A DNA stretch of 64,000 nucleotides from contig MGTV01000010.1 in assembly GCA_001799635.1 (NCBI GenBank), positions 108,228 through 172,227 on the forward strand, read 5' to 3'. The DNA comes from Elusimicrobia bacterium GWA2_62_23. Its GTDB lineage: Bacteria; Elusimicrobiota; Elusimicrobia; Elusimicrobiales; UBA9959. Position 1 is the first letter of the stretch. Each line of letters starts with the position of its first letter. Under the pieces are notes generated by a model, which saw only the letters and a program-made list of their open reading frames with translations, had not been told where the DNA came from and did no database searches. The position numbers and the translations under genes were made by a program. Of the stretch, positions 1 to 64,000 are shown one piece after another.

Positions 1-639
1 GTACTTGTCGTGCTCGAGGTAGGTCTTGGCCGAGCTGTTAAGGATGATGATCTCCCCGTTGACGTCGGTGAGGATCGCCCCTTCCTTGATGCGTTTGAAA
101 ACTATCTCCATCTTGCGCTTCTCTTCCTTCACGGAGGAGAAGAGGCGGGAGTTCTCTATGGCGATGGCGGCCTGGCTGGCGAAGGCCTCGAAGGAGTTCT
201 TGTCGGTGTCGGTGAAGTCCCCGTCGGCCTTGTTGATGGCCTGCACCACGCCTATAGCCTTGCCCTTGATGATCATGGGGCAGGTCAAGAGCGAGCGCGT
301 GACGAAGCCGCTCTTGTTGTCGGCCTTCTTGGAGTGGCGCGGGTCGCTGGCCACGTCGTTGATGATGGTGGACTTGCCTTCCTTGGCGCAGGTGCCGGCC
401 ACGCCCTCGCCCAGCCTGAAGCGCATCTTCTGCACGTCCTCGGGCAGGCCCAGGGCCACGTCGAAATAGAGTTCCTGCGTTTTCTCGTCGAGCAGGTACA
501 GGGAGGCGCGCTCCGCCCCCACCACGCGCGAAGCCAGGCGCATGATGGTGGTCAGCAGCTCGGAAATGTCCAGTTTGGAGGAAAGCAGCCGGCTCACCAT
601 CACCAGCATTTCCAGGCTTTCCTGCGACTGCGTTATCAT
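1..639 (-). CDS. GAF-domain sensor/signalling protein (C-terminus truncated by window edge)
   Basis: Reverse-strand translation from ATG at 639 is open to the window edge: MITQSQESLEMLVMVSRLLSSKLDISELLTTIMRLASRVVGAERASLYLLDEKTQELYFDVALGLPEDVQKMRFRLGEGVAGTCAKEGKSTIINDVASDPRH... Typical GAF domain, apparently followed by a PAS-like start. Missing from the ORF track because no stop is in the window. Confidence 0.85.
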   Translation of the reverse strand, partial: MITQSQESLEMLVMVSRLLSSKLDISELLTTIMRLASRVVGAERASLYLLDEKTQELYFDVALGLPEDVQKMRFRLGEGVAGTCAKEGKSTIINDVASDPRHSKKADNKSGFVTRSLLTCPMIIKGKAIGVVQAINKADGDFTDTDKNSFEAFASQAAIAIENSRLFSSVKEEKRKMEIVFKRIKEGAILTDVNGEIIILNSSAKTYLEHDKY

Positions 640-651
640 CTTGTCCCCGTT

Positions 652-1512
652 CTAGAAAAATACCTGCAGCAGTATTTTATAATAATTCTTCCAGACCGCG
701 CCTTCTTCCTTGTAGAGGTTGTAGGCCAGGTCCAGCATGGACCTTTCATTGAGGCCGAGTTTCAGGCCGACCACCCCTGAGTTCGCCGCGCGCGTCCGTC
801 TGAAGGATATTTTACTATATCCCGCGTAAATGTGGCTGTCGAATTCGGGGCGCATGTTGCGCGCGATCTGGGCGGACAGCGTCCAGTCAGGCAGGGCCGT
901 TATCTGGCGGAACGTGCCCAGGTTGGCGAGTTCGGACTGGTCCATGGCGGGGGTGACCAGGGTGGCGTTGGAGACCCCGGAAGGTTTGGTGAACGCCGCG
1001 CCCGAGACCAGGAAGTAGAACTGGCCGTAATAGGACTTCTCCACTTGCACTTCATAGGAGGCCTGGGAGAAGGTCTTGCGCGACAGGGCGGCGCCGTCCA
1101 GGACGCGGGCCTTCTGGCTGGCCCAGGCGCCGGAGACGGTGAGGCGCGTGTAGCTCTCGTCCCCGCCTTCGTCCAGGGAGGTCAGCAGGTAGAGTTTCCC
1201 GCCCGAGGCGCCGGAACGCGTTTCAGCGGACAGAGGGTAGATGAAAGGCTTGAGGGAGACGGAGATCTTGTCGCCGGAGTACATCAGCGGCAGGCGGAAG
1301 GACCACATCTTTTCCCGGTAGGCGGCCGTATCCCGGTAGAAGGCGGCGTTGGCGCCGGCCACCAGGCGGGGGGTCACCTTGGTGAAGACGGTGAAGGAGT
1401 CTTTCTTGAGGCCGTTGGAACCGGAAGAGTAGTCGTTCTCCAGCCACCAGGCGGCGTTGGCGCTGACAGCGCAGGAGACGGAAAAAAGGGCCGCCAGAAG
1501 CAGGGATTTCAT
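652..1512 (-). CDS. Secreted/outer-membrane beta-rich protein of unknown function
   Basis: ORF 652..1548; start probably the internal ATG at 1512 (MKSLLLAALFSVSCAVSANAA signal peptide). Alternating hydrophobic/aromatic strands, ending in aromatic F. Confidence 0.65.
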   Translation of the reverse strand: MKSLLLAALFSVSCAVSANAAWWLENDYSSGSNGLKKDSFTVFTKVTPRLVAGANAAFYRDTAAYREKMWSFRLPLMYSGDKISVSLKPFIYPLSAETRSGASGGKLYLLTSLDEGGDESYTRLTVSGAWASQKARVLDGAALSRKTFSQASYEVQVEKSYYGQFYFLVSGAAFTKPSGVSNATLVTPAMDQSELANLGTFRQITALPDWTLSAQIARNMRPEFDSHIYAGYSKISFRRTRAANSGVVGLKLGLNERSMLDLAYNLYKEEGAVWKNYYKILLQVFF

Positions 1513-1521
1513 AGTGGCTAT

Positions 1522-1527
1522 ATTATA
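1522..1527 (-). promoter_or_regulatory. Putative -10 element (TATAAT on minus strand), 9 nt before the ATG at 1512
   Basis: Reverse complement reads ...aatatataatatagccactATGaaatcc; no Shine-Dalgarno seen. Confidence 0.5.
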
Positions 1528-1552
1528 TATTATTAAATAGAATTTCAAATGA

Positions 1553-1584
1553 AAAAGCCCTCCCGCTGCCGGAAGGGCTTTTTT
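1553..1584. terminator. Rho-independent terminator-like hairpin
   Basis: gaaaaAGCCCTcccgctgccggaAGGGCTTTTTT; lies just past the 3' end of the minus-strand gene 1598-2545. Confidence 0.75.
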
Positions 1585-1597
1585 GCGTCCCGTCCCG

Positions 1598-2545
1598 TTA
1601 CTTCAGGAACAGGAAGAAATGCTGCAGGAAGTCGTAGATGTCGCAGTTGACCAGGTTGACGTCCACCGGCGCGTGGTTCATGTAGCCGCCGAGGTGGCCG
1701 TTGACCTTGTTGAAGGTGAGTTCCACGGGCGCGTAGGCCGCGTAGCCCTTCAGGCTGACGATGGTCTGGTCCGCGTAGCCCTGGCCCAGGTCGAACTCCA
1801 CCTTGACCGGGGAGTGGTTGTACTGGCCTTCCAGGAGGCCTTTCTTCCAGTTCACGGTGTAGCGGAGCAGGGCGGGGCCGGAGTTGCCCAGCACGGTTAT
1901 TTCCTCGGTGCTCCAGTCGAACTTGAGGCCCACGGTGGAGGCGTTGGCGCCGCCGGTTATGACGCTCTGCTCGTGGTTGATGCCGAGGTCCACGGGATAA
2001 TTGTTGATGCCGCCCTTTATGGTCCAGTCCAGCTTGTTGATCTTGAGGTTCACCGGGCCGTTGTTCATGACGCCCTTTATGGAGCCCATCTTCACGGCGT
2101 AGGTGGACTTGTTGCGGGAGGGGAAGAGCCGGTCGTACACCTTCTGGCCCACGCGGACCTCGGTGACGTAGTAGTAGCGCGCCAGGCCTATGGCCCGGTC
2201 GGCCGCGTCCTGGCCGGTCACGTCAGCGAAGACCATGTAACCGCCGGTGTTGCTCTGGTAGGCCTGCACCTTGAAGCCGGCCTGGGTGAGCTCGCGCACC
2301 GCGGTGTAGGAATCGAAGCTTTTATCCAGCAGGCCCACCAGCCGGTCGTTCATTTCGGGGGCGGCGGTGTTCAGCTTGATCTTGCTGAGAGTCTGCCAGT
2401 GGTTGTTCTTGGGGGCGCCGGGGGCCGGGAGCTCCACGGAGGGGAGCGAGAGGCCCGCGCCGGTTATGGCGAGGTTCTCGGCGGCGGAAACGAGGCCTGA
2501 AAAGGAAAGGAGCACTGCGGCGGCGATTTGCGGTAACTTGTTCAT
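1598..2545 (-). CDS. Secreted repeat protein (about 20-aa 'GGxxNxxPVxLxIN' repeats)
   Basis: Start MNKLPQIAAAVLLSFSGLVSAAE (signal peptide) at 2545; C-terminal half has repeated IKGVMNNGPVNLKIN / IKGGINNYPVDLGIN / LEGQYNHSPVKVEFD / LGGYMNHAPVDVNLV units. Confidence 0.7.
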   Translation of the reverse strand: MNKLPQIAAAVLLSFSGLVSAAENLAITGAGLSLPSVELPAPGAPKNNHWQTLSKIKLNTAAPEMNDRLVGLLDKSFDSYTAVRELTQAGFKVQAYQSNTGGYMVFADVTGQDAADRAIGLARYYYVTEVRVGQKVYDRLFPSRNKSTYAVKMGSIKGVMNNGPVNLKINKLDWTIKGGINNYPVDLGINHEQSVITGGANASTVGLKFDWSTEEITVLGNSGPALLRYTVNWKKGLLEGQYNHSPVKVEFDLGQGYADQTIVSLKGYAAYAPVELTFNKVNGHLGGYMNHAPVDVNLVNCDIYDFLQHFFLFLK

Positions 2546-2692
2546 TCGGTAACCTCCGAAACTTGAGTTCTGTGTATATTGTTCCAGAAAAGGAGGCCCC
2601 GCACAATGACCGCCGGACCCCCGGGGGCGGCGTTTTTTGGCCCCGGCGGCGTAGGCCTTCCGGTCTGGGCCTTGCCGGGGCCCCCGCGGCCC

Positions 2693-2720
2693 TTGACAGG
2701 TCAATCGGCTCTGCTATAAT
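2693..2720 (+). promoter_or_regulatory. Consensus sigma70-like promoter
   Basis: TTGACA (2693-2698), 16-nt spacer, TATAAT (2715-2720), upstream of the C11 peptidase ATG at 2749. Confidence 0.7.
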
Positions 2721-2748
2721 ATTGGCGTAAACGCAAGCCGGAGGCCTT

Positions 2749-4137
2749 ATGACGAAACTTCTCCTTTCCCTGCTGCTGGTGCCCGCCGTGGCCATGGCGG
2801 ACCCAATAAAGATCAATTTCGGCGGCGACACCTACAGTGCCGACGCCCTGGCCGCGCCCGAGGCCGCCCCCGCGGCGGACAAGGCCGCGGTCCCGTCCAG
2901 TTTCAAGGGAACGCCCGCCAAAAAGAAATGGACCGTCATGGTCTTCGTGAACGGCAAGAACGACCTGGAAGCGGCCGGCCTGCTGAACCTCAACATGATG
3001 GAGATGGTGGGCTCCAACAAAGACCTTAATATCGTGGCCGAACTGGGCCGCATGAAGGGCCAGGAGCGGGACACCGACGCCGACGGCGACTGGGCCGGGG
3101 CGCGCCGCATCTACGTCAAGAAAGACAAGGACATGGGGAAGATCACCTCGCCCGTGGTGATGAGGACCGAGAAGGTGGACATGGGCGACTACAAGCGCGC
3201 CATAGACTTCGTGAACTGGTCCAAGAAGAACTACCCCGCGGAGAAATACCTGCTCATCCTCTGGGACCACGGCACCGGCTGGATGGACCCCCGCGTGGAG
3301 AAGCCCGCCGACGCGTCCAAGGGCATCTCTTTCGACGACGAGACCGGCAACTACATCCGCACCCGCGAGATCGGCCTGATAGCCAAGGAGGCCGGCGGCG
3401 TGGACATCATGGCCTTCGACGCCTGCCTGATGCAGATGGCCGAAGTGCTCAGCGAGCTCAAGGGCAACGCCAAGGTCATGGTGGGCTCGGAAGAGACCAT
3501 CCCCGGCGTGGGCTACCCCTACCACGTCTTCCTGGGCGCGCTGGCCAGGGAGCCGGGCATGAGCGCCGAGAAGCTCGGCGGCATCCTGGTGGAGGCGTAC
3601 AAGCTGTTTTACGAGCAGGATATAAAGCGCGGCGCGCAGCTCTCCGCCGTGCGCGTGGCCAAGGCCGGCGAACTGGAAGCCAAGGTGAAGGAACTGGCCG
3701 CGGCGCTCAAGGCCGTGAACGACACCGCGGCGCTGAAGGCGGCCCGCAACGGGGTGCTCCGTTTCGACGCGGTGGGCGCCGGCTCGGACCCGAAAAAGCA
3801 GATCTCCTTCTACGGCGACCTATTCAACTACCTGGAGCTGGTGGAAAAGAACATGACCGCCAAGGGCGCCTCGGCGGACTTCATCAAGGCCCGCTCCGTC
3901 TCGCTGCGCGAGTTCATAGTCAAGGACCTCGTCATCCACAACAACTACTTCGACAAGGACCGCACGGGCCGTTCCTTCGCGGACTCGCACGGCATTTCCG
4001 TCTACCTGCCGCCCGTGATAGACAAGATAGACCAGGCCAAGCTGGAGGGGATCTTCGAGGGCAAGTACCAGGATTTCGAGTTCTCCAAGAAGACCGGCTG
4101 GCACGACTTCGTGACGTACCTGTACGGCGTGAAGTAG
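2749..4137 (+). CDS. Secreted clostripain-family (peptidase C11) cysteine protease
   Basis: Signal peptide; KWTVMVFVNGKNDLE N-terminal motif, LLILWDHGTGW (catalytic His region) and IMAFDACLMQMAEV (catalytic Cys region). Confidence 0.85.
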   Translation: MTKLLLSLLLVPAVAMADPIKINFGGDTYSADALAAPEAAPAADKAAVPSSFKGTPAKKKWTVMVFVNGKNDLEAAGLLNLNMMEMVGSNKDLNIVAELGRMKGQERDTDADGDWAGARRIYVKKDKDMGKITSPVVMRTEKVDMGDYKRAIDFVNWSKKNYPAEKYLLILWDHGTGWMDPRVEKPADASKGISFDDETGNYIRTREIGLIAKEAGGVDIMAFDACLMQMAEVLSELKGNAKVMVGSEETIPGVGYPYHVFLGALAREPGMSAEKLGGILVEAYKLFYEQDIKRGAQLSAVRVAKAGELEAKVKELAAALKAVNDTAALKAARNGVLRFDAVGAGSDPKKQISFYGDLFNYLELVEKNMTAKGASADFIKARSVSLREFIVKDLVIHNNYFDKDRTGRSFADSHGISVYLPPVIDKIDQAKLEGIFEGKYQDFEFSKKTGWHDFVTYLYGVK

Positions 4138-4156
4138 CCGGGCCCCGCCCCGGCAG

Positions 4157-4186
4157 AAGCCCCCCGGCCACCCGGGGGGCTTTTTT
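4157..4186 (+). terminator. Rho-independent terminator
   Basis: AAGCCCCCCGGccaCCCGGGGGGCTTTTTT. Confidence 0.85.
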
Positions 4187-4222
4187 GTCCCCGCCGCCCG
4201 CCTTTATAGTAGAATTTCAACC

Positions 4223-5248
4223 ATGAAGCGCCTGCTGCTCGTGAACTTCGCCGAGTGCCCGGAGAACCTGCACTTCGAGCGCGCCCTGGCGCGCGCCGCG
4301 GCGCGCCGCCGCGGGCTGGCGCTGGACGTGCTGCACGACTTCGACTACCATTACGATTTCATCGGCGCGCCCCTGCCGCCGCGCGGCCGGCGGCTGCGCT
4401 GCGCGGGCCTGGACGCGCTCAAAAAAAGCTTCGGACGTTACGACGTTGTCGTCCTGCTGGATTTTCCCAAGCGCGCCCGCTGCGCCACGGCCTTCCTCTG
4501 GCTGGCGCGCCAGGCCCCGGCCGGCGCCAAGGTCTTCGTGGCTAATCACCTCATCCCGATGCCGGGCCAGAACCTGGCCGCCGACCTGGCCCGCAAGTGG
4601 AAAGCGCTCGCCGGGGCGAAGGCCGGCTGGATGCTGGAGGCCGACGACAAGGAACTCTGGCGCGAGACCGGCTTGGCCGGGACGCGCCTGCGGCGCCGCG
4701 GCTACGCCACCGACTGCGTCTATTACAAACCCTCCGGCGCGGTTGCGGGCGGCTACGTTTTTTCTGCGGGTTCCGCCGGGCGGGATTACGCCGCGCTGGC
4801 CGCCGGCGCCAAGAGAGCCGGGTTCGGCATAAAGATCTTCACGGATTCCAAACCCGGCCGCCTGCCGGCCAACGCGGAAGTGCTGCCGCTGGCCAAGAAC
4901 CTGCACAACCTGAAGGAAGCGGCCGAGCGGGCGCGGGCGGTGGCTATCCCGGTAAAGGACTCGCACGTGAACGAGTCCGCCGGCAATTCCATAGCCTTCC
5001 TGGCCATGGCGCTGGGCCGCCCTGTCCTGCTCAAGCGCACGCCCTACTGGGAGCGGCTCATAGAGGACGGAAAGAACGGCTTTCTCTGCGACAGTCTGGC
5101 CCCGGCCGCGCTGGCGGCGGGCCTTAGGCGTGTGGCCGCTCTTTCCCCCGCGGGCGCGCGCCGGCTGGGCGCCGCCGCCCGCCGCACCGTGCTTAAAAAA
5201 GCCAGTCTCGACAGCTTCTGCTCCGAATTCCTGCGCGGCCTTCTTTAA
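4223..5248 (+). CDS. Glycosyltransferase-like protein
   Basis: C-terminal IPVKDSHVNESAGNSIAFLAMALGRPVLLKRTPYWERLIEDGKNGFL resembles GT-B donor-binding regions. Confidence 0.5.
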   Translation: MKRLLLVNFAECPENLHFERALARAAARRRGLALDVLHDFDYHYDFIGAPLPPRGRRLRCAGLDALKKSFGRYDVVVLLDFPKRARCATAFLWLARQAPAGAKVFVANHLIPMPGQNLAADLARKWKALAGAKAGWMLEADDKELWRETGLAGTRLRRRGYATDCVYYKPSGAVAGGYVFSAGSAGRDYAALAAGAKRAGFGIKIFTDSKPGRLPANAEVLPLAKNLHNLKEAAERARAVAIPVKDSHVNESAGNSIAFLAMALGRPVLLKRTPYWERLIEDGKNGFLCDSLAPAALAAGLRRVAALSPAGARRLGAAARRTVLKKASLDSFCSEFLRGLL

Positions 5249-5304
5249 TTTGTTAGAATTTCCCTGTCGTCCTACATTCTGGCGGGTCTTGAGGTGAATA
5301 ACTG

Positions 5305-6837
5305 ATGGATCAGATCCTTATCCTGGACTTCGGCAGCCAGTACACCCAACTTATCGCCCGCAGGCTGCGCAGCCTGCGGGTTTATTGCGAAATACTCCCC
5401 TTCGGGGCCCCGGTAGAGGACATCCTCGCCAGGTCGCCGCGGGGCATCATCCTTTCGGGCGGGCCGTCGAGCGTTTACGCCAAGGACGCGCCCAAGCCCG
5501 ATCCCGCGGTGTTCAACCTCGGCGTGCCGGTGCTGGGCGTCTGCTACGGCATGCAGCTGCTCGCGCACGAATTCGGCGGCCGGGTCTCCAAGGCCGCCGC
5601 CCGCGAATACGGCTTCAGCAAGTTGAAGGTCCTCAAGGGTTCCCGGCTTTTCAAAGGCATCCCCGGCGGCGTGAACGTCTGGATGAGCCACGGCGACGAG
5701 GTGAAGCGGGTGCCGCAGGGCTTTCGCGTGACCGCCAGGGCGGCCGGGTCGGACATCTCCGCCATGGAGAACCCGGAGAGAGATCTCTACGCGCTGCAGT
5801 TCCATCCCGAGGTGCACCACACCGAGAGCGGCGTGAAAATGCTCGAGAACTTCGCCCGCGGCATCTGCGGCTACAAGGAGCGCTGGTCCCCGGCCTCTTT
5901 CCTGGCCGGCAGCGTGGCGGAAATTAAAAAGCAGGCCGGCGGCGCGGCGGTCATCTGCGGGCTTTCCGGCGGCGTGGATTCCTCCGTGGCCGCGGTGCTG
6001 GCGCACCGGGCCATAGGCAATAAGCTCAAGTGCATCTTCGTGGACACCGGCGTGCTGCGCCACGGCGACCGCAAACGCATGACCGAAGTTTTTAAAAAGA
6101 AGTTCCGCTACAGCCTCAAGATAGTGGACGCATCCAAACTCTTCCTCGGCCGCCTGAAAGGCGTGACCTCCCCGGAGAAGAAACGCAAGATCATAGGGCA
6201 TACTTTCATAGAGGTCTTCGACAAGGAAGCTAAGAAGGTAAAGGGCGCGAAGTTCCTACTGCAGGGCACGCTTTACCCGGATGTGATCGAGTCCGTGTCG
6301 GTGAAGGGCCCCTCCGCGGTGATAAAGAGCCACCACAACGTGGGCGGCCTGCCCGCTAAAATGAAGATGGGCCTGATAGAGCCGCTGCGCTACTTCTTCA
6401 AGGACGAAGTGCGCGAGCTCGGCCGCAGCCTGAAGATCCCGGAGAGCGTGCTGATGCTGCACCCGTTCCCCGGGCCGGGGCTCTCCATCCGCGTGCTGGG
6501 CGAGGTGACCCCGGACAGGCTCAAGATCCTGCGCGAGGCCGACCGCGTGATGCGCGAGGAGATACAGACGGCCGGCTGGTACTCGAAGATCTGGCAGGCC
6601 TTCTGCGTACTGCTGCCGGTGCGCTCCGTGGGCGTGATGGGCGACGAGCGGTCCTACGAATACACCATAGCCATCCGCTGCGTGAGTTCGGTGGACGGCA
6701 TGACGGCCGACTGGAGCCGCCTGCCGCACGACCTGCTGCAGAAAATTTCGTCCAGGATAGTCAGCGAGGTGCGCGGCGTGAACCGCGTGGTCTACGACGT
6801 CACCTCCAAGCCGCCCGCCACCATAGAGTGGGAATAA
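5305..6837 (+). CDS. guaA: GMP synthase (glutamine-hydrolysing)
   Basis: Class I amidotransferase (GVCYGMQLL, QFHPEVHHT) plus PP-loop (GLSGGVDSSVAA) and C-terminal dimerisation domain ending KPPATIEWE. Confidence 0.97.
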   Translation: MDQILILDFGSQYTQLIARRLRSLRVYCEILPFGAPVEDILARSPRGIILSGGPSSVYAKDAPKPDPAVFNLGVPVLGVCYGMQLLAHEFGGRVSKAAAREYGFSKLKVLKGSRLFKGIPGGVNVWMSHGDEVKRVPQGFRVTARAAGSDISAMENPERDLYALQFHPEVHHTESGVKMLENFARGICGYKERWSPASFLAGSVAEIKKQAGGAAVICGLSGGVDSSVAAVLAHRAIGNKLKCIFVDTGVLRHGDRKRMTEVFKKKFRYSLKIVDASKLFLGRLKGVTSPEKKRKIIGHTFIEVFDKEAKKVKGAKFLLQGTLYPDVIESVSVKGPSAVIKSHHNVGGLPAKMKMGLIEPLRYFFKDEVRELGRSLKIPESVLMLHPFPGPGLSIRVLGEVTPDRLKILREADRVMREEIQTAGWYSKIWQAFCVLLPVRSVGVMGDERSYEYTIAIRCVSSVDGMTADWSRLPHDLLQKISSRIVSEVRGVNRVVYDVTSKPPATIEWE

Positions 6838-6841
6838 ATAG

Positions 6842-8317
<1,476 letters not shown>

Positions 8318-8331
8318 GCGCCTTCGGCCGC

Positions 8332-8368
8332 AAAAAAAAGGACCGCCGGGAGAACCGGCGGTCCTTTT
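8332..8368. terminator. Bidirectional terminator between convergent genes
   Basis: AAAAAAAAGGACCGCCGGgagaaCCGGCGGTCCTTTT. Confidence 0.85.
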
Positions 8369-8382
8369 GCGTGCGTCGGGCG

Positions 8383-8847
8383 CTATTTCTCCGCGGAAAG
8401 TTCTTCCTCGAACTTGTTCATCAGGACGGAGTTGTAGTAGGTGTCCTTGCCTACCTGTTTTATTTTGTTGAAGTAGCCGCAGGCCTTTACCCTGGCGCCC
8501 TTGCCGAAGGCCGGCAGGCGCAGCGAGATCACGTTGATGAAATCGTAGCTGCCGTCGGGCGCGGTCTCCTGCAGGCTGAAGACCGTGTAGGGGCGCACCA
8601 GTTTGTTGTCCTCCACGCGCAGGTCCAGCACTTCGCCACGCACGCAGACGGGCTTGGCGTCGTAGGCGCCCGGGGCCTTGTTCAGGTCCATCACCGACAC
8701 CGGTTCGGGGCCCCGGCTGAAGCGGGGCAGCCGGCACAGCCCCAGCAGGAAGCCCAGCAGCGCCAGGCCCGCCAGGACGCCGGCGCAGCGGCCCCAGAAG
8801 TGGCCGAAGAACCAGGCGAGGATGTTCTTTTTGTTCTCGTCGAGCAT
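8383..8847 (-). CDS. Membrane-anchored small protein, possible OB-like fold; paralog of the next gene
   Basis: MLDENKKNILAWFFGHFW + TM segment; VSVMDLNKAPGAYDAKPVCVRGEVLDL...DFINVISL...YFNKIKQVGKDTYYNSVLMNKF. Confidence 0.6.
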   Translation of the reverse strand: MLDENKKNILAWFFGHFWGRCAGVLAGLALLGFLLGLCRLPRFSRGPEPVSVMDLNKAPGAYDAKPVCVRGEVLDLRVEDNKLVRPYTVFSLQETAPDGSYDFINVISLRLPAFGKGARVKACGYFNKIKQVGKDTYYNSVLMNKFEEELSAEK

Positions 8848-8855
8848 GGATCCGC

Positions 8856-9359
8856 CTAGAAGGCCCTGCTCCTTTTCGCGCCGCGCAGCGGGGCGTCCGG
8901 CCGCCCGTTGGCTTCGTCTTTGAAACGGTTGAGCAGGATGACATTGTGGTAGGTGTCCTTGCCTACCTGCTTCATGGCGCTGAAGACCCCGCAGGCCAGC
9001 ACCAGGCCCTCCGGGGCGCTTTCGCGCTCCTTGAAGGAGATGACGTTGATGAAATCATAGTCGCCGGCGCCGCGCGTTTCTTTAAGGCTGAAGATGGCAT
9101 AGGGCAGATCGGCGGGCTCCGCGCCGGCGTCCTTGAGGTTCAGGATCATACCGCGCACGCAGACATTGCGCGCGTTATACCTGTCCGGGGCGGCGTTGAG
9201 GTCGAACACCGAGACCGGGCTGTTGGCCGCTAGCCGGGCCTTACTGAAACAGCCGAAGGCGTAGCCGGCCGCGAGCGCCACGGCTCCGGCGAGCAACAGT
9301 TGGGCCCTGAATTCCTTCAGGGTCCAGAATACCAGCCTCCTGGCGTTGTAGTCGAGCAG
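8856..9359 (-). CDS. Membrane-anchored small protein, tandem paralog; probable CTG start
   Basis: ORF track starts at 9296 (TTG), but the frame extends to CTG at 9359 after ggagggg; the extended N-terminus LLDYNARRLVFWTLKEF aligns with MLDENKKNILAWFFGHF of the paralog. Confidence 0.6.
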   Translation of the reverse strand: MLDYNARRLVFWTLKEFRAQLLLAGAVALAAGYAFGCFSKARLAANSPVSVFDLNAAPDRYNARNVCVRGMILNLKDAGAEPADLPYAIFSLKETRGAGDYDFINVISFKERESAPEGLVLACGVFSAMKQVGKDTYHNVILLNRFKDEANGRPDAPLRGAKRSRAF

Positions 9360-9457
9360 AAACCCCTCCGTATCGCTACGGCACCCATTGAAAAATAATT
9401 TTACTTAAGACTCCCAAACCTGCCCGGTAAATATAGCAAATTTTCCGCTGCCCGGCG

Positions 9458-10237
9458 CTACTCGCCCTTGAAGCTGGGCTTGCGCTTTTCCATGAAGGCT
9501 TTTATGCCTTCTTCGTAGTCGCCGCTGTTGTAAACTTTGCGGCGCAGGGCCTGTATGCGTTCGAACGATTCCGGGCTTATAGGGTGGGCTTCCGAAAGGA
9601 TGCGGAACTGTTCCTTTATGACCGAGACCGCCAGCGGGGAATTGCCGGCTATGGTGCGGGCCAGCTGCATGGTGAACGCCTCTATCTCTTTGGAGCTCAC
9701 GAGGTGGTTGAGGATGCCGAAATGGTAGGCGCGCTCGGCCTTCACCGGCTCGGCGGTGAAGAACATCTCCTTGGCGATGTTGCTGCCCACGCGGTTGATG
9801 AAGTGCATGATGCCCGAAGCGTTGTAGGGGAGGCCCATCTTCACCGGCGTGATGGCGAAGGTGGAGGTCTCGTCGCCCACGGCCAGGTCGCAGGTAACGG
9901 CCAGGTCGGTGGCGCCGCCCCACACGCTGCCCTGGATCATGGCTATGACCGGGCCGGGATAATTCTGGATGGCGCGGAAGGCGGTTTCCATGGGGCTGTC
10001 GTAGGCCAGCGGGTCGTGGTGGACCTTCGGCAGCTGGGTGATGTCGTGGCCCGCGGACCAGACCCGGGCGTTCTTCTCGGCGCGCAGCACTACCACGGTC
10101 ACCTTCTTGGCCTTGAAGTCCTCGAGCGCGGCCACGATCTCGCCGCAGAGTTCCAGGCTCAGCGCGTTGCGCCGGGCCGGGTTGTTGAGGGTGAGTACGC
10201 CTATGCTGCCTTCGGTCTGTTTAAGTATCAGCGCCAT
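9458..10237 (-). CDS. scpB: Methylmalonyl-CoA decarboxylase / enoyl-CoA hydratase family
   Basis: Crotonase fold; SAGHDITQLP, IQGSVWGGATDLAVTCDLAV, TFAITPVKMGLPYN, EAHPISPESFERIQALRRKVYNSGDYEEGIKAFMEKRKPSFKG closely resembles remembered E. coli ScpB/YgfG. Confidence 0.82.
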   Translation of the reverse strand: MALILKQTEGSIGVLTLNNPARRNALSLELCGEIVAALEDFKAKKVTVVVLRAEKNARVWSAGHDITQLPKVHHDPLAYDSPMETAFRAIQNYPGPVIAMIQGSVWGGATDLAVTCDLAVGDETSTFAITPVKMGLPYNASGIMHFINRVGSNIAKEMFFTAEPVKAERAYHFGILNHLVSSKEIEAFTMQLARTIAGNSPLAVSVIKEQFRILSEAHPISPESFERIQALRRKVYNSGDYEEGIKAFMEKRKPSFKGE

Positions 10238-10266
10238 GGGGTCTCCTTAAAGCCTTTCCAGCATTG

Positions 10267-10272
10267 TATAAT
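10267..10272 (+). promoter_or_regulatory. Putative -10 (TATAAT) 6 nt before ATG 10279
   Basis: attgTATAATttaaaaATGaaagaa. Confidence 0.5.
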
Positions 10273-10278
10273 TTAAAA

Positions 10279-11538
10279 ATGAAAGAATTCCTCCTGCCGC
10301 TGCTCCTCGCGCTGCCGCTGCCCGCCCAGGCCGGCGGCCCCTGCGGGAATTTCGACCGGCCCGCCAAAGAACTGGCCGCGCTGGTGACCGAAGCCCCCTC
10401 GGGCCTGGAAAAAGTTTTCGACAAGAGCCTGTTCTCCTACGTCTCCAGGGAAAAACTCGCCCTGGTCCTGTCGGACCTGCGCCGGGACAGCGGCGCCGTC
10501 AGGGCGCGGGTCTTCGTGAGCTCCGACAACGCCTGCTCCGCCCATTTCCTCTTCGATACCGACAAGGGGTACCGCGTTCCTACGGCCCTGACCCTGAACC
10601 CCGACACCGGCCGCCTCAGCGGCGTTTTCTTCGGGGTGCCCTACCGGGCCGACATGACGCTGGCCAAGGCGCGGGCGGAGCTGGCCGCCCTGCCCGGCCG
10701 CACCAGCCTGCTGGCCATTAAACTGGGCGAAAAGCCCGAGGCCGTGGAGACGCTCAACGAGAACGAACAGTTCGCCTCCGGCTCCGCCTTCAAACTTTAC
10801 GTGCTGGGCGCCCTGCTGGAGGAGAAATTCCCCTGGGACAAAGTAGTGCGCCTGCGCGACGAGGACAAGTCCCTGCCTTCCGGCAAACTGCGCGGCTGGC
10901 CAGAGGGCGCCCCGCTTACGGCGCACACGCTGGCCGCCCTGATGATCTCCGAGAGCGACAATACCGCCACCGACGCGCTGATAGCGGCCCTGGGCCGCCG
11001 CCGCATAGAGGCCGCCCTCCCCGCGCTCGGGCATTCCAACCCGTACCTGCTGCGGCCGTTCCTGACCACCGGGGAGTTCTTCCGGCTCAAGGCCGACAGC
11101 GAGGCCGCCCTGAAGTACCAGAACCTCGCCGTGGAGGAGCGCTACGATTTCCTGAAATCCCTGAAGAAGCGCCCGCTCTCCCCCGAGGGCCTGCGCCAGA
11201 GCCCTTTCGCCCTGAACGGGGTGGAGTGGCTGATCTCGCCCGGCGACATGTGCCGCGCCATGGATTATTTTCTGCGCAAGGACAGCCGGGAGGCGCTGGA
11301 GATCCTGGCGGTGAACACGGGCCTGGCCATGCCGCCCGGGAAATACCTTTACGCCGGCTATAAGGGCGGCAGCGAGCCCGGGGTGCTCTCCATGGCGTGG
11401 CTGCTGAAAAATTCTCGCTCCGAATGGTACTGCCTGGCCGCCGCCTGGAACAATGAAGCCGCCAACCTGGAAGAGAAAAAGTTCTTCGCCGTCATGCAGG
11501 GGGCGCTCAGCGCCCTGGCCGGCCGCGGCGCCGAATGA
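10279..11538 (+). CDS. Class A beta-lactamase-like serine hydrolase (secreted)
   Basis: Signal peptide MKEFLLPLLLALPLPAQA; SxxK motif GSAFKLY, SDN motif ISESDNTATDALI, KGG motif YKGGSEPG. Confidence 0.75.
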   Translation: MKEFLLPLLLALPLPAQAGGPCGNFDRPAKELAALVTEAPSGLEKVFDKSLFSYVSREKLALVLSDLRRDSGAVRARVFVSSDNACSAHFLFDTDKGYRVPTALTLNPDTGRLSGVFFGVPYRADMTLAKARAELAALPGRTSLLAIKLGEKPEAVETLNENEQFASGSAFKLYVLGALLEEKFPWDKVVRLRDEDKSLPSGKLRGWPEGAPLTAHTLAALMISESDNTATDALIAALGRRRIEAALPALGHSNPYLLRPFLTTGEFFRLKADSEAALKYQNLAVEERYDFLKSLKKRPLSPEGLRQSPFALNGVEWLISPGDMCRAMDYFLRKDSREALEILAVNTGLAMPPGKYLYAGYKGGSEPGVLSMAWLLKNSRSEWYCLAAAWNNEAANLEEKKFFAVMQGALSALAGRGAE

Positions 11539-11546
11539 CCCTGTAG

Positions 11547-11552
11547 TATAAT
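11547..11552 (+). promoter_or_regulatory. Putative -10 (TATAAT) 8 nt before ATG 11561
   Basis: ctgtagTATAATggatgactATG. Confidence 0.45.
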
Positions 11553-11560
11553 GGATGACT

Positions 11561-13024
11561 ATGCCAGTTAAAAAAACCGAAAAAGAGACCGCCGCCCCGA
11601 AACTGCCGCAGGAGGCCCCGCTGCGGGCGCTCTACAAGAAGACCTTCGGCGCGGAGCCGGAGAGTTTCGAAGCGCTGCGGGCCGACGGCTCGGCGCGCAG
11701 GCTGTTCAGGCTCGGGGACGGCAAGAGGTCGGTCATCGGCGCTTTCGGCCCCGACAAGCTGGAGAACCGGGCCTTCCTGGATTTCTCGCGGCGTTTCCGC
11801 GCCGAGAGGCTCCCGGTGCCGGAGATCTACGCGGCCGACGAGGCGCAGGGTTTCTACCTGGAGGAGGACCTGGGCAGCACCACCCTCTTCGAATATCTCA
11901 CGGCGGAGCGGAAGGGGGGCGACCTGCCGCCGCCCGTGCTGGAGGCCTACAAGAAGACGCTGGGCTGGCTGCCGCGCTTCCAGGAGCAGGTGCGCAAGGG
12001 CATGGACCTGAAGGCCTGCTACCCGCGCGCCGGCTTCGACCGGCAGTCCATCATGTGGGACCTGAATTATTTCAAGTACTATTTCCTGAAACTCGCCAAG
12101 ATCCCGTTCAACGAGCAGAAGCTGGAGGACGATTTCGCCCGCTTCGCCGATTTCCTGCTGGAGGCGCCTTCGGACTACTTCCTGTACCGCGACTTCCAGA
12201 GCCGCAACGTGATGCTGCGCGGCGGCGAGCCGTGGTTCATAGACTACCAGGGCGGGCGCCGCGGCGCGGCCCAGTACGACGTGGCCTCGCTGCTCTACGA
12301 CGCCAAGGCCGACCTGGCCCCGGAGACCCGCTCGCTGCTGCGCAAGCATTACCTGGAGGCCGCCGGGCTGGAGTCCAAGGCCTTCATGCGGCATTACCAT
12401 GCCTTCGTCTATATCCGCATCATGCAGGCCATGGGCGCCTACGGCCTGCGAGGCTTCTACGAGGGGAAAACGCATTTCCTCAACAGCGTGCCTTACGCCG
12501 TGAAGAACATAGAGTGGCTGCTGCGCAACGCCGAGCCCGGTGTGAACGCGCCGGAACTGCTGCAGTGCTTTAAGCGCATCGCGGCCTCCTCCTATCTGCG
12601 GCAGTTCGGTAAGACCAAGCTGGGCCTGACCGTGCGCGTTATGAGTTTTTCCTTCAAGAACGGTCTGCCGCTCGACGAGAAGGGCCACGGCGGCGGCTTC
12701 GTGTTCGACTGCCGGGCGCTCCCGAACCCGGGCCGCTACGAGCAATATAAGCAGCTCACCGGCCTGGACAAGTCCGTGGCCGAGTTTCTTAAAAAGGAGC
12801 CGGAGGTGGCGAAGTACCTGGAAAGCGTGTTCGCCATCACCGACATGAGCGTGGAGAATTACCTCTCCCGCAATTTCACCTCCCTGATGGTCAACTTCGG
12901 CTGCACCGGCGGCCGCCACCGCTCGGTGTATTGCGCCGAGGCGCTGGCCGCCAGGGTGAAGGCTAAGTACGGCGCCCGGGTGGAGCTGCTGCACCGTGAA
13001 CTTTCCGGCGGGGTCCTGAAGTGA
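11561..13024 (+). CDS. AmgK-like sugar kinase (APH fold) fused to RapZ C-terminal domain
   Basis: N-terminal APH-type kinase (YFLYRDFQSRNVMLRGGEPWFIDYQGG); C-terminal RapZ-C (FVFDCRALPNPGRY, VNFGCTGGRHRSVYCAEALA). The ORF also has an in-frame ATG at 11555. Confidence 0.85.
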   Translation: MPVKKTEKETAAPKLPQEAPLRALYKKTFGAEPESFEALRADGSARRLFRLGDGKRSVIGAFGPDKLENRAFLDFSRRFRAERLPVPEIYAADEAQGFYLEEDLGSTTLFEYLTAERKGGDLPPPVLEAYKKTLGWLPRFQEQVRKGMDLKACYPRAGFDRQSIMWDLNYFKYYFLKLAKIPFNEQKLEDDFARFADFLLEAPSDYFLYRDFQSRNVMLRGGEPWFIDYQGGRRGAAQYDVASLLYDAKADLAPETRSLLRKHYLEAAGLESKAFMRHYHAFVYIRIMQAMGAYGLRGFYEGKTHFLNSVPYAVKNIEWLLRNAEPGVNAPELLQCFKRIAASSYLRQFGKTKLGLTVRVMSFSFKNGLPLDEKGHGGGFVFDCRALPNPGRYEQYKQLTGLDKSVAEFLKKEPEVAKYLESVFAITDMSVENYLSRNFTSLMVNFGCTGGRHRSVYCAEALAARVKAKYGARVELLHRELSGGVLK

Positions 13025-13728
13025 AGGCCATGGTCTTCGCGGCGGGGCTGGGCACCCGCCTGCGCCCGCTGACGAACGACCTCCCCAAGGCCCTGGTGGA
13101 CGTGAACGGAGCCACCATGCTGGAGCTGGTGCTGCGGCGCCTGGCCGCCGCCGGCGTCACGGAGTTCGTGGTGAACACGCACCATTTCCACGACAAGATC
13201 GCCGCCTGCCTGCGCGAGAAGAGTGACTTCGGTTTCAAAATAACGCTTTCCCGGGAAGAGGAATTCCCGCTGGAGACCGGCGGAGGCCTTAAGAAGGCTG
13301 CGGCCCTGCTCGGCGGCGGGCCGTTCTTCGCGTATAACGCCGACGTCTATTCCGAAATGGACCTGACCGGGCTTTACCGGGCGCACGCCGCGGCCGGGGC
13401 CCTGGCCACGCTGGCCGTGCGCGACCGGGGGTCCAAACGGCGCCTGCTGTTCGACGGTAACATGGCCCTGCGCGGCAGGGAGGGCGAGGCGGCCGGAGAG
13501 CGGCTGCGCCCGCTGGCCTTCAGCGGCATCCAGGTGATCTCGCCTGGGATCTTCGACAAAATGACCGAGAGCGGGGTCTTCTCCATAACCGGCGTCTACC
13601 TGCGGCTGGCGGCGGCCGGGGAGCGGATAAAGGGTTTTGAAGATAAGTCCGGTTTTTGGTGCGACATAGGGGACCTGGAGCGCCTGGAGACCGTCCGGCG
13701 CCGCGCGGCGGTTGACCGGGCCGCATAA
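13021..13728 (+). CDS. murU: Sugar-1-phosphate nucleotidyltransferase (MurU-like)
   Basis: MKAMVFAAGLGTRLRPLTNDLPKALVDVNG, FFAYNADVYSEMDL; GTGA overlap with the upstream kinase stop codon. Symbol by context. Confidence 0.7.
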   Translation: MKAMVFAAGLGTRLRPLTNDLPKALVDVNGATMLELVLRRLAAAGVTEFVVNTHHFHDKIAACLREKSDFGFKITLSREEEFPLETGGGLKKAAALLGGGPFFAYNADVYSEMDLTGLYRAHAAAGALATLAVRDRGSKRRLLFDGNMALRGREGEAAGERLRPLAFSGIQVISPGIFDKMTESGVFSITGVYLRLAAAGERIKGFEDKSGFWCDIGDLERLETVRRRAAVDRAA

Positions 13729-13732
13729 TTTA

Positions 13733-13738
13733 TATAAT
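13733..13738 (+). promoter_or_regulatory. Putative -10 (TATAAT) 8 nt before ATG 13747, with ttgacc about 15 nt upstream
   Basis: ggTTGACCgggccgcataatttaTATAATagccctgaATG. Confidence 0.5.
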
Positions 13739-13746
13739 AGCCCTGA

Positions 13747-14766
13747 ATGAAAGCCTCCCTTATAAGTCTCCTTTTTTCCCTGCTTGCCGCCGCGCCCGCC
13801 GCGGCCGCTCCGGCCCTTCCGGCCTTTACCGGCTTTGACAACGCCGGGGCCGCGCTGGCGCCGGCCGTAGCCGAGCCGCTCGCCCCCGCCCCCACGGCCC
13901 TGGCCAGGCCGGTGGTCATTTCCATAGTGGGAGTGGATTTCACCGAGGTCGGCTTCGGGAAGCTGGAGCTGGCTTATTTCAAGGCGATAATCGCGCACTT
14001 CAGGCCGGGGGGCAAGCTCGACGAGCGCCTGTTCGACGAGCGCCTTTCGAGCGTGGGCAAGGACGCCGAACTGGCCGAATTTTACAAGCGCCAGCCGGAC
14101 AATTACCTGGACGCGCGCCTGGCCGGAGTGCTGCCCGCGGACCGCTATGAGATAGTCCCCGTGCGCTGGTCGCGCGATCCCGAGGAGAGCGCCGCCGCTC
14201 TGCCCGTGGTGGAAAAAGAGATAAAGAAGATCTTCGCCGCGGCCAAGGCCGAGGGGCGGCCCGTGTACCTGGTGGCCCACAGCTGGGGCACCGTCCTGGC
14301 CCATACCGTGCTGCACCGCCTCGCCGCCTCCAGCCCCGAAGTGCGCATAGAAAAATTCATAACGCTGGGCTCGCCGCTGGTGCCGGGCCACTGGTGGATG
14401 GAGCTCTTCATGGAGCTGGAGATAAACACCGGCCAGCTGCAGGCCTACGTGGCCAAGCCGCGCAACGTGGGCGCCTGGATGAACCTCTGGGCCCGGAACG
14501 ATTATTTCTCCAACGAGATAAAGGCCGCCGACAAGAACGTGCGCCAGGACGGCCTGACCGTGGCGCTGGAGGCCAGGGTGAAGAAGGCGGCCGAGCAGGA
14601 CCATTCGCTGCGCCCCGAGGCCCTGCGCGACCTGTTCTTCCTGAAGAGCCTCAAGACCTGGCATTTCGCCTACATTTTCGACTTCAGGATCTTCCTGAAA
14701 ACCCTGAAAGAATACCACGAGCAGCGCATCTTCGAGCCGGCCATCTCGCAGGAGCTGGCTTACTAG
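13747..14766 (+). CDS. Secreted alpha/beta-hydrolase (lipase-like)
   Basis: Signal peptide; VYLVAHSWGTVLAHTVLHRL (GxSxG nucleophile elbow: HSWGT). Confidence 0.65.
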   Translation: MKASLISLLFSLLAAAPAAAAPALPAFTGFDNAGAALAPAVAEPLAPAPTALARPVVISIVGVDFTEVGFGKLELAYFKAIIAHFRPGGKLDERLFDERLSSVGKDAELAEFYKRQPDNYLDARLAGVLPADRYEIVPVRWSRDPEESAAALPVVEKEIKKIFAAAKAEGRPVYLVAHSWGTVLAHTVLHRLAASSPEVRIEKFITLGSPLVPGHWWMELFMELEINTGQLQAYVAKPRNVGAWMNLWARNDYFSNEIKAADKNVRQDGLTVALEARVKKAAEQDHSLRPEALRDLFFLKSLKTWHFAYIFDFRIFLKTLKEYHEQRIFEPAISQELAY

Positions 14767-14778
14767 CCGGGAACCGCC

Positions 14779-15243
14779 ATGATAGCCGTTAAGCTGGAGG
14801 ACGCGGCCCGCCAGGCGCCTGGCGGGAGCGGCCTTCGGAAAGCCATCGACTTCCTGAAGCGGCCGGGCGCCGCAAACCTGCCCGACGGGCGCCACGGCAT
14901 AGACGGGGATAAAGTTTTCGCGCTGGTGCAGCGCTACGAAACGCTGGCCGCGCAGCGCCCCCGGTTCGAGGCCCACCGCAAATATGTCGACGTACAGTTC
15001 ATCGCCTCCGGAGCCGAGGTCATAGGCTGGGTCCCGCTGGGTTTTGTGCGCGTGGACGAACCTTATGACGCGGACAAGGACGTCTGCTTCGGCGAGGCGG
15101 CCGGCGGCTGGACCCCGGTGCGGCTGGAGGCGGGACAGCTCGCGGTGCTCTACCCGGAGGACGCCCACGCCCCGCGGCTCGCGGCCGGCGCCCCGGCCCG
15201 GGTGGCAAAGATCGTGGTGAAGGTCGCGGTCACGGAACTTTAA
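14779..15243 (+). CDS. YhcH/YjgK/YiaL family protein (possible sugar anomerase)
   Basis: FEAHRKYVDVQFIASGAEVIGWVPL and LAVLYPEDAHAPRLA...VAKIVVKV motifs. Confidence 0.8.
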   Translation: MIAVKLEDAARQAPGGSGLRKAIDFLKRPGAANLPDGRHGIDGDKVFALVQRYETLAAQRPRFEAHRKYVDVQFIASGAEVIGWVPLGFVRVDEPYDADKDVCFGEAAGGWTPVRLEAGQLAVLYPEDAHAPRLAAGAPARVAKIVVKVAVTEL

Positions 15244-15248
15244 AATTT

Positions 15249-15659
15249 ATGACATTCAAAGAACTTATCCGCACGGCGATCTACAACGAGATGGACGACG
15301 TGACCTCATTCGGCGAGGAGGCCGAGACCTTCGGCGGCGATCCCCGCGTCGGAGAAGAAATGAAGGCCCTGTTCGGCAAACTGGCCGACGAGAAGCGCGA
15401 GCGGCTCAAGGAGCTGGGCAAGATCTTCAAGGAAGGCACCGGGTTCAGGCAGCGCGCCGCGGCGCCCGCCCGCTCCCTGGAGGCCGCCCTCCGGACGCAC
15501 GTGACCCGCTCCGAGCTGACCGTGCGGGTGTACGCCGGCCTGCTCAAGGAACTCAATAAACCCGAATTCAAAGAAGCCGTCGCCGCCATGCTCCTGCGCG
15601 AGCGGGAGGAGACCCTGGCCGGCGTCCGGCGGCTGCAGGCCGCCCTGAAGGGGAGCTGA
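15249..15659 (+). CDS. Ferritin-like/rubrerythrin-like helical protein
   Basis: Helical with spaced Glu: IRTAIYNEMDDVTSFGEEAETF...LADEKRERLKELGKIF. Confidence 0.5.
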   Translation: MTFKELIRTAIYNEMDDVTSFGEEAETFGGDPRVGEEMKALFGKLADEKRERLKELGKIFKEGTGFRQRAAAPARSLEAALRTHVTRSELTVRVYAGLLKELNKPEFKEAVAAMLLREREETLAGVRRLQAALKGS

Positions 15660-15663
15660 GGCG

Positions 15664-16437
15664 ATGGCCGCGCATAAGCTGGCCGACGGCTCCGAGGTCT
15701 ATTGGGACGGGGACCAGTACGACGCCTTCAACCAGCCCTACCAGGATGATTTCCCTTTCTACCTCGCCGCGGCTAAAAAGGCGCGGGGGGCCGTGCTGGA
15801 GCTGGCCTGCGGCACCGGCCGCCTGACCATCCCGCTCAGGAAGTCCGGCGTTGAGATAACCGGACTGGACTATTCCCCGGCCATGCTGGCCCGGGCCAGG
15901 GCCAAGGCCGCCGCGGCCGGGCTGCAGGTCCATTTCCTGCGCGGGGACGCAAGGAAATTCGCGCTGGGGAAGAAATTCAAGCTCATCTTCATGGCCTTTA
16001 ATTCCATGCAGCACCTCGGCCGCCGCGAGGACCTGGAGGGCCTGTTCGCCTCCGTCGCCCGCCACCTGGCGCCGGGGGGGCTCTTTATTTTCGACGTCTT
16101 TAACCCGGAGCCGCGCTTTTTCACCCGCGACCCCGAGGAACTGCTGCCGGTGGCCTATTACCCGGACCCGTCCGGGGAGGGGAAAATGCTGGTGAACGAG
16201 CAGTATTCCTATGATAAGGCGGCCCAGACCTCGCGGCTGACCTGGCATTACCGCAGCGAAAAGACGGGTAAAACCCTTAAAAAAAGCCTTAATCTGCGCT
16301 GCTTTTTCCCGGAAGAGCTGCTGGCGCTGGTCCACTACAACGGCTTTAAAGTGCTCAGGCGCTACGGCGATTTCAGGCGCCGCCCCTTCTCGGCCGAGGC
16401 CGGCAAGCAGATCCTGGTCTGCGCCCCCGGGTTGTAA
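15664..16437 (+). CDS. Class I SAM-dependent methyltransferase
   Basis: VLELACGTGRLTIPL, GLDYSPAMLARAR, LIFMAFNSMQHL. Confidence 0.85.
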   Translation: MAAHKLADGSEVYWDGDQYDAFNQPYQDDFPFYLAAAKKARGAVLELACGTGRLTIPLRKSGVEITGLDYSPAMLARARAKAAAAGLQVHFLRGDARKFALGKKFKLIFMAFNSMQHLGRREDLEGLFASVARHLAPGGLFIFDVFNPEPRFFTRDPEELLPVAYYPDPSGEGKMLVNEQYSYDKAAQTSRLTWHYRSEKTGKTLKKSLNLRCFFPEELLALVHYNGFKVLRRYGDFRRRPFSAEAGKQILVCAPGL

Positions 16438-16470
16438 ACCCCCCCGCTGATTTGCTATTATTAACCTACT

Positions 16471-16779
16471 ATGAATACCTATGAGTTAATGCTGATTATC
16501 AATCCCCAGCTGACCGACGCCGAAGTCGGGGAAGCGGTGGAAAAGGCCAAAAAGATCCTGACCGACGAAAAGGGCGAAGTGCTCGCCGAGGACAGGCTGG
16601 GCCGCAAGAAGTTCACCCATAACGTGGGCAAGAACCGCGACGGCTTCTACGTTTACATGAAGGTGAAGGCCGCGCCGGAAAGCGTGAAGGCCATCAACCA
16701 CAGCCTGAAACTGCAGGAAACCGTTCTGCGCGCCCTGATGATGAAGGCGACCGTGGAACAGCCTGTAAAGAAAGCTTAA
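16471..16779 (+). CDS. rpsF: 30S ribosomal protein S6
   Basis: MNTYELMLIINPQLTDAEV...; position before ssb/rpsR. Confidence 0.95.
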   Translation: MNTYELMLIINPQLTDAEVGEAVEKAKKILTDEKGEVLAEDRLGRKKFTHNVGKNRDGFYVYMKVKAAPESVKAINHSLKLQETVLRALMMKATVEQPVKKA

Positions 16780-16800
16780 GCGGCCCTCACGGGGGACACT

Positions 16801-17250
16801 ATGGACTTAAAGATCCCTGAGATCAACCAGGTCATGATAGCCGGAAGGCTGACCCGCGATCCCGAGCTGCGCTTCACGCAGAAGCAGCAGGGCGTGGTCT
16901 CCCTCTCCATCGCCGTGAACCGGCGCTACCAGGACCAGGCTTCCGGAGAATGGAAGGACGACACCACCTTCGTGCCGGTCACCGTCTGGGGTCCCGCCGC
17001 CGAGCGCTGCAAGGACAAGATGAAGAAGGGCAGCCCGGTGCTCATCGAAGGCCGCCTGACCGCTTCCGAGTACACGGACAAAACCGGCCAGAAGCGCAAA
17101 GAGATGAAGGTCACCGCCCGCCGCGTGCAGCTGATGGCGTACGGCGAGCAGGGCGGCGCCGAAGCCGCGCCCAAGGGCGAGGCCGAAGAGGTTTCCGCGG
17201 ACGCGGAGCCCAAGAGCGATCCCTCCGGCATAGAAGAAGTGCCGTTCTAA
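16801..17250 (+). CDS. ssb: Single-stranded DNA-binding protein
   Basis: NQVMIAGRLTRDPELRFT...; acidic C-terminus ending EEVPF. Confidence 0.95.
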   Translation: MDLKIPEINQVMIAGRLTRDPELRFTQKQQGVVSLSIAVNRRYQDQASGEWKDDTTFVPVTVWGPAAERCKDKMKKGSPVLIEGRLTASEYTDKTGQKRKEMKVTARRVQLMAYGEQGGAEAAPKGEAEEVSADAEPKSDPSGIEEVPF

Positions 17251-17286
17251 AGAATTCGTTTTCTAAAACCAGTAGGAGCAAACATT

Positions 17287-17604
17287 ATGGAGAACAAAGA
17301 AACCACCCCCAAGCCGGCCGAAGCAGCGGCGGCCCCCCGGCCCCACGCCGGTCCTCACGCCGGTCCCGGCCCGCGCCGCCCCGGCGGCCGCAGGTTCGCC
17401 CCGCGCCGCAAGGTGTGCCGCCTGTGCGCCGAGCACATAGACCTGGTGGACTACAAGCAGGCCCAGATCGTGAAAACTTTCTGCACCGACACCGGCAAGA
17501 TCCTTTCCCGCCGCATCACCGGCGCCTGCGCCAAGCATCAGCGCCAGATCATGAGGGCCGTGAAGATCAACCGCAACCTGAGCCTCATGCCCTACAACGG
17601 CTAA
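17287..17604 (+). CDS. rpsR: 30S ribosomal protein S18 with Ala/Pro/His-rich N-terminal extension
   Basis: RRKVCRLCAEHIDLVDYKQAQIVKTFCTDTGKILSRRITGACAKHQRQIMRAVKINRNLSLMPY. Confidence 0.95.
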   Translation: MENKETTPKPAEAAAAPRPHAGPHAGPGPRRPGGRRFAPRRKVCRLCAEHIDLVDYKQAQIVKTFCTDTGKILSRRITGACAKHQRQIMRAVKINRNLSLMPYNG

Positions 17605-17616
17605 CGGAGCACTAAA

Positions 17617-18066
17617 ATGAAAGTCATACTCAAGAAAGACATTTACAACCTCGGCCGTTCCGGCGAGATCAAGACCGTGAAAGACGGCTACGCCCGCAAC
17701 TTCCTCATGCCCCGCGGCCTGGTGGAAGCCGCCACCGAAGGCGCCCTGAAGGCCTGGAAGAACTCCGCCGACAAGCGCGCCAAGCGCGTGGCCTCCGAGG
17801 ATTCCGCCCTGAAGGAACTGGCCAAGCGCCTGTCCGCCATCACCCTTTCCTTCTCCCGCCCCGTTTCCGAAGAGGGCGTCATGTACGGGTCCGTGGCCAA
17901 GAGCGACATCATAAAGAACCTGGCCGCCGCCGACATGGAGATAGACAAGGACATGATCCGCCTGCCGGCTTCCATCAAGGCCGTGGGCACCTTCGAAGTC
18001 GAGATCGCCCTGAAGCCCGACATCACGGCCAAGATCAAGGTCGCCGTTTCGGCCCAGAGCAAGTAA
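17617..18066 (+). CDS. rplI: 50S ribosomal protein L9
   Basis: MKVILKKDIYNLGRSGEIKTVKDGYARNFLMPRGLVEAAT. Confidence 0.97.
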   Translation: MKVILKKDIYNLGRSGEIKTVKDGYARNFLMPRGLVEAATEGALKAWKNSADKRAKRVASEDSALKELAKRLSAITLSFSRPVSEEGVMYGSVAKSDIIKNLAAADMEIDKDMIRLPASIKAVGTFEVEIALKPDITAKIKVAVSAQSK

Positions 18067-18150
18067 GCGCTTCTTAAGACGTCTACCGCCCGGGTCCGGC
18101 TTCAACGCCCGGCCCGGGCTTAAAATCTCCCAGCCCTGCAGGGGGGGCAT

Positions 18151-19533
18151 ATGGCCTACAACAAGGTTCCTCCACATTCCACCGAGGCGGAAATGGCCGT
18201 TCTCGGCGCCATGCTCATTGAGAAAGAGGTCATGGACAGCGTGGCCGAGATCCTGCAGCCCAAGCACTTCTACAGCGACACCCACAGCAAGATCTACGAA
18301 GCCATCATGGACCTGCGGCAGCGCAACCTGCCGGTGGACGTGGTCACTTTGTCCGAGGAGCTCAAGAAGAGCGGCCGCCTGGAGGAACTGGGCGGGAATA
18401 AGTACCTGGCCGATCTCATGGAGAAGGTCTCCACCGCGGCCCATACCAACGCCTACGCCAATATCGTAAAAGAGAAGGCCCTGCTGCGCGAGCTCATCCG
18501 CGTGTCCACCGCCGTGGTGGAAAAGTCGTTCGAGGCATCGGACGACGTCAGCAAGATCATGGATTTCGCCGAGGCGCAGGTGCTCTCGGTAGCCCAGAAG
18601 AACACGGACCACGGCTTCGCCAACGCGGCGTCGCTGGCCACCGAGACCCTGGGCCGCATAGAAAAATTCTACTCCAACCATTCCGCCATCACCGGCGTGC
18701 CCACGGGCTTCACCAAGCTCGACGACATGACCGGCGGCTTCCAGAAATCGGACCTGATCATCCTCGCGGCCCGCCCGTCCATGGGCAAGACCGCCATGGC
18801 GCTGAACATGGCCTACCACGCCTGCGTGGAGAAGAAGTTCCCCACCGCGTTCTTCTCGCTGGAAATGAACCGCTACTCCATCATGCAGCGCCTCATCTGC
18901 TCCGCGGCCCGGGCCAACCTGGGCGGCGTGCGCAACGGCCGCCTGCCGCGCGACATCTGGCCCCAGCTCACCCGCTACACCGCCACCGTCGCGGAAGCCC
19001 CGCTTTACATCGACGACACGCCCGGCCTCACCATCCTGGACATCCGCAACCGGACCAGGAAGCTGGTGAGCCAGCTCAAGAACGAGGGCAAGGAACTGGG
19101 CCTCATCGTCATCGACTACCTGCAGCTCATCCGCGGCGCCGGCCGCACCGAGAGCCGCCAGCAGGAAGTGGCCGAGATCTCGCGCCTGCTCAAGGACCTG
19201 GCCCGCAGCCTGGAAGTCCCGGTGATAGCGCTTTCCCAGCTTAACCGCCGCAGCGAGGACAAGGGCCGCGAAGGCAACCGCCCGCAGCTCTCCGACCTGC
19301 GCGATTCCGGTTCCATAGAGCAGGACGCCGACGTGGTGGGCATGATCCACCGCGAGGAATATTACAAGCGCGAAGACCCGACTTTGAAGAACAAGGCCAC
19401 GCTCATCATAGCCAAGCAGCGCAACGGCCCCGTGGGCGACGTGGACCTGGCGTTCTTCCACGAGTACACCAAGTTCGAGAACCTGACCGTCTCCGCCATG
19501 GAGACCGCGGTGCCGGAAGAGGCCGTCTTCTGA
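18151..19533 (+). CDS. dnaB: Replicative DNA helicase
   Basis: KVPPHSTEAEMAVLGAML; Walker A ARPSMGKTAMALN; VIDYLQLIRG; QLNRRSEDK. Confidence 0.97.
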   Translation: MAYNKVPPHSTEAEMAVLGAMLIEKEVMDSVAEILQPKHFYSDTHSKIYEAIMDLRQRNLPVDVVTLSEELKKSGRLEELGGNKYLADLMEKVSTAAHTNAYANIVKEKALLRELIRVSTAVVEKSFEASDDVSKIMDFAEAQVLSVAQKNTDHGFANAASLATETLGRIEKFYSNHSAITGVPTGFTKLDDMTGGFQKSDLIILAARPSMGKTAMALNMAYHACVEKKFPTAFFSLEMNRYSIMQRLICSAARANLGGVRNGRLPRDIWPQLTRYTATVAEAPLYIDDTPGLTILDIRNRTRKLVSQLKNEGKELGLIVIDYLQLIRGAGRTESRQQEVAEISRLLKDLARSLEVPVIALSQLNRRSEDKGREGNRPQLSDLRDSGSIEQDADVVGMIHREEYYKREDPTLKNKATLIIAKQRNGPVGDVDLAFFHEYTKFENLTVSAMETAVPEEAVF

Positions 19534-19550
19534 CGACGGCGCAAGCGCCC

Positions 19551-20651
19551 ATGGCCACCACCCTCAGGCCGACCGTCGCCGAAATACGGCTCTCCGCCGT
19601 AAGAAAGAACCTGCAAAAATTAAAGCGCACCGCCGCGCCCGCGCGCGTGCTGTTCGTGGTGAAGGCCAACGCCTACGGCCACGGCGCCCTGCCGCTCGCG
19701 CGCCTGGCCGAGCGCGAGGCCCTGTGCTGGGGCTTCGGCGTCTCCTCCGTGGAGGAGGGCCTGGCCCTGCGCGAAAGCGGCGTCATCAGCCCGGTGCTGG
19801 TGCTGGGCAGCCTCTACCCCTTCGAAAGTTTCGTGGAAGCCATAAACGCCGACCTCATGGTGACCATCGCGAGCCTCGACGCCGCCCGCCAGGTGACGGC
19901 AGCCGCGAAGGAGCTGGGCAAGAAGGCGGTCTGCCATATCAAGCTGGAGACCGGCATGGGCCGCATAGGCGCCCGCCGACCCTCCGTGCTTAAAATTTAC
20001 GACGAGCTCGAGGGGTCCGGCGCGGTGGCGGTGGCCGGCATGTACACCCACCTTTCCAGCGCCGACACGGACCCGGCGTACACCGCCGAACAGCTCGGCT
20101 TTTTCGGCGAGACCGTGAAGGAGCTGAAAGAGCGCGGCGCGCGCGGCCTCACCTTCCACGCGGCCAACTCCTGCGCCGCGGTGAATATCCCGGCGAGCCG
20201 TTTCGACATGGTGCGCTGCGGCATCGCCGCCTACGGCCTGGCCGACGGGTTCGAGCCGGCCATGACGCTGAAGACCAAGATAGTTTTCATCAAGAACGTG
20301 CGCGAGGGCGCTTTCATCAGCTACAACAAATCCTTCAGGGCGGACCGGCCCATGAAGATAGCCACCATCCCGGCGGGCTACGGCGACGGCTACCTGCGCC
20401 GCTTCTCCAATAAGGCCGACGTGCTGATAGGCGGCAGGCGCTGCCGCGTGCTGGGCAACGTGACCATGGACATGACCATGGTGGACGTCACCGCGGTAAA
20501 GGACGCCGCCGTCGGGTCCGAGGCGGTGCTGCTCGGGCGCCAGGGAACGGAAGAGATAACCGCGCAGGAACTGGCCGACATCGCCGGCACCATAACCTAC
20601 GAGATCGTCACGCTGGTGTCGGGCCGCGTGCCGAGGGTTTACGCCGAATGA
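19551..20651 (+). CDS. alr: Alanine racemase
   Basis: FVVKANAYGHGALPLAR (PLP lysine), IPAGYGDGYLRRFSN, LGNVTMDMTMVDVT. Confidence 0.95.
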   Translation: MATTLRPTVAEIRLSAVRKNLQKLKRTAAPARVLFVVKANAYGHGALPLARLAEREALCWGFGVSSVEEGLALRESGVISPVLVLGSLYPFESFVEAINADLMVTIASLDAARQVTAAAKELGKKAVCHIKLETGMGRIGARRPSVLKIYDELEGSGAVAVAGMYTHLSSADTDPAYTAEQLGFFGETVKELKERGARGLTFHAANSCAAVNIPASRFDMVRCGIAAYGLADGFEPAMTLKTKIVFIKNVREGAFISYNKSFRADRPMKIATIPAGYGDGYLRRFSNKADVLIGGRRCRVLGNVTMDMTMVDVTAVKDAAVGSEAVLLGRQGTEEITAQELADIAGTITYEIVTLVSGRVPRVYAE

Positions 20652-21436
20652 AATATTGCGTGACGGAAAAGATAGGACATGAGTTCCTGAACCTGGCGGA
20701 AGCGCTGGGCGGGGCCGCGCTCATGATCAAGTCGGTGGCCTTCTGGCTGGTGCGGGCCAAGTTCGAGGCCGGCGAAGTGGCCAAGCAGGCCGTTAAGATC
20801 GGAGTGGATTCCTTCACGGTCACCGCGCTCACCAGTTTCTTCACCGGCATGGTGTTGGCCCTGCAGATGGGGCAGTCCACCAAGAACCTTTTTAACGAGC
20901 CCCTCTATATAGGCACCATGGTGGCCTTCTCCATGCTAAAAGAGCTGGGCCCGGTGCTGACCTCCATAGTAGTGGCCGGCCGCGCCGGCGCGGTGGTGAC
21001 GGCGGAGATAGGCACCATGCAGGTGACCGAGCAGATAGACGCGCTCTATACGCTGGGCACCAACCCCACGCGCTACCTGCTGGTGCCGCGCTACCTGGCC
21101 TTCCTCATAACCCTGCCGCTCTTGACCGTGTTCGCTGATTTTATCGGCGTGTTCGGCGGCTGCATAGTGGGCATGGTGAAGCTGGGCATTCCCAGCTCGG
21201 TGTATTTCGACGATATCCTCACCTATCTGGAGATAGGCGACTTCATGCACGGCTTCCTGAAGACCTACGTGTTCGCTTTCATGATCGCCACCGTGAGCTG
21301 CTACAAGGGGCTCAACACCCGCGGCGGGGCCGAGGGCGTGGGTAAATCCACGACGGAGGCGGTGGTGGTGAGCATGGTGCTGGTGATGGTGCTGGACTAC
21401 TTCATAAGCGCGGCGCTGGTGGCGGTGGGCATATGA
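20648..21436 (+). CDS. mlaE: MlaE-type ABC lipid transporter permease
   Basis: MlaE/YrbE signature: SFFTGMVLALQMG, LKELGPVLTSIVVAGRAGAVVTAEIGTMQVTEQIDAL. Confidence 0.93.
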   Translation: MKYCVTEKIGHEFLNLAEALGGAALMIKSVAFWLVRAKFEAGEVAKQAVKIGVDSFTVTALTSFFTGMVLALQMGQSTKNLFNEPLYIGTMVAFSMLKELGPVLTSIVVAGRAGAVVTAEIGTMQVTEQIDALYTLGTNPTRYLLVPRYLAFLITLPLLTVFADFIGVFGGCIVGMVKLGIPSSVYFDDILTYLEIGDFMHGFLKTYVFAFMIATVSCYKGLNTRGGAEGVGKSTTEAVVVSMVLVMVLDYFISAALVAVGI

Positions 21437-22173
21437 TAGAGATCCGCAACCTCGTAAAGAATTTCCCCGGCCGCAAGGTCATAGACGGCATTTCCGCCGA
21501 GATCCGGGAGGGGGAACTGTTCAGCGTGATAGGCCCGTCGGGCACCGGCAAGAGCACGTTCATAAAATGCCTCATCCGCCTGCTCCGGCCGGACTCCGGG
21601 GAGATCCTGGTGGACGGGCAGGACATCGCCGCGGCCAAGAACGAGTTCGTGCTGGCCAAGATCCGGCGCAATTTCGGCTACCTGTTCCAGGAGGGGGCAC
21701 TGTTCGACTCCCTGACCGTGCTGGAGAACGTGTCTTTCGGGCTGAAGTACCTGACCGACACCCCGAAGAGCGATTACCCGCGCATCGTCAAAGAGAAGCT
21801 TGCGCTGGTGGGCCTTAAGGACGTGGAGCACCTCAAGCCGGCGGAGCTTTCGGTGGGCATGAAGAAGCGCGTGTCGCTGGCGCGCTCCATAGCGCCCTCG
21901 CCCAAGTACATGCTTTACGACGAGCCCACCACGGGCCTGGACCCGGTGACCACGGGCATGGTGAAGGACCTCATTACGGACATGCGCGCCAAGCTGGGCA
22001 TCACGTCCATAGTGGTGACGCACGACCTGAACCTGGCCCTTGAGATCTCCAGCCGCGTGGCCATGCTCACGGGCGGCAAGTTCGTGGAAGTGGGCGAGCC
22101 CGCCAAGTTCCGCCAGTCGGAGAACCCCGCCGTGAAAGAATTCATGGAGATCTCCCACCTCTCCCGCAAATAG
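21433..22173 (+). CDS. mlaF: MlaF-type ABC transporter ATPase
   Basis: Walker A GPSGTGKSTFIK; ELSVGMKKRVSLARS; YDEPTTGLDPVTTGMV. Confidence 0.93.
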   Translation: MIEIRNLVKNFPGRKVIDGISAEIREGELFSVIGPSGTGKSTFIKCLIRLLRPDSGEILVDGQDIAAAKNEFVLAKIRRNFGYLFQEGALFDSLTVLENVSFGLKYLTDTPKSDYPRIVKEKLALVGLKDVEHLKPAELSVGMKKRVSLARSIAPSPKYMLYDEPTTGLDPVTTGMVKDLITDMRAKLGITSIVVTHDLNLALEISSRVAMLTGGKFVEVGEPAKFRQSENPAVKEFMEISHLSRK

Positions 22174-22388
22174 TCGCAGGCGTATTCCCTTCGTTCGCTG
22201 AGCGGGCGCGGCTGATAGGGCCGGCGTGCCTCCGCCGGCGTCGAACTCGCCTCGCACACAGTGCTCGGCTCAGACAGCGCCGCCGCGGCCTTAATGATAG
22301 GCCGTCCGCTCCGGCACTTGGCCCTGCGCCCTAACGCTCACTGCGGGAACACGCCTGCTCCTTAGCTCCCTGCCCCGGCCGGACCGAC

Positions 22389-22558
22389 AGGCAGGCTGAA
22401 TAACAGGAGCGGGCGGCGAGGGTATGCCTTCCGAGGGATTTCCCGGAAGCCCGAGCTTGCGCAAGCGCGAGGGCTGAGGGATAAACGGCGCGCACGGTGT
22501 GCGCGACCGTGTGCCCGAGGAAGGCATACCCTCGGCACCCGCGAACTTGCAGGCCTGC
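22389..22558 (+). ncRNA. Candidate structured RNA or palindromic intergenic element (strand presumed from the terminator)
   Basis: Perfect 16-bp stem CGAGGGTATGCCTTCC (22417-22432) / GGAAGGCATACCCTCG (22519-22534), extended by GCGGG/CCCGC (22409-22413 / 22538-22542) and an outer GGCAGGC/GCCTGCC; internal hairpins at 22448-22475 and 22486-22509; terminator follows. Confidence 0.45.
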
Positions 22559-22562
22559 CGCC

Positions 22563-22582
22563 CCCCAAAAGGGGGTTTTTTT
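22563..22582 (+). terminator. Rho-independent terminator abutting the mlaD promoter
   Basis: CCCCCaaaaGGGGGTTTTTTT. Confidence 0.8.
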
Positions 22583-22583
22583 A

Positions 22584-22589
22584 TATAAT
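22584..22589 (+). promoter_or_regulatory. Putative -10 (TATAAT) for the mlaD-like gene
   Basis: gtttttttaTATAATggatatcgtatatagatatc; directly after the terminator T-tract. Confidence 0.5.
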
Positions 22590-22626
22590 GGATATCGTAT
22601 ATAGATATCATTAGGCAAAGGACGAC

Positions 22627-23919
22627 ATGAACGGCGAGATGAAGGTCGGTTTGTTCGTGCTGGCCGGCTCTATCCTTTTCGGGGCCGCGCTTTTCCTGCT
22701 GGGGGATTATTCCTTCCAGAGCTATTATTCCATCAACGCGGAATTTTCCGACGTGGCCGGCCTGCCGGATAAAGCCACCATCAAGCTCTCCGGCGTAGAG
22801 GTGGGCAAGATAAAGCGGATCTACCTCAAGGACGACAAAGTGGTGGTGCAGCTGGCCATCCAGGAAGGCGTAAAGATCTACCGCGGCGCCAAATTTTCCG
22901 TGGGGTCCACCAGCGTCATCGGCTCCAAGTTCCTGCAGGTGGACCAGGGCTCCCCGGCCCTGGGCCGCGTAGAGGCGGGGGAGACGGTGCTGGGCGAGGA
23001 GATAGTGCCCCTCGACAAGGCCGTGGCCCGCGCCGTGGCCAGCATGGAGTCCCTCGTCATGGATATCCGCGGCGAGGGCAAGCTCGCCAAGAGCATGCAG
23101 GAGATCCTGGACAACCTGCGCGACATCACCGCCAACGTCAACGACCTGGTGGCCAACAGCCAGCCGCACGCCGAGAAAGCCATTGAGCGCATGGATTCCA
23201 TCACCGCGCGCCTGGACGAGGTGCTGCGCAAGACCGACGAGATAGTGGACAAGGTCAACCGCGGCGACGGCGTGGCCGGCGCCCTGGTGTCCGACGCCAA
23301 GATGAAGAACAACGTCAACGAGGCCATTTCCAACCTCAAGGACGCGAGCGTTTCCGTGAAGGACGCCCTGGCGCGGGTGGGCGGCTTCCGCACCTATCTC
23401 AAATGGGACTACAAGTACGAGCCGCTGGCCAAGGGCTCCAAGAGCGATTTCGGCGTAAAGATCTCCCCGCGCGAGGGCCGCTACTACTACCTCGGCGGCG
23501 CCAACATGATGAACACCAAGGACGTGGCCAAGGGCACGGACTACGAGGTGATGAACACCGTGGACGCGCGCCTTGGCTGGGAGATAAAGGCCTTCGACCT
23601 GTACGCGGGAGTCATCCGCGGCTCCGGCGGGGCCGGCGCGCGCTGGCGGCCTTTCTTCAATTCCAAGTGGGACCGGTTCACCCTGTTCGCGGAAGGCTCG
23701 GAGTTCGGCCGCAACCGGCGCATCAAGGACCGCTCCTTCAACGACCCCCGCTACGACGTGGGCGCCGAGGTGGCGGTCAACCGCTATATCTCCGCCGGCC
23801 TGCGCGTGAACGACCTGGCCGAGACCAAGCGCGTGAACTATACCACCCGGGTGCTCTTCGAGGATAAGGACATAAAGTACCTCTTCGGCTTCGCCGCTTT
23901 AGGGGCGTCCGCGAAATAA
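22627..23919 (+). CDS. mlaD: MlaD/MCE-domain protein with C-terminal beta-barrel-like region
   Basis: MCE: MKVGLFVLAGSILF...YSINAEFSDVAGLPDKATIKLSGVEVGKIKRIYL; helical stretch; C-terminal strand-rich GGFRTYLKWDYKYEP...YYYLGGANM...ARLGWEIKAFDLYAGVIRG...KYLFGFAALGA. Confidence 0.85.
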   Translation: MNGEMKVGLFVLAGSILFGAALFLLGDYSFQSYYSINAEFSDVAGLPDKATIKLSGVEVGKIKRIYLKDDKVVVQLAIQEGVKIYRGAKFSVGSTSVIGSKFLQVDQGSPALGRVEAGETVLGEEIVPLDKAVARAVASMESLVMDIRGEGKLAKSMQEILDNLRDITANVNDLVANSQPHAEKAIERMDSITARLDEVLRKTDEIVDKVNRGDGVAGALVSDAKMKNNVNEAISNLKDASVSVKDALARVGGFRTYLKWDYKYEPLAKGSKSDFGVKISPREGRYYYLGGANMMNTKDVAKGTDYEVMNTVDARLGWEIKAFDLYAGVIRGSGGAGARWRPFFNSKWDRFTLFAEGSEFGRNRRIKDRSFNDPRYDVGAEVAVNRYISAGLRVNDLAETKRVNYTTRVLFEDKDIKYLFGFAALGASAK

Positions 23920-23920
23920 C

Positions 23921-25327
23921 ATGAAGCTCAAGACCGTCTACCGCTGCCAGCAGTGCGGCCAAGCCTCCGCTAAATGGGCCGGGCAATGTCCCGGCTGCGG
24001 CGGCTGGAACACGCTGGTGGAGGAGGCGGAGGAAGTGCTGACCAAGGCGGCCGCCAAGGCCCGCGGCCTCACCGATTTTTCCGAGGCGCCCGTGAAGCTT
24101 TCCGAAGCCCGCGCCATGAAGGCCGAACACGCCGCCACCGGCCTGGCCGAGCTGGACCGCGCGCTGGGCGGCGGCCTGGTGAAGGGCCAGGTGGTGCTGC
24201 TGGCGGGCCCGCCCGGCATAGGCAAGAGCACGCTGACGCTGGAGACCTGCGCGGCGCTGGCGGCCGGGGCCTACGCGGCCGGCAAGGTGCTTTACGTGTC
24301 TGGCGAGGAGTCGCTGGGGCAGGTGGGTTCGCGCGCCGAGCGCCTGGGCGCCCGGGCCGACAACGTTTACCTCATGAGCGAGACCAACCTCGCGCGCATC
24401 ATAGAGGAGTTCCGCAAGATAAAGCCGGCTTTCCTCGTGATAGATTCCATTCAGACCGTTTACCACCCGGAGTTCGTGGGCAGTCCCGGCTCCGTGGGGC
24501 AGATCCGTGAATGCGCCTCCGAACTGCTCAAGACCGTGAAGGCCGCCGGCGCGCCGCTGTTCCTGCTGGGGCACGTCACCAAGGAAGGCTCGCTCGCCGG
24601 CCCCAAGGTGCTCGAACACATAGTGGACACCGTCCTTTATTTCGACGCGGAGAAGAACAACGCCTTCCGCGTGCTGCGCCCGCACAAGAACCGTTTCGGC
24701 CCGGTGGAAGAGACCGGCATCTTCGAGATGACCGCCAAGGGGCTGCGCTCGGTGGAAGAAGCGGGCCTGATGCTGGCCGAGTCGGACCGCGACAAAGCCA
24801 TAGCCGGCCGGGCCTTCACCATAGCTTTCGAGGGCGCGCGCCCCATGCTCGCCGAACTGCAGGCGCTGGCGGCCAGGTCCTACCTGCCGTACCCGCGCCG
24901 CACCGTGACCGGCCTGGACCTCAACCGCGCGCAGATGCTCATAGCCGCGCTGGAGAAGAACGTGGGCCTGCGCTTCGACGAGATGGACGTGTTCGCGTCT
25001 CTGCAGGGCGGCATCAAGCTGAAAGACCCGGCGCTGGACCTGGCTTTCTGCGCCGCGCTCGTGAGTTCCGCCAAGGATATCCCGCTGCCGCCCGACTGCG
25101 TGTTCATCGGCGAGGTGGGCATCCTGGCGCAGGCTTCCAGCCCGGGCTTCATGGACCGGCGCCTGGCCGAGGCCGAGCGCCTCGGGTTCAAGACCGCTTT
25201 CATCCCGCGGCAGCCTAAAAAGGACGAGGCCCGGTTCAAGGGCCTGCGCCTGGAGGTTGTCCGGGATATGGGCGCGCTGTACGCCGCCCTGGTAAAATTA
25301 ACCCCCGCGAAGGCGGGCAAGCAGTAA
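23921..25327 (+). CDS. radA: DNA repair protein RadA
   Basis: Zn finger CQQCGQASAKWAGQCPGCGGWNTLVEE; Walker A GPPGIGKSTLTLE; KNRFGPVEETGIFEM. Confidence 0.96.
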   Translation: MKLKTVYRCQQCGQASAKWAGQCPGCGGWNTLVEEAEEVLTKAAAKARGLTDFSEAPVKLSEARAMKAEHAATGLAELDRALGGGLVKGQVVLLAGPPGIGKSTLTLETCAALAAGAYAAGKVLYVSGEESLGQVGSRAERLGARADNVYLMSETNLARIIEEFRKIKPAFLVIDSIQTVYHPEFVGSPGSVGQIRECASELLKTVKAAGAPLFLLGHVTKEGSLAGPKVLEHIVDTVLYFDAEKNNAFRVLRPHKNRFGPVEETGIFEMTAKGLRSVEEAGLMLAESDRDKAIAGRAFTIAFEGARPMLAELQALAARSYLPYPRRTVTGLDLNRAQMLIAALEKNVGLRFDEMDVFASLQGGIKLKDPALDLAFCAALVSSAKDIPLPPDCVFIGEVGILAQASSPGFMDRRLAEAERLGFKTAFIPRQPKKDEARFKGLRLEVVRDMGALYAALVKLTPAKAGKQ

Positions 25328-25339
25328 TAAGGAGCTAAC

Positions 25340-26347
25340 ATGATAGTATGGATCTTCAGGGCGGTCGCCCTGCTCGGCACCCCGGTGCTGACCTGGCTGA
25401 CCGTGTCAAAGGACCTTAAGGGCGTCGCTTTCGGCGTGCTTATAGGCCTCGTCATAATCGGCATCGAGTACGTCTTCGAGAACGTCAGCCTGTTCTCGCT
25501 CATTATCGGCATCATCGGCGCGGTGGTGGGCATCATCCTGTCCAAACTGCTCGACTACACCGTGTTCCAGATAGACAACGACGGCTTCAGCGCCCTGTGG
25601 CTGCGCTACAACATCATAGTGCGCTACGCGCTGGCCCTGCTGGGCATGATAGTCAGCGTCAAGAAGATCCCCGAGCTCGACGATCTGGACAAGAACATCC
25701 TGTCGCTGGGCCGCAAGGGCGGCAAGAACATGAAGGTGCTGGACCTCAGCGCCATCGTGGATGGCCGCGTGCTCGACATCTGCGACACCCACTTCATCAC
25801 CGGCGGCATCATCACGCCGCGCTTCATAGTGCAGGAACTGCACGCGCTGGCCGAGTCTTCCGAGCCCATCAACCGGGCCAAGGGCCGCCGCGGCCTGGAT
25901 ATTCTCGCCCGCCTGCAGGAATCGCGCGATATCCCGTTCCGCGTGATAGACCGCGACATCCGCGAGGTCCAGGATAACCAGATGAAACTGGTGACCATCG
26001 CCAAGGAACTGGGCGCCTCCATCGTCACGATAGATTTCAACATCAACAAACTGGCCGCGCTCGAGAACGTGACCGTGCTCAACATCAACGACCTGGCCAT
26101 CGCCCTTAAACCGGTGGTGCTGCCCGGCGAGGACACCAGCGTCTTCGTGATGAAGGAAGGCAAGGAGAAGGAGCAGGGCGTGGGCTACCTCGACGACGGC
26201 ACCATGATCGTCATCGAGGACGGCCGCGAGTTCATAGGTAAGAAGGTGGACGCCGTGGTGCAGTCCATCCTGCAGACCTCGCAGGGCCGCATAATTTTCA
26301 CGAGGGTGAAGGGGAAGTCGGCGCAGCAGGGCCCCAAGCTGCCCTGA
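25340..26347 (+). CDS. PIN/TRAM domain membrane protein (YacL-like)
   Basis: N-terminal TM helices, then KVLDLSAIVDGRVLDICDTHFITGGIITPRFIVQELHALAESS (PIN) and GVGYLDDGTMIVIEDGREFIGKKVDAVVQSILQTSQGRIIF (TRAM). Confidence 0.9.
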   Translation: MIVWIFRAVALLGTPVLTWLTVSKDLKGVAFGVLIGLVIIGIEYVFENVSLFSLIIGIIGAVVGIILSKLLDYTVFQIDNDGFSALWLRYNIIVRYALALLGMIVSVKKIPELDDLDKNILSLGRKGGKNMKVLDLSAIVDGRVLDICDTHFITGGIITPRFIVQELHALAESSEPINRAKGRRGLDILARLQESRDIPFRVIDRDIREVQDNQMKLVTIAKELGASIVTIDFNINKLAALENVTVLNINDLAIALKPVVLPGEDTSVFVMKEGKEKEQGVGYLDDGTMIVIEDGREFIGKKVDAVVQSILQTSQGRIIFTRVKGKSAQQGPKLP

Positions 26348-26354
26348 GGTTAAC

Positions 26355-27548
26355 GTGCCGGCAAGAAAGAAAACATCCGCCGCCGAGGCCATAATACTGG
26401 CCGGCGGCTCGGGGACCCGGATGGGCGGCGACAAGCAGTACCTGCCGCTGGCCGGGCGCCCGATGATCGAATGGACAGTGGAGGCCTTCGCCTCCAGCGG
26501 CCTGTTCGACGGGATCGTGCTCGCTCTCGGCCCGGAGAATTTAAAGAAGTACGGCCCGGCCTGGGCCCGGGCCGGGGTAAAGACCGCGCCGGCCGGGGAG
26601 ACGCGCACCGAATCCCTGCGCAACGCTTTCAGGCTGGTGAGCCCGGGGGCGGAGCTGGTGGCCGTACACGACGGCGCCAGGCCCTTCGCGGACGCGGCCC
26701 TGATAAAAGCCTGCCTGGCCGGGGCCGAGGCGGCGGGTGCCGCGGTGCCGGCGGTGCCGCTCAAGGACACGGTGAAGACCGTGTCGGGGGACGGCAAATC
26801 CTTCGAAAAGACGCCGCCGCGCTCCTCGCTGATGGCGGTGCAGACGCCGCAGTGCTACCGCAGGGCGGTGCTGGCCGGGCTCCTGGAAAGGGCGGCCGCG
26901 GGCAAGGATTACTCGGACGAGTCGCAGGTGCTGGAAGAGATGGGGATCAAGGCCGCGGTGGTGCCGTCCAGCTACCGCAACATCAAGGTGACCACCCCCG
27001 AAGATCTGATCATAGCGGAGGCTTTTATGAAAGACGAAAAAGAAAAAACCGCGACGGGCCGCATTAAGATGCCGGTGAGCCGCGCCGGTTTCGGCTACGA
27101 CATCCACCGCCTGGTGGAGGGCCGCCCGCTGATACTCGGCGGCATCAAGATAGAGCACACCAAGGGGCTGCTCGGCCATTCCGACGGCGACGTGGTGCTG
27201 CACTCGGTCTGCGATGCCCTGCTGGGCTCCATCTCCGCCGGGGAAATAGGCGTCTATTTCCCGCCTACCGACCTGACCATCATGGGCATCTCGAGCATAG
27301 AGATCGCCGAGAAGACCCTGGAAGTGCTGGCCTCCAAAAAAGCCAGGATCGTCAACGTGGATATCACCATAGTGGCCGAGGAGCCCAAGCTCAAGCCGCA
27401 TTACGAGGCCATCCGGGATTCCGTGGCGAAAATACTGAAACTGGACAAGAGCGACGTGAGCGTGAAGGCCAAGAGCCGCGAAGGGCTTGGCGACATCGGC
27501 CACGGCGAGGCTATGGTCTGCTACGCCGCCGCCAGCGTGGTGAAATGA
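26355..27548 (+). CDS. ispDF: Bifunctional IspD-IspF (MEP isoprenoid pathway)
   Basis: N-terminal IspD (IILAGGSGTRMGGDKQYLPLAGRPMIEWT, VHDGARPF); C-terminal IspF (GFGYDIHRLVEGRPLILGG, GHSDGDVVLHSVCDALLG). Confidence 0.95.
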   Translation: MPARKKTSAAEAIILAGGSGTRMGGDKQYLPLAGRPMIEWTVEAFASSGLFDGIVLALGPENLKKYGPAWARAGVKTAPAGETRTESLRNAFRLVSPGAELVAVHDGARPFADAALIKACLAGAEAAGAAVPAVPLKDTVKTVSGDGKSFEKTPPRSSLMAVQTPQCYRRAVLAGLLERAAAGKDYSDESQVLEEMGIKAAVVPSSYRNIKVTTPEDLIIAEAFMKDEKEKTATGRIKMPVSRAGFGYDIHRLVEGRPLILGGIKIEHTKGLLGHSDGDVVLHSVCDALLGSISAGEIGVYFPPTDLTIMGISSIEIAEKTLEVLASKKARIVNVDITIVAEEPKLKPHYEAIRDSVAKILKLDKSDVSVKAKSREGLGDIGHGEAMVCYAAASVVK

Positions 27549-27940
27549 GGATAAAGCTTTTTTTAGCCGGCGCCTGCGCCGCCCTGCTCTGCGCCTGCGG
27601 CGGCGGCGGGCTGCGGCCCGCTAAGGACGGCGCCGCGGTGGCCATGCAGCGGCAGAGCTTCAAGCTGTTTAAAACCCCCGACCCGGAGTTCGAGGCGGAG
27701 CTGGAGGGCATCCTTTCCTCCAGCTACGAGACCGTGACCAGGGCTCACGCCGACGGGACCGGCTTTTTCGCTTACTCACTCTCTCCTAAGGGCGCGGCCT
27801 ACCCGCTGTCGGAGATAGAGGTTTCCTGCCTGGTGCAGGAAGGCGGTCCCCGCTTGGCGGGCAAGAGGCTCTGCGCGGAATTTTTCGGCGAACTGGAACT
27901 GAGGATAGGAAAGGCGCTCGCCGCCAGGCAGCAGGAGTAA
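27545..27940 (+). CDS. Small lipoprotein of unknown function
   Basis: MRIKLFLAGACAALLCACGGG: lipobox-like LCAC. Confidence 0.6.
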   Translation: MRIKLFLAGACAALLCACGGGGLRPAKDGAAVAMQRQSFKLFKTPDPEFEAELEGILSSSYETVTRAHADGTGFFAYSLSPKGAAYPLSEIEVSCLVQEGGPRLAGKRLCAEFFGELELRIGKALAARQQE

Positions 27941-27950
27941 GGAACATCGT

Positions 27951-29363
27951 ATGGACTTCAGGATATACAACACTCTTACCAGGCAGAAAGAACTCTTTAA
28001 ACCGTTGAAGGCGGGCGAGGTCGGCATTTATACCTGCGGGCCCACCGTTTACCACTACGCGCACATAGGCAACTTGCGCACGTATATCACCGAGGATACC
28101 TTCGTGCGGATGCTGAAGTTCTTCGGCTGGAAGGTCAAGCGCGTCATGAACATCACCGACGTGGGCCACCTTACCTCCGACGCCGATACCGGCGAGGACA
28201 AGATGGAGCTGGGCGCCAAGCGCGAAGGCAAGACCGCCTGGGAAGTCGCCAGGTTCTACGCGGAAGCTTTTTTCAAGGACTACAAGGCGCTTAACTGCCT
28301 GCCTCCGGACGTGCTCTGCCCGGCTACCGATTATGTAAAAGAAATGATAGATATGGCGCTGGTCCTGGAGAAGAAGGGCTACACCTATGACATTCCGGGA
28401 GACGGGGTCTATTTTGATACGGCCAAGCTGTCGGACTACGGCAAGCTCGTGGGTAAGGCCCACGTGGAAGGCATCAAGGAAGGCGCGCGCGTGGAGGCCA
28501 ACGCCCAGAAACGCCACCCCGCCGATTTCGCCGTCTGGAAATTCGCCGCCCCCGGCGAGAAGCGGCAGATGGAGTGGGATTCTCCCTGGGGCCGCGGGTT
28601 CCCCGGCTGGCATATGGAATGTTCCGCCATGGCGGTAAAGCACCTGGGCGAGACCATAGACATCCACTGGGGCGGAGAGGACCACGTGGCGGTGCACCAT
28701 ACCAATGAGATAGCCCAAAGCGAGGCCGCCAGCGGCAAGCCTTTCGCTAATTACTGGATGCACGCGCGCTTTCTGGTGACCGGGGATGAAGGGAAGATGT
28801 CTAAAAGCGCCGGGGATTTCCTCACTACCTCCACACTTCCGGAAAAAGGCTACGACCCGCTGGCCTACCGTTATTACTGCCTGCTCACGCATTACCGCAA
28901 GCAGCTCGAGTTCACCTGGGAAGGCGTGGAGGCGGCCGCACGCGGCCTGGACGGCCTGCGCACACTCGCGCAGAAGGTGAAGGCGGAGGCCGGCACGGCC
29001 ACGCACTCGCTGGACCGCGAGGCGAAATATTTCAAGGACTTCGAGGCCGCCCTGGCCGACGACGTGAACCTGCCGGCGGCCCTCGCCGTGCTGTGGGAAA
29101 CCCTCAAGGACGGCTCCGTCCCGGCCGCGCAGCGCCTGGCTTTCGCGCTGAAGGCCGAGGAGGTCACCGCGCTGGACCTCTTCAAGGCGAAAGAGGAGGG
29201 GGAACTTCCCGCCGAGGCCGCGGCGCTCATCGCCGAGCGCGAGCTGGCCCGCAAGAACAAGGATTGGAAGAAGTCCGACGAACTCCGCAAAGCCCTCGCC
29301 GAAAAGGGCGTGTTGATAGAGGACACCCCGAAAGGCACCAAATGGAAGCTCGCTCGCGGATGA
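27951..29363 (+). CDS. cysS: Cysteinyl-tRNA synthetase
   Basis: YTCGPTVYHYAHIGNLRTYI; GWHMECSAM; GEDHVAVHHTNEIAQSEA; KMSKSAGDF. Confidence 0.97.
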   Translation: MDFRIYNTLTRQKELFKPLKAGEVGIYTCGPTVYHYAHIGNLRTYITEDTFVRMLKFFGWKVKRVMNITDVGHLTSDADTGEDKMELGAKREGKTAWEVARFYAEAFFKDYKALNCLPPDVLCPATDYVKEMIDMALVLEKKGYTYDIPGDGVYFDTAKLSDYGKLVGKAHVEGIKEGARVEANAQKRHPADFAVWKFAAPGEKRQMEWDSPWGRGFPGWHMECSAMAVKHLGETIDIHWGGEDHVAVHHTNEIAQSEAASGKPFANYWMHARFLVTGDEGKMSKSAGDFLTTSTLPEKGYDPLAYRYYCLLTHYRKQLEFTWEGVEAAARGLDGLRTLAQKVKAEAGTATHSLDREAKYFKDFEAALADDVNLPAALAVLWETLKDGSVPAAQRLAFALKAEEVTALDLFKAKEEGELPAEAAALIAERELARKNKDWKKSDELRKALAEKGVLIEDTPKGTKWKLARG

Positions 29364-30322
29364 AGGGTTTCGCCGCCGCGCTGTTCCTGCTGTTGTCCTT
29401 CTGCGCCGCCCCGCTGCGCGCGCAGGAGGCCGCCTCGCGCACCTATACGCTGAAGGACGGCTCCACGCTGACCTACGCCAAGCCCGGGCTCTGGCGCACC
29501 ATAGGCGCCGGGCCCTCCGATTGGGGCTTGTTCGTAAAGCAGAGCTTCACCAAGGAAAGCCTGCCGTGGCTGGCCGCCATCGGCGCTTCCACCGTCCTGC
29601 TGATAAAATACGACCAGGAGATCTACGAAGAAACGCGCCGCGTCGGCGACCGGCTCAATATCTCCAGCGTGGATAAGACCAAGACCTACCTCAGGATCGG
29701 CGGGGTTTCGGTTTTCCGCGGCCCGAGTGACCTGGGTTCGGCTTTCTACTTCATCGGCGACGGCTGGGTGAACCTGGGCCTGATGGGTTATTTTGAAGCG
29801 CGCGGCCTGATGAAGGACGACTGGCGCGCCCTGCAGACCGGCCACCAGCTGGCTGAAGGCCTCCTGGTCACCGGCTTCACCACCCAGGTGATGAAGCGCG
29901 TTACCGGCCGCGAGACGCCCCGCGCCGCCACCGCCGACCGCGGCGTGTGGCGCATGTTCCCGTCCTTCAATGATTTTCAGGCGCACCGCACGCGCTACGA
30001 CGCTTTTCCCTCCGGCCACCTCGCCACCTGCATGATGACGCTCACCGTGATAGCCGAGAACTACCCGGAGAAAAAATATATAAAGCCGCTGGGCTATACG
30101 CTGCTGACGGCGCTCAGTTTCCAGATGGTCAATAACGGTGTGCACTGGGCGAGCGACTACCCGCTGGGCCTGGCCGTGGGCTATGGCATAGGCAAGGCCA
30201 TCGCTGCCGGCGGGCGCACGTCCGCCAAGCGGTCCCCGGCCGCAACGGCCCAGGCCATACGCTTCGCGCCTTACCTGTCTCCTGAGGGGGCCGTTGGGGC
30301 GGCCATGACTTACCGGTTCTAA
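29360..30322 (+). CDS. Secreted PAP2-family phosphatase
   Basis: Start ATG 29360 (ATGA overlap with cysS stop); KRVTGRETPR...YDAFPSGHLAT...NNGVHWASDYPLG. The longer ORF 29093..30322 overlaps cysS and is not used. Confidence 0.8.
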   Translation: MKGFAAALFLLLSFCAAPLRAQEAASRTYTLKDGSTLTYAKPGLWRTIGAGPSDWGLFVKQSFTKESLPWLAAIGASTVLLIKYDQEIYEETRRVGDRLNISSVDKTKTYLRIGGVSVFRGPSDLGSAFYFIGDGWVNLGLMGYFEARGLMKDDWRALQTGHQLAEGLLVTGFTTQVMKRVTGRETPRAATADRGVWRMFPSFNDFQAHRTRYDAFPSGHLATCMMTLTVIAENYPEKKYIKPLGYTLLTALSFQMVNNGVHWASDYPLGLAVGYGIGKAIAAGGRTSAKRSPAATAQAIRFAPYLSPEGAVGAAMTYRF

Positions 30323-30367
30323 AAAGCGTCTTTTTTTGGTAAAATATTAGGGTAGTAACGCCATTAA

Positions 30368-30441
30368 GCGGGCGTGGTTCAATGGTAGAACGGGACCTTG
30401 CCAAGGTTCAGACGAGGGTTCGATTCCCTTCGCCCGCTCCA
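30368..30441 (+). tRNA. tRNA-Gly (GCC)
   Basis: GCGGGCGTGGTTCAATGGTAGAACGGGACCTTGCCAAGGTTCAGACGAGGGTTCGATTCCCTTCGCCCGCTCCA; 7-bp acceptor stem GCGGGCG/CGCCCGC-type, anticodon loop TTGCCAA, T-loop GGTTCGATTCC, encoded CCA. Confidence 0.95.
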
Positions 30442-30479
30442 AAATTTTAGGGGTATATACCGGACACACCGGTAACATA

Positions 30480-31667
30480 TTATACCGGATACATAGGTAA
30501 CACTTTGAGCCCAAAGGGATTCCCGATGGGCTCAAATCTTTTATCCTCCAGATCAAAATACCCCAGGTCATAGTCCATAAACGTCACCAGCCATATTCCT
30601 TCCCCGACCTCTTTGATCCCGACGTGCTGCCCGGCCAGCGGCTTGCACAGATTAATCTTCTTTTTCCCCATGCAGATCCTACCGCAATGCGTCACCAGGA
30701 CCGTCTTATCGTGGAACGGATACTCCGGGGTGATCAATCCCCGGTATGGCTTTACCGAGGGCGTATACACCTCTCCCGGGCATTTCATCCCCAGCGCCTC
30801 GTGCGGCCTCTCGCTATTGAATTCATCAACGAATTCGTCGAACCGCGCCTGCTGCTGCAGAAAATTCTCTCCCGGCGGCCTCGTGGTCTCTTTCTTCAGC
30901 GTCAGATGCATCCGCTCGTGCCGCCCGTTCTGCTGCGGGTTCCCTGGCTTGATACGCTCTATATCAATACCGAGCCTCAACCACCACACTGAAAGTTTAC
31001 TGAGCTGGAACAACGCCCCAGGCGAGGCAAAAGGCACGCCATTGTCGGTACGGATGGCCCTCGGCAGCCCACGCTCCCTGAATACACGCTCGAACACGCC
31101 GAACGAGGGGTTCTCTTTGGTTGTCTCAAGGGCCTCGCAGGCCAAGATGTACCGGCTCGCCTGATCCGTTATCGTCAGCGGGTAGCAGTAGCGCCTGTCG
31201 CCCATCATGAATTCGCCCTTGAAGTCCGCGCACCATAAGTCGTTAGGCTGCCGCCCCTCCGACAGCGGCGTCCCTGTTGCCCTGTTCCTTCTGCGGCCGC
31301 GTCTGGTCACCAGCCCGTGCCTGTCCAGCACCGCGTGCACGGTGCTTTTGGCGGGCGGTTTTATTTCTGGATATTTGCGAAGGATCAGTTCCCTGATCTT
31401 CGGCGCGCCCCAGTGGGGTTTCTCCTGCTTCAGTTTCAGGATGGTGTGCTCCACCTGGACCGGCAACTGATTGGCGTAGCGGTACGGCCGGCGGCTCCGG
31501 TCGGCGAAAGATTGCGCGCCGCTCATACAGTACCTGTTCCAGAACTTATACCCGGTCTTCCGGGAGATGCCGTACTCGCGGCACAACGAGCTCATCTGCT
31601 CCCCGTCCAGCAGCCTTACCACGAATTTCATTCTTTCGTCCATAACAGAATATTCCTTCCATGGCAT
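30480..31667 (-). CDS. IS481-like family transposase (HTH + DDE integrase core)
   Basis: HTH (VVRLLDGEQMSSLCREYGISRKTGYKFWNRY) and integrase core (LWCADFKGEF, AIRTDNGVPF, NGRHERMHLTLKKE). Start MPWKEYSV at 31667. Confidence 0.85.
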   Translation of the reverse strand: MPWKEYSVMDERMKFVVRLLDGEQMSSLCREYGISRKTGYKFWNRYCMSGAQSFADRSRRPYRYANQLPVQVEHTILKLKQEKPHWGAPKIRELILRKYPEIKPPAKSTVHAVLDRHGLVTRRGRRRNRATGTPLSEGRQPNDLWCADFKGEFMMGDRRYCYPLTITDQASRYILACEALETTKENPSFGVFERVFRERGLPRAIRTDNGVPFASPGALFQLSKLSVWWLRLGIDIERIKPGNPQQNGRHERMHLTLKKETTRPPGENFLQQQARFDEFVDEFNSERPHEALGMKCPGEVYTPSVKPYRGLITPEYPFHDKTVLVTHCGRICMGKKKINLCKPLAGQHVGIKEVGEGIWLVTFMDYDLGYFDLEDKRFEPIGNPFGLKVLPMYPV

Positions 31668-31690
31668 AGGTGACCTCCTGGTCCTATGCC
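31663..31690 (-). promoter_or_regulatory. Hairpin sequestering the transposase start codon, SD in the loop
   Basis: GGCATAGG-accaggaggtca-CCTATGCC (minus strand); the start ATG lies in the 3' arm and AGGAGG in the loop. Confidence 0.6.
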
Positions 31691-31724
31691 AGAATTGTAA
31701 CCTATGTGTCCGGTATAGACTCCT

Positions 31725-31966
31725 GTATGCCATGTTGGCACATACTAACACGTTGCAAATTAGTATGAAAGTGTGTATGCTATGTCAACACATACTAATG
31801 CATTGCAAATTAGTATGAAAGTGCGTGTCACATGTCAGCACATACTAATCTATTGCAAATTAGTATGAAATAGTGTATACTATGTCAACACATACTAATC
31901 CATTAAAAATTAGTATGTCTTGGTACATGTTATTCAATATGTGCTAATTCGTCGCAAATTGGCATA
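31725..31966. repeat. Array of five 27-bp palindromic sites at 50-bp period
   Basis: CATACTAAT-N9-ATTAGTATG-type sites at 31741-31767, 31791-31817, 31841-31867, 31891-31917 and a degenerate one at 31940-31966; linkers also similar (gaaagtgtgtatgctatgtcaaca). Confidence 0.9.
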
Positions 31967-31996
31967 GAAAGCGTGTATAGTGAGGGCTATAAATAT

Positions 31997-33340
31997 ATGC
32001 AAATACCCGAAAATCCTCCAGACTTTATCCAAATGTTTAAGGACAATTCCGATGTTGTAAAAGAACTTTTAAAGCCAGAAGTCAGAAATCTTGTCGATAA
32101 AAGCATAAGGGAGTACCCATATTGGAGCAAGTTTAAATATTGGCAAATGCCTGCTGGGTTAACCCCTGAAATCGCCTGGGTTTTGAGAGAGTTTTTGGCT
32201 ATAGGTGAGCGGAAAAATATTCCGTTGCGGGATACGAAATCCCAACCGTTCTCGTATTGGTTGCCAGATTCGGCTCAAGAGACGTTGCATAATATTGACC
32301 GGCAAAATCCAGGCGAAAAATCTTTTACTGGTGAGATCCCGTCTCCGCAAGAGAGAGACCGATATATAGTTAGTTCATTGATGGAAGAAGCTATTGCCTC
32401 AAGTCAAATTGAGGGTGCTGCAACAACACGGCGAGTGGCAAAAGAGATGCTTAGAACGGGGCGTCCTCCGGCCAATAAATCGGAGAAGATGATTTTGAAC
32501 AACTATCGGGCCATGGAGCGGCTCCGTGAGTTGAAAAAACATCCTCTTACCCTTGAAGTCCTGAACGAATTGCACGTAATACTTACAGAAGGCACCTTGG
32601 ACGATGAGGCGGCTTCTGGTCGGTTACGGCAAAGTCCGAAGGATGATGACGTTTGTGTGTATGATGATGAAAACAATATTATTCATCGTCCTCCCAATGG
32701 GGATGAATTGCCCGCGCGTCTTGATGTGTTTTTAAAATTCGCGAACGATGAGGATTCGCGACATTTTATCCACCCAGTAGTAAAAGCCATACTTCTGCAT
32801 TTTTGGATAGGGTACATTCATCCATATGTTGACGGAAATGGAAGAACTGCAAGAGCGGTGTTTTATTGGTATTTATTGAGAAAAGGTTATTGGCTATTTG
32901 AGTTCGTGTCGCTATCCCGAATGGTTCTTCGGGCGTGGAAGCAATACGCCAGGGCCTTTGTGTATTCAGAGCGTGCTGGAAATGATGTTACCTATTTCAT
33001 AATGTTCAATCTTCAGGCAATTCAGTTGGCAGTAGGAGAGGTCCATCGGTATATAAACAAAAAACAGGCGGAAATCAATCAGGCGGCTACACTGTTAAGG
33101 GGTGTCGACGATTTTAATAGAAGGCAGAGAGAGCTGCTTCTTGATGCACTTAGGAAGCCAGGAAGAATATATTCGATCTACAATCACCAAAAAATACACA
33201 GCATATCTTACCAGAGTGCGCGAACGGATTTGCTGGATTTGGTGGCGAAGAAGTTGTTCCATGTTTCGAAATCCGGGAAAACCCATGAGTTTATGGCAGT
33301 CAATAATCTGCGCGAATTAATTGATGCAAAGAATCAGTGA
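31997..33340 (+). CDS. Fic-domain protein with autoinhibitory motif and predicted C-terminal winged helix
   Basis: HPYVDGNGRTAR Fic motif; ASSQIEGA matches the (S/T)xxxE(G/N) inhibitory motif; C-terminal NRRQRELLLDALRKPGRIYSIYNHQKIHSISYQSARTDLLDLVAKKLFHVSKSGKTHEF. Start ATG 31997 preferred over GTG 31973. Confidence 0.9.
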   Translation: MQIPENPPDFIQMFKDNSDVVKELLKPEVRNLVDKSIREYPYWSKFKYWQMPAGLTPEIAWVLREFLAIGERKNIPLRDTKSQPFSYWLPDSAQETLHNIDRQNPGEKSFTGEIPSPQERDRYIVSSLMEEAIASSQIEGAATTRRVAKEMLRTGRPPANKSEKMILNNYRAMERLRELKKHPLTLEVLNELHVILTEGTLDDEAASGRLRQSPKDDDVCVYDDENNIIHRPPNGDELPARLDVFLKFANDEDSRHFIHPVVKAILLHFWIGYIHPYVDGNGRTARAVFYWYLLRKGYWLFEFVSLSRMVLRAWKQYARAFVYSERAGNDVTYFIMFNLQAIQLAVGEVHRYINKKQAEINQAATLLRGVDDFNRRQRELLLDALRKPGRIYSIYNHQKIHSISYQSARTDLLDLVAKKLFHVSKSGKTHEFMAVNNLRELIDAKNQ

Positions 33341-33671
33341 TAGATGGGTGAGGTGTGCGGCGTTGATGTCTGTTGGGTGTCCAAACTGGCAAAGTGGCAA
33401 AACGGAATTGGCAGGCATTGCGAGGTCCGGCTGACCCTGGTCTGGCTGTAGTGATATTGGCCCCTTGGCGCATACCGGGACACTCTGACCTTAGGATAGG
33501 GCCGCCCCGCGGCCCCTTATATATAAATACCTATGAGATGGGGGGGATGCGGGCCAGAGGGCCCAGGGAGGGCCTATGCGCAGACCTAGGCCCCGGGTAG
33601 GCATTAATACGGCGCTGCTCTGGGCCTATGGCCTCTTATGAAAAGGCCGCGTTTACGTTAAACTATTGGTA

Positions 33672-35966
33672 ATGAACTACCACAAAACCACCTCTGCGGT
33701 CTTCGCGGCGTTCTTCCTTTCACTCAACTCTGTCGCCTCCGTCCCGGCTTTCGCCGCGGACGAGTTCGCTTCCTTCTTCGAGGGTTCCAACAGGGGCTCC
33801 ATGGCCGACCTGATAGGCGAAATGAAAGCCGCCAAGGCCGTCGATCCCAAGGCCCCCGAGGCCCAGCCCGCCCAGCCCCAGACCGGCAACAACGAACTGC
33901 TGCACTTCTGGGAAGACCTGAAGTCCGACGTTTTCGACGACATCTGTAAGGACGTGGAGATTCCCCTGGACCAGAGCTTCGACATAGGCAGCATAGCCGG
34001 GGTGGAAGGCAAGTTCAAGCGCTACATGAAGCAGTTCCCCGACAATAAGATCGCCGTTATAGACGAGGTGGGCGTGAAGCTTCACGGCGGCCATACCTTC
34101 AGCGACATCCTCAACGTGGACGGCAACTCCTTCAATATCGGTTTGTCAGGCGCCCTGGAAGGCAAGTCCATAGTGGTGCGCAAGACCAACGAGGACAAGT
34201 ACTGCAAGAACCTGCTGAAACTGGCCGACCTGCGCCAGGTCAAGACCATCCTGCCGGTCAACGCCAAGCGCATCTCCGGCATGAAGACCAACGAGATCTG
34301 GAAGTTCCCCGCCATCATGCGCGTGGGCATCAGCGGCGGCATCGGCGCGGCGGTGCAGCCCTGGGCCACCGTCTCCTTCTCGCTGGGCAGCACCCGCGAA
34401 ATGAAGCCCTCCGTCACCCTTTACCGCATGGACGAGAAGCACTTGCGCATGCGCGTCCGCCTGGACCGCATCCACGTCAAGAGCGGCGGCGCCTCCGTGG
34501 GGACTTCCTTCGACGCCGGCCTGATCGGCCTGCCCGAAGCCGAAGGCCTGCTCATGAAGGAGCTGAACAAGCAGATAGTCAAAGAATTCAACCGTTATCT
34601 GAGCTTCCAGCTGGGTCTGTCCGCCAGCCGCGTGAAGGGCAAGAAGATCCTCCTCGAGTTCGTGATGGATCCCACCGACGCGGCGCAGGTGGACCGGCTG
34701 GTGGAGTTCCTTAACGGCGACCTGGGCATTATCCGCAAACTCATAAAGATGGGCGTGCGCTTCAACGACTTCTCCGACATGGACGACACCGCCCAGGGCG
34801 CGCAGGCCCTGCAGAACGTGGAGCAGGTGGCCGGCAGCGAGCTGGGCCTCAACGCCACGTTCGCCGGCTCGGACCACTTCACCGGCAACTCGCACGCCTT
34901 CAACGCCATGATCCCCGTGCTGCTGCACCGCGAGTCCAGCGCCGGCCAGCGCTACGACCGCTACCAGACCCTGGGCAACGACCAGGTGCTGCACGTGCAC
35001 AACACCTCTAGGAACACTTCGGTCAGCAACATCAACGTGCCCATCCTCGGCAAGATCTTCAAGCACAATACCAACCAGAACTTCTACGTGGTGAACTACG
35101 AGAACAAGGAAGGCGTGGTCTCGGACGCCGCCATGGTGTACCAGCGCTACGAAGGCTACATCAAGCACGATGAGCGCGACGCCCGCGGCATGGTGGAGGA
35201 GATGAACGAGATCCTGAAGTTCGCCGGCACCCAGGGCAACGGCGTCAACAACGACTTCGTGATAGACACCAACAGCCTGTTCCCCCGCCTGGCGGCCGAG
35301 GAACTGAACCCCTCCGCCGTGGACGCGGACGGCAACCCCATCCCCGACACCAAGCGCTATAAATCCGCCATCATGTCCTTCTCCCTGGTCTTCACCAAGG
35401 AAGCCGTGCGCGACATAGTGACCGCGCCCCCGGCCGTGCTCATGAAGGCCGTGCTGAACGTGATGGACGGCCTGGAGCGGGAGATAGTCGGCGTGGTGCA
35501 GCACCTCTTCAAGATAGACGCCGCCGGCAAGATAGATTATGACTGGAAGGCCGCCCGCAAACTGCTGGCCAAGTACGAGCAGACCGGGGAGAACGCTTTC
35601 GACCCTCTCACCGCGGTGAACAACTTCTGCCGCAACGTGGCGGCCGTGGTGGCCGACATCGCCAGCGTGCGCAACGCCCCGGACCAGAAGGTCCGCGCGG
35701 AGCGCCTGTCGCAGATCATGGCCGGCAAGAGCAAGAGCAATGTGGGCTATGAGAACATGCTGCAGGTGGTAGTACAGCTGGTCAGTACCAAGGATATCTA
35801 CGCTTCGCTCAACGTGCAGACCGACAAGCGCATAAAGGGCGAAGAGAACATCGCCAGCACCTACGGCATGTACAATACCAACCTGCAGGCCGGCTACGGT
35901 TCGCAGCTGGGCAGCGCCAACGCCCTGCGCGACCGCTTCGCCGACCCTTCTATCCTGAGCGACTAA
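33672..35966 (+). CDS. Large secreted protein of unknown function (764 aa)
   Basis: Signal peptide MNYHKTTSAVFAAFFLSLNSVASVPAFAADEF; no family recognised. Confidence 0.7.
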   Translation: MNYHKTTSAVFAAFFLSLNSVASVPAFAADEFASFFEGSNRGSMADLIGEMKAAKAVDPKAPEAQPAQPQTGNNELLHFWEDLKSDVFDDICKDVEIPLDQSFDIGSIAGVEGKFKRYMKQFPDNKIAVIDEVGVKLHGGHTFSDILNVDGNSFNIGLSGALEGKSIVVRKTNEDKYCKNLLKLADLRQVKTILPVNAKRISGMKTNEIWKFPAIMRVGISGGIGAAVQPWATVSFSLGSTREMKPSVTLYRMDEKHLRMRVRLDRIHVKSGGASVGTSFDAGLIGLPEAEGLLMKELNKQIVKEFNRYLSFQLGLSASRVKGKKILLEFVMDPTDAAQVDRLVEFLNGDLGIIRKLIKMGVRFNDFSDMDDTAQGAQALQNVEQVAGSELGLNATFAGSDHFTGNSHAFNAMIPVLLHRESSAGQRYDRYQTLGNDQVLHVHNTSRNTSVSNINVPILGKIFKHNTNQNFYVVNYENKEGVVSDAAMVYQRYEGYIKHDERDARGMVEEMNEILKFAGTQGNGVNNDFVIDTNSLFPRLAAEELNPSAVDADGNPIPDTKRYKSAIMSFSLVFTKEAVRDIVTAPPAVLMKAVLNVMDGLEREIVGVVQHLFKIDAAGKIDYDWKAARKLLAKYEQTGENAFDPLTAVNNFCRNVAAVVADIASVRNAPDQKVRAERLSQIMAGKSKSNVGYENMLQVVVQLVSTKDIYASLNVQTDKRIKGEENIASTYGMYNTNLQAGYGSQLGSANALRDRFADPSILSD

Positions 35967-35981
35967 GCCTCGGACGGACGC

Positions 35982-36015
35982 AAAAAAGCCCCCGGGACCT
36001 CCCGGGGGCTTTTTA
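35982..36015. terminator. Bidirectional terminator
   Basis: AAAAAAGCCCCCGGGacctCCCGGGGGCTTTTT between convergent genes. Confidence 0.85.
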
Positions 36016-36027
36016 TTGGCTGGCGGC

Positions 36028-37089
36028 TTAGCGGATCTTGCCGTCCACGCCGAAGACGTAGGCCATGAGCGCGGCGCGCGCCCACATGCCGTTGCGCTCC
36101 TGCCGCCAGAACACGGCGCGCGGGTCGTCGTCCACGCTCACCTCTATCTCGTGGCGGCGCGGCAGCGGGTGCAGGATGACGCAGGTCTTTTTAATGTCCT
36201 TCAGGTTCTCCTTGCGGAAGTAGAAGGGGGAATAGTCCACGCCCTTGCTCTCACCGGCCTTGTCATGCTCGTCCTGGATGCGCGTCATGTAGATGGCGTC
36301 GGCCGTCTTCATGACGCCCTTGAAATCCTCGGTTTCCTGGTAGGGGATCTTGTGGCGCTTGAGGAAGTCCAGGATGTCGGTTTCCATCTTGAATTCCTTG
36401 GGCGAGACGAAGGACAGGGTTATCTTGTTGTAATTCTTCATCAGGTAGGAGAGGGAACGCACCGTGCGCCCGCGCTTGAGGTCGCCTACCATCACGATAT
36501 GTTTGTTGTCCAGGTCGCCGTTGAAGCTGCGGTAGAGCGTATAGGTGTCCAGCAGGGCCTGCGTGGGGTGCTGGTCCTTGCCGGAGCCGCCGTTGATGAT
36601 CGGGACCGGGCGGCCGGTGCGGTTCATGAGCCACGCGGTCTTCTCCACGAAGCCGGGCGTGGGATGGCGCATGATGATCATGTCCACGTAGCTCGAGAAC
36701 GTGCGCACGGTGTCCTCGGGGGTTTCGCCCTTTACCTCGGAGGAAGTGGAGGTGTCGCGGATCTCGCTGGTCTTCATGCCCAGGATATGACAGGCGTTCA
36801 GGAAAGACATGAACGTGCGGGTGGAAGGCTGCGCGAAGTAGAGCATGGCGCGCTTGTCCGAGAGCAGCGAGGAAATGTAGTCGGAGCCTTCCTTGTGCTG
36901 CGTCACTTCGCGCAGGCGGTCGGCCGTGCGGAACAGCAGCGTCAGCAGGTCGCGGTTGAGCTGCTGGGCGAAAAGGCAATCGTATACGCGCCCGTCCTTG
37001 TTGAAGAACGGGACCTTCTCGGAGATGGGGAGGGGATGGAACTTCTCCCAGTCGGGCTGCACGCTGGTCATTTCCTGCGTTCTCTGCAT
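36028..37089 (-). CDS. pyrB: Aspartate carbamoyltransferase catalytic subunit
   Basis: FAQPSTRTFMSFLNA, MIIMRHPTPG, INGGSGKDQHPTQALLDTYT, HPLPRRHEI. Confidence 0.88.
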   Translation of the reverse strand: MQRTQEMTSVQPDWEKFHPLPISEKVPFFNKDGRVYDCLFAQQLNRDLLTLLFRTADRLREVTQHKEGSDYISSLLSDKRAMLYFAQPSTRTFMSFLNACHILGMKTSEIRDTSTSSEVKGETPEDTVRTFSSYVDMIIMRHPTPGFVEKTAWLMNRTGRPVPIINGGSGKDQHPTQALLDTYTLYRSFNGDLDNKHIVMVGDLKRGRTVRSLSYLMKNYNKITLSFVSPKEFKMETDILDFLKRHKIPYQETEDFKGVMKTADAIYMTRIQDEHDKAGESKGVDYSPFYFRKENLKDIKKTCVILHPLPRRHEIEVSVDDDPRAVFWRQERNGMWARAALMAYVFGVDGKIR

Positions 37090-37168
37090 GTGGGCTCCTT
37101 TTTTAAGGCAAACCGCCCGGGCGGTTCGCGCCAGCGGGCGGTAGACGGCGGGATCGCCGGCTGGCGGG

Positions 37169-37678
37169 CTAAAGTTTCTGTACGAGGTCCAGCAGCACCA
37201 GCGCGTTGCGCCGGCCCGGCTTGACCTTGGCTACCACGGAACCGCTGCCCGCGTTCTTGCGAGGGTCGTTCTCGTTGAGATAAAAACGTTCTATGCCGTA
37301 GAGGGCGCGCAGCGGGCCGGCCCCGCCGCCCTGCACGGAGGCCCTGACCCAGACGCCGTCGCCGGGATGCTCGGCGCAGTCGGTGGCCTCGTAAAGCTTT
37401 ACGGGGCCGGCTGGCGTGGTGGCGGAGAACAGCCCCTCCTCGAGTTTTACGTAAACCTGGGCGAAGGAGCGCGAACCTATGACCTTTCGGCATGGCTCAG
37501 GGGCGGAGATCTTATAGGTGAGCGCCACGAAAGTGCCGCTCAGGAAGTCCCGCGGGTCCACCGGTACGGTTTCCAGGTAGAATTCGGGGGCGACGGTCCC
37601 CTTGGAGGACAGCAGCCAGCCGCCCCACGCGGCGAACAGCAGCAGCTGGGCGGCGAGTACGATGCGCAGCCTGGTCAT
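37169..37678 (-). CDS. GDYXXLXY-type membrane-anchored protein
   Basis: VDPRDFLSGTFVALTYKI near the N-terminal TM; paired with a DUF2157-like gene. Confidence 0.6.
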   Translation of the reverse strand: MTRLRIVLAAQLLLFAAWGGWLLSSKGTVAPEFYLETVPVDPRDFLSGTFVALTYKISAPEPCRKVIGSRSFAQVYVKLEEGLFSATTPAGPVKLYEATDCAEHPGDGVWVRASVQGGGAGPLRALYGIERFYLNENDPRKNAGSGSVVAKVKPGRRNALVLLDLVQKL

Positions 37679-38994
37679 TTCTTCACCGCCTCTATCAGGG
37701 CCTTGCGGCCCCGGTTCACGAAGTAGGCGAGCGCGGCGAAAGCGAGGCCGGTAACGATGAAGGCCACGCCGCTCTTGAGCAGGCCGCCGAAAATGTCCAC
37801 GAAGCGCGTGACCGCGGTGAGCGTTATCACCAGGACGCCGCGGTTGATGAGCTTCTCGTCGGAATTCCTGGCGCCGCTCATGATGCAGCCGACGCCGAAA
37901 GCGGCCAGGATGAAGTTGGCGAGCACGCCCAGGAGTTTGGCCGAGCTCTCGGTGGCCCCGAAGAGCAGGAACGCCCCCAGCATGGACGCGGCCAGCAGGC
38001 CTTTGCCAACGTAATTCTCTTCGCGGCCTTCGGGCAGCAGGCGCTGGGGCCGCAGGAGCGCGGTGAGCAGGGCCCCGGCGAAAATGAGCCAGGTCAGGGC
38101 GGCGCCGTAAGCGGTGTCGGTCCCGCGGAAGCTGTTATAAGCGTGCGGCTTGTAGTGCCAGAAGAAGGTCATGGCGTAGACCGAGGCCGTCCAGACGGTG
38201 AGCGGCAGGCCTGCCTTTTCCCCGTCCGGCCGGCGGCTCCAGGAGAGCCACAGCACGGCGAGGGACATGCCGGCCAGCAGCACCAGCGCCTCCGAGCGCA
38301 CTTTAATGGCGGTGTCGGCCGCCAGCATGAAGAAGGTCCAGACGGCGGCGGCGCCCAGCGGCATGCCGAGTTTCTGGCCCGGGTAGAGGGCCGCGCCGCC
38401 GGCCAGTACCGCCAGGGCCAGCGCCCAATGCCACAGCGGCTGCGCCGTGTTCCCGTAGCTGGCGGTCAGCGCCAGCATATTGGAAGAACCGAGCGTGCCC
38501 CAGAAAAGCACGGCGAACAGCAGGAACGAGACCAGGTAGGCGGCCAGCGGCCTTCGGGAGAAGGCGGCCAGCGGAGCGGAGATGGCCGCCCAGGCCAGGT
38601 AGGGTTTTACGGGGTCCCCGCTGAGGTTGAAGATCTGCGCGTACAGGCCTATGCCGAGCGCCGGCATGAAGAACCAGAGCGTTTCCAGCGGGATGGCCGC
38701 GGCGGGTCTCTCCTCCAGGCGCAGCGAGGCTTCGGCGGCGCCGGCGAAGAGCAGCAGGAAGGCGCCCATCTTGGCCATCGCGCCCAGCTTGTCCCAGTTA
38801 TGGGCGGCTACCAGAATGACGCCGAGGGCGATGAACAGGCCGGCGGCCGCGGCTATCCAGTGGACGGCCTTAAAAGAGGCGAACAGCCGGCCGGAGTAGG
38901 ACAGTTCCCAGACCTTAGCGGCCTGCTCGGGCGTGATAATGCCCGCGGCCGCCGCTCCCTTAAGGTCCGCCCTGAATCTTTTGTAGTAGGACAT
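37675..38994 (-). CDS. DUF2157-like multi-TM membrane protein
   Basis: Cytosolic N-terminus (GIITPEQAAKVWEL) then many TM helices; overlaps the GDYXXLXY-type gene. Confidence 0.7.
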   Translation of the reverse strand: MSYYKRFRADLKGAAAAGIITPEQAAKVWELSYSGRLFASFKAVHWIAAAAGLFIALGVILVAAHNWDKLGAMAKMGAFLLLFAGAAEASLRLEERPAAAIPLETLWFFMPALGIGLYAQIFNLSGDPVKPYLAWAAISAPLAAFSRRPLAAYLVSFLLFAVLFWGTLGSSNMLALTASYGNTAQPLWHWALALAVLAGGAALYPGQKLGMPLGAAAVWTFFMLAADTAIKVRSEALVLLAGMSLAVLWLSWSRRPDGEKAGLPLTVWTASVYAMTFFWHYKPHAYNSFRGTDTAYGAALTWLIFAGALLTALLRPQRLLPEGREENYVGKGLLAASMLGAFLLFGATESSAKLLGVLANFILAAFGVGCIMSGARNSDEKLINRGVLVITLTAVTRFVDIFGGLLKSGVAFIVTGLAFAALAYFVNRGRKALIEAVKK

Positions 38995-39061
38995 GGTTCA
39001 ATTACTACCCCGGGTTAATTATATTAAAAAAACGGGGGCGCCTATTTTATAGAATTAGACG

Positions 39062-40825
39062 ATGCCAAACCGCGACAGGCTCGTTAATATTCTCGGCTGG
39101 GGGGCTTTCGCCTTCGCCTGCACGGTCTTTTTCCTGCCGGTCATCAATCCCGACATCTTCTGGCACCTCTCGGCCGGGCGGTACGCGCTGGAACACCTGC
39201 GCCCCCCGTCCTCGGATTTCCTCTCCTGGCCGCTCGCCGGGGCCGAGTGGGTGGATTTTGAGTGGCTGACGCAGGTGGTGTATTACCTGCTGCACAAGGC
39301 CGGCGGCTTCTGGGCGCTCCTGCTGTTCAAGGGCGGGCTGCTGGCGGCCACCCTGCTGGTCTTCCGGGCCGTCATCCTTCTTTACGGCCGCGCCGCCGCG
39401 CTGCCGCTGGCGCTGCCCTTCTGCGCCGCCGCCATAGTCACCAACAGCGACCTGCGCCCGGAAAATTTCACGCTGCTCTTCTTCACGGTCACGCTCTATT
39501 TCCTGGAACGGGCCCGCCTGCGCGGGCTGCCGGCCGGCTGGCGCCCGGCGGCAGCGGTCTTCTTTTTCTTCGCGCTTTGGACCAACCTGCACGCCGGCTA
39601 TCTGTACGGCCTGGCCCTGATAGGCCTTTACTCCGCCGGCGCTTTCTTCGAGGAGCAGCTGCCTTTCGTCTACGGCAAGGGGGCTTTCGCGCGGCCGCGG
39701 GCGGGCCTGCGCCACCTCGGGCTTTTCTTTACCGGCCTGCTGGCGAGCCTCGTCAACCCCTACGGCTGGAAGATCTACGCGGTCATCGCCAACCACCAGC
39801 AGCATATCGTCACGCTGCAGGAGCATATCCAGGAGTGGAACACCTTCGACCTGACCAACGCCTACCAGTGGCCTTACGTGCTGGCGCTGGCGGTGGTGCT
39901 CCCGGCCTTCGCGTTCTTCCTGCTGCGCCGGCGGCACGTGGTGTACACGCATTTCATGGTGCTGCTGTTCTTCGCCTGGGCTTCCGCCAACCACGCCCGC
40001 CACATCCCCTTCTTTATCCTGGCCGGTCTGGCCGCGCTGCTGGCCCTGCCCTGGGGCGGCTTGCCGGAAACCGGCGCGCGCCGGCGGCTGGTGCTCGGCG
40101 GCGGCGCCCTGTTCCTGGCCGTCACGGCCTGGTTCTACGCCGGCTTTATCTGGCCCAACTACACCGGCCGGCCTATCCTGTTCAAATGGGGCTCGCCGGG
40201 CCTGGCCGGGTTCCTGAAGACCAATAGAACGGAACTGGCCGGGCTGAAACTCTACAACCCCTGGGGCTGGGGCGGCTGGCTGGGCTGGGAGCTGGGGCCG
40301 GAGTACAAGGTCTTCATCGACGGGCGCTATCTTTTTCACGACAAGATCACCGAGGTGACCGGCGTGAGCGGCGGTTCGCGCAACTGGAAGGGGCTCATAG
40401 ACAAGTACGGTTTCGACCTGATGCTGATAACCCTCGACGAGCCCAAGATCCCGCGCAAGCAGAAGCTGGCCAACGGCAGCGAGACCATCTTCTGGCGCCC
40501 GGCCTACCTTTACTACCTGCCGAGGTCGGAATGGGCGGTGGTATACTGGGATTACTCCGTGGCGGCCCTGGTGCGCCGCCGGGCGGTGCCGGCCGGCTGG
40601 CTCGCGGCCCGGGAGTTCCGCTACCTGCGGCCGGCCGATACCCTGAACCTGGTGGCGCCGCTGCTCGCCGGCGAGATAAAGCTTTCGGATATAAAACGCG
40701 AGGCGGATCACTACCTTAAGACCAATACGATGGCCTGGGACAATTCACCCTCGGCCGATATCGTCAGTTTCATGGGCGGGCTGGATAAGCTCTGCGCCAG
40801 GAAGGGGGCGGCGTGCAGGCGCTGA
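39062..40825 (+). CDS. Polytopic membrane protein, glycosyltransferase-like
   Basis: Many TM helices; early NPDIFWHLSAGRYAL motif as in large membrane GT-C-like proteins. Confidence 0.6.
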   Translation: MPNRDRLVNILGWGAFAFACTVFFLPVINPDIFWHLSAGRYALEHLRPPSSDFLSWPLAGAEWVDFEWLTQVVYYLLHKAGGFWALLLFKGGLLAATLLVFRAVILLYGRAAALPLALPFCAAAIVTNSDLRPENFTLLFFTVTLYFLERARLRGLPAGWRPAAAVFFFFALWTNLHAGYLYGLALIGLYSAGAFFEEQLPFVYGKGAFARPRAGLRHLGLFFTGLLASLVNPYGWKIYAVIANHQQHIVTLQEHIQEWNTFDLTNAYQWPYVLALAVVLPAFAFFLLRRRHVVYTHFMVLLFFAWASANHARHIPFFILAGLAALLALPWGGLPETGARRRLVLGGGALFLAVTAWFYAGFIWPNYTGRPILFKWGSPGLAGFLKTNRTELAGLKLYNPWGWGGWLGWELGPEYKVFIDGRYLFHDKITEVTGVSGGSRNWKGLIDKYGFDLMLITLDEPKIPRKQKLANGSETIFWRPAYLYYLPRSEWAVVYWDYSVAALVRRRAVPAGWLAAREFRYLRPADTLNLVAPLLAGEIKLSDIKREADHYLKTNTMAWDNSPSADIVSFMGGLDKLCARKGAACRR

Positions 40826-42042
40826 TAACCGCCGTCAAGGCGCATCCCCTCGCGCTGTTCCCGGATTTTCGCCGGCTTTTCACCGGGCGCGTCATTTCCG
40901 CCGTCGGCGACAAATTCTTTTCCATCGCCATCGCCTGGTGGGTGCTGTCCGAGGCCGGCGCGGCCTCCAAGTTCCACCTCGGCCTGGTCATGGCCGTGAA
41001 CGTGCTGCCGGTGGTGGCCTTCGGCCCGCTGCTGGGCACGCTTTCCGACCGGTCCGACAAGCGCCGGGTGATGCTGGGCGCCGACGCGGCCAGGGCCGCC
41101 CTGGTGCTGCTCCTGGCCGGCCTGCTCTGGAGCGGCCGCCTCAGCCTCCTCTGGCTTTACTCCATCTGTTTCCTCATTTCCGGCTTCGGCCCGCTGTTCG
41201 AATCGGCCGTGGCGGCTTCCATAGCGCGCCTTACCTCGCCCGAGAAAATGCCGCAGGCCGTGGCGGCCGACGCCTCCGTGCTGCAGCTGTCCAACGTGGT
41301 GGGCTCGGCCCTGGGCAGCGTGCTCATGGCGGCGGCCGGCGTGGCCGGCGCCTTCCTGTTCAACGCCGCGGGCTACGCCGCCTCCTTCGCCGCGGTCCGG
41401 GGCATCAGGACGGAATTGAAGCCGGAAGAGCGCGTCAGCAGCTCTTTCATCGCCGAATTCAAGGAGGGGCTGGCCTACACTTTCGGCAACAGGCCGGTGC
41501 TGTGCCTGATCCTGACCTTCGCCACGTTCAATTTCTTCGTGTCGCCGATCCTGATCCTGATCCCGATGATAGTGAAGTTCACGCTGAAGGAGTCCGTGAC
41601 CTGGCTGGCCGTCTTCGAGACTTTTTTCGCGGCCGGGTCGGCCGCGCTGGCCGCCTGGCTGAGCTTCAGGGAAGTGAAAGGGGATATCTACCGCTGGCTG
41701 TTCCTGTCGCTGCTGGTGATGGGGCTGGCTTTCGCGGGGCTTTACCTGGCCCCCAATAAATACCTGGTCTGCCTGCTGCTGCTCCTGGCCGGGGCGGCCC
41801 TGGGCGGCGGCAATACGCTGGCCATCACGCTGTTCCAGACCACCGTGCCCGACGAGATGAAAGGGCGCTTCTTCTCGGTGCTGACCACGCTGGCCTACGC
41901 CGTGATGCCGCTGGCCTTCATGACCAACGGCCTGCTGGCGGAAAAATTTTCGGTGGGGTTCTGCCTGGCGATGAACGCCGCGGCGGTGCTGGGCCTGTCC
42001 TTCGTTATCCTGCTGATCCCCCGCGTTAAGTTCAGCTCCTGA
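40813..42042 (+). CDS. MFS transporter
   Basis: About 12 TM; GPLLGTLSDRSDKRRVMLGADAARA MFS loop motif. Confidence 0.85.
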   Translation: MQALITAVKAHPLALFPDFRRLFTGRVISAVGDKFFSIAIAWWVLSEAGAASKFHLGLVMAVNVLPVVAFGPLLGTLSDRSDKRRVMLGADAARAALVLLLAGLLWSGRLSLLWLYSICFLISGFGPLFESAVAASIARLTSPEKMPQAVAADASVLQLSNVVGSALGSVLMAAAGVAGAFLFNAAGYAASFAAVRGIRTELKPEERVSSSFIAEFKEGLAYTFGNRPVLCLILTFATFNFFVSPILILIPMIVKFTLKESVTWLAVFETFFAAGSAALAAWLSFREVKGDIYRWLFLSLLVMGLAFAGLYLAPNKYLVCLLLLLAGAALGGGNTLAITLFQTTVPDEMKGRFFSVLTTLAYAVMPLAFMTNGLLAEKFSVGFCLAMNAAAVLGLSFVILLIPRVKFSS

Positions 42043-43207
42043 CCACTTTAGTGCCGGCGATGATGTCGTGCCAGGTGCGGTGGTCCTTTTCCCAGAGGGC
42101 CCAGATGTAGCCCAGCAGCATGAACAGGGAGACGAGGGAAAAGAAAGCCCTCAGGAACACCTTGTCCGCCGCTGCCGGCCCGCCGGTTGCGAAATCCGCC
42201 AGCTTCAGGTTCATTATCTTCATGCCCGGGGTCGCGCCGAAACGCCACAGCAGCAGGCCGCCGTAAAGGGCCCAGAGCAGCATGCCGAAAGGCACTTTGC
42301 TGCGGTCGCTCTTGCCTTCCAGCTTCACTCCCGTCTTTTTGCGCCAGGTGCGGCCCTTGCCGTCCTTCACCACGGCGCCGTCCTTGCCTATGGAGATGCT
42401 CTCCCCGTTCTTGCCGGTGATGTTGACGCCGCCGGAGTTGATGTTGACGTTCTCTATCTTTATGTTCGGCGGGTTGTCGCCGGTTTCGGCGGAGGTGATC
42501 TTGGCCTCCGGGCCGCAGGAGCTGAGGTTGAAGGTGTGCAGCACTATCATTACTACCACGACGTCCAGCAGCAGCGAAAGCAGCCTGCGGAAGAAAGGGG
42601 CGGAGCGCTGGGGCTCGCCGGCGGCCGCGGCCGCGGGTGAGGCGTCGGCCAACGGGGCCGCGGCCTCGCCGGGCGGCTGGCCGCCCACGGGGATCTCCTG
42701 CAGCACGCGGAAAACCTTTATCTTTTCGGGGATGCCCTTGAACTGGCGGTAGCCGATCTCGCTGGAGGGGACTTCCTTCTTGTTCATGGAGAGGTAGACG
42801 GCCTCGGTGAAGAAGACCGCGCCGGGCTCGGCTATGCTCTCGAGGCGAGAGGTGATGTTCACCGCGTCGCCGTAAATGTCGCCGTCGTCGTGCACCGCCA
42901 CCTCGCCGGCGTTGATGGCTATGCGGATCTCTATCTTGTCCTGCTGGGGCTTGTCGGCGTTATGGGCCTTCAGGACGTCCTGTATCTGGACGCCGCAGAT
43001 GACCGCGTCGGTGGGGCTGTTGAAGGCCACCAGGAAGGCGTCGCCGATGGTCTTGACCAGGCGGCCGTGGAATTTTTCTATGACCGGCAGCACCAGCTCG
43101 CGGTGCTTGGAGAGCAGCTCCTGCGTCTGGGCCCGGGAGAAAGAGGCCGTCTTGGACGTGAAGCCCTTGATGTCCGTGAGCATTATCGCGATATTCCTGG
43201 TTTCCAT
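42032..43207 (-). CDS. Class III adenylate/guanylate cyclase domain fused to RDD membrane domain
   Basis: Cyclase: MLTDIKGFTSKTASFS, LVKTIGDAFLVAFN, YGDAVNITSRLE. C-terminal RDD-like: FFRRLLSLLLDVVVVMIV...FGATPGMKIMNLKL...RTWHDIIAGTKVV. Confidence 0.85.
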   Translation of the reverse strand: METRNIAIMLTDIKGFTSKTASFSRAQTQELLSKHRELVLPVIEKFHGRLVKTIGDAFLVAFNSPTDAVICGVQIQDVLKAHNADKPQQDKIEIRIAINAGEVAVHDDGDIYGDAVNITSRLESIAEPGAVFFTEAVYLSMNKKEVPSSEIGYRQFKGIPEKIKVFRVLQEIPVGGQPPGEAAAPLADASPAAAAAGEPQRSAPFFRRLLSLLLDVVVVMIVLHTFNLSSCGPEAKITSAETGDNPPNIKIENVNINSGGVNITGKNGESISIGKDGAVVKDGKGRTWRKKTGVKLEGKSDRSKVPFGMLLWALYGGLLLWRFGATPGMKIMNLKLADFATGGPAAADKVFLRAFFSLVSLFMLLGYIWALWEKDHRTWHDIIAGTKVVRS

Positions 43208-43229
43208 GGTTTCTCCTGTCGGGCTGGCG

Positions 43230-43985
43230 TCAGGCCGGGTTCGGGATATCTATGAATTCGGTCTTTACGCCGAACTTTTTTTCCAGTACGGCGGCCAGCG
43301 CCTGCACGCCGGGCTTTTCGGTGTTGTAGTGGCCGGCGGCTATGAAATTGGAGCGGGTCTCCCGCGCGAGTTCCTGCACGGGTTCGGCGGCCTCCCCGGT
43401 AATGTAAAGGTCCAGCCCGGCCGCCACGGCCTGGTCGAACATCCTGGCGGCCCCGCCGCTGACCACCCCTACGGTCCGTATCTTCTCCGTGCCGAAGCGG
43501 AAGCACAGCGGCTCGGCGTCCAGTTTTATGGCCAGCCTGGCGGCGATGTCGCCTATGGACGCGGCCCTGGGCAGCGTGCCGCTGAAGCCTATAGTCTCGC
43601 CGTCGTACGTTCCGAAGGGCTTCTGCCTGCCTGCCCCGAGCAGGGCGAGCAGGCGGGCGTTATTGCCCACTACGGGATGCTTGTCGAGCGGCAGGTGCCA
43701 GGCGCAGAGCGACATCTCCGCGGCGAAAAGCGTTTCCAGTTTGCGCTTGAGCGGGCCGGTGAAAGTCTGGGGGAGGCCCCACAGCAGGCCGTGGTGCGTC
43801 ACCAGCATGTCGGCTTTCCACTGGGCGGCGCGCAGGATGCACTCCAGCGAAGCCGAGACCCCGAAGGCTACCCGCCGGACTTCGCGGGCACCCTCCGCCT
43901 GCAGCCCGTTCCGGGAGTGATCTTTTATGTTCCCGGAGTCCAGATAGGTGTTGACGAAAGAAACCAGCTTATCCCTGTCGGCCAT
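43230..43985 (-). CDS. Nif3-like dinuclear metal centre protein
   Basis: Start MADRDKLVSFVNTYLD at 43985; MLVTHHGLLWG, YITGEAAEPVQELARETRSNFIAAGHYNTE. Confidence 0.9.
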   Translation of the reverse strand: MADRDKLVSFVNTYLDSGNIKDHSRNGLQAEGAREVRRVAFGVSASLECILRAAQWKADMLVTHHGLLWGLPQTFTGPLKRKLETLFAAEMSLCAWHLPLDKHPVVGNNARLLALLGAGRQKPFGTYDGETIGFSGTLPRAASIGDIAARLAIKLDAEPLCFRFGTEKIRTVGVVSGGAARMFDQAVAAGLDLYITGEAAEPVQELARETRSNFIAAGHYNTEKPGVQALAAVLEKKFGVKTEFIDIPNPA

Positions 43986-44001
43986 AGTTGCCCTCCGCGC
44001 C

Positions 44002-45690
44002 CTATTTTTTCCCGGGGCGCACGGCGTAGATGTAACCGTTGGAGACATCCGCCGCGATGTAGTCCGTTATCGCGAAATTTTTGGGGTCCCGGGGCGTCAG
44101 CATCAGGGCGGCGTAGCCCCACAGCAGGGGGTTGCCTTTCAGGACGGAGCGCGGGATCTTCACCGTCACGGCCCCGTTCTCGGCCTTCGGCGAAAAAACG
44201 CCCGCCTGGGCCGGGCCCTTGGGCGTGACCAGGTAGAGCGTCGCCTTGGAGGGGGTGATCTCCAGCGCGTACTCCCAGGCGTTGTCGGGGAACATGCGCA
44301 GCGGCCTGCCCTCCAGCGGGCGCGTCATGCCGGCCCGCGGGCGGTGGTTGATATCTATGTAGAGGTCCAGCCGCACGTGGCTGAAGCCCGACGGCAGGCG
44401 GGAAGAATTGCTGAGTTCCCCGGGCACGAAAGAGAAGGTGATGTCCTCCGGTCCCGCCGAAGCCTTGAAGGCGGCCAGCTTCCACAGGGCGTAGGGGTCG
44501 CCGCTGGCCGGGGACTGGAAGCCGGGCGGCAGTTCCGGGCGGCGCGAAACGTTGGTTATCTCGAACCCGGCCGCCCGCGCGGAGATCTTGAGTTTGTCGC
44601 GCTGCTCGGCGGCTCCGGCCGCGTCCGCCAGGGCCGAGAAGACCCAGGGCGGGGCCGTGCGGCGCATAAGGCGGTAGGCGTTGGCCAGGGAGGTCTGTAT
44701 GCCGGCTTCCCGCTCGGCGGCCTCGGCGGAGCCGGGCGCGCCCAGCGCGAGCAGGCCGGCCCCTTCCTCGGCGGAGAAATATTCTTCGAAAGCCGGCGCG
44801 GCCGGCCGGTAGTTGCCCTGCTGCGCGTTAAGGTGGAGCATCAGGTCGGCCCTGGTCTTGGCCAGGGCGGCCAGGGTCCCGGCCTGGGCGGGGGCGCCGG
44901 CCCAGCGCGAAAAGTCTCCGCTCCAGGGCGAGGCCAGGGCGGCCAGTTCCCCCGGCGCGGCAACGGTGGAGGACGCGAGCGCGAGCGCTTCGGAGACAGT
45001 GAGGCGCTTGTAAGGCGCGGACGGAGAGAGTTCCGCCAGCAGGGCGGCGCGCAGGGCGGCGGGGTCGGCCGCGAGGGTCTCGTCGAAAACCGAGAAGGCC
45101 GGGGGGGCGCCGGCCTGCGTCTGCGTGGAGAAAGGCACGAACGGCACGGCGTAAACGCCTTCCGCCTCGAACACGGCCGCGGCGGTGGAAGCCAGCGGGC
45201 CGCAGGCTATCCATTTTATCCCCATGGCCCTGGCCAGCGGGAAGTAGTCCGCCGCCAGCCCGCCGGGAGAGGAGGCCAGCCCGGCCGGCGCCTTCTTGAA
45301 GTCCTTCAGGGCCGCTTCCCGCGCCAGGCCCAGGCGCAGGCCCATGAAATACTGGTCGTTGGAGAGCGACCCGGTGGAGGGCTTGCCCGCCCACCGTACC
45401 GAGTCGTCCGCGGGGGCGTAAAGCAGCGGCAGCGGCGGGTCTCCCGCCGGCCGCAGCGCCAGTTCCAGGCGCCCTTCTTTTTCCAGGCGCCGCACCAGTT
45501 CCTCTTCCGCCTTGGGCAGTTCCGAAAGGGCCGCGGTCAGGCGCAGACCCTTGTCCGCTTCCAGGGCGGAAAGAACGGCGCGGTCCGGTCTGCCGTCTGC
45601 GGGGATCCAGAGCAGGGCCTGCTGGGCCCCGGCGGCGGCGGCCCAGAAGAGCAGCAGCGCGGCGGCGGGATAGCGTGAGAGCTTGGGCAT
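44002..45690 (-). CDS. Secreted GH57-like protein with glucodextranase-C/DOMON-like C-terminal domain
   Basis: Signal peptide; GIKWIACGPLAST/YAVPFVPFS in the N-terminal part; C-terminal ITFSFVPGEL...VRLDLYIDINHRPRAGMTRPLEG. Confidence 0.55.
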   Translation of the reverse strand: MPKLSRYPAAALLLFWAAAAGAQQALLWIPADGRPDRAVLSALEADKGLRLTAALSELPKAEEELVRRLEKEGRLELALRPAGDPPLPLLYAPADDSVRWAGKPSTGSLSNDQYFMGLRLGLAREAALKDFKKAPAGLASSPGGLAADYFPLARAMGIKWIACGPLASTAAAVFEAEGVYAVPFVPFSTQTQAGAPPAFSVFDETLAADPAALRAALLAELSPSAPYKRLTVSEALALASSTVAAPGELAALASPWSGDFSRWAGAPAQAGTLAALAKTRADLMLHLNAQQGNYRPAAPAFEEYFSAEEGAGLLALGAPGSAEAAEREAGIQTSLANAYRLMRRTAPPWVFSALADAAGAAEQRDKLKISARAAGFEITNVSRRPELPPGFQSPASGDPYALWKLAAFKASAGPEDITFSFVPGELSNSSRLPSGFSHVRLDLYIDINHRPRAGMTRPLEGRPLRMFPDNAWEYALEITPSKATLYLVTPKGPAQAGVFSPKAENGAVTVKIPRSVLKGNPLLWGYAALMLTPRDPKNFAITDYIAADVSNGYIYAVRPGKK

Positions 45691-46152
45691 TTATTTCACC
45701 GTGAGGAGGGAGACTTTCCGGCCGGCTTCCAGGTCGGTGTCGGGATTGAGCGGGTCAAGGACGTCCTGGCCGTCTATGCGGCAGATGTAGCGGTACTTGC
45801 CGGGCGGCAGCGGAACCATGGCTTCCCAGCGGTCGCCGGTTTTTTTGACCAGCAGCAGGGCTTCGGCGTTCCACTTGTTGAAGTCGCCGGCTATCTTCAC
45901 TTCCCTGGCGCCGGCCACTTTCACCGAAAATTTCACAAAGCGCAGTTCCGGCTGGGGCGGCTCCGCCCGCCTGTCGGCCCTGCCGCGCAGGGGGGGCATG
46001 GCGGTGGAGCGGGAAGGCTTCAGGATGGCCGTGTTCCAGTGCCCGATGAAGGAGAAATATTTTTTTATGGCGTTATTGAACAGCACGCTGGGCACGCTGA
46101 CCAGGGCGAAGGCGGCCAGCGCGGCGGCCATCAGCAGGGATTTTCTTTCCAT
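45691..46152 (-). CDS. Membrane-anchored CBM48 (glycogen-binding-like) protein
   Basis: Start MERKSLLMAAALAAFALVSVPSVL at 46152; VKFSVKVAGAREVKIAGDFNKWNAEALLLVKKTGDRWEAMVPLPPGKYRYICRIDG. Confidence 0.8.
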   Translation of the reverse strand: MERKSLLMAAALAAFALVSVPSVLFNNAIKKYFSFIGHWNTAILKPSRSTAMPPLRGRADRRAEPPQPELRFVKFSVKVAGAREVKIAGDFNKWNAEALLLVKKTGDRWEAMVPLPPGKYRYICRIDGQDVLDPLNPDTDLEAGRKVSLLTVK

Positions 46153-46817
46153 TACTTCTTGCCCTCTTCTTCCAGGCGCGGCCTTACACGGGGCTCCGCC
46201 CCGAGCCTGGCCGCCAGTTCCTTGAATTTTTCGAGGTCCACGTCCCCGCTGTCCACGGCCGTGGCGAAGGCCTCGGGCAGCAGCAGCGCCGCCTCCCTTA
46301 TGAATTCCTTCACTTTTTCGAAGCCGGTGGCGGCCCACGGCTCCATGGGGCGCATCAGGGCGGCCCATTGCGCCGGGTCGGCGGTGTTCAGGCTGACGTG
46401 CACGGAATCTATGAGGCCCTTCATCTCGGGCACCACGTTGCGGCCCCAGACCGCGTTGGCCAGCCCGTTGGTGTTGAGGCGGATGCGAAGGTTCCGCGGC
46501 AGTGGCTCGGCCCGGCCGTTACGTATCAGGCGCGCGCAGGCCAGCATGGCCTCCAGGCGCATGGTGGGTTCGCCGAAGCCGCAGAAGACCAGTTCCCTGA
46601 ACTGCGAGGCCTCCCACTCTTTTTTCGCCAGGGCGATGATCTCGGCCGGGGCGGGTTCGGCGCCGCCCAGGTTCAGGTCGCTGCCGCGGTAATCCATCTT
46701 CCACGCGGTCTTTATGCAGAACACGCAGGCGGTGGGGCACCTGTTGGTCAGGTTGACGTAGAGCCCGTCGCGGTAGCGGTAGACGATGGTGGGTTTGTTC
46801 GTATCCATTTTTGACAA
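46152..46817 (-). CDS. Radical SAM protein (TatD-associated type)
   Basis: LYVNLTNRCPTACVFCIK: CxxxCxxC cluster motif; ELVFCGFGEPTMRLEA. Confidence 0.8.
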   Translation of the reverse strand: MSKMDTNKPTIVYRYRDGLYVNLTNRCPTACVFCIKTAWKMDYRGSDLNLGGAEPAPAEIIALAKKEWEASQFRELVFCGFGEPTMRLEAMLACARLIRNGRAEPLPRNLRIRLNTNGLANAVWGRNVVPEMKGLIDSVHVSLNTADPAQWAALMRPMEPWAATGFEKVKEFIREAALLLPEAFATAVDSGDVDLEKFKELAARLGAEPRVRPRLEEEGKK

Positions 46818-46871
46818 GGGGCCGGCCAGGCGGCGCTTACCAGCCTCCTTTATTTATTCTATCATTTAGGA

Positions 46872-47978
46872 ATGAGGATTTTAGTGGCTCCGAACGCCTT
46901 TAAGGGCACCCTGACGGCCGCGGCCGCGGCCGGGGCGGCGGCGCGCGGCGCGCGGAGGGCCCTGCCCGGGACCGTGACCGACGAACTGCCCATTGCCGAC
47001 GGCGGCGACGGCCTGCTGGAGTCCCTGCGGGGGTCGGTTGGCGGGAAACTGGTGCGGACCCGGGTGGAAGGACCCCTGGGAAAACCCGTGCTCGCGCGCT
47101 GGCTGCTGGCCGGCCGCATGGCCGTGATAGAGATGGCCGAGGCTTCCGGCCTGCGGCTGCTGGGCGCCGGCCGCCTGCTCCCGTTGGACGCCTCCACACG
47201 GGGCGTGGGCGAACTGATCCGCGCCGCGGCGGCGCGCGGCGCGCGGGAGATAGTTGTAGGCCTCGGCGGCAGCGCCTCCAACGACGGCGGCGCCGGCTGC
47301 GCGGAAGCTTTCGGGTTCGCCTTACTGGACGCCGCCGGGCGGCGGGTGCCGGCCGGCGCGCGCGGGCTGGCCGTGCTGGATTGCGTGGTTCCCGGAACAG
47401 CCGGGGCGGCCGCGCGGCGGCTCAGGGTGACCGGCCTGGCCGACGTGCGCAACCGGCTTTGCGGGCGCCTGGGCTCGGCCCGGGTCTTCGGACCGCAGAA
47501 AGGGGCGGGCCCGGCCGAGGTGGAATTCATGGAGAAGGCCCTGCTCAATTACGCGCGGGTCCTGAAGCGCCGCCTGGGGCGCGACGTGGCCGCCCTGCCG
47601 GGCGGGGCCGCGGCCGGGGGCCTGGGGGCCGGCCTGGCCGCGTTCTTCGGGGCGCGCCTGGAGGATGGCTCCGCTTTCGTGCTGGAGCGTACCGGCTTCG
47701 GCCGGGCGCTGGCGAAGGCGGACCTGCTGATAACCGGCGAGGGCCGTTTCGACAGCCAGACTTTTTACGGCAAGGCCCCGGGAGCCGCCATTGCGGCGGC
47801 GCGCAAAGCGGGGGTGCCGGCGGTAGTGGCCTGCGGGAGGTCCCTTATAACCGATAAAAAGGCCCTGCGCCGGCTCGGGGTGGCCGGGGTCATAGAGGCC
47901 GGCGGCGGCCGGGACCCGGGCCGGGCGCTGGAGCGGGCGGTGGAGCGGGACTTGCCGGCCATCCTGGCCGGGATTTGA
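46872..47978 (+). CDS. glxK: Glycerate kinase
   Basis: MRILVAPNAFKGTLTAAAAA, PIADGGDGLLE, GLGGSASNDGGAGCAEAFG, ITGEGRFDSQTFYGKAPG. Confidence 0.93.
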   Translation: MRILVAPNAFKGTLTAAAAAGAAARGARRALPGTVTDELPIADGGDGLLESLRGSVGGKLVRTRVEGPLGKPVLARWLLAGRMAVIEMAEASGLRLLGAGRLLPLDASTRGVGELIRAAAARGAREIVVGLGGSASNDGGAGCAEAFGFALLDAAGRRVPAGARGLAVLDCVVPGTAGAAARRLRVTGLADVRNRLCGRLGSARVFGPQKGAGPAEVEFMEKALLNYARVLKRRLGRDVAALPGGAAAGGLGAGLAAFFGARLEDGSAFVLERTGFGRALAKADLLITGEGRFDSQTFYGKAPGAAIAAARKAGVPAVVACGRSLITDKKALRRLGVAGVIEAGGGRDPGRALERAVERDLPAILAGI

Positions 47979-48070
47979 ACTCGGCCTTATATTTTTATAT
48001 TATATTAGTCCTTTGTTCTGGCGGCGGCGGCGCCTGCCGGGCTTTTGTTTCTTAAAAAGTGAGGGCAATA

Positions 48071-49483
48071 ATGAGTTCCCACCAGGCAAACCATATCTCT
48101 TTCGGTACCGACGGCTTCCGCGGGATAATAGCCCGTGATTTCACCTATGACGTGGTCCGCAAGACCGCCCAGGGCATGGCCGACTACATAGCCTACAAAT
48201 ACATGCGCACCGAGAAGCCCACCGTGGCCGTGGGTTACGACCGCCGTTTCATGTCCGACCGCTTCGCCCGGACGCTCGCCGAAGTGCTGGCCGCCAACGG
48301 CCTCAACGTCACCCTCTCCTCCACCCCGCTGCCGACCCCGGCCGTGAGCCTGCTGACCGCCAAGGGCTACGGCCTGGGCGTGGTCATAACGGCCAGCCAC
48401 AACCGCCACTATTACAACGGCATCAAGGTAAAGCAGAACGGGCGCTCCGCCCCGCCGGCCGTGACCGCCGAGATCGAGAATTACGTGGCGAAGGCCGTGC
48501 CCATGAAGCCCTCGGGCGCGCCGCTGCAGGTAAAGGATTTCCGCCAGGCCTACGTGGATTACCTGAATTCCAAGGTGCCCTCGGCCAAGGTCCTGAACAA
48601 GCTCCCCGGCAAGGTGGTGGTGGACTTCATGCACGGCGTGGGCGCCGAGACCGCGGGCGAGGTGTTCAATTCCAAGAACGTGGTGAAGCTGCGCGACCGG
48701 CACGACCCGCTGTTCGGCGGCATGGCCCCAGAGCCGGTGGAGAAGAACCTCCAGGAACTCGTGGAGGCCGTCAAGAAGAACAAGGCCATGTTCGGCGTGG
48801 CCCTGGACGGCGACGCCGACCGCTTCGCGCTGGTGTCGGACAAGGGGCAGTACATGACCCCCTGCCAGACCGGCCCGCTGCTGCTGAGCTACCTGCTTTC
48901 CAAAGGCGCTTATAAAGGCAAGATCGCCCAGGCCGTGTCCATGGGCTTTCTGACCAAGCGCATCGCGCGCGCCGCCGGCCTGCCCTTCGAGGAGACGCCC
49001 GTCGGCTTCAAATACCTCGCCGAGAAGATGCTGCACGAGGACGTGACCTTCGCGGTGGAGGAGTCCGGCGGCTACGCCTGGAAAGGCAACCTGCCCGAGC
49101 GCGACGGCGCGCTGACCGCCCTTTTCGTCATGGAGATGGCCGTGAAGACCGGCAAGCCGGTGTCCGCGCTTTACGCCGAGATAGAGAAGAAGTACGGCAA
49201 ATCCTGCTTCGTGCGCCGCGACTTCACCCTGGAAAAGGCCATTCCCAATAAGCACTCTTTCGCGGTCAAGATAAAAAAGAAGCTCCCGAAGATCCTGCTC
49301 GGCCGCAAGATCACGGAGACCAACACGATAGACGGCCTGAAGATAGTGCTCGACAACGACTGGTGGGTGCTCATGCGCCCGTCCGGCACCGAGCCGCTGC
49401 TTCGGACCTACGCCGAGACCGACAGCCAGGAAAACACCAAGAAGTTCCTGGACTTGGCGTTCAAGCTGGTGGAACAGAAGTAG
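48071..49483 (+). CDS. Phosphoglucomutase/phosphomannomutase family
   Basis: [29 protein letters not shown] (phosphoserine loop), [27 protein letters not shown]. Confidence 0.93.
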
Positions 49484-49505
49484 GGAAATAAAAAAGGAGA
49501 AGAAC

Positions 49506-50705
49506 ATGAACTTCAAAGGTAAAAGGTATGTCAGCTCAGAATCGGTGACCGAGGGGCACCCCGACAAGGTTTGCGACCAGATTTCGGACGCCGTCCTTGA
49601 CGCCATCATGAAGGACGACGCCAAGGGCCGCGTGGCCTGCGAGACTTTCATAACCCGCGGCATGGTAGTGGTGGGCGGTGAGATCACCACCACCACCTAC
49701 GTGGACGTGGACACCCTGGCCCGCCAGGTGATCAAGGACATCGGCTACACCCATTCCAAATACGGCTTCAACTATGAGACCTGCGCGGTCATCAACGTGA
49801 TCGGCCGGCAGAGCCCGGACATCGCCCAGGGCGTGGACACCGGCGGCGCCGGCGACCAGGGCCTGATGGTGGGCTACGCTTCCGACGAGACCCCGGAGCT
49901 GATGCCGCTGCCGCTGCAGCTGGCCCAGCGCCTCTCCATGCGCCTCACCGAGGTCCGCAAGAAGAACATCCTCCCCTACCTCGGTCCCGACGGCAAGACC
50001 CAGGTGACCGTGGAATACCACGACGGCGAGCCCGTGCGCATCGAGACCATCGTGGTGTCCTCGCAGCACACCGAGGAGATCCTCGACAAGTCCGGCCACC
50101 AGATCACCGAGAAGTCCCGCAAGGAGATCATCGAGGCCGTCATCAACCCCATCATAGACAAGAAGATGATGGACAAGAACACCAAGATCTTCATCAACCC
50201 CACCGGCAAGTTCGTGGTGGGCGGCCCGCAGTCCGACACCGGCGTGACCGGCCGCAAGATCATCGTGGACACCTACGGCGGCGTGGCCCCGCACGGCGGC
50301 GGCGCGTTCAGCGGCAAGGACCCGACGAAGGTGGACCGCTCCGCGGCCTACATGGCCCGCTATATCGCCAAGAACATAGTGGCGGCCAAGCTCGCCCGCG
50401 AGTGCACCGTGCAGCTGGCCTACGCCATCGGCGTGGCCGAGCCGGTCGGCCTCTACGTGGACACCCACGGCACCGGCCGCATCGCCGACGAGAAGCTGGT
50501 GCAGATCGTCCGCTCGCTCTTCAAGCTGACGCCCAAGGGCATCATCGAGACGCTGAAGCTGCGCGCCCCGGTCTTCCGCAGGACCGCCGCCTACGGCCAC
50601 TTCGGCCGCACCGGCTTCGCGTGGGAGAAGACCGACATGGCCGCCGCGCTGGCCAAGAAGGCCGCCGGCGTGCCGAAGACCCAGTGCGAGTGCGCCTGCT
50701 GCTGA
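49506..50705 (+). CDS. metK: S-adenosylmethionine synthetase
   Basis: [57 protein letters not shown]. Confidence 0.97.
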
Positions 50706-50780
50706 ACTGACATGAGCGCGCCGGAAGAGCGGGGGCTCCTTCCGGCGCGGTCAGTGTGGTTACGGATGGGGGGGAGAACT

Positions 50781-51134
50781 ATGAGAGTACTGCTTGTAGA
50801 AGACAACGCGCTGACCCGCTACACCATCAAGTCCCTGCTCGTGAAGCTGGGGCATGAGGTGGTGGCGGAGGCCGAGGACGGGCCGGGAGCGGTAAAGTAT
50901 TTCACCGAACTGAAGCCGGACGTGGTATTCCTCGACCTGATCCTGCCCGGCAAGTCCGGCGTAGAGATACTGGAAGACCTGCGGGCGGTGGACCCGGCCG
51001 CCCGGATAGTGGTGGTTACGGCCGTGGAGCAGGACGAGATAGACCGGCGCCTGGCCGACAAGGGCGTGAACGCGATACTGCGCAAGCCCTTTTCTTACGA
51101 GGATTTTAAGGCGCTCATGAAGGACCTGGTCTGA
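50781..51134 (+). CDS. CheY-like single-domain response regulator
   Basis: MRVLLVEDNALTRYTIK, PDVVFLDLILPGKSG (phospho-Asp), LRKPFSYEDF. Confidence 0.92.
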   Translation: MRVLLVEDNALTRYTIKSLLVKLGHEVVAEAEDGPGAVKYFTELKPDVVFLDLILPGKSGVEILEDLRAVDPAARIVVVTAVEQDEIDRRLADKGVNAILRKPFSYEDFKALMKDLV

Positions 51135-51154
51135 GCGGCCCCCGGACACACTGA

Positions 51155-51748
51155 ATGGACGATAAAGCGGCTAAAATACTGGAACGGATAGCGCTGGCCG
51201 GCCTGGAGAAATGCGTGGCCAAGCTGTCTCGCATCTCCGCGGGCCGCTGGAGCGTCGCCGACGTAAAAGTGTCCTACCGCAGCATGCAGGAGGCCATCAA
51301 CGACCACGCCGCCAGCCGCGGCACGGGCGCGGCGGCCTATTTCGAGGTCAAGGGGGAGTTCCCGTTCACCTCGATGATAATTTTCAGGCCCCAGGACATA
51401 GAGATCATCTCGAAGGGCTTCATGGGCTTCTCCTTCTCGAAGATGCCCAGCCTGAACCAGGCCCAGGAACTGCTGCTCTCCGAGCTTGGAAATATTATTT
51501 TAAACTCGCTCGTGAGTTCCCTTTCCAACGCCCTCAAGAAGAGCTTCCTCCCCACGGCGCCCAAGTGCGTACAGGGGGAGACGCAATTCCTGCTCGAGGC
51601 GCTCTGGACCGCAGTGGACCGGGGGCCTCACAAGCTGGTGACGGTGACGCTGGACCTGCAATGCGACGGCAACGTCACCCGCAGCGAACTTATAACCCTG
51701 ATCCCGGAGAGCATGGAAAAAGCCCTGCTCGCCGGGCAGGGAATCTGA
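51155..51748 (+). CDS. CheC/CheX-like phosphatase-family protein
   Basis: FSKMPSLNQAQELLLSELGNIILNSLVSSLSNAL resembles the CheC/FliY ExxN helix; adjacent to the CheY-like gene. Confidence 0.7.
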   Translation: MDDKAAKILERIALAGLEKCVAKLSRISAGRWSVADVKVSYRSMQEAINDHAASRGTGAAAYFEVKGEFPFTSMIIFRPQDIEIISKGFMGFSFSKMPSLNQAQELLLSELGNIILNSLVSSLSNALKKSFLPTAPKCVQGETQFLLEALWTAVDRGPHKLVTVTLDLQCDGNVTRSELITLIPESMEKALLAGQGI

Positions 51749-51764
51749 CCGCCGGAGAGTACCC

Positions 51765-52304
51765 ATGACCCCGCACCGCGCCGCCTTTCTTTCCGCCCTC
51801 GTGATCGCTTTTTGCGCCGTTGTTCCCGCGGCCGCGCCCGCCCAGTCCGAGATCCTGAAGGTGGACTGGGAGCTTTCCAGGCTGCGGGGCAAGGAGCGCA
51901 CGCCTTACGCGCCCGTGGCCGAATTGCGCGCCTCTCCCGAGCTGAAGTTCTCCGACCACCTGCGCGCGCTGGTGACCCTGCGGAACCCCGCCGCCAAGCC
52001 GGTGGAGGGCGTGGTGCTGCGCTACTCCGTGCGGATGAAGCTGCTCCGCAAGGGCGACGCCCCCGAGAAGGCCTTCTGGGGCGTGCCGTTCTATACCGAG
52101 GAGATCCGCGTCTCCAAGATAAATCCCGGTTCCGAGCGCCAGGCCCGGATCATCCATTTCGACCTTCCCGCCCAGCTGCGCAAGCTCCGGAACTCCGGGT
52201 TCAGCCCGGAGGAACTGAAGCTTGAGATCATGGTCTGCCCCAGGCAGGGCGACGAGCCCGGCGCCATAATGCGGGAAGCCGTCATCAACATAGTCAAACC
52301 CTGA
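51765..52304 (+). CDS. Secreted hypothetical protein
   Basis: Signal peptide AAFLSALVIAFCAVVPAAAPAQS; single beta-rich domain. Confidence 0.6.
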   Translation: MTPHRAAFLSALVIAFCAVVPAAAPAQSEILKVDWELSRLRGKERTPYAPVAELRASPELKFSDHLRALVTLRNPAAKPVEGVVLRYSVRMKLLRKGDAPEKAFWGVPFYTEEIRVSKINPGSERQARIIHFDLPAQLRKLRNSGFSPEELKLEIMVCPRQGDEPGAIMREAVINIVKP

Positions 52305-52324
52305 CCCCACGCGGAGCCGCCAAC

Positions 52325-53593
52325 ATGCTGGATATAAACCTCATCAGGACCGACGCCCAAAAAGTTAAGAAAGCGCTGCTCAAGCGCCTGGACTCGGTGG
52401 ACCTGGAGCCGGTGCTGACCCTGGACCGCCGCCGCCGCGAGATCATCGTGGAGGCCGACGCCCTCAAGATGAAGAAGAACGCCGCTTCCGCCGGGGTCAA
52501 AAAGCTCGACCCCGCGGCGCAGCAGGCCGTTTTCGCCGAGATGAAAGAGATCTCCGCCAGGGTGAAGGCCCTGGACGCCGAGGCCGCGAAAGTGGAGGCC
52601 GAACTGGGCGCGCTCATGGCCGGCCTGCCGAACCTGCCCGCGGACGACGTGGTGGCCGGCGGCAAAGAGCACAACGCCGTGGTGCGCGAGTGGGGGAAGC
52701 TGCCGGAGTTCGGCTTCGAGCCTAAGGCGCACCTGGAGCTTTCCAAAGAGCTGGGGCTGATAGATTACGACCGCGGCGCCAAGCTGGGCGGCACCGGTTT
52801 CTGGGTCTACAGGAACATGGGCGCGCGGCTGGAATGGGCCCTCCTCAATTTTTTCGTAGACACTCACCTGCAGAGCGGCTATTCCTTCACCCTGCCGCCG
52901 CACATCCTGAATTACGAATGCGGCTACACCGCCGGGCAGTTCCCCAAGTTCAAGGACGACGTGTTCCTGCTCGCCGGGCCCGAAGATAAGACGCAGTTCC
53001 TGCTGCCGACGGCCGAGACGGCCCTGATCAGCCTGCACCGCGACGAGATCCTCAAAGAGGAAGAGCTTCCTAAAAAATATTTCGCCTATACCCCCTGCTA
53101 CCGCAAAGAGGCCGGCGGCTACGGCGCCAACGAGCGCGGCATGATCCGCGGCCACCAGTTCAACAAGGTGGAGCTGATCCAGTTCGCACGGCCGGAGGAG
53201 TCCGCGGCCGCCTTCGACGAGATGGTGGGGCACGTGGAAAGCGTGATGCGGGCGCTGGGCCTGCACTACCGCCTGGTGAAGCTCGCCGCGAAGGACTGCA
53301 GCGCCTCCATGGCCAGGACCTATGACATAGAGGTCTGGATCCCGAGCATGAAGGGCTACAAGGAAGTCAGTTCGGTGTCCAACGCGCACGATTACCAGGC
53401 CCGCCGCGGGAACATGCGTTTCAAGCGCGCCGTCACGGGCAAGAACGAATTTCTGCACACGCTCAACGGGTCGTGCCTGGCCACCAGCCGGCTGTTCCCG
53501 GCCATCCTCGAGCAGTTCCAGCAGGCCGACGGCTCGGTGCTGGTCCCGGAGCCGCTGCGCAAATACCTCGGGACCGACAGGATAACCATATGA
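52325..53593 (+). CDS. serS: Seryl-tRNA synthetase
   Basis: MLDINLIRTDAQKVKKAL coiled-coil arm; YTPCYRKEAGGYGANERGMIRGHQF; TLNGSCLATSRLFPAILEQFQ. Confidence 0.97.
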   Translation: MLDINLIRTDAQKVKKALLKRLDSVDLEPVLTLDRRRREIIVEADALKMKKNAASAGVKKLDPAAQQAVFAEMKEISARVKALDAEAAKVEAELGALMAGLPNLPADDVVAGGKEHNAVVREWGKLPEFGFEPKAHLELSKELGLIDYDRGAKLGGTGFWVYRNMGARLEWALLNFFVDTHLQSGYSFTLPPHILNYECGYTAGQFPKFKDDVFLLAGPEDKTQFLLPTAETALISLHRDEILKEEELPKKYFAYTPCYRKEAGGYGANERGMIRGHQFNKVELIQFARPEESAAAFDEMVGHVESVMRALGLHYRLVKLAAKDCSASMARTYDIEVWIPSMKGYKEVSSVSNAHDYQARRGNMRFKRAVTGKNEFLHTLNGSCLATSRLFPAILEQFQQADGSVLVPEPLRKYLGTDRITI

Positions 53594-54786
53594 GGAAACT
53601 GGTCATGGCCGCCGCGCTGGCCTTCTGCGCCCTGCCCGCGCTGGCCGCTACCCCCAAGCTGGAGCCGCTGCCCGAGGACCTGCGCCTGCTTTCCAAGAAG
53701 GGCATAGACGCCATTTATTCCGTGGACATCCCCGAGGCCGTGAAGAATTTCTCCGCGGCCCTGCAGAAGTACCCGGAGCACCCCTACCCGCATTTCGGCA
53801 TGGCCATGACCAAGTGGGCCACGCTGGAATACCTCGAGGACGAGTCCGACCCGAAGCTGGACAAGGAATACGCGGAGATGACGGACAAGGCCATAGAAGT
53901 GGGCCTGGCCTGGATCAAGAAGCATCCCGGCGACGCCAACGCCTACCTGTGCCTGGGCGGCATGTACGGGCTGCGCGCGCGCCTGGCCGTGCTGCAGCAC
54001 CGCTGGATCAAGGCTTATTTCGACGGCAAGAAGGCCATTTCCAACACCCGCATGGCCCTGAAGATAGATCCCGAGCTCTATGACGCCTACTTGGGCCTGG
54101 GCATGTACGAGTATTACGCGGACACGCTTTCCGGCGTGGTGAAGATCCTGGCCAAGTTCTTCCTGCGCGGCGACGCCAAGCACGGCATAGAGCTGCTTAC
54201 GACCTGCAAGGAAAAGGGCTACTTCAACGCGCTCGCGGCCAAGCTGCTGCTCATAGAGATCTACACCACCACCCGCAGCAGGCACGGCAATTCCGGCCTG
54301 GCCGTGAAATGGTCCAAAGAGCTGCGGGCCGACTATCCCAACCACCCGCAGATGCATTTCGTGGAGATCGTCTCGCTTTACGAGGACAAGCAGTACGCCG
54401 AATCCCGGCGCGAAGCGATGGCGTACCTGAAGGCCGTCAACGACGGGCACCCCGCCTACCGCCGCCGTTACCTGCCGCGCGTGCTCACCGCCATAGGCAC
54501 CACCTACCTGGTGGAGAAGAAGTACGACGAGGCCGAGGAGTATTTCGCCAAGGCCGCCGCCACCCTCAAAGAGGACGCCGCCGCCCATCCCGCCCGCTGG
54601 GGCGTCTGGGCCATAGTGCGCCTGGGCAACGTTTACGACCTGAAGGGGCTGCGCGAGAAGGCGCTGGGCTATTATAAGGAAGCCAAGGCCTACAAGGACG
54701 AATGGGGTTTCTCGGAAAGCATAGCCGGGTACCTCAAGCGCCCGTTCGGGGAGATGGAGCTGCCGGGCCAGATGCCGCCTCCGTAA
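53590..54786 (+). CDS. Secreted tetratricopeptide-like protein
   Basis: Start MRKLVMAAALAFCALPALAA at 53590 (ATGA overlap with serS stop); TPR-like helices. Confidence 0.75.
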   Translation: MRKLVMAAALAFCALPALAATPKLEPLPEDLRLLSKKGIDAIYSVDIPEAVKNFSAALQKYPEHPYPHFGMAMTKWATLEYLEDESDPKLDKEYAEMTDKAIEVGLAWIKKHPGDANAYLCLGGMYGLRARLAVLQHRWIKAYFDGKKAISNTRMALKIDPELYDAYLGLGMYEYYADTLSGVVKILAKFFLRGDAKHGIELLTTCKEKGYFNALAAKLLLIEIYTTTRSRHGNSGLAVKWSKELRADYPNHPQMHFVEIVSLYEDKQYAESRREAMAYLKAVNDGHPAYRRRYLPRVLTAIGTTYLVEKKYDEAEEYFAKAAATLKEDAAAHPARWGVWAIVRLGNVYDLKGLREKALGYYKEAKAYKDEWGFSESIAGYLKRPFGEMELPGQMPPP

Positions 54787-54793
54787 GGATCCG

Positions 54794-55222
54794 ATGGAAC
54801 TGTCTACCGTTATCTTCCTGCTGCTGGCCATCCTCGGCTGGGGCCTCGGCGCCTTCTTCGACAAGGCCTGTCTCAAGCACATGGACCCGTCGGGGGCCTT
54901 CTACGTGCGCTCGCTGTTCATGATCGGCATCTTCGCGCCGCTGGTGGCCTGGAAGTATTCCCAGACCAAAGCCGCCCTGGTAGGCTCCGACCGGCTGGGC
55001 CCGTTGTTCGTGCTGGGCAGCGTCATAGTCTCCATGGCGGGCGTCTTCTTCTACCTGAAGGCCCTCAGCGGCGGCGCGGCCACCAAGATAGTGCCGCTCT
55101 CCTCCACCTACCCTTTCGTCACTTTCGCGCTCGCGGTCATATTCCTCGGCGAGAACATCACGCTGAATAAACTGGTGGGCACCCTGCTGCTTTCTGGCGG
55201 CATCTACTTCATCTCTAAATAG
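54794..55222 (+). CDS. EamA-like small transporter
   Basis: 4-TM half-DMT protein; IVPLSSTYPFVTFALAVIFLGENITLNKLVGTLLLSGGIYFI. Confidence 0.85.
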   Translation: MELSTVIFLLLAILGWGLGAFFDKACLKHMDPSGAFYVRSLFMIGIFAPLVAWKYSQTKAALVGSDRLGPLFVLGSVIVSMAGVFFYLKALSGGAATKIVPLSSTYPFVTFALAVIFLGENITLNKLVGTLLLSGGIYFISK

Positions 55223-55265
55223 CCGGGGCCGCAGGCCTCCGGCGCAAGCGGGTCAGGAGGACGGA

Positions 55266-55562
55266 ATGGACAGGCAGAAAGAAGCTGTTGACGTGCGGCG
55301 GAACAAATTCCCCGTGGCGGAGTACACCGCGGCGGGCGCGCTTATCTCCCTCTTCTCCATCTTTCTCGGGTTCTACGCTTCGGCCATCACCTTCGCGGCC
55401 CAGTCTTACCCGGAACTCAACGTCTCCGTCATCAACGAGATCCACCGCCGGATAATCTCCAACCTGATCCTCACCTCCGCGGTGGCCACGCCGCTGATAG
55501 CCGGCCTCTTCTACCTGCTCGCCCGCCGCTACCAGGCGCTGACGGGCGGGAAGGGGGAATAA
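55266..55562 (+). CDS. Small 2-TM membrane protein
   Basis: Two hydrophobic segments; tightly spaced in the gene row. Confidence 0.6.
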   Translation: MDRQKEAVDVRRNKFPVAEYTAAGALISLFSIFLGFYASAITFAAQSYPELNVSVINEIHRRIISNLILTSAVATPLIAGLFYLLARRYQALTGGKGE

Positions 55563-55568
55563 CAGGTC

Positions 55569-57272
55569 ATGGGGGCCATCCCGTCCCGCCTGCGGCCCGG
55601 TTTCGGGCTGGTGGAGGCCATGATGGCCGTCTTCGTGCTGTCCATCCTGGGCCTGAGCGTGGCCTACATGTACCAGTACCTCGCGGTGGTTTCGGTGAAG
55701 ACCCGCGAGAACGTCTATACTTCCCGCCTCTCCGCTGCCGTTTTCTCCAAATTCAAGACCGTCGAGTACTACTATCTATTCGATTACGATTCCTCGCTGC
55801 CGAATTACGGCCTGGCCGGCAATTACGGCCCGGTTTCTCTCCAGAAAGCCGCCTACCCTTACCTGGGGCTGCTCAACGAGGTTACGGCCCTGGCTTCCAG
55901 GTACTCCGTGGACCGGTGGACCCTGGAGACCAAGTTCAAGCTGCGAGACGTCTCCGACGCCAACGGCAACGGCCTCTTCAGCGACCTGCGCGATTTTACC
56001 GACGCCGACGGCGACCTGCGCGACGACTACGACGCCGGGGTGAGGTACTACAAGGCCAACGCCGACGCCGATTACTACGACACCTACGTTTCCACCTCGC
56101 TCAACAAGACCGCCAGCGAACTGCCAGACACCAACCTCAAGGAAGTGACGCTCAGGTTCTATAAGCGCGGCAAGATCATCCATACCCAGACCGACCTGAT
56201 CTCCCTGGAAATGCTGTCCGGCATAGAAAGCAAGTCGAGCGGCGCCGAGCTCAAGATGTTCGTTAACCAGCCGGCCAACGATACCTGCCTTTACGACCTG
56301 TCCCTGCCGGCCAGGCAGGCCGCCTTCGCCCTGGGGCTCTCCAAGGCGTATCCCGCCGAGGTGACCGCCTACCGGGCCGACAATTCCTCGTTCCTGCGCC
56401 TTTGGGGTGAGACCACGCCGCTCGCTACGGTCAAGTTCTACGTCAATTCCATGACCACGGTGCGCGACAGTATACCGGCCAACGCGTCCGGGACTTTTGA
56501 TTACCAGTCGCTGGCCGTCACCAACGCGCTCGCGGAGGGCGAGAACACCATCTACGCGCAGGCCACCAAGGACACCTACTATTCCCCGTTCGCCCCCCGG
56601 CGCGTGACCAGGGACCTGAACCCGCCCTCCATAAGCGCCGCCGCGCCGGCCGGGACGATAGGCGACCTGATGCCCTACGTAGGCGCGGTGCTCCTGGACG
56701 AGCCGGCGGCTTCCGGCACGCCTTGCGGCGTGTGCCAGGAAGTTATCACCCTGAAAGTGAACGGGGCCGAGGCCCCATACAACTATTCCCTTTCTGACGG
56801 GAAACTGTCCTGGGCGGACCCCGCAACCGGCCTGCCGCACAAGCTGGCCAACAACACGGCCTATACCGTTTATCTGGAAGGCGGGGACAACGCCTATTAC
56901 AAAGTGAATTCCACCTGGACCTTTACGGTCTCGGTGCCTGGCACGGACAACTCCAAGCCCACGGTGGCCAACAAGACGCCGTCGGGCGCCTCCGCGCCGG
57001 CCCTGCCCGAGATCTCCTGCCGGCTCTTCGATAACCAGTCCGGCATAGATCCGTACAGCATCACGCTGGCGGTAGACGGGGTGGTGGAGGTCTCTTCCAC
57101 CAATATCTCGGGTTTCTGGGACCCGGCCACGGGCACGGTGTCCTATACCCCGGCCCAGGCATTCTCTCCCGGTTCTTCCCATACCGTGGACGTGGCCGTG
57201 AGCCACTGGGCGGACGACCCGGCCGACAAGAAGACCCACGCCGAATCCTGGAACTTTACGGTGGAGAACTGA
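55569..57272 (+). CDS. Large pseudopilin-like protein (prepilin N-terminus + Ca-like loops + Ig-like domains)
   Basis: RPG|FGLVEAMMAVFVLSILGLSVAYMYQYL (E5); DANGNGLFSDLRDFTDADGDLRDDYDAG; C-terminal Ig-like PTVANKTPSGASAPALPEISCRLFD. Confidence 0.8.
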   Translation: MGAIPSRLRPGFGLVEAMMAVFVLSILGLSVAYMYQYLAVVSVKTRENVYTSRLSAAVFSKFKTVEYYYLFDYDSSLPNYGLAGNYGPVSLQKAAYPYLGLLNEVTALASRYSVDRWTLETKFKLRDVSDANGNGLFSDLRDFTDADGDLRDDYDAGVRYYKANADADYYDTYVSTSLNKTASELPDTNLKEVTLRFYKRGKIIHTQTDLISLEMLSGIESKSSGAELKMFVNQPANDTCLYDLSLPARQAAFALGLSKAYPAEVTAYRADNSSFLRLWGETTPLATVKFYVNSMTTVRDSIPANASGTFDYQSLAVTNALAEGENTIYAQATKDTYYSPFAPRRVTRDLNPPSISAAAPAGTIGDLMPYVGAVLLDEPAASGTPCGVCQEVITLKVNGAEAPYNYSLSDGKLSWADPATGLPHKLANNTAYTVYLEGGDNAYYKVNSTWTFTVSVPGTDNSKPTVANKTPSGASAPALPEISCRLFDNQSGIDPYSITLAVDGVVEVSSTNISGFWDPATGTVSYTPAQAFSPGSSHTVDVAVSHWADDPADKKTHAESWNFTVEN

Positions 57273-57273
57273 G

Positions 57274-58137
57274 ATGACCCTGATGCCGCTGAAGAACCGC
57301 CGGGCCCGGCGGGGAGTAACGCTTACCGAGCTGATGATCTATGCCGCGGTAGTGAGCATAGCCCTCGTGGCTTTCTCCAAGTACTTCTTCGGTTTCAGCC
57401 GGACGGCCAAGAGGGCGGATAATGAGATGAAGGGCTCGTTCGAGATGCGGCTGCTGCTGTCCCGCGCCGAGAGCGATCTCTACGAGGCCAACCAGGTAGA
57501 GGCCGTGAACGCCAGTTCCATAACCTTCCGCTGCGACGCCGTTAAGGCCCCCGGGTACCAGCTGGAGGGCGACTTCGACGCGGACGGGATCCCCAACATC
57601 AAGGATACGGACGACGACAACGACGCCAGCTCCAAGTTCTCCCTGCCGGCGGCCCAGCAGTGGCAGGCCGGCTACGACCTGGAGGACGACGACGACAATA
57701 ACGACGGCGCGCCCGACGTGCGCGTTTCCCTCTATTACGTCCCGGCGGAGAAAAAGGTTTACCGGGCGCTGTATCTCAACGGCGGCGCGCCGGAGGTGAA
57801 GGCGCTGGCCGTGAACGTGAGTTCCTTTTCGCTGACCTGCTACGGCTCCAAACGCGAGGACCTGGGCCGCAACATTGACCTGGGCCCGGACGGGGCGGCC
57901 GGCACCGGCGACGCCGGCGAGGAGGACGGGATCATTTCCGCCAGGGAAATAGACTGGACCCTGCCTCCGACCGGTCACGGCAACCGCAACGGACGGCTGG
58001 ACACCCCCGGGGAACTTAAATACGTCACCTCGGTCGCGGTCTACGCCGAGGCCGACGCCAACGGCGACGGGACCTCCGATTCGGCGCTGGGCACCGAGAT
58101 CATGCCCCCGCTGCTGGCCCTCAAGAGGAGGCGGTGA
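57274..58137 (+). CDS. Pseudopilin-like protein (PilW/GspJ-like) with Asp-rich TSP3-like loops
   Basis: RRG|VTLTELMIYAAVVSIALVAFSKYFF; DFDADGIPNIKDTDDDNDAS and DLEDDDDNNDGAPDVRVS. Confidence 0.8.
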   Translation: MTLMPLKNRRARRGVTLTELMIYAAVVSIALVAFSKYFFGFSRTAKRADNEMKGSFEMRLLLSRAESDLYEANQVEAVNASSITFRCDAVKAPGYQLEGDFDADGIPNIKDTDDDNDASSKFSLPAAQQWQAGYDLEDDDDNNDGAPDVRVSLYYVPAEKKVYRALYLNGGAPEVKALAVNVSSFSLTCYGSKREDLGRNIDLGPDGAAGTGDAGEEDGIISAREIDWTLPPTGHGNRNGRLDTPGELKYVTSVAVYAEADANGDGTSDSALGTEIMPPLLALKRRR

Positions 58138-59420
58138 TGCCCGTGGAACGAAGAAGGGGCGCGGCCCTGGTGCTGGTCAACCTGATGGTCCTGGTCCTGG
58201 TGCCGCTGGTGCTCTATTTGCTGGTCAACACCGTGGCCTCGCTGAAGCACGCGTACAAGGAAAAGCAGCTGGGCATGTCCGGCGCGCTGGCCAACGCCGC
58301 CCTGGTGGACTTCATGCGCCAGTTCTCGCAGAACTACTACGAGGGGCATTATGACGCCGCTTCGCTGTCCCGGAACGAGCCCTTCTATTCCGCCGGCTTC
58401 TCCTCCGCCTCCACCGAAGCCGACCCGGCGGGACACCGCCTCTACATAGAGGCCGCCGGCAAGTACGGCAAAGACCCAGCCCACCCGCTGGCGGACAAGA
58501 CGCTGTATTCGGCCGTGCAGTTCCTGTCCGACCTGACTGACTACGGCACCATGATAAACGGCGCTTTCACCATAAGCGCCAGCAACATCACCTATTTCGG
58601 CAAGTGGTGGATAACCGGGAACCTTTCCATAACCGGCTCCAACGTGCGCTTTGCCGGCGGGCCGCTGATAGTGGGCGGCAACCTGAGCGTGACCGGCTCC
58701 AACGTCGCCGTGGACGGGGACGTCTACTACGCCGGGTCCGTTTCCGGCAGCCCCGCGGTGAACGGCACCAGTTATAATTTTTATCCTTCGGACATGGTCT
58801 ATCCCGCGCTGAAGGAGGACTATTACAAGGTCAACTACGCCTACAAGATAACCTCCGACAGGACCCTGCGTTTCAACGCTTACCCGTCCTCCGGCACCTT
58901 CTCCATAGTCGGTACCACCATCACGGTGCCGCTGCTGGATTCCGGGATGATAATCCTCGGTGAGAACGTTAACCTCTCAGTCTATGGCGCCGTCCGGGGG
59001 CGGGTGACCGTGGCCACCACTAATACCAGCGCCTCCAAGGGAGCTATTACCGTCGGCCTGTCCAATGCGGACGCGGACCTTGTGTACTACAACCCCCTTA
59101 CCGGCGGCACCACAACCTCCGCGCTCTATGGCAATTCCATCGCTCTGATCGCTTCCAACGGCATAGCCTTCCAGGGCAAGACCACCAATCCGGCTGCTGA
59201 CCTTACAGCCTGCGGCGTCTTCTTCAACAGGGGGAGCGGCAATATCAGCGCCACCGGTGGGAGTTCTAAAAAACTTTACGTTTACGGCACCCGCAATAAG
59301 CCGGTCACTCTCTCCGGCTTCGGCGGCGGCAACTCCATGTCTTACGACGTCTGGCTGAACGCGTCGCCGCCGCCCGGCCTGCCCGAGCGGCCGGTGCTCA
59401 TGACCTGGCACATGAGGTAA
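58134..59420 (+). CDS. PilX/GspK-like minor pilin-type protein with beta-helix-like repeats
   Basis: RRRGAALVLVNLMVLVLVPLVLYLLVNTVASL N-terminus; ITGNLSITGSNVRFAGGPLIVGGNLSVTGSNVAVDGDVYY repeats. Confidence 0.65.
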   Translation: MMPVERRRGAALVLVNLMVLVLVPLVLYLLVNTVASLKHAYKEKQLGMSGALANAALVDFMRQFSQNYYEGHYDAASLSRNEPFYSAGFSSASTEADPAGHRLYIEAAGKYGKDPAHPLADKTLYSAVQFLSDLTDYGTMINGAFTISASNITYFGKWWITGNLSITGSNVRFAGGPLIVGGNLSVTGSNVAVDGDVYYAGSVSGSPAVNGTSYNFYPSDMVYPALKEDYYKVNYAYKITSDRTLRFNAYPSSGTFSIVGTTITVPLLDSGMIILGENVNLSVYGAVRGRVTVATTNTSASKGAITVGLSNADADLVYYNPLTGGTTTSALYGNSIALIASNGIAFQGKTTNPAADLTACGVFFNRGSGNISATGGSSKKLYVYGTRNKPVTLSGFGGGNSMSYDVWLNASPPPGLPERPVLMTWHMR

Positions 59421-59421
59421 C

Positions 59422-60018
59422 ATGGAAGAAGTCGGGTTCGAAAAATTCATGGAGCTGGGCGAACGCCACGCGTCCGCCGGCGATCCCGACCGCGCCATCC
59501 ACTATTACAATTCCGCCCTTAAGCTCTCCCCGGCCGCCCCCGCCGCCCAGCGGGGGCTGGCGCGGGCTCTGTCCCTGAAAGCCGACAAGGGCGCCCCGGT
59601 CTTCAGGGTGCTCGCCCTGGAGGCGCTGCGCAAGGCCGCGGCCGCCGAGCCGGACTCCCAGGAAACCCACGCCCTGCTCATAGGGGCGGCCATAAAGGCC
59701 GGCCGCCTCGGCGAACTCGCCGCGGAATACCGGGCGAAGCTCAAGGCGGACCCGGAGAACGCGGCGCTGAAGAAGCGCCTGAAAGATATCTACGTGGTCT
59801 CGCTGCTGGAGAACGACGTGACGGTCCCTTCCGTGGGCTACAAGCCGGTCTTTTTTATCAAGGTGTTCTTCGATTGCGTCCTGCTGCCTCTCGGGGCCTC
59901 CATAATAGTCGCGGCGAACGTCATGCCCAAGGCGCGCCCCTCGCTGATGATAGGCGTGTTCATTTTTTTCTGCTACGCGGTGTACCGGTCGCTGGTCTGG
60001 TTCTTTAGCCGAAGGTAA
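59422..60018 (+). CDS. TPR-like membrane protein
   Basis: FMELGERHASAGDPDRAIHYYNSALKLSPAAPAAQRGLARAL TPR; C-terminal TM pair. Confidence 0.7.
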   Translation: MEEVGFEKFMELGERHASAGDPDRAIHYYNSALKLSPAAPAAQRGLARALSLKADKGAPVFRVLALEALRKAAAAEPDSQETHALLIGAAIKAGRLGELAAEYRAKLKADPENAALKKRLKDIYVVSLLENDVTVPSVGYKPVFFIKVFFDCVLLPLGASIIVAANVMPKARPSLMIGVFIFFCYAVYRSLVWFFSRR

Positions 60019-60025
60019 AACGGGA

Positions 60026-60382
60026 ATGGAAACGATCGAATTCGAAAAACTCGCGGCCAGGGCCATGCGGCGCCTGCCGCGCTGGTTCCGCGAACGTCTG
60101 GATAACGTGGTGGTGACGGTGCGGCCGGCGCCTACCCGCGCGCAGGCGGCCCGGTTCGGGCGCGGTCTGCTGGGGCTTTATGAGGGCGTGCCGCTGCTCG
60201 ACCGCGGCGCCTTTTACAGCGGGGCCATGCCGGACAAGATCACGCTTTTCAAGAGCAATATCGAGGCCGGCTGCGCCGACGCCGGGGAAGTGGAGGCCAA
60301 GGTCCGGCACACTCTGATGCACGAGATCGCCCACCATTTCGGCATGAGCGACGAGGAACTGCTGGAGAAAGGCCTTTACTGA
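60026..60382 (+). CDS. Metallopeptidase-family protein (zincin, HExxH)
   Basis: VRHTLMHEIAHHFGMSDEEL. Confidence 0.88.
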   Translation: METIEFEKLAARAMRRLPRWFRERLDNVVVTVRPAPTRAQAARFGRGLLGLYEGVPLLDRGAFYSGAMPDKITLFKSNIEAGCADAGEVEAKVRHTLMHEIAHHFGMSDEELLEKGLY

Positions 60383-60406
60383 GGGCGCCAGCGCAGAAAA
60401 AAGAAA

Positions 60407-60429
60407 ACGCCCGGCTTCAGGCCGGGCGT
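60407..60429 (+). terminator. Hairpin terminator-like element
   Basis: ACGCCCGGCttcaGGCCGGGCGT just after the metallopeptidase gene; weak T-tract. Confidence 0.6.
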
Positions 60430-60668
60430 CGTCGTTTGTGAGGGTGACGCTATTTCTTTATGGCTTTGTGGAGGGGGGCGGACGAGGCCGCTGGCGCCTG
60501 AAAGAAAGGCGATACCGGGGAATCAAAGGCGTCATCACCGAAAGAGGTTCTCCTCCAGGCTGTGATGAGCTCGGCCGCGCAATCTCTTGGATTTGCGCTC
60601 CTGTATTTTCCCTTTTTAGCGATATTCAACTGTGTGCGGCGGAGGTCTCTGCCGGCGCGCGCCGGGTG

Positions 60669-61520
60669 CTAAAAGTCACGAATTTTGACCACCTTGCACT
60701 CTACGCCAAAAAGAGCGGAATCCTTTTCTTTCCTGAAGGTGGCGTAGGTCTGGGCCGTAGAGACATTCAGCGATAACAGGGGGAAGCAATTGACAAGTTT
60801 CAACAGTGACGCGCGTATGATGCCGCTCCTTCTGAACATAAGCCGTCCGGAGGCTATCATTTCGTTCCTTATGGCGAGCAATCTCTTCGATATTTCTGCT
60901 GTGGAACTGTGGGGGGGCGGGTACTCTATCATGGCGCCGGCCATGGGGAATTTGTAAGCCCCCGTCTTAAGGCGCTTGATCAATTTCGCCTTGGCCAGTT
61001 CCCGCAGGGAATTGCCTGACTCGGTCAAGGATATTCCCAACGTCGCGGCCAGATCTTTTGCTTTCCAGGCCTCTTCGTCATTGCAGAGAGCCGTCCAGCA
61101 TAAAGCGTTGCTGCGATTCCTTGCTATGGCTCCCAATTGCTTGTGGCTGATATGGAAAGTCCTATCCATCAGCAGTTTATCGATAGCCTTGTGGAGCGGC
61201 GAGGCTACGGATTCTTCCGGACTTTTTATAAGGATAGGCGCCAGCAAAGTGCCAAAAGCCTCTTCCCCATACGCAGCCTTAAACCAGGCGGTAAGGAAAT
61301 TTATGCCGGAGGAGGTTCCCGGCATTATGTGGAGTGCGTACATATAAAGGGGCAAGTCTTTGAAGGGCGGCAGGAACTTGCCATGCTCTATATGAAGATA
61401 CATCCGGTACGAGGTTTTCAAGTACCCTTCTCCTCCGTTCTTATGAAAGAACTGATATGCGGTACTGAAACCGGCCTCTTCCCTGTGCTTCTTCAGGGTT
61501 TTGGCGAATAATAGTTTCAT
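60669..61520 (-). CDS. Helix-turn-helix regulator-like protein
   Basis: N-terminal HTH-like region (FAKTLKKHREEAGFSTAYQFFHKN...YRMYLHIEHGKFLPPF); central wHTH-like WKAKDLAATLGISLTESGNSLRELAKAKLIKRLKTGAYKF; SD ggagg before the ATG. Confidence 0.6.
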   Translation of the reverse strand: MKLLFAKTLKKHREEAGFSTAYQFFHKNGGEGYLKTSYRMYLHIEHGKFLPPFKDLPLYMYALHIMPGTSSGINFLTAWFKAAYGEEAFGTLLAPILIKSPEESVASPLHKAIDKLLMDRTFHISHKQLGAIARNRSNALCWTALCNDEEAWKAKDLAATLGISLTESGNSLRELAKAKLIKRLKTGAYKFPMAGAMIEYPPPHSSTAEISKRLLAIRNEMIASGRLMFRRSGIIRASLLKLVNCFPLLSLNVSTAQTYATFRKEKDSALFGVECKVVKIRDF

Positions 61521-61764
61521 GAATTCCTCCGAAACCAGAATTAAATCATATATGTTTGCCGGCGCAATAGTGAATAAAAAATCTCTAGTTGCGAGTGGTT
61601 AGCCAAGAGCAGTTGGTAAGCAATCTGGCTCTTTTATCTGGGCACATGGCCTCATGTGACGCGTAGCGCGTATATTTTAAACTATCCGAATATTAAAGCG
61701 AAGTTATGGCGAAGCAAGCCGCGGTGCGGCATGAACGCCGCTTCGGGAGATGCACAAAGGAAAC

Positions 61765-64000
61765 ATGAATTGCGAAGGCCTGTTCGCGGGTTTTGCGCGC
61801 GCCGCCCTTGTCTCGTGGCTGGCGGCGCTGCCATCCTTTGTTTCCGTTCTGAACGCCGCCGAATTCGAGGTGGTGGATAAGCTCACTGCGAACGGCTACA
61901 CGCTGTTCAGGTCTTCCGTAGAGGTTCGCGGCGTAGTTGGTGTTTCCACCGGCACGCCGCAGGCGGCGCTGGATATTGTTTCCACCGGCACCACCCACGC
62001 CGAGATGTCGCAGCTCTGGCGCGCCGGCGACGGGGTTATAAAAGGCTCCATGAGCGCCACCGGCTACCTGCAGGCCGTAAAATTCATCGGCGACGGCTCC
62101 GGGTTGACAGGTATTGCCGCCGGCGACAACCTGGGCAACCATATCGCCACCACCACGCTGAACATGGCGGCTTTCGATATAACCGGAGTTTCCACCATAA
62201 GCGCCAGCGGCATATACATAAGCAGTTACGGGGTCATGCAAACTACCGGGATCGGCCTGGGGAGCGTCGTCGGCAATGTGCGGGGCAAGGGGGCCGTGGA
62301 CCTGCAGCCCAGGCGCATAGCCGCGGCCCAGGTGGCCTCGGGGCAGTATTCGCTAATAGGCGGCGGCCAGGAGAACACGGCCGCCGGGACCAGCGCCGTG
62401 GTGGGCGGCGGAAAAAACAATACCACTTCGGATGATTACGCGGTGGTATCAGGGGGAAGAAACAACACCGCTTCAGTAGGGGACGCAACCGTGGGAGGCG
62501 GTGCCGATAATCTTGCCTCTGGTTACGGTTCCGTCATAGCCGGCGGCTGGGATAACATCTCCGCGGGGGATGCATCTGCGATTTCAGGGGGATGGAATAA
62601 TTCGGCGCCAGGATACTACTCCTCGGTCCCGGGTGGCCGGGGCAATATAGCCTCAGGGTTCTATTCTTGGGCTGGGGGATACAATTCAGTTTCGTCGGCC
62701 GACGGCGCATTTACCTGGTCAGATTCCGCCGGTTACGACACTCAAAATACTGTGGTTGACCGCACTATTTTCAAGAACCGGGGCGGGTTCCTGGTGACCG
62801 GGTCCACCAACCCGGCCATGACCGGTACGCTGGACCGCGGTGTGCTGATGGCAGGTAACGGCCTTGTGGGTATTTCCACCGGCGCGCCGTATGCCGCCTT
62901 GGACGTAGTATCCTCCGGCACCGCCTCCAATATCTACGCACAGATCTGGCGCAACGGTTCGGGCGTAGAAGTAGCCTCCATGACGTCGGAAGGTACGCTG
63001 TACGTAACCGCCATGGGCAAAGGCGACAACCTGGGTAACCATATCGCCACGCAGAACCTGGACCTGGCGCAATTCCCGGTCATAAATGTTTCTTCCCTCG
63101 CGATGGTCGGCGATGGGATACGGATAGCCACCTCGGTGTACGCTGGGGCTAGCGGCGTGTTTATTTCCACCTCGGGACAGATGATGACGCTCGGCCTCGG
63201 CAACGGCACGGCCTTGCCCAATGCCCGCGGCTTGGGGGCTATGGACTTCCAGACCTATAGGTACGCTTCCACTAATGTGGCCAGCGCCAGATATTCCGGG
63301 ATTTTTTCCGGAACCGGCAATACAGCATCAGGTTCGTGGGCTGTTGTTTTAGGCGGAGATTCAAATGTTGCCAGTGGCTATGAAGACGTGGTTGTGGGAG
63401 GTTCGTGGAACACGGCCAGCGGTGGTGATTCCGTTGTCTCTGGCGGGTATAACAATTCCGCCACCTCGGAAAATGCAGTGATCTCTGGCGGGAATGATAA
63501 CACAGCAAGCGGAAACAGTTCTGTCATTGCCGGCGGTTCGAACAATACTGCGGCTGGCACTTGGGCCTCGATAGGCGGCGGCGGCTACAATGATGCCAAC
63601 GCTTCCAATTCGACGGTCTCCGGAGGTTACGATAATCATGCCCTTGGAGATTATTCCTCCATCCCCGGAGGACGGGGGAACTCTCTGACGAACAGCTTTT
63701 CGTTCGCTGCCGGATATTATGCGCAATCCACCTCCTCGGGTACGTTCACCTGGGCAGATTCCCAAGGCACGGTTGTTCTGAATAACTTTATAGACCGTAC
63801 CGTATTCAAGAACCGCGGCGGGTTTAAGATCACCGCCCAGACCGGGGCAATTTCGGCGAACCTGGCCATGCTCGAAGTGGTTTCCACAGGCACGGCTTCC
63901 AACATTTACGCGCAGATCTGGCGCAATGGCGGCGGCGTGGTGGTGGCGAGCATGACTTCGGAAGGGAAGCTCTTTGCCGACGGTTCCGGTTTGACCGGGG
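61765..64000 (+). CDS. Modular surface protein with YadA-head-like repeats (C-terminus beyond window)
   Basis: ATG 61765 after aaagga; signal-like MNCEGLFAGFARAALVSWLAALPSFVSVLNA; open to the window end; IGDGSGLTGI motif and two runs of 15-aa GGxxNxAxGxxSxV repeats. Missing from the ORF track (no stop). Confidence 0.85.
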   Translation, partial: MNCEGLFAGFARAALVSWLAALPSFVSVLNAAEFEVVDKLTANGYTLFRSSVEVRGVVGVSTGTPQAALDIVSTGTTHAEMSQLWRAGDGVIKGSMSATGYLQAVKFIGDGSGLTGIAAGDNLGNHIATTTLNMAAFDITGVSTISASGIYISSYGVMQTTGIGLGSVVGNVRGKGAVDLQPRRIAAAQVASGQYSLIGGGQENTAAGTSAVVGGGKNNTTSDDYAVVSGGRNNTASVGDATVGGGADNLASGYGSVIAGGWDNISAGDASAISGGWNNSAPGYYSSVPGGRGNIASGFYSWAGGYNSVSSADGAFTWSDSAGYDTQNTVVDRTIFKNRGGFLVTGSTNPAMTGTLDRGVLMAGNGLVGISTGAPYAALDVVSSGTASNIYAQIWRNGSGVEVASMTSEGTLYVTAMGKGDNLGNHIATQNLDLAQFPVINVSSLAMVGDGIRIATSVYAGASGVFISTSGQMMTLGLGNGTALPNARGLGAMDFQTYRYASTNVASARYSGIFSGTGNTASGSWAVVLGGDSNVASGYEDVVVGGSWNTASGGDSVVSGGYNNSATSENAVISGGNDNTASGNSSVIAGGSNNTAAGTWASIGGGGYNDANASNSTVSGGYDNHALGDYSSIPGGRGNSLTNSFSFAAGYYAQSTSSGTFTWADSQGTVVLNNFIDRTVFKNRGGFKITAQTGAISANLAMLEVVSTGTASNIYAQIWRNGGGVVVASMTSEGKLFADGSGLTG
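62332..62725 (+). repeat. First run of 45-nt (15-aa) YadA-head-like repeats (bounds approximate)
   Basis: SGGRNNTASVGDATV GGGADNLASGYGSVI AGGWDNISAGDASAI SGGWNNSAPGYYSSV PGGRGNIASGFYSWA. Confidence 0.85.
63262..63760 (+). repeat. Second run of 45-nt (15-aa) YadA-head-like repeats (bounds approximate)
   Basis: LGGDSNVASGYEDVV VGGSWNTASGGDSVV SGGYNNSATSENAVI SGGNDNTASGNSSVI AGGSNNTAAGTWASI ... PGGRGNSLTNSFSFA. Confidence 0.85.

Follow-up and report, generated by a model that had tools for sequence, protein, structure and literature searches.

A dispersed, Y-shaped intergenic repeat of Elusimicrobia in the gap between mlaF and an MCE gene

The window analyzed here is a 64,000-nucleotide stretch of DNA from Elusimicrobia bacterium GWA2_62_23 (contig MGTV01000010.1, positions 108,228 to 172,227). 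Within it, mlaE (20648-21436) shares its last 4 bp with mlaF (21433-22173), and the MCE gene (22627-23919) follows mlaF after a gap of 453 bp, an arrangement that the first-pass annotation had described as an overlap followed by a gap of about 450 bp. That annotation had assigned the gap to one multibranched element; we find instead two separate repeats, which we call modules A and B, and an intrinsic terminator that lies outside both. The features are as follows.

22176-22358, no strand assigned: module A, a dispersed repeat bounded by the terminal inverted repeat GCAGGCGTATTCCC (22176-22189) / GGGAACACGCCTGC (22345-22358)
22390-22559, + strand: module B, Y-shaped dispersed repeat of a subtype with ends GGCAGGC / GCCTGCC, the same ends being found in its copies
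22417-22432, + strand: outer stem P1, 5' arm (CGAGGGTATGCCTTCC), perfect complement of 22519-22534
22441-22481, + strand: arm P3, with stem TCCC/GGGA, internal loop GGA/GA, stem AGCCC/GGGCT, tandem GA, TT bulge and GNRA-type loop GCAA
22486-22509, + strand: arm P4, CGGCGCGCAC-GGT-GTGCGCG-A-CCG, with a bulged A and a conserved ACGGTGT tip
22519-22534, + strand: outer stem P1, 3' arm (GGAAGGCATACCCTCG), perfect complement of 22417-22432
22562-22582, + strand: intrinsic terminator, CCCCC-AAAA-GGGGG then 7 T, outside modules A and B
22584-22609, + strand: promoter-like TATAAT (22584-22589), then GATATC-GTATATA-GATATC (22591-22609), ahead of the MCE gene

Many of the structural details proposed earlier were recovered. 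The perfect 16-bp stem (22417-22432/22519-22534) is present and forms part of a 29-nt arm pair that is 86% complementary, a hairpin with the sequence GCCGGCG-tgcctc-CGCCGGC lies upstream at 22220-22239, and the suggested terminator was located as a stem (22562-22575) followed by a T-run (22576-22582). Three hairpins had been placed inside the stem; the arms AGCCC/GGGCT (22448-22475) and CGGCGCGCAC/GTGCGCGACCG (22486-22509) hold, but GGGATTTCCC does not stand as a third hairpin, comparison of copies giving a three-way junction that carries two arms. The segment 22395-22590 has a predicted folding energy of -108.5 kcal/mol (z = -6.7; 0 of 200 shuffles folded equally well), and the fold of 22174-22400 is only marginal against shuffles (z = -2.05). 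An Rfam search carried out to follow up the annotation returned only a tRNA above the gathering cut-off in the window and matched no family in the mlaF-MCE gap, and a search of the locus of another copy scored only RNase P, with the Y element unmatched. The window contains a tRNA gene at 30368-30438 on the + strand.

No T-run directly follows the module B hairpin, the terminator at 22562-22582 being separate, and terminator-like hairpins occur in the mlaF-MCE gaps of some relatives as well (e.g., L092 and L096). The TATAAT and the GATATC-GTATATA-GATATC sequence probably constitute the MCE gene's own promoter with an operator-like dyad; TATAATGGAT(A/G)TCG...ATAGATATCAT is retained in most of the 24 relatives' gaps that were compared.

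Searching the 453-bp gap against its own 2.98-Mb genome produced 35 matches in two blocks, and a covariance model built on nine copies of the Y-shaped repeat (R1) produced 32 matches, including one within module B itself (22421-22530, 101.4 bits). These counts bear out one of the readings first offered for the gap, that of a palindromic intergenic repeat, and we regard the identity of the sequence as a dispersed repeat as near certain. Module A has about 10 near-complete copies in the genome (85-91% identity), its ends, like those of module B, are sharp and common to the copies when these are aligned with their flanks, and it was found in 18 of 32 same-genus genomes. Modules A and B are unrelated dispersed repeats: the Y covariance model does not match module A, and the two are joined as one matching block at just one other place in the genome (C19).

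The Y family, to which module B belongs, is widespread in its own lineage. R1 detected the element in each of the 32 same-genus genomes, with counts from 9 to more than 60, and found none in 28 of the 29 other genomes sampled from the same family or order; across 296 genomes of the phylum, 40 had matches, distributed over 10 genera and mostly within one family, and 256 had none. The family reaches high copy number in three further genera of the same family, and a second model built on 128 copies (R2) found 50 matches in one genome of genus 13; it also picked up a small number of diverged members from four more families of the class. These diverged copies have other stem sequences and the same three-way fold, and most have long, near-perfect outer stems. 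In a scan for the core pattern, all records whose titles name a phylum were from Elusimicrobia. The literature that we searched held no description of Elusimicrobia repeats of this kind, which is not proof of absence, and the Y family has apparently not been described before. Several contigs of metagenome-assembled genomes start or end inside Y copies (those beginning in one are L191, L197, L231, L247, L257, L261, L275, L289 and G025:C16), so the repeats are probably a cause of breaks in Elusimicrobia assemblies. The flanks of L017, L019, L008, L025 and L051 contain another dispersed palindromic family, GGACGGGGCATTGGTCCGCTCGCCATGACTGCAGGGAACCGTTGCGCGGTTCCCC...GGCGCTCGGACCAATGCCCCGTCC.

All copies compared share a common fold consisting of P1, a short P2, a three-way junction and the arms P3 (with internal loop GGA/GA, tandem GA, TT bulge and GNRA-type loop) and P4 (with bulged A and ACGGTGT tip). 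Some of these copies were reached through weak matches; their outer stems are unlike that of module B in sequence and nevertheless retain complementarity. Among 128 copies (set A3), pairing holds in 90.5% of cells, and two-sided changes are seen in 35 of 39 pairs; the covariation score is 0.500, compared with 0.039-0.099 when the partners are slid, a control that is the safer yardstick because relatedness of the copies inflates shuffle-based figures. In P1, 93.9% of cells are paired and every pair shows two-sided changes. Since the records for this set were picked by an arm-tip pattern, conservation of the arm tips in it is partly by construction, as applies to the higher mean conservation of loops than of stems (1.29 vs 1.01 bits). 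We give beside it an unselected set (A2), comprising every match in one relative's 400-kb contig (15 distinct sequences), in which 89.5% of cells pair, 31 of 39 pairs change on both sides, the score is 0.448 against 0.041-0.100 when slid, and the P4 tip pairs are again invariant or nearly so. The loop asymmetries TTA/GT, GGA/GA, TT and the bulged A are retained across copies, and most of them also outside the genus. Copies are thus held as folded structures in which stem sequence is free to change as long as it pairs, and loops and arm tips are fixed. The first-pass annotation had weighed many copies against a specific ncRNA and covariation in favor of an RNA; here there are many copies together with very strong covariation, a mixed outcome that leaves room for a structured role at the level of RNA or of hairpin DNA. 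Separately, a small insert around TGGAGCGAAGCGAC, or a related GTGGAGCG hairpin, is nested within the arms of the Y elements at L058, L043, L049, L056, L060 and L265.

The mlaF-MCE gap was compared between the window and the 24 relatives in which both genes could be placed. Most of the orthologous gaps are 75-160 bp long, lack any element and end in a conserved promoter-like TATAATGGATATCGTATATAGATATCAT (or its TATTTTATA variant), usually with a T-run before it. A minority contain elements, and the types differ: A plus B in the window, other Y types in G013, G024, G008, G001 and G027, and 20 nt of module A in G030. The closest relative, G025, has a shortened B at the same right-hand junction in reversed orientation (identities of 86 in the reverse alignment vs 58 in the forward one), and other gaps shared by these two genomes also differ in element type or orientation; at L049, the P1 stem has changed fast and in step between them. 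In G022, the mla gap (L098) contains an inserted gene for a RAYT-like Y1 transposase, close to inverted repeats with the sequence GGGGTCAGGTCTTGAATCTTGACATTT. Sequence comparison thus presents the gap in the window as an ordinary short mlaF-MCE spacer, with a T-run and conserved promoter at its end, that now holds two dispersed repeats, and indicates that a Y element can be lost, exchanged or inverted at a given site.

Y elements are intergenic, and their placement relative to genes is far from even. In 852 kb of unselected contigs, with genes called by a codon model (~93% coverage) and genes and terminators both called by simple scripts, elements lie at 13 of 82 convergent junctions, at 9 of 573 tandem ones and at none of the 79 divergent ones (p = 1.5e-4 for convergent vs divergent). 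Between tandem genes, the element lies at a median distance of 35 bp from the upstream stop codon. Orientation relative to neighboring genes shows no strand bias (40 same, 32 opposite), and when two copies are adjacent, the minus copy precedes the plus copy in 14 of 14 cases and in four more in G018. An intrinsic terminator was called at 13 of 34 convergent junctions with an element, compared with 51 of 64 without one (p = 1e-4), or, counted per gene end, at 21 of 68 vs 88 of 128 (p = 5e-7). Convergent gaps in the unselected contigs are longer when they contain an element (median 215 bp vs 68 bp), which works against a terminator deficit. The deficit could reflect insertion into terminators instead of their replacement, and the avoidance of divergent gaps is also what would be left if harmful insertions were purged. 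Insertion into the loop of a terminator was considered and rejected: L045 has a terminator in G025 and an element in our genome, and the stems do not match; most element sites, moreover, lack a T-run.

Our preferred reading, which we think somewhat probable, is that the Y element is a REP/BIME-like repeat built as a three-way junction and kept as a two-way 3'-end or terminator-like hairpin. Transcription from either side would produce a very stable hairpin that would end the transcript or protect its 3' end and block read-through between neighboring genes, as BIME/REP units do; that the hairpin acts in these ways, and so can replace an intrinsic terminator, we place slightly below an even chance. 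Terminator replacement is the most specific lead to a function. At the mla locus, a good intrinsic terminator follows the element, which is therefore not needed for termination there, and the MCE gene's own conserved promoter would explain why the element is tolerated. The family would spread, and its members be exchanged or inverted in place, by some machinery. A more ambitious version, in which these are lineage-specific, orientation-independent 3'-end RNA elements selected for structure, read by some Elusimicrobia protein or acting directly on polymerase, that have widely replaced intrinsic terminators and both spread and invert between sites, seems to us unlikely.

Alternatively, the Y element could be a selfish, non-autonomous, MITE-like element whose fold is the substrate of a hairpin-DNA transposase and whose location at 3' ends marks the survivors of purifying selection. 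We consider this possible, though doubtful. It would account for the common ends and many copies (terminal inverted repeats and the presence of several copies being MITE traits), the patchy occurrence in orthologous gaps, the lack of strand bias and the invariably minus-plus doublets, which resemble the two ends of a former element. The search for an enzyme, however, argues against it. Y1 transposases are encoded in 27 of 32 same-genus genomes, yet no Y element lies within 1.5 kb of any of 30 Y1 loci, and four genomes that are at least 90% complete have no Y1 and carry 31-59 elements; mobilization by a RAYT as the current driver was rejected on these grounds. Among the neighbors of elements, we found no recurrent gene resembling a mobilizing enzyme or partner: ABC-type ATPases, which are abundant in any case, form the largest cluster, and the others represent orthologous sites such as queA-tgt and lnt-secA. 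The reverse transcriptase domain RVT_1 is encoded in 9 of 32 same-genus genomes and absent from the element's own genome. That distribution also led us to reject a retron, a possibility raised by the stem-TTAGC, which is like the retron a1/branch-G region, and, given the lack of RVT_1 in this genome, a derivative of a retron msr-msd or group II intron. A candidate autonomous element between two copies 1.3 kb apart (L284) was discarded, as its interior holds AT-rich ORFs and no recognized transposase; a non-exhaustive search near copies revealed no autonomous relative with the same ends. The flanks of B copies show no obvious target-site duplication, and the sites compared yielded no exact empty site. 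On the MITE-like reading, dead copies should lose pairing, whereas ~90% of cells pair, and the shortage of terminators at element sites is not predicted unless insertion targets terminators.

We judge it improbable that the copies constitute a trans-acting or housekeeping ncRNA family, each copy being expressed and recognized by a protein through the GGA/GA and GNRA loops, ACGGTGT and the bulged A. RNA-type motifs, covariation, conserved loops and folds kept across families would fit, but dozens of randomly oriented copies abutting stop codons would not, and a scan of the region found no promoter-like site and no partner gene was seen. Even less credence goes to the idea that covariation arises from DNA-level quasi-palindrome repair (template switching or gene conversion between arms) instead of selection on the fold: the fast, in-step change of P1 and the in-place inversion in the mla gap are what such repair might produce, but correction of one arm by the other should erase internal loops, and the asymmetries persist. 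An attenuator or leader RNA specific to mla and controlling the MCE gene, as first envisaged from the position between mlaF and MCE before a terminator and promoter, can be set aside with little hesitation, because most relatives lack an element in this gap, the others vary in its type and orientation, the same element lies beside dozens of unrelated genes with no genome-wide strand bias, and an element so sporadic and variable in orthologous gaps does not belong to any control circuit of mla.

The Y family, which has no match in Rfam, shows RNA-grade covariation and is present at tens of copies per genome in a phylum that has received little study. It offers a specific system in which a takeover of transcript 3'-end formation by repeats can be tested, with hundreds of natural variants that can be used to dissect the fold.

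Like Y elements, repeats of the ERIC/IRU and Correia types are palindromic, intergenic and foldable; they are ~100-150 bp long and able to fold and act in transcripts. By their descriptions, they are set apart from Y elements as single imperfect hairpins with conserved sequence, and we know of no three-way junction among them. Integron attC sites were set aside as a match, since their variable and conserved parts are the reverse of those of the Y element, which has a variable outer stem and a conserved core. At the level of general description, Y elements resemble the families of stem-loop repeats compiled from 40 bacterial genomes, which are likewise intergenic and share a predicted secondary structure (PMC2267715).

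REP sequences and BIMEs are dispersed extragenic palindromes, present singly or as inverted dimers near stop codons, mainly in convergent or unidirectional gaps (PMC3733652), and Y elements are also extragenic, at 3' ends and found in inverted dimers. REPs, however, are simple hairpins of 20-40 bp with GTAG or CGTC feet, with RAYTs for the GTAG types (PMC3733652, PMC2817692), whereas Y elements are three-way junctions of 110-170 nt (the common ends span 170 bp in B and 183 bp in A), have RNA-grade covariation and no link to a RAYT, and, in the aligned copies of B, end in GGCAGGC/GCCTGCC without a GTAG or CGTC foot. By analogy, then, the Y element would work like a BIME while standing outside the tagged REP families. 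By description, the nearest precedent is bcr1-bcr18 of the Bacillus cereus group, which are group-restricted intergenic repeats, some MITE-like and often transcribed in UTRs, with conserved secondary structure in bcr10 and bcr18 and a correlation between bcr3 and longer mRNA half-life (PMC3446304). The likeness, taken from that description, is to lineage-specific repeats that are often transcribed and in some cases have conserved structure (PMC3446304); the bcr repeats belong to another phylum, whereas the Y family spans several families of its class with near-complete turnover of stem sequence.

What the first reader, a model, noticed from the sequence alone, without database searches (positions are those of the whole stretch)
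31725..33340. Five palindromic sites at 50-bp period directly upstream of a Fic gene with its own winged helix: candidate autoregulated Fic module
Seen: 27-bp sites CATACTAAT-N9-ATTAGTATG start at 31741, 31791, 31841, 31891 and (degenerate) 31940, so the period is 50, 50, 50, 49 bp, close to five helical turns. The arms are perfect 9-bp inverted repeats in copies 2-4, with one mismatch in copy 1. The array ends about 30 bp before the Fic start. Established: class II Fic proteins carry an N-terminal (S/T)xxxE(G/N) inhibitory motif (here SSQIEG) and often a C-terminal winged helix. Inference: the Fic protein, or a partner, binds the array cooperatively and couples AMPylation state to its own expression. 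I know of no described Fic system with such a phased operator array.
Basis: partly seen in the sequence, partly recalled or inferred. Interest (0 to 1): 0.85.

Follow-up and report, generated by a model that had tools for sequence, protein, structure and literature searches.

The report
Fic enzyme reading its own operators
A Fic enzyme (a kind that usually tags other proteins with AMP) carries a DNA-reading domain whose contact residues match the palindromes in front of its own gene, in relatives from bacteria to archaea, so the gene very probably controls itself and travels with its own switch.

Summary
The array is real: four 27-bp palindromes (9-bp arms, 9-bp spacer) plus a degenerate fifth, period 50/50/50/49, ending 30 bp before the Fic ATG; no copy elsewhere in the genome. 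It is not a private curiosity. I collected 111 non-redundant relatives from bacteria and archaea; most carry palindromes of the same 9-N9-9 geometry just upstream of fic, usually two, typically 46-52 bp apart, but with different half-site letters. Those letters track the recognition helix of each protein's own winged helix. In a blind scan of 3969 residue/base pairs the strongest link is Q406 with half-site bases 5 and 6; Y405 links to base 4. Residues 405-406 predict bases 4-6 in 37 of 45 cases from donors under 50% identical, the best of 389 adjacent residue pairs. YQTAR goes with TACTAAT, YATAR with TATCAAT, RATAR with TGTCAAT. One precedent, CccR, is published, so the principle is known; the widely conserved multi-operator design and the code appear new. 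The window's five-site array is an expanded version. Coupling to AMPylation is untested. All evidence is computational.

The parts
31741..31767 (.). operator 1, CATACTAAC-N9-ATTAGTATG, one arm mismatch
31791..31817 (.). operator 2, perfect 9-bp arms
31841..31867 (.). operator 3, perfect 9-bp arms
31891..31917 (.). operator 4, perfect 9-bp arms
31940..31966 (.). operator 5, degenerate (7 of 9 arm pairs), nearest to the gene
31997..33340 (+). fic gene, class II Fic enzyme of 447 aa with C-terminal winged helix (GTG 31973 is an alternative, less likely start)
33074..33337 (+). winged-helix domain, residues 360-447
33209..33247 (+). codons of the recognition helix, residues 405-417 (YQSARTDLLDLVA); residues 405, 406 and 410 covary with the half-sites
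31853..31881 (+). weak promoter-like match TTGCAA-17-TATACT inside a repeat unit; no better than shuffles

Best explanation
The array is a set of operators for the Fic protein itself. The protein binds each palindrome, probably as a dimer, through its C-terminal DeoR-like winged helix; residues 405, 406 and 410 at the start of the recognition helix help to choose bases 4-6 of each 9-base half-site. Because family operators sit on or next to the likely promoter and the start of fic, binding most likely represses fic (negative autoregulation). The usual family form is two operators about 50 bp apart; the window's copy has grown to five by tandem duplication of the 50-bp unit. The gene moves between genomes as a one-gene cassette with its own switch. 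Shown computationally: the sites, the conserved geometry, the specificity code, the absence of other targets. Inferred: dimer binding, repression, cooperativity. Untested: any link between DNA binding and AMP transfer.
For: Sites. Family: 59 of 107 members have a strict 9-N9-9 dyad within 200 nt upstream, against 20 for an 8-bp spacer and a mean of 6.4 in shuffles; distant Fic genes 5 of 31 (scan of spacer lengths). Blind covariation scan of 441 columns x 9 bases: Q406 with bases 5 and 6 are the top two by mutual information; Y405 with base 4 and T410 with bases 5 and 6 also stand out. Prediction from donors under 50% identical: 37 of 45 from residues 405-406, best of 389 adjacent pairs, against 11 of 68 for the nearest relative under 50%. 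Class table: YQ 30 of 33 with TACTAAT and 1 with TATCAAT; YA 0 of 20 with TACTAAT and 18 with TATCAAT; RA 4 of 4 with TGTCAAT; YDV/YDI 5 of 6 with TACTTGT. All 12 exact TACTAAT-N9-ATTAGTA sites found in 8 genomes lie at fic (coordinates compared). No conserved neighbour gene. Winged helix in the model and DeoR-type HTH hits. Precedent: CccR represses its own promoter through its HTH (PMC9755527).
Against: No binding or expression data exist for this family. Tree-controlled independent pairs go the right way (Q to A against base 5: about 4 to 0) but are too few for significance. 35 of 111 members gave no operator at the blind threshold. The window's nearest relatives (L006, L007, L008, L086) have YQTAR yet CCTAAT half-sites, so other residues also matter. 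The window's own promoter is not clear.
Confidence: 0.83

Rival explanations
1. The Fic protein binds the array but activates its own gene, or uses the array mainly as a storage site (sponge) or as an allosteric ligand that alters its enzyme activity, rather than to repress transcription.
For: The recognition code shows reading, not the sign of the effect. CbFic2 changes activity on DNA binding (PMC10628234). Most window operators lie 80-250 bp upstream of the start.
Against: In relatives the proximal operator centre lies typically 30 bp before the start and overlaps or adjoins promoter-like boxes; the one tested precedent, CccR, represses.
Confidence: 0.12
2. A different regulator encoded elsewhere binds the sites, and the Fic protein does not.
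For: No direct binding data; some members lack a detectable site.
Against: Half-site letters follow the Fic protein's own recognition helix in unrelated lineages; no neighbour gene is conserved; exact sites do not occur elsewhere in the genomes tested, odd for a general regulator.
Confidence: 0.03
3. The palindromes are a dispersed DNA repeat, part of the adjacent IS481 element, or RNA hairpins (terminator or attenuator).
For: An IS481-type element ends right at the array; the sites are palindromes.
Against: IS copies elsewhere in the genus end before the array (L113); no other copy in the genome; no terminator-like site; the letters follow a protein helix.
Confidence: 0.01

Closest known systems
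CccR of Yersinia pseudotuberculosis (PMC9755527)
   Same: Fic domain plus C-terminal HTH; binds palindromic DNA at its own promoter as a dimer and represses itself.
   Different: One 46-nt site with 10-bp arms and a 26-bp spacer, against usually 2 and up to 5 sites with 9-bp arms and a 9-bp spacer here; 380 aa against 447; CccR is a secreted effector, for which nothing was seen or tested here.
CbFic2 of Coxiella burnetii (PMC10628234, PDB 8cil)
   Same: Class II Fic with a DeoR-type winged helix; binds DNA; detectable relative by sequence and fold.
   Different: Tested with random DNA only; no operator described; about 20% identity.
SoFic (PDB 3eqx; NCBIfam NF046030; PADLOC SoFic)
   Same: Fic domain followed by a C-terminal domain of similar fold; PADLOC model matches residues 122-440 at 2.5e-45.
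   Different: NCBIfam SoFic score 64 against a cut-off of 550; DNA binding by SoFic had not been shown according to the CbFic2 authors.

Membership tests
Fic/DOC family, class II | Pfam Fic domain PF02661 above gathering score | tested here: met
   65.3 bits against 24
Fic/DOC family, class II | Fic motif HPFx(D/E)GNGRxxR | tested here: met
   HPYVDGNGRTAR at residues 275-286; H275, P276, G280-R283 and R286 invariant in 36 members; Y in place of F
Fic/DOC family, class II | inhibitory motif (S/T)xxxE(G/N) N-terminal to the Fic core | tested here: met
   S135-S-Q-I-E139-G140; S135, S136 and E139 invariant in 36 members
Fic/DOC family, class II | AMP transfer to a protein target | not testable with these tools
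   needs biochemistry
SoFic | NCBIfam SoFic equivalog cut-off (550 bits) | tested here: not met
   64.1 bits
SoFic | anti-phage defence | not testable with these tools
   PADLOC SoFic model matches at 2.5e-45, without a curated cut-off
CccR-type autoregulating Fic-HTH protein | C-terminal HTH fused to a Fic domain | tested here: met
   model residues 359-447 match a winged-helix structure (2d1h, Z 11.8, rmsd 2.0, 87 residues); HTH_DeoR in 15 of 36 members
CccR-type autoregulating Fic-HTH protein | palindromic site upstream of its own gene, read by its own HTH | tested here: met
   sites and recognition-helix covariation; computational only
CccR-type autoregulating Fic-HTH protein | operator of the AGATAATCAT-N26-ATGATAATCT type | tested here: not met
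   9-N9-9 geometry with other letters
CccR-type autoregulating Fic-HTH protein | autorepression measured | not testable with these tools
   needs a reporter assay

The most novel reading that the evidence does not exclude
A family of Fic enzymes spread over bacteria and archaea are self-addressed transcription factors: each carries a private multi-operator switch whose letters follow a simple recognition-helix code that changes quickly, keeping copies from cross-talking, and binding to the array also sets the catalytic state, so that promoter occupancy and AMP transfer are one switch.
Probability: 0.2. Interest if true: 0.85.

Novelty: new variant of a known kind. Interest (0 to 1): 0.64.

Why it matters
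Many Fic enzymes carry an HTH domain, but in the papers found here only CccR has a mapped operator. This work gives dozens of predicted protein-operator pairs, a testable two-residue DNA code, and single-gene cassettes that carry their own switch across bacteria and archaea. What the winged helix of a Fic protein is for becomes directly testable, and the protein-operator pairs could serve as orthogonal regulatory parts.

Tried and rejected
Exact window-type sites in 101 related genomes: apart from the own genome one match with 2 mismatches in an AT-rich genome; the geometry, not the letters, is conserved. Strict helical phasing: only weak periodicity (R about 0.3). A partner gene: the commonest neighbour family occurs in 6 of 111 flanks. 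IS481 as source of the array: rejected. RNA terminator: none found. A clear promoter in the window: one weak match, no more than shuffles give. Tree-controlled pair test: right direction, too few independent pairs for significance. Searches with the wrong frame or an unsuitable handle failed and were repeated. Paper searches for a Fic operator array found only CccR and, for DNA binding, CbFic2.

Full report
The observation. Four 27-bp palindromes at 31741, 31791, 31841 and 31891 match CATACTAAT-N9-ATTAGTATG with at most one mismatch, where 100 shuffles of the window give none. A fifth, degenerate copy lies at 31940-31966. The repeat units are 83-86% alike beyond the palindromes, so they probably arose by tandem duplication. 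The genome holds no other copy. The Fic start is most likely ATG 31997, supported by the shared N-terminus of the family.

The gene. The 447-aa protein has a Pfam Fic domain, a complete Fic motif and an N-terminal inhibitory motif, both conserved in 36 relatives. The AlphaFold2 model (mean pLDDT 90) ends in a winged helix: residues 359-447 match a solved winged-helix protein at Z 11.8, and 15 of 36 relatives hit HTH_DeoR. The closest solved folds are other Fic proteins, among them SoFic and CbFic2. It falls far below the SoFic equivalog cut-off.

The setting. The gene and an IS481-type element (transposase) lie between a tRNA-Gly and a conserved downstream gene. In the related genomes G025 and G030 the tRNA and that gene lie about 150-290 bp apart with no fic between them, so the module is an acquisition not shared by the relatives searched. 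IS sequence in a relative (L113) stops matching at the position equivalent to 31717; the array starts right there and is not part of the IS, which may have cut off further units (inference). A same-class genome (G234, locus L085) carries the same upstream sequence as L008, whose record is named uncultured Elusimicrobia, so the host is most likely an Elusimicrobiota bacterium.

Family-wide operators. Relatives came from genome contigs, the phylum of the window, other groups and viral contigs: 111 non-redundant members. Dyads with an odd spacer near 9-13 bp are strongly enriched upstream of fic, those with an even spacer much less. 59 of 107 members have a strict 9-N9-9 dyad, against 20 with an 8-bp spacer and 6.4 in shuffles; distant Fic genes show 5 of 31. 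With class-specific motifs 69 loci have sites, 43 of them two and 13 three; a few of the extra sites are weak. Spacing clusters at 46-52 bp and the proximal centre lies at a median of 30 bp before the start. Members with sites include Bacteroidota, Gammaproteobacteria, Actinomycetota, archaea and candidate phyla.

The recognition code. Sites were chosen without looking at the protein; 76 members had one. Mutual information was computed between 441 alignment columns and the 9 half-site bases. The two highest of 3969 pairs are Q406 with bases 5 and 6; Y405 with base 4 and T410 with bases 5 and 6 also stand out by z-score. All lie on the recognition helix (residues 405-417). By z-score alone one nearly invariant column (P233) ranks first with negligible mutual information (0.06), a small-sample effect. 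Residues 405-406 predict bases 4-6 from donors under 50% identical in 37 of 45 cases; the nearest relative under 50% does so in 11 of 68, and no other adjacent residue pair of 389 does as well, the four runners-up (404, 409, 406, 410) being in or next to the same helix. The classes are YQ with TACTAAT, YA with TATCAAT, RA with TGTCAAT, RQ and TQ with TGCTAAT, NQ with TCCTAAT, YD with TACCAAT, YDV and YDI with TACTTG, NF and NY with CGAGAT; the smaller classes rest on one to four members. Close relatives with different helices have different operators, for example L041 and L042, 78% identical. Independent pairs on a tree built without the winged helix agree in direction but are few.

Specificity and effect. 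In eight genomes all 12 exact TACTAAT-N9-ATTAGTA sites lie at fic, by comparison of coordinates with the loci, so no wider regulon with this exact site is seen. No neighbour gene is conserved. In Elusimicrobiota relatives a TTGACA-17-TATCCT match has its -10 box inside the proximal operator and its -35 box just after the distal one; in several members of the YA class the -35-like TTGATA is the arm of the distal operator. This favours repression (inference). Promoter boxes are consensus matches only, and the window itself shows only one weak match.

Known comparison. CccR represses its own gene through its HTH and a palindrome with a 26-bp spacer (PMC9755527). CbFic2 binds DNA without a known site (PMC10628234). 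The principle is thus known; the conserved multi-operator design, its spread and the code were not found described, within an open-access library only.

Limits. Everything here is computation on public sequence. Repression, dimer binding, cooperativity and any link to AMP transfer remain to be measured. About a third of members gave no site at the blind threshold, and the window's nearest relatives break the simple code at base 4.

Noticed in passing
family operators upstream of fic, e.g. L092, L018, L009-L011: A third half-site often sits in the spacer exactly 10 bp (one helical turn) from an outer half-site: 26 seen against 6.2 expected with shuffled spacers. The window's own sites lack it. 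It may point to more than one dimer per operator.
   Followed up: partly
L111 (G004:C45) 1830-1900: A same-genus genome keeps only about the last 24 codons of a close fic homologue (79% identical), a remnant of the same kind of cassette.
   Followed up: partly
window 30442-33540; L110, L112: The stretch after tRNA-Gly is variable in the genus: IS481 plus fic here, 150-290 bp of other sequence elsewhere; L110 shows two short inverted copies of the tRNA 3' end there.
   Followed up: partly
window 30452-31717: An IS481-type element (transposase 30480-31751 on the - strand as called) abuts the array; the ORF's reported start runs past the IS end into the first repeat.
   Followed up: partly
G000:C33:802-1455, G000:C12:37635-38144, G000:C8:23075-23446: The genome encodes at least three further, distant Fic genes.
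   Followed up: no
L041, L042, L044: Gracilibacteria members were full length only with TGA read as glycine (table 25), and carry their own operators; L041 and L042 are 78% identical but have different half-sites.
   Followed up: partly
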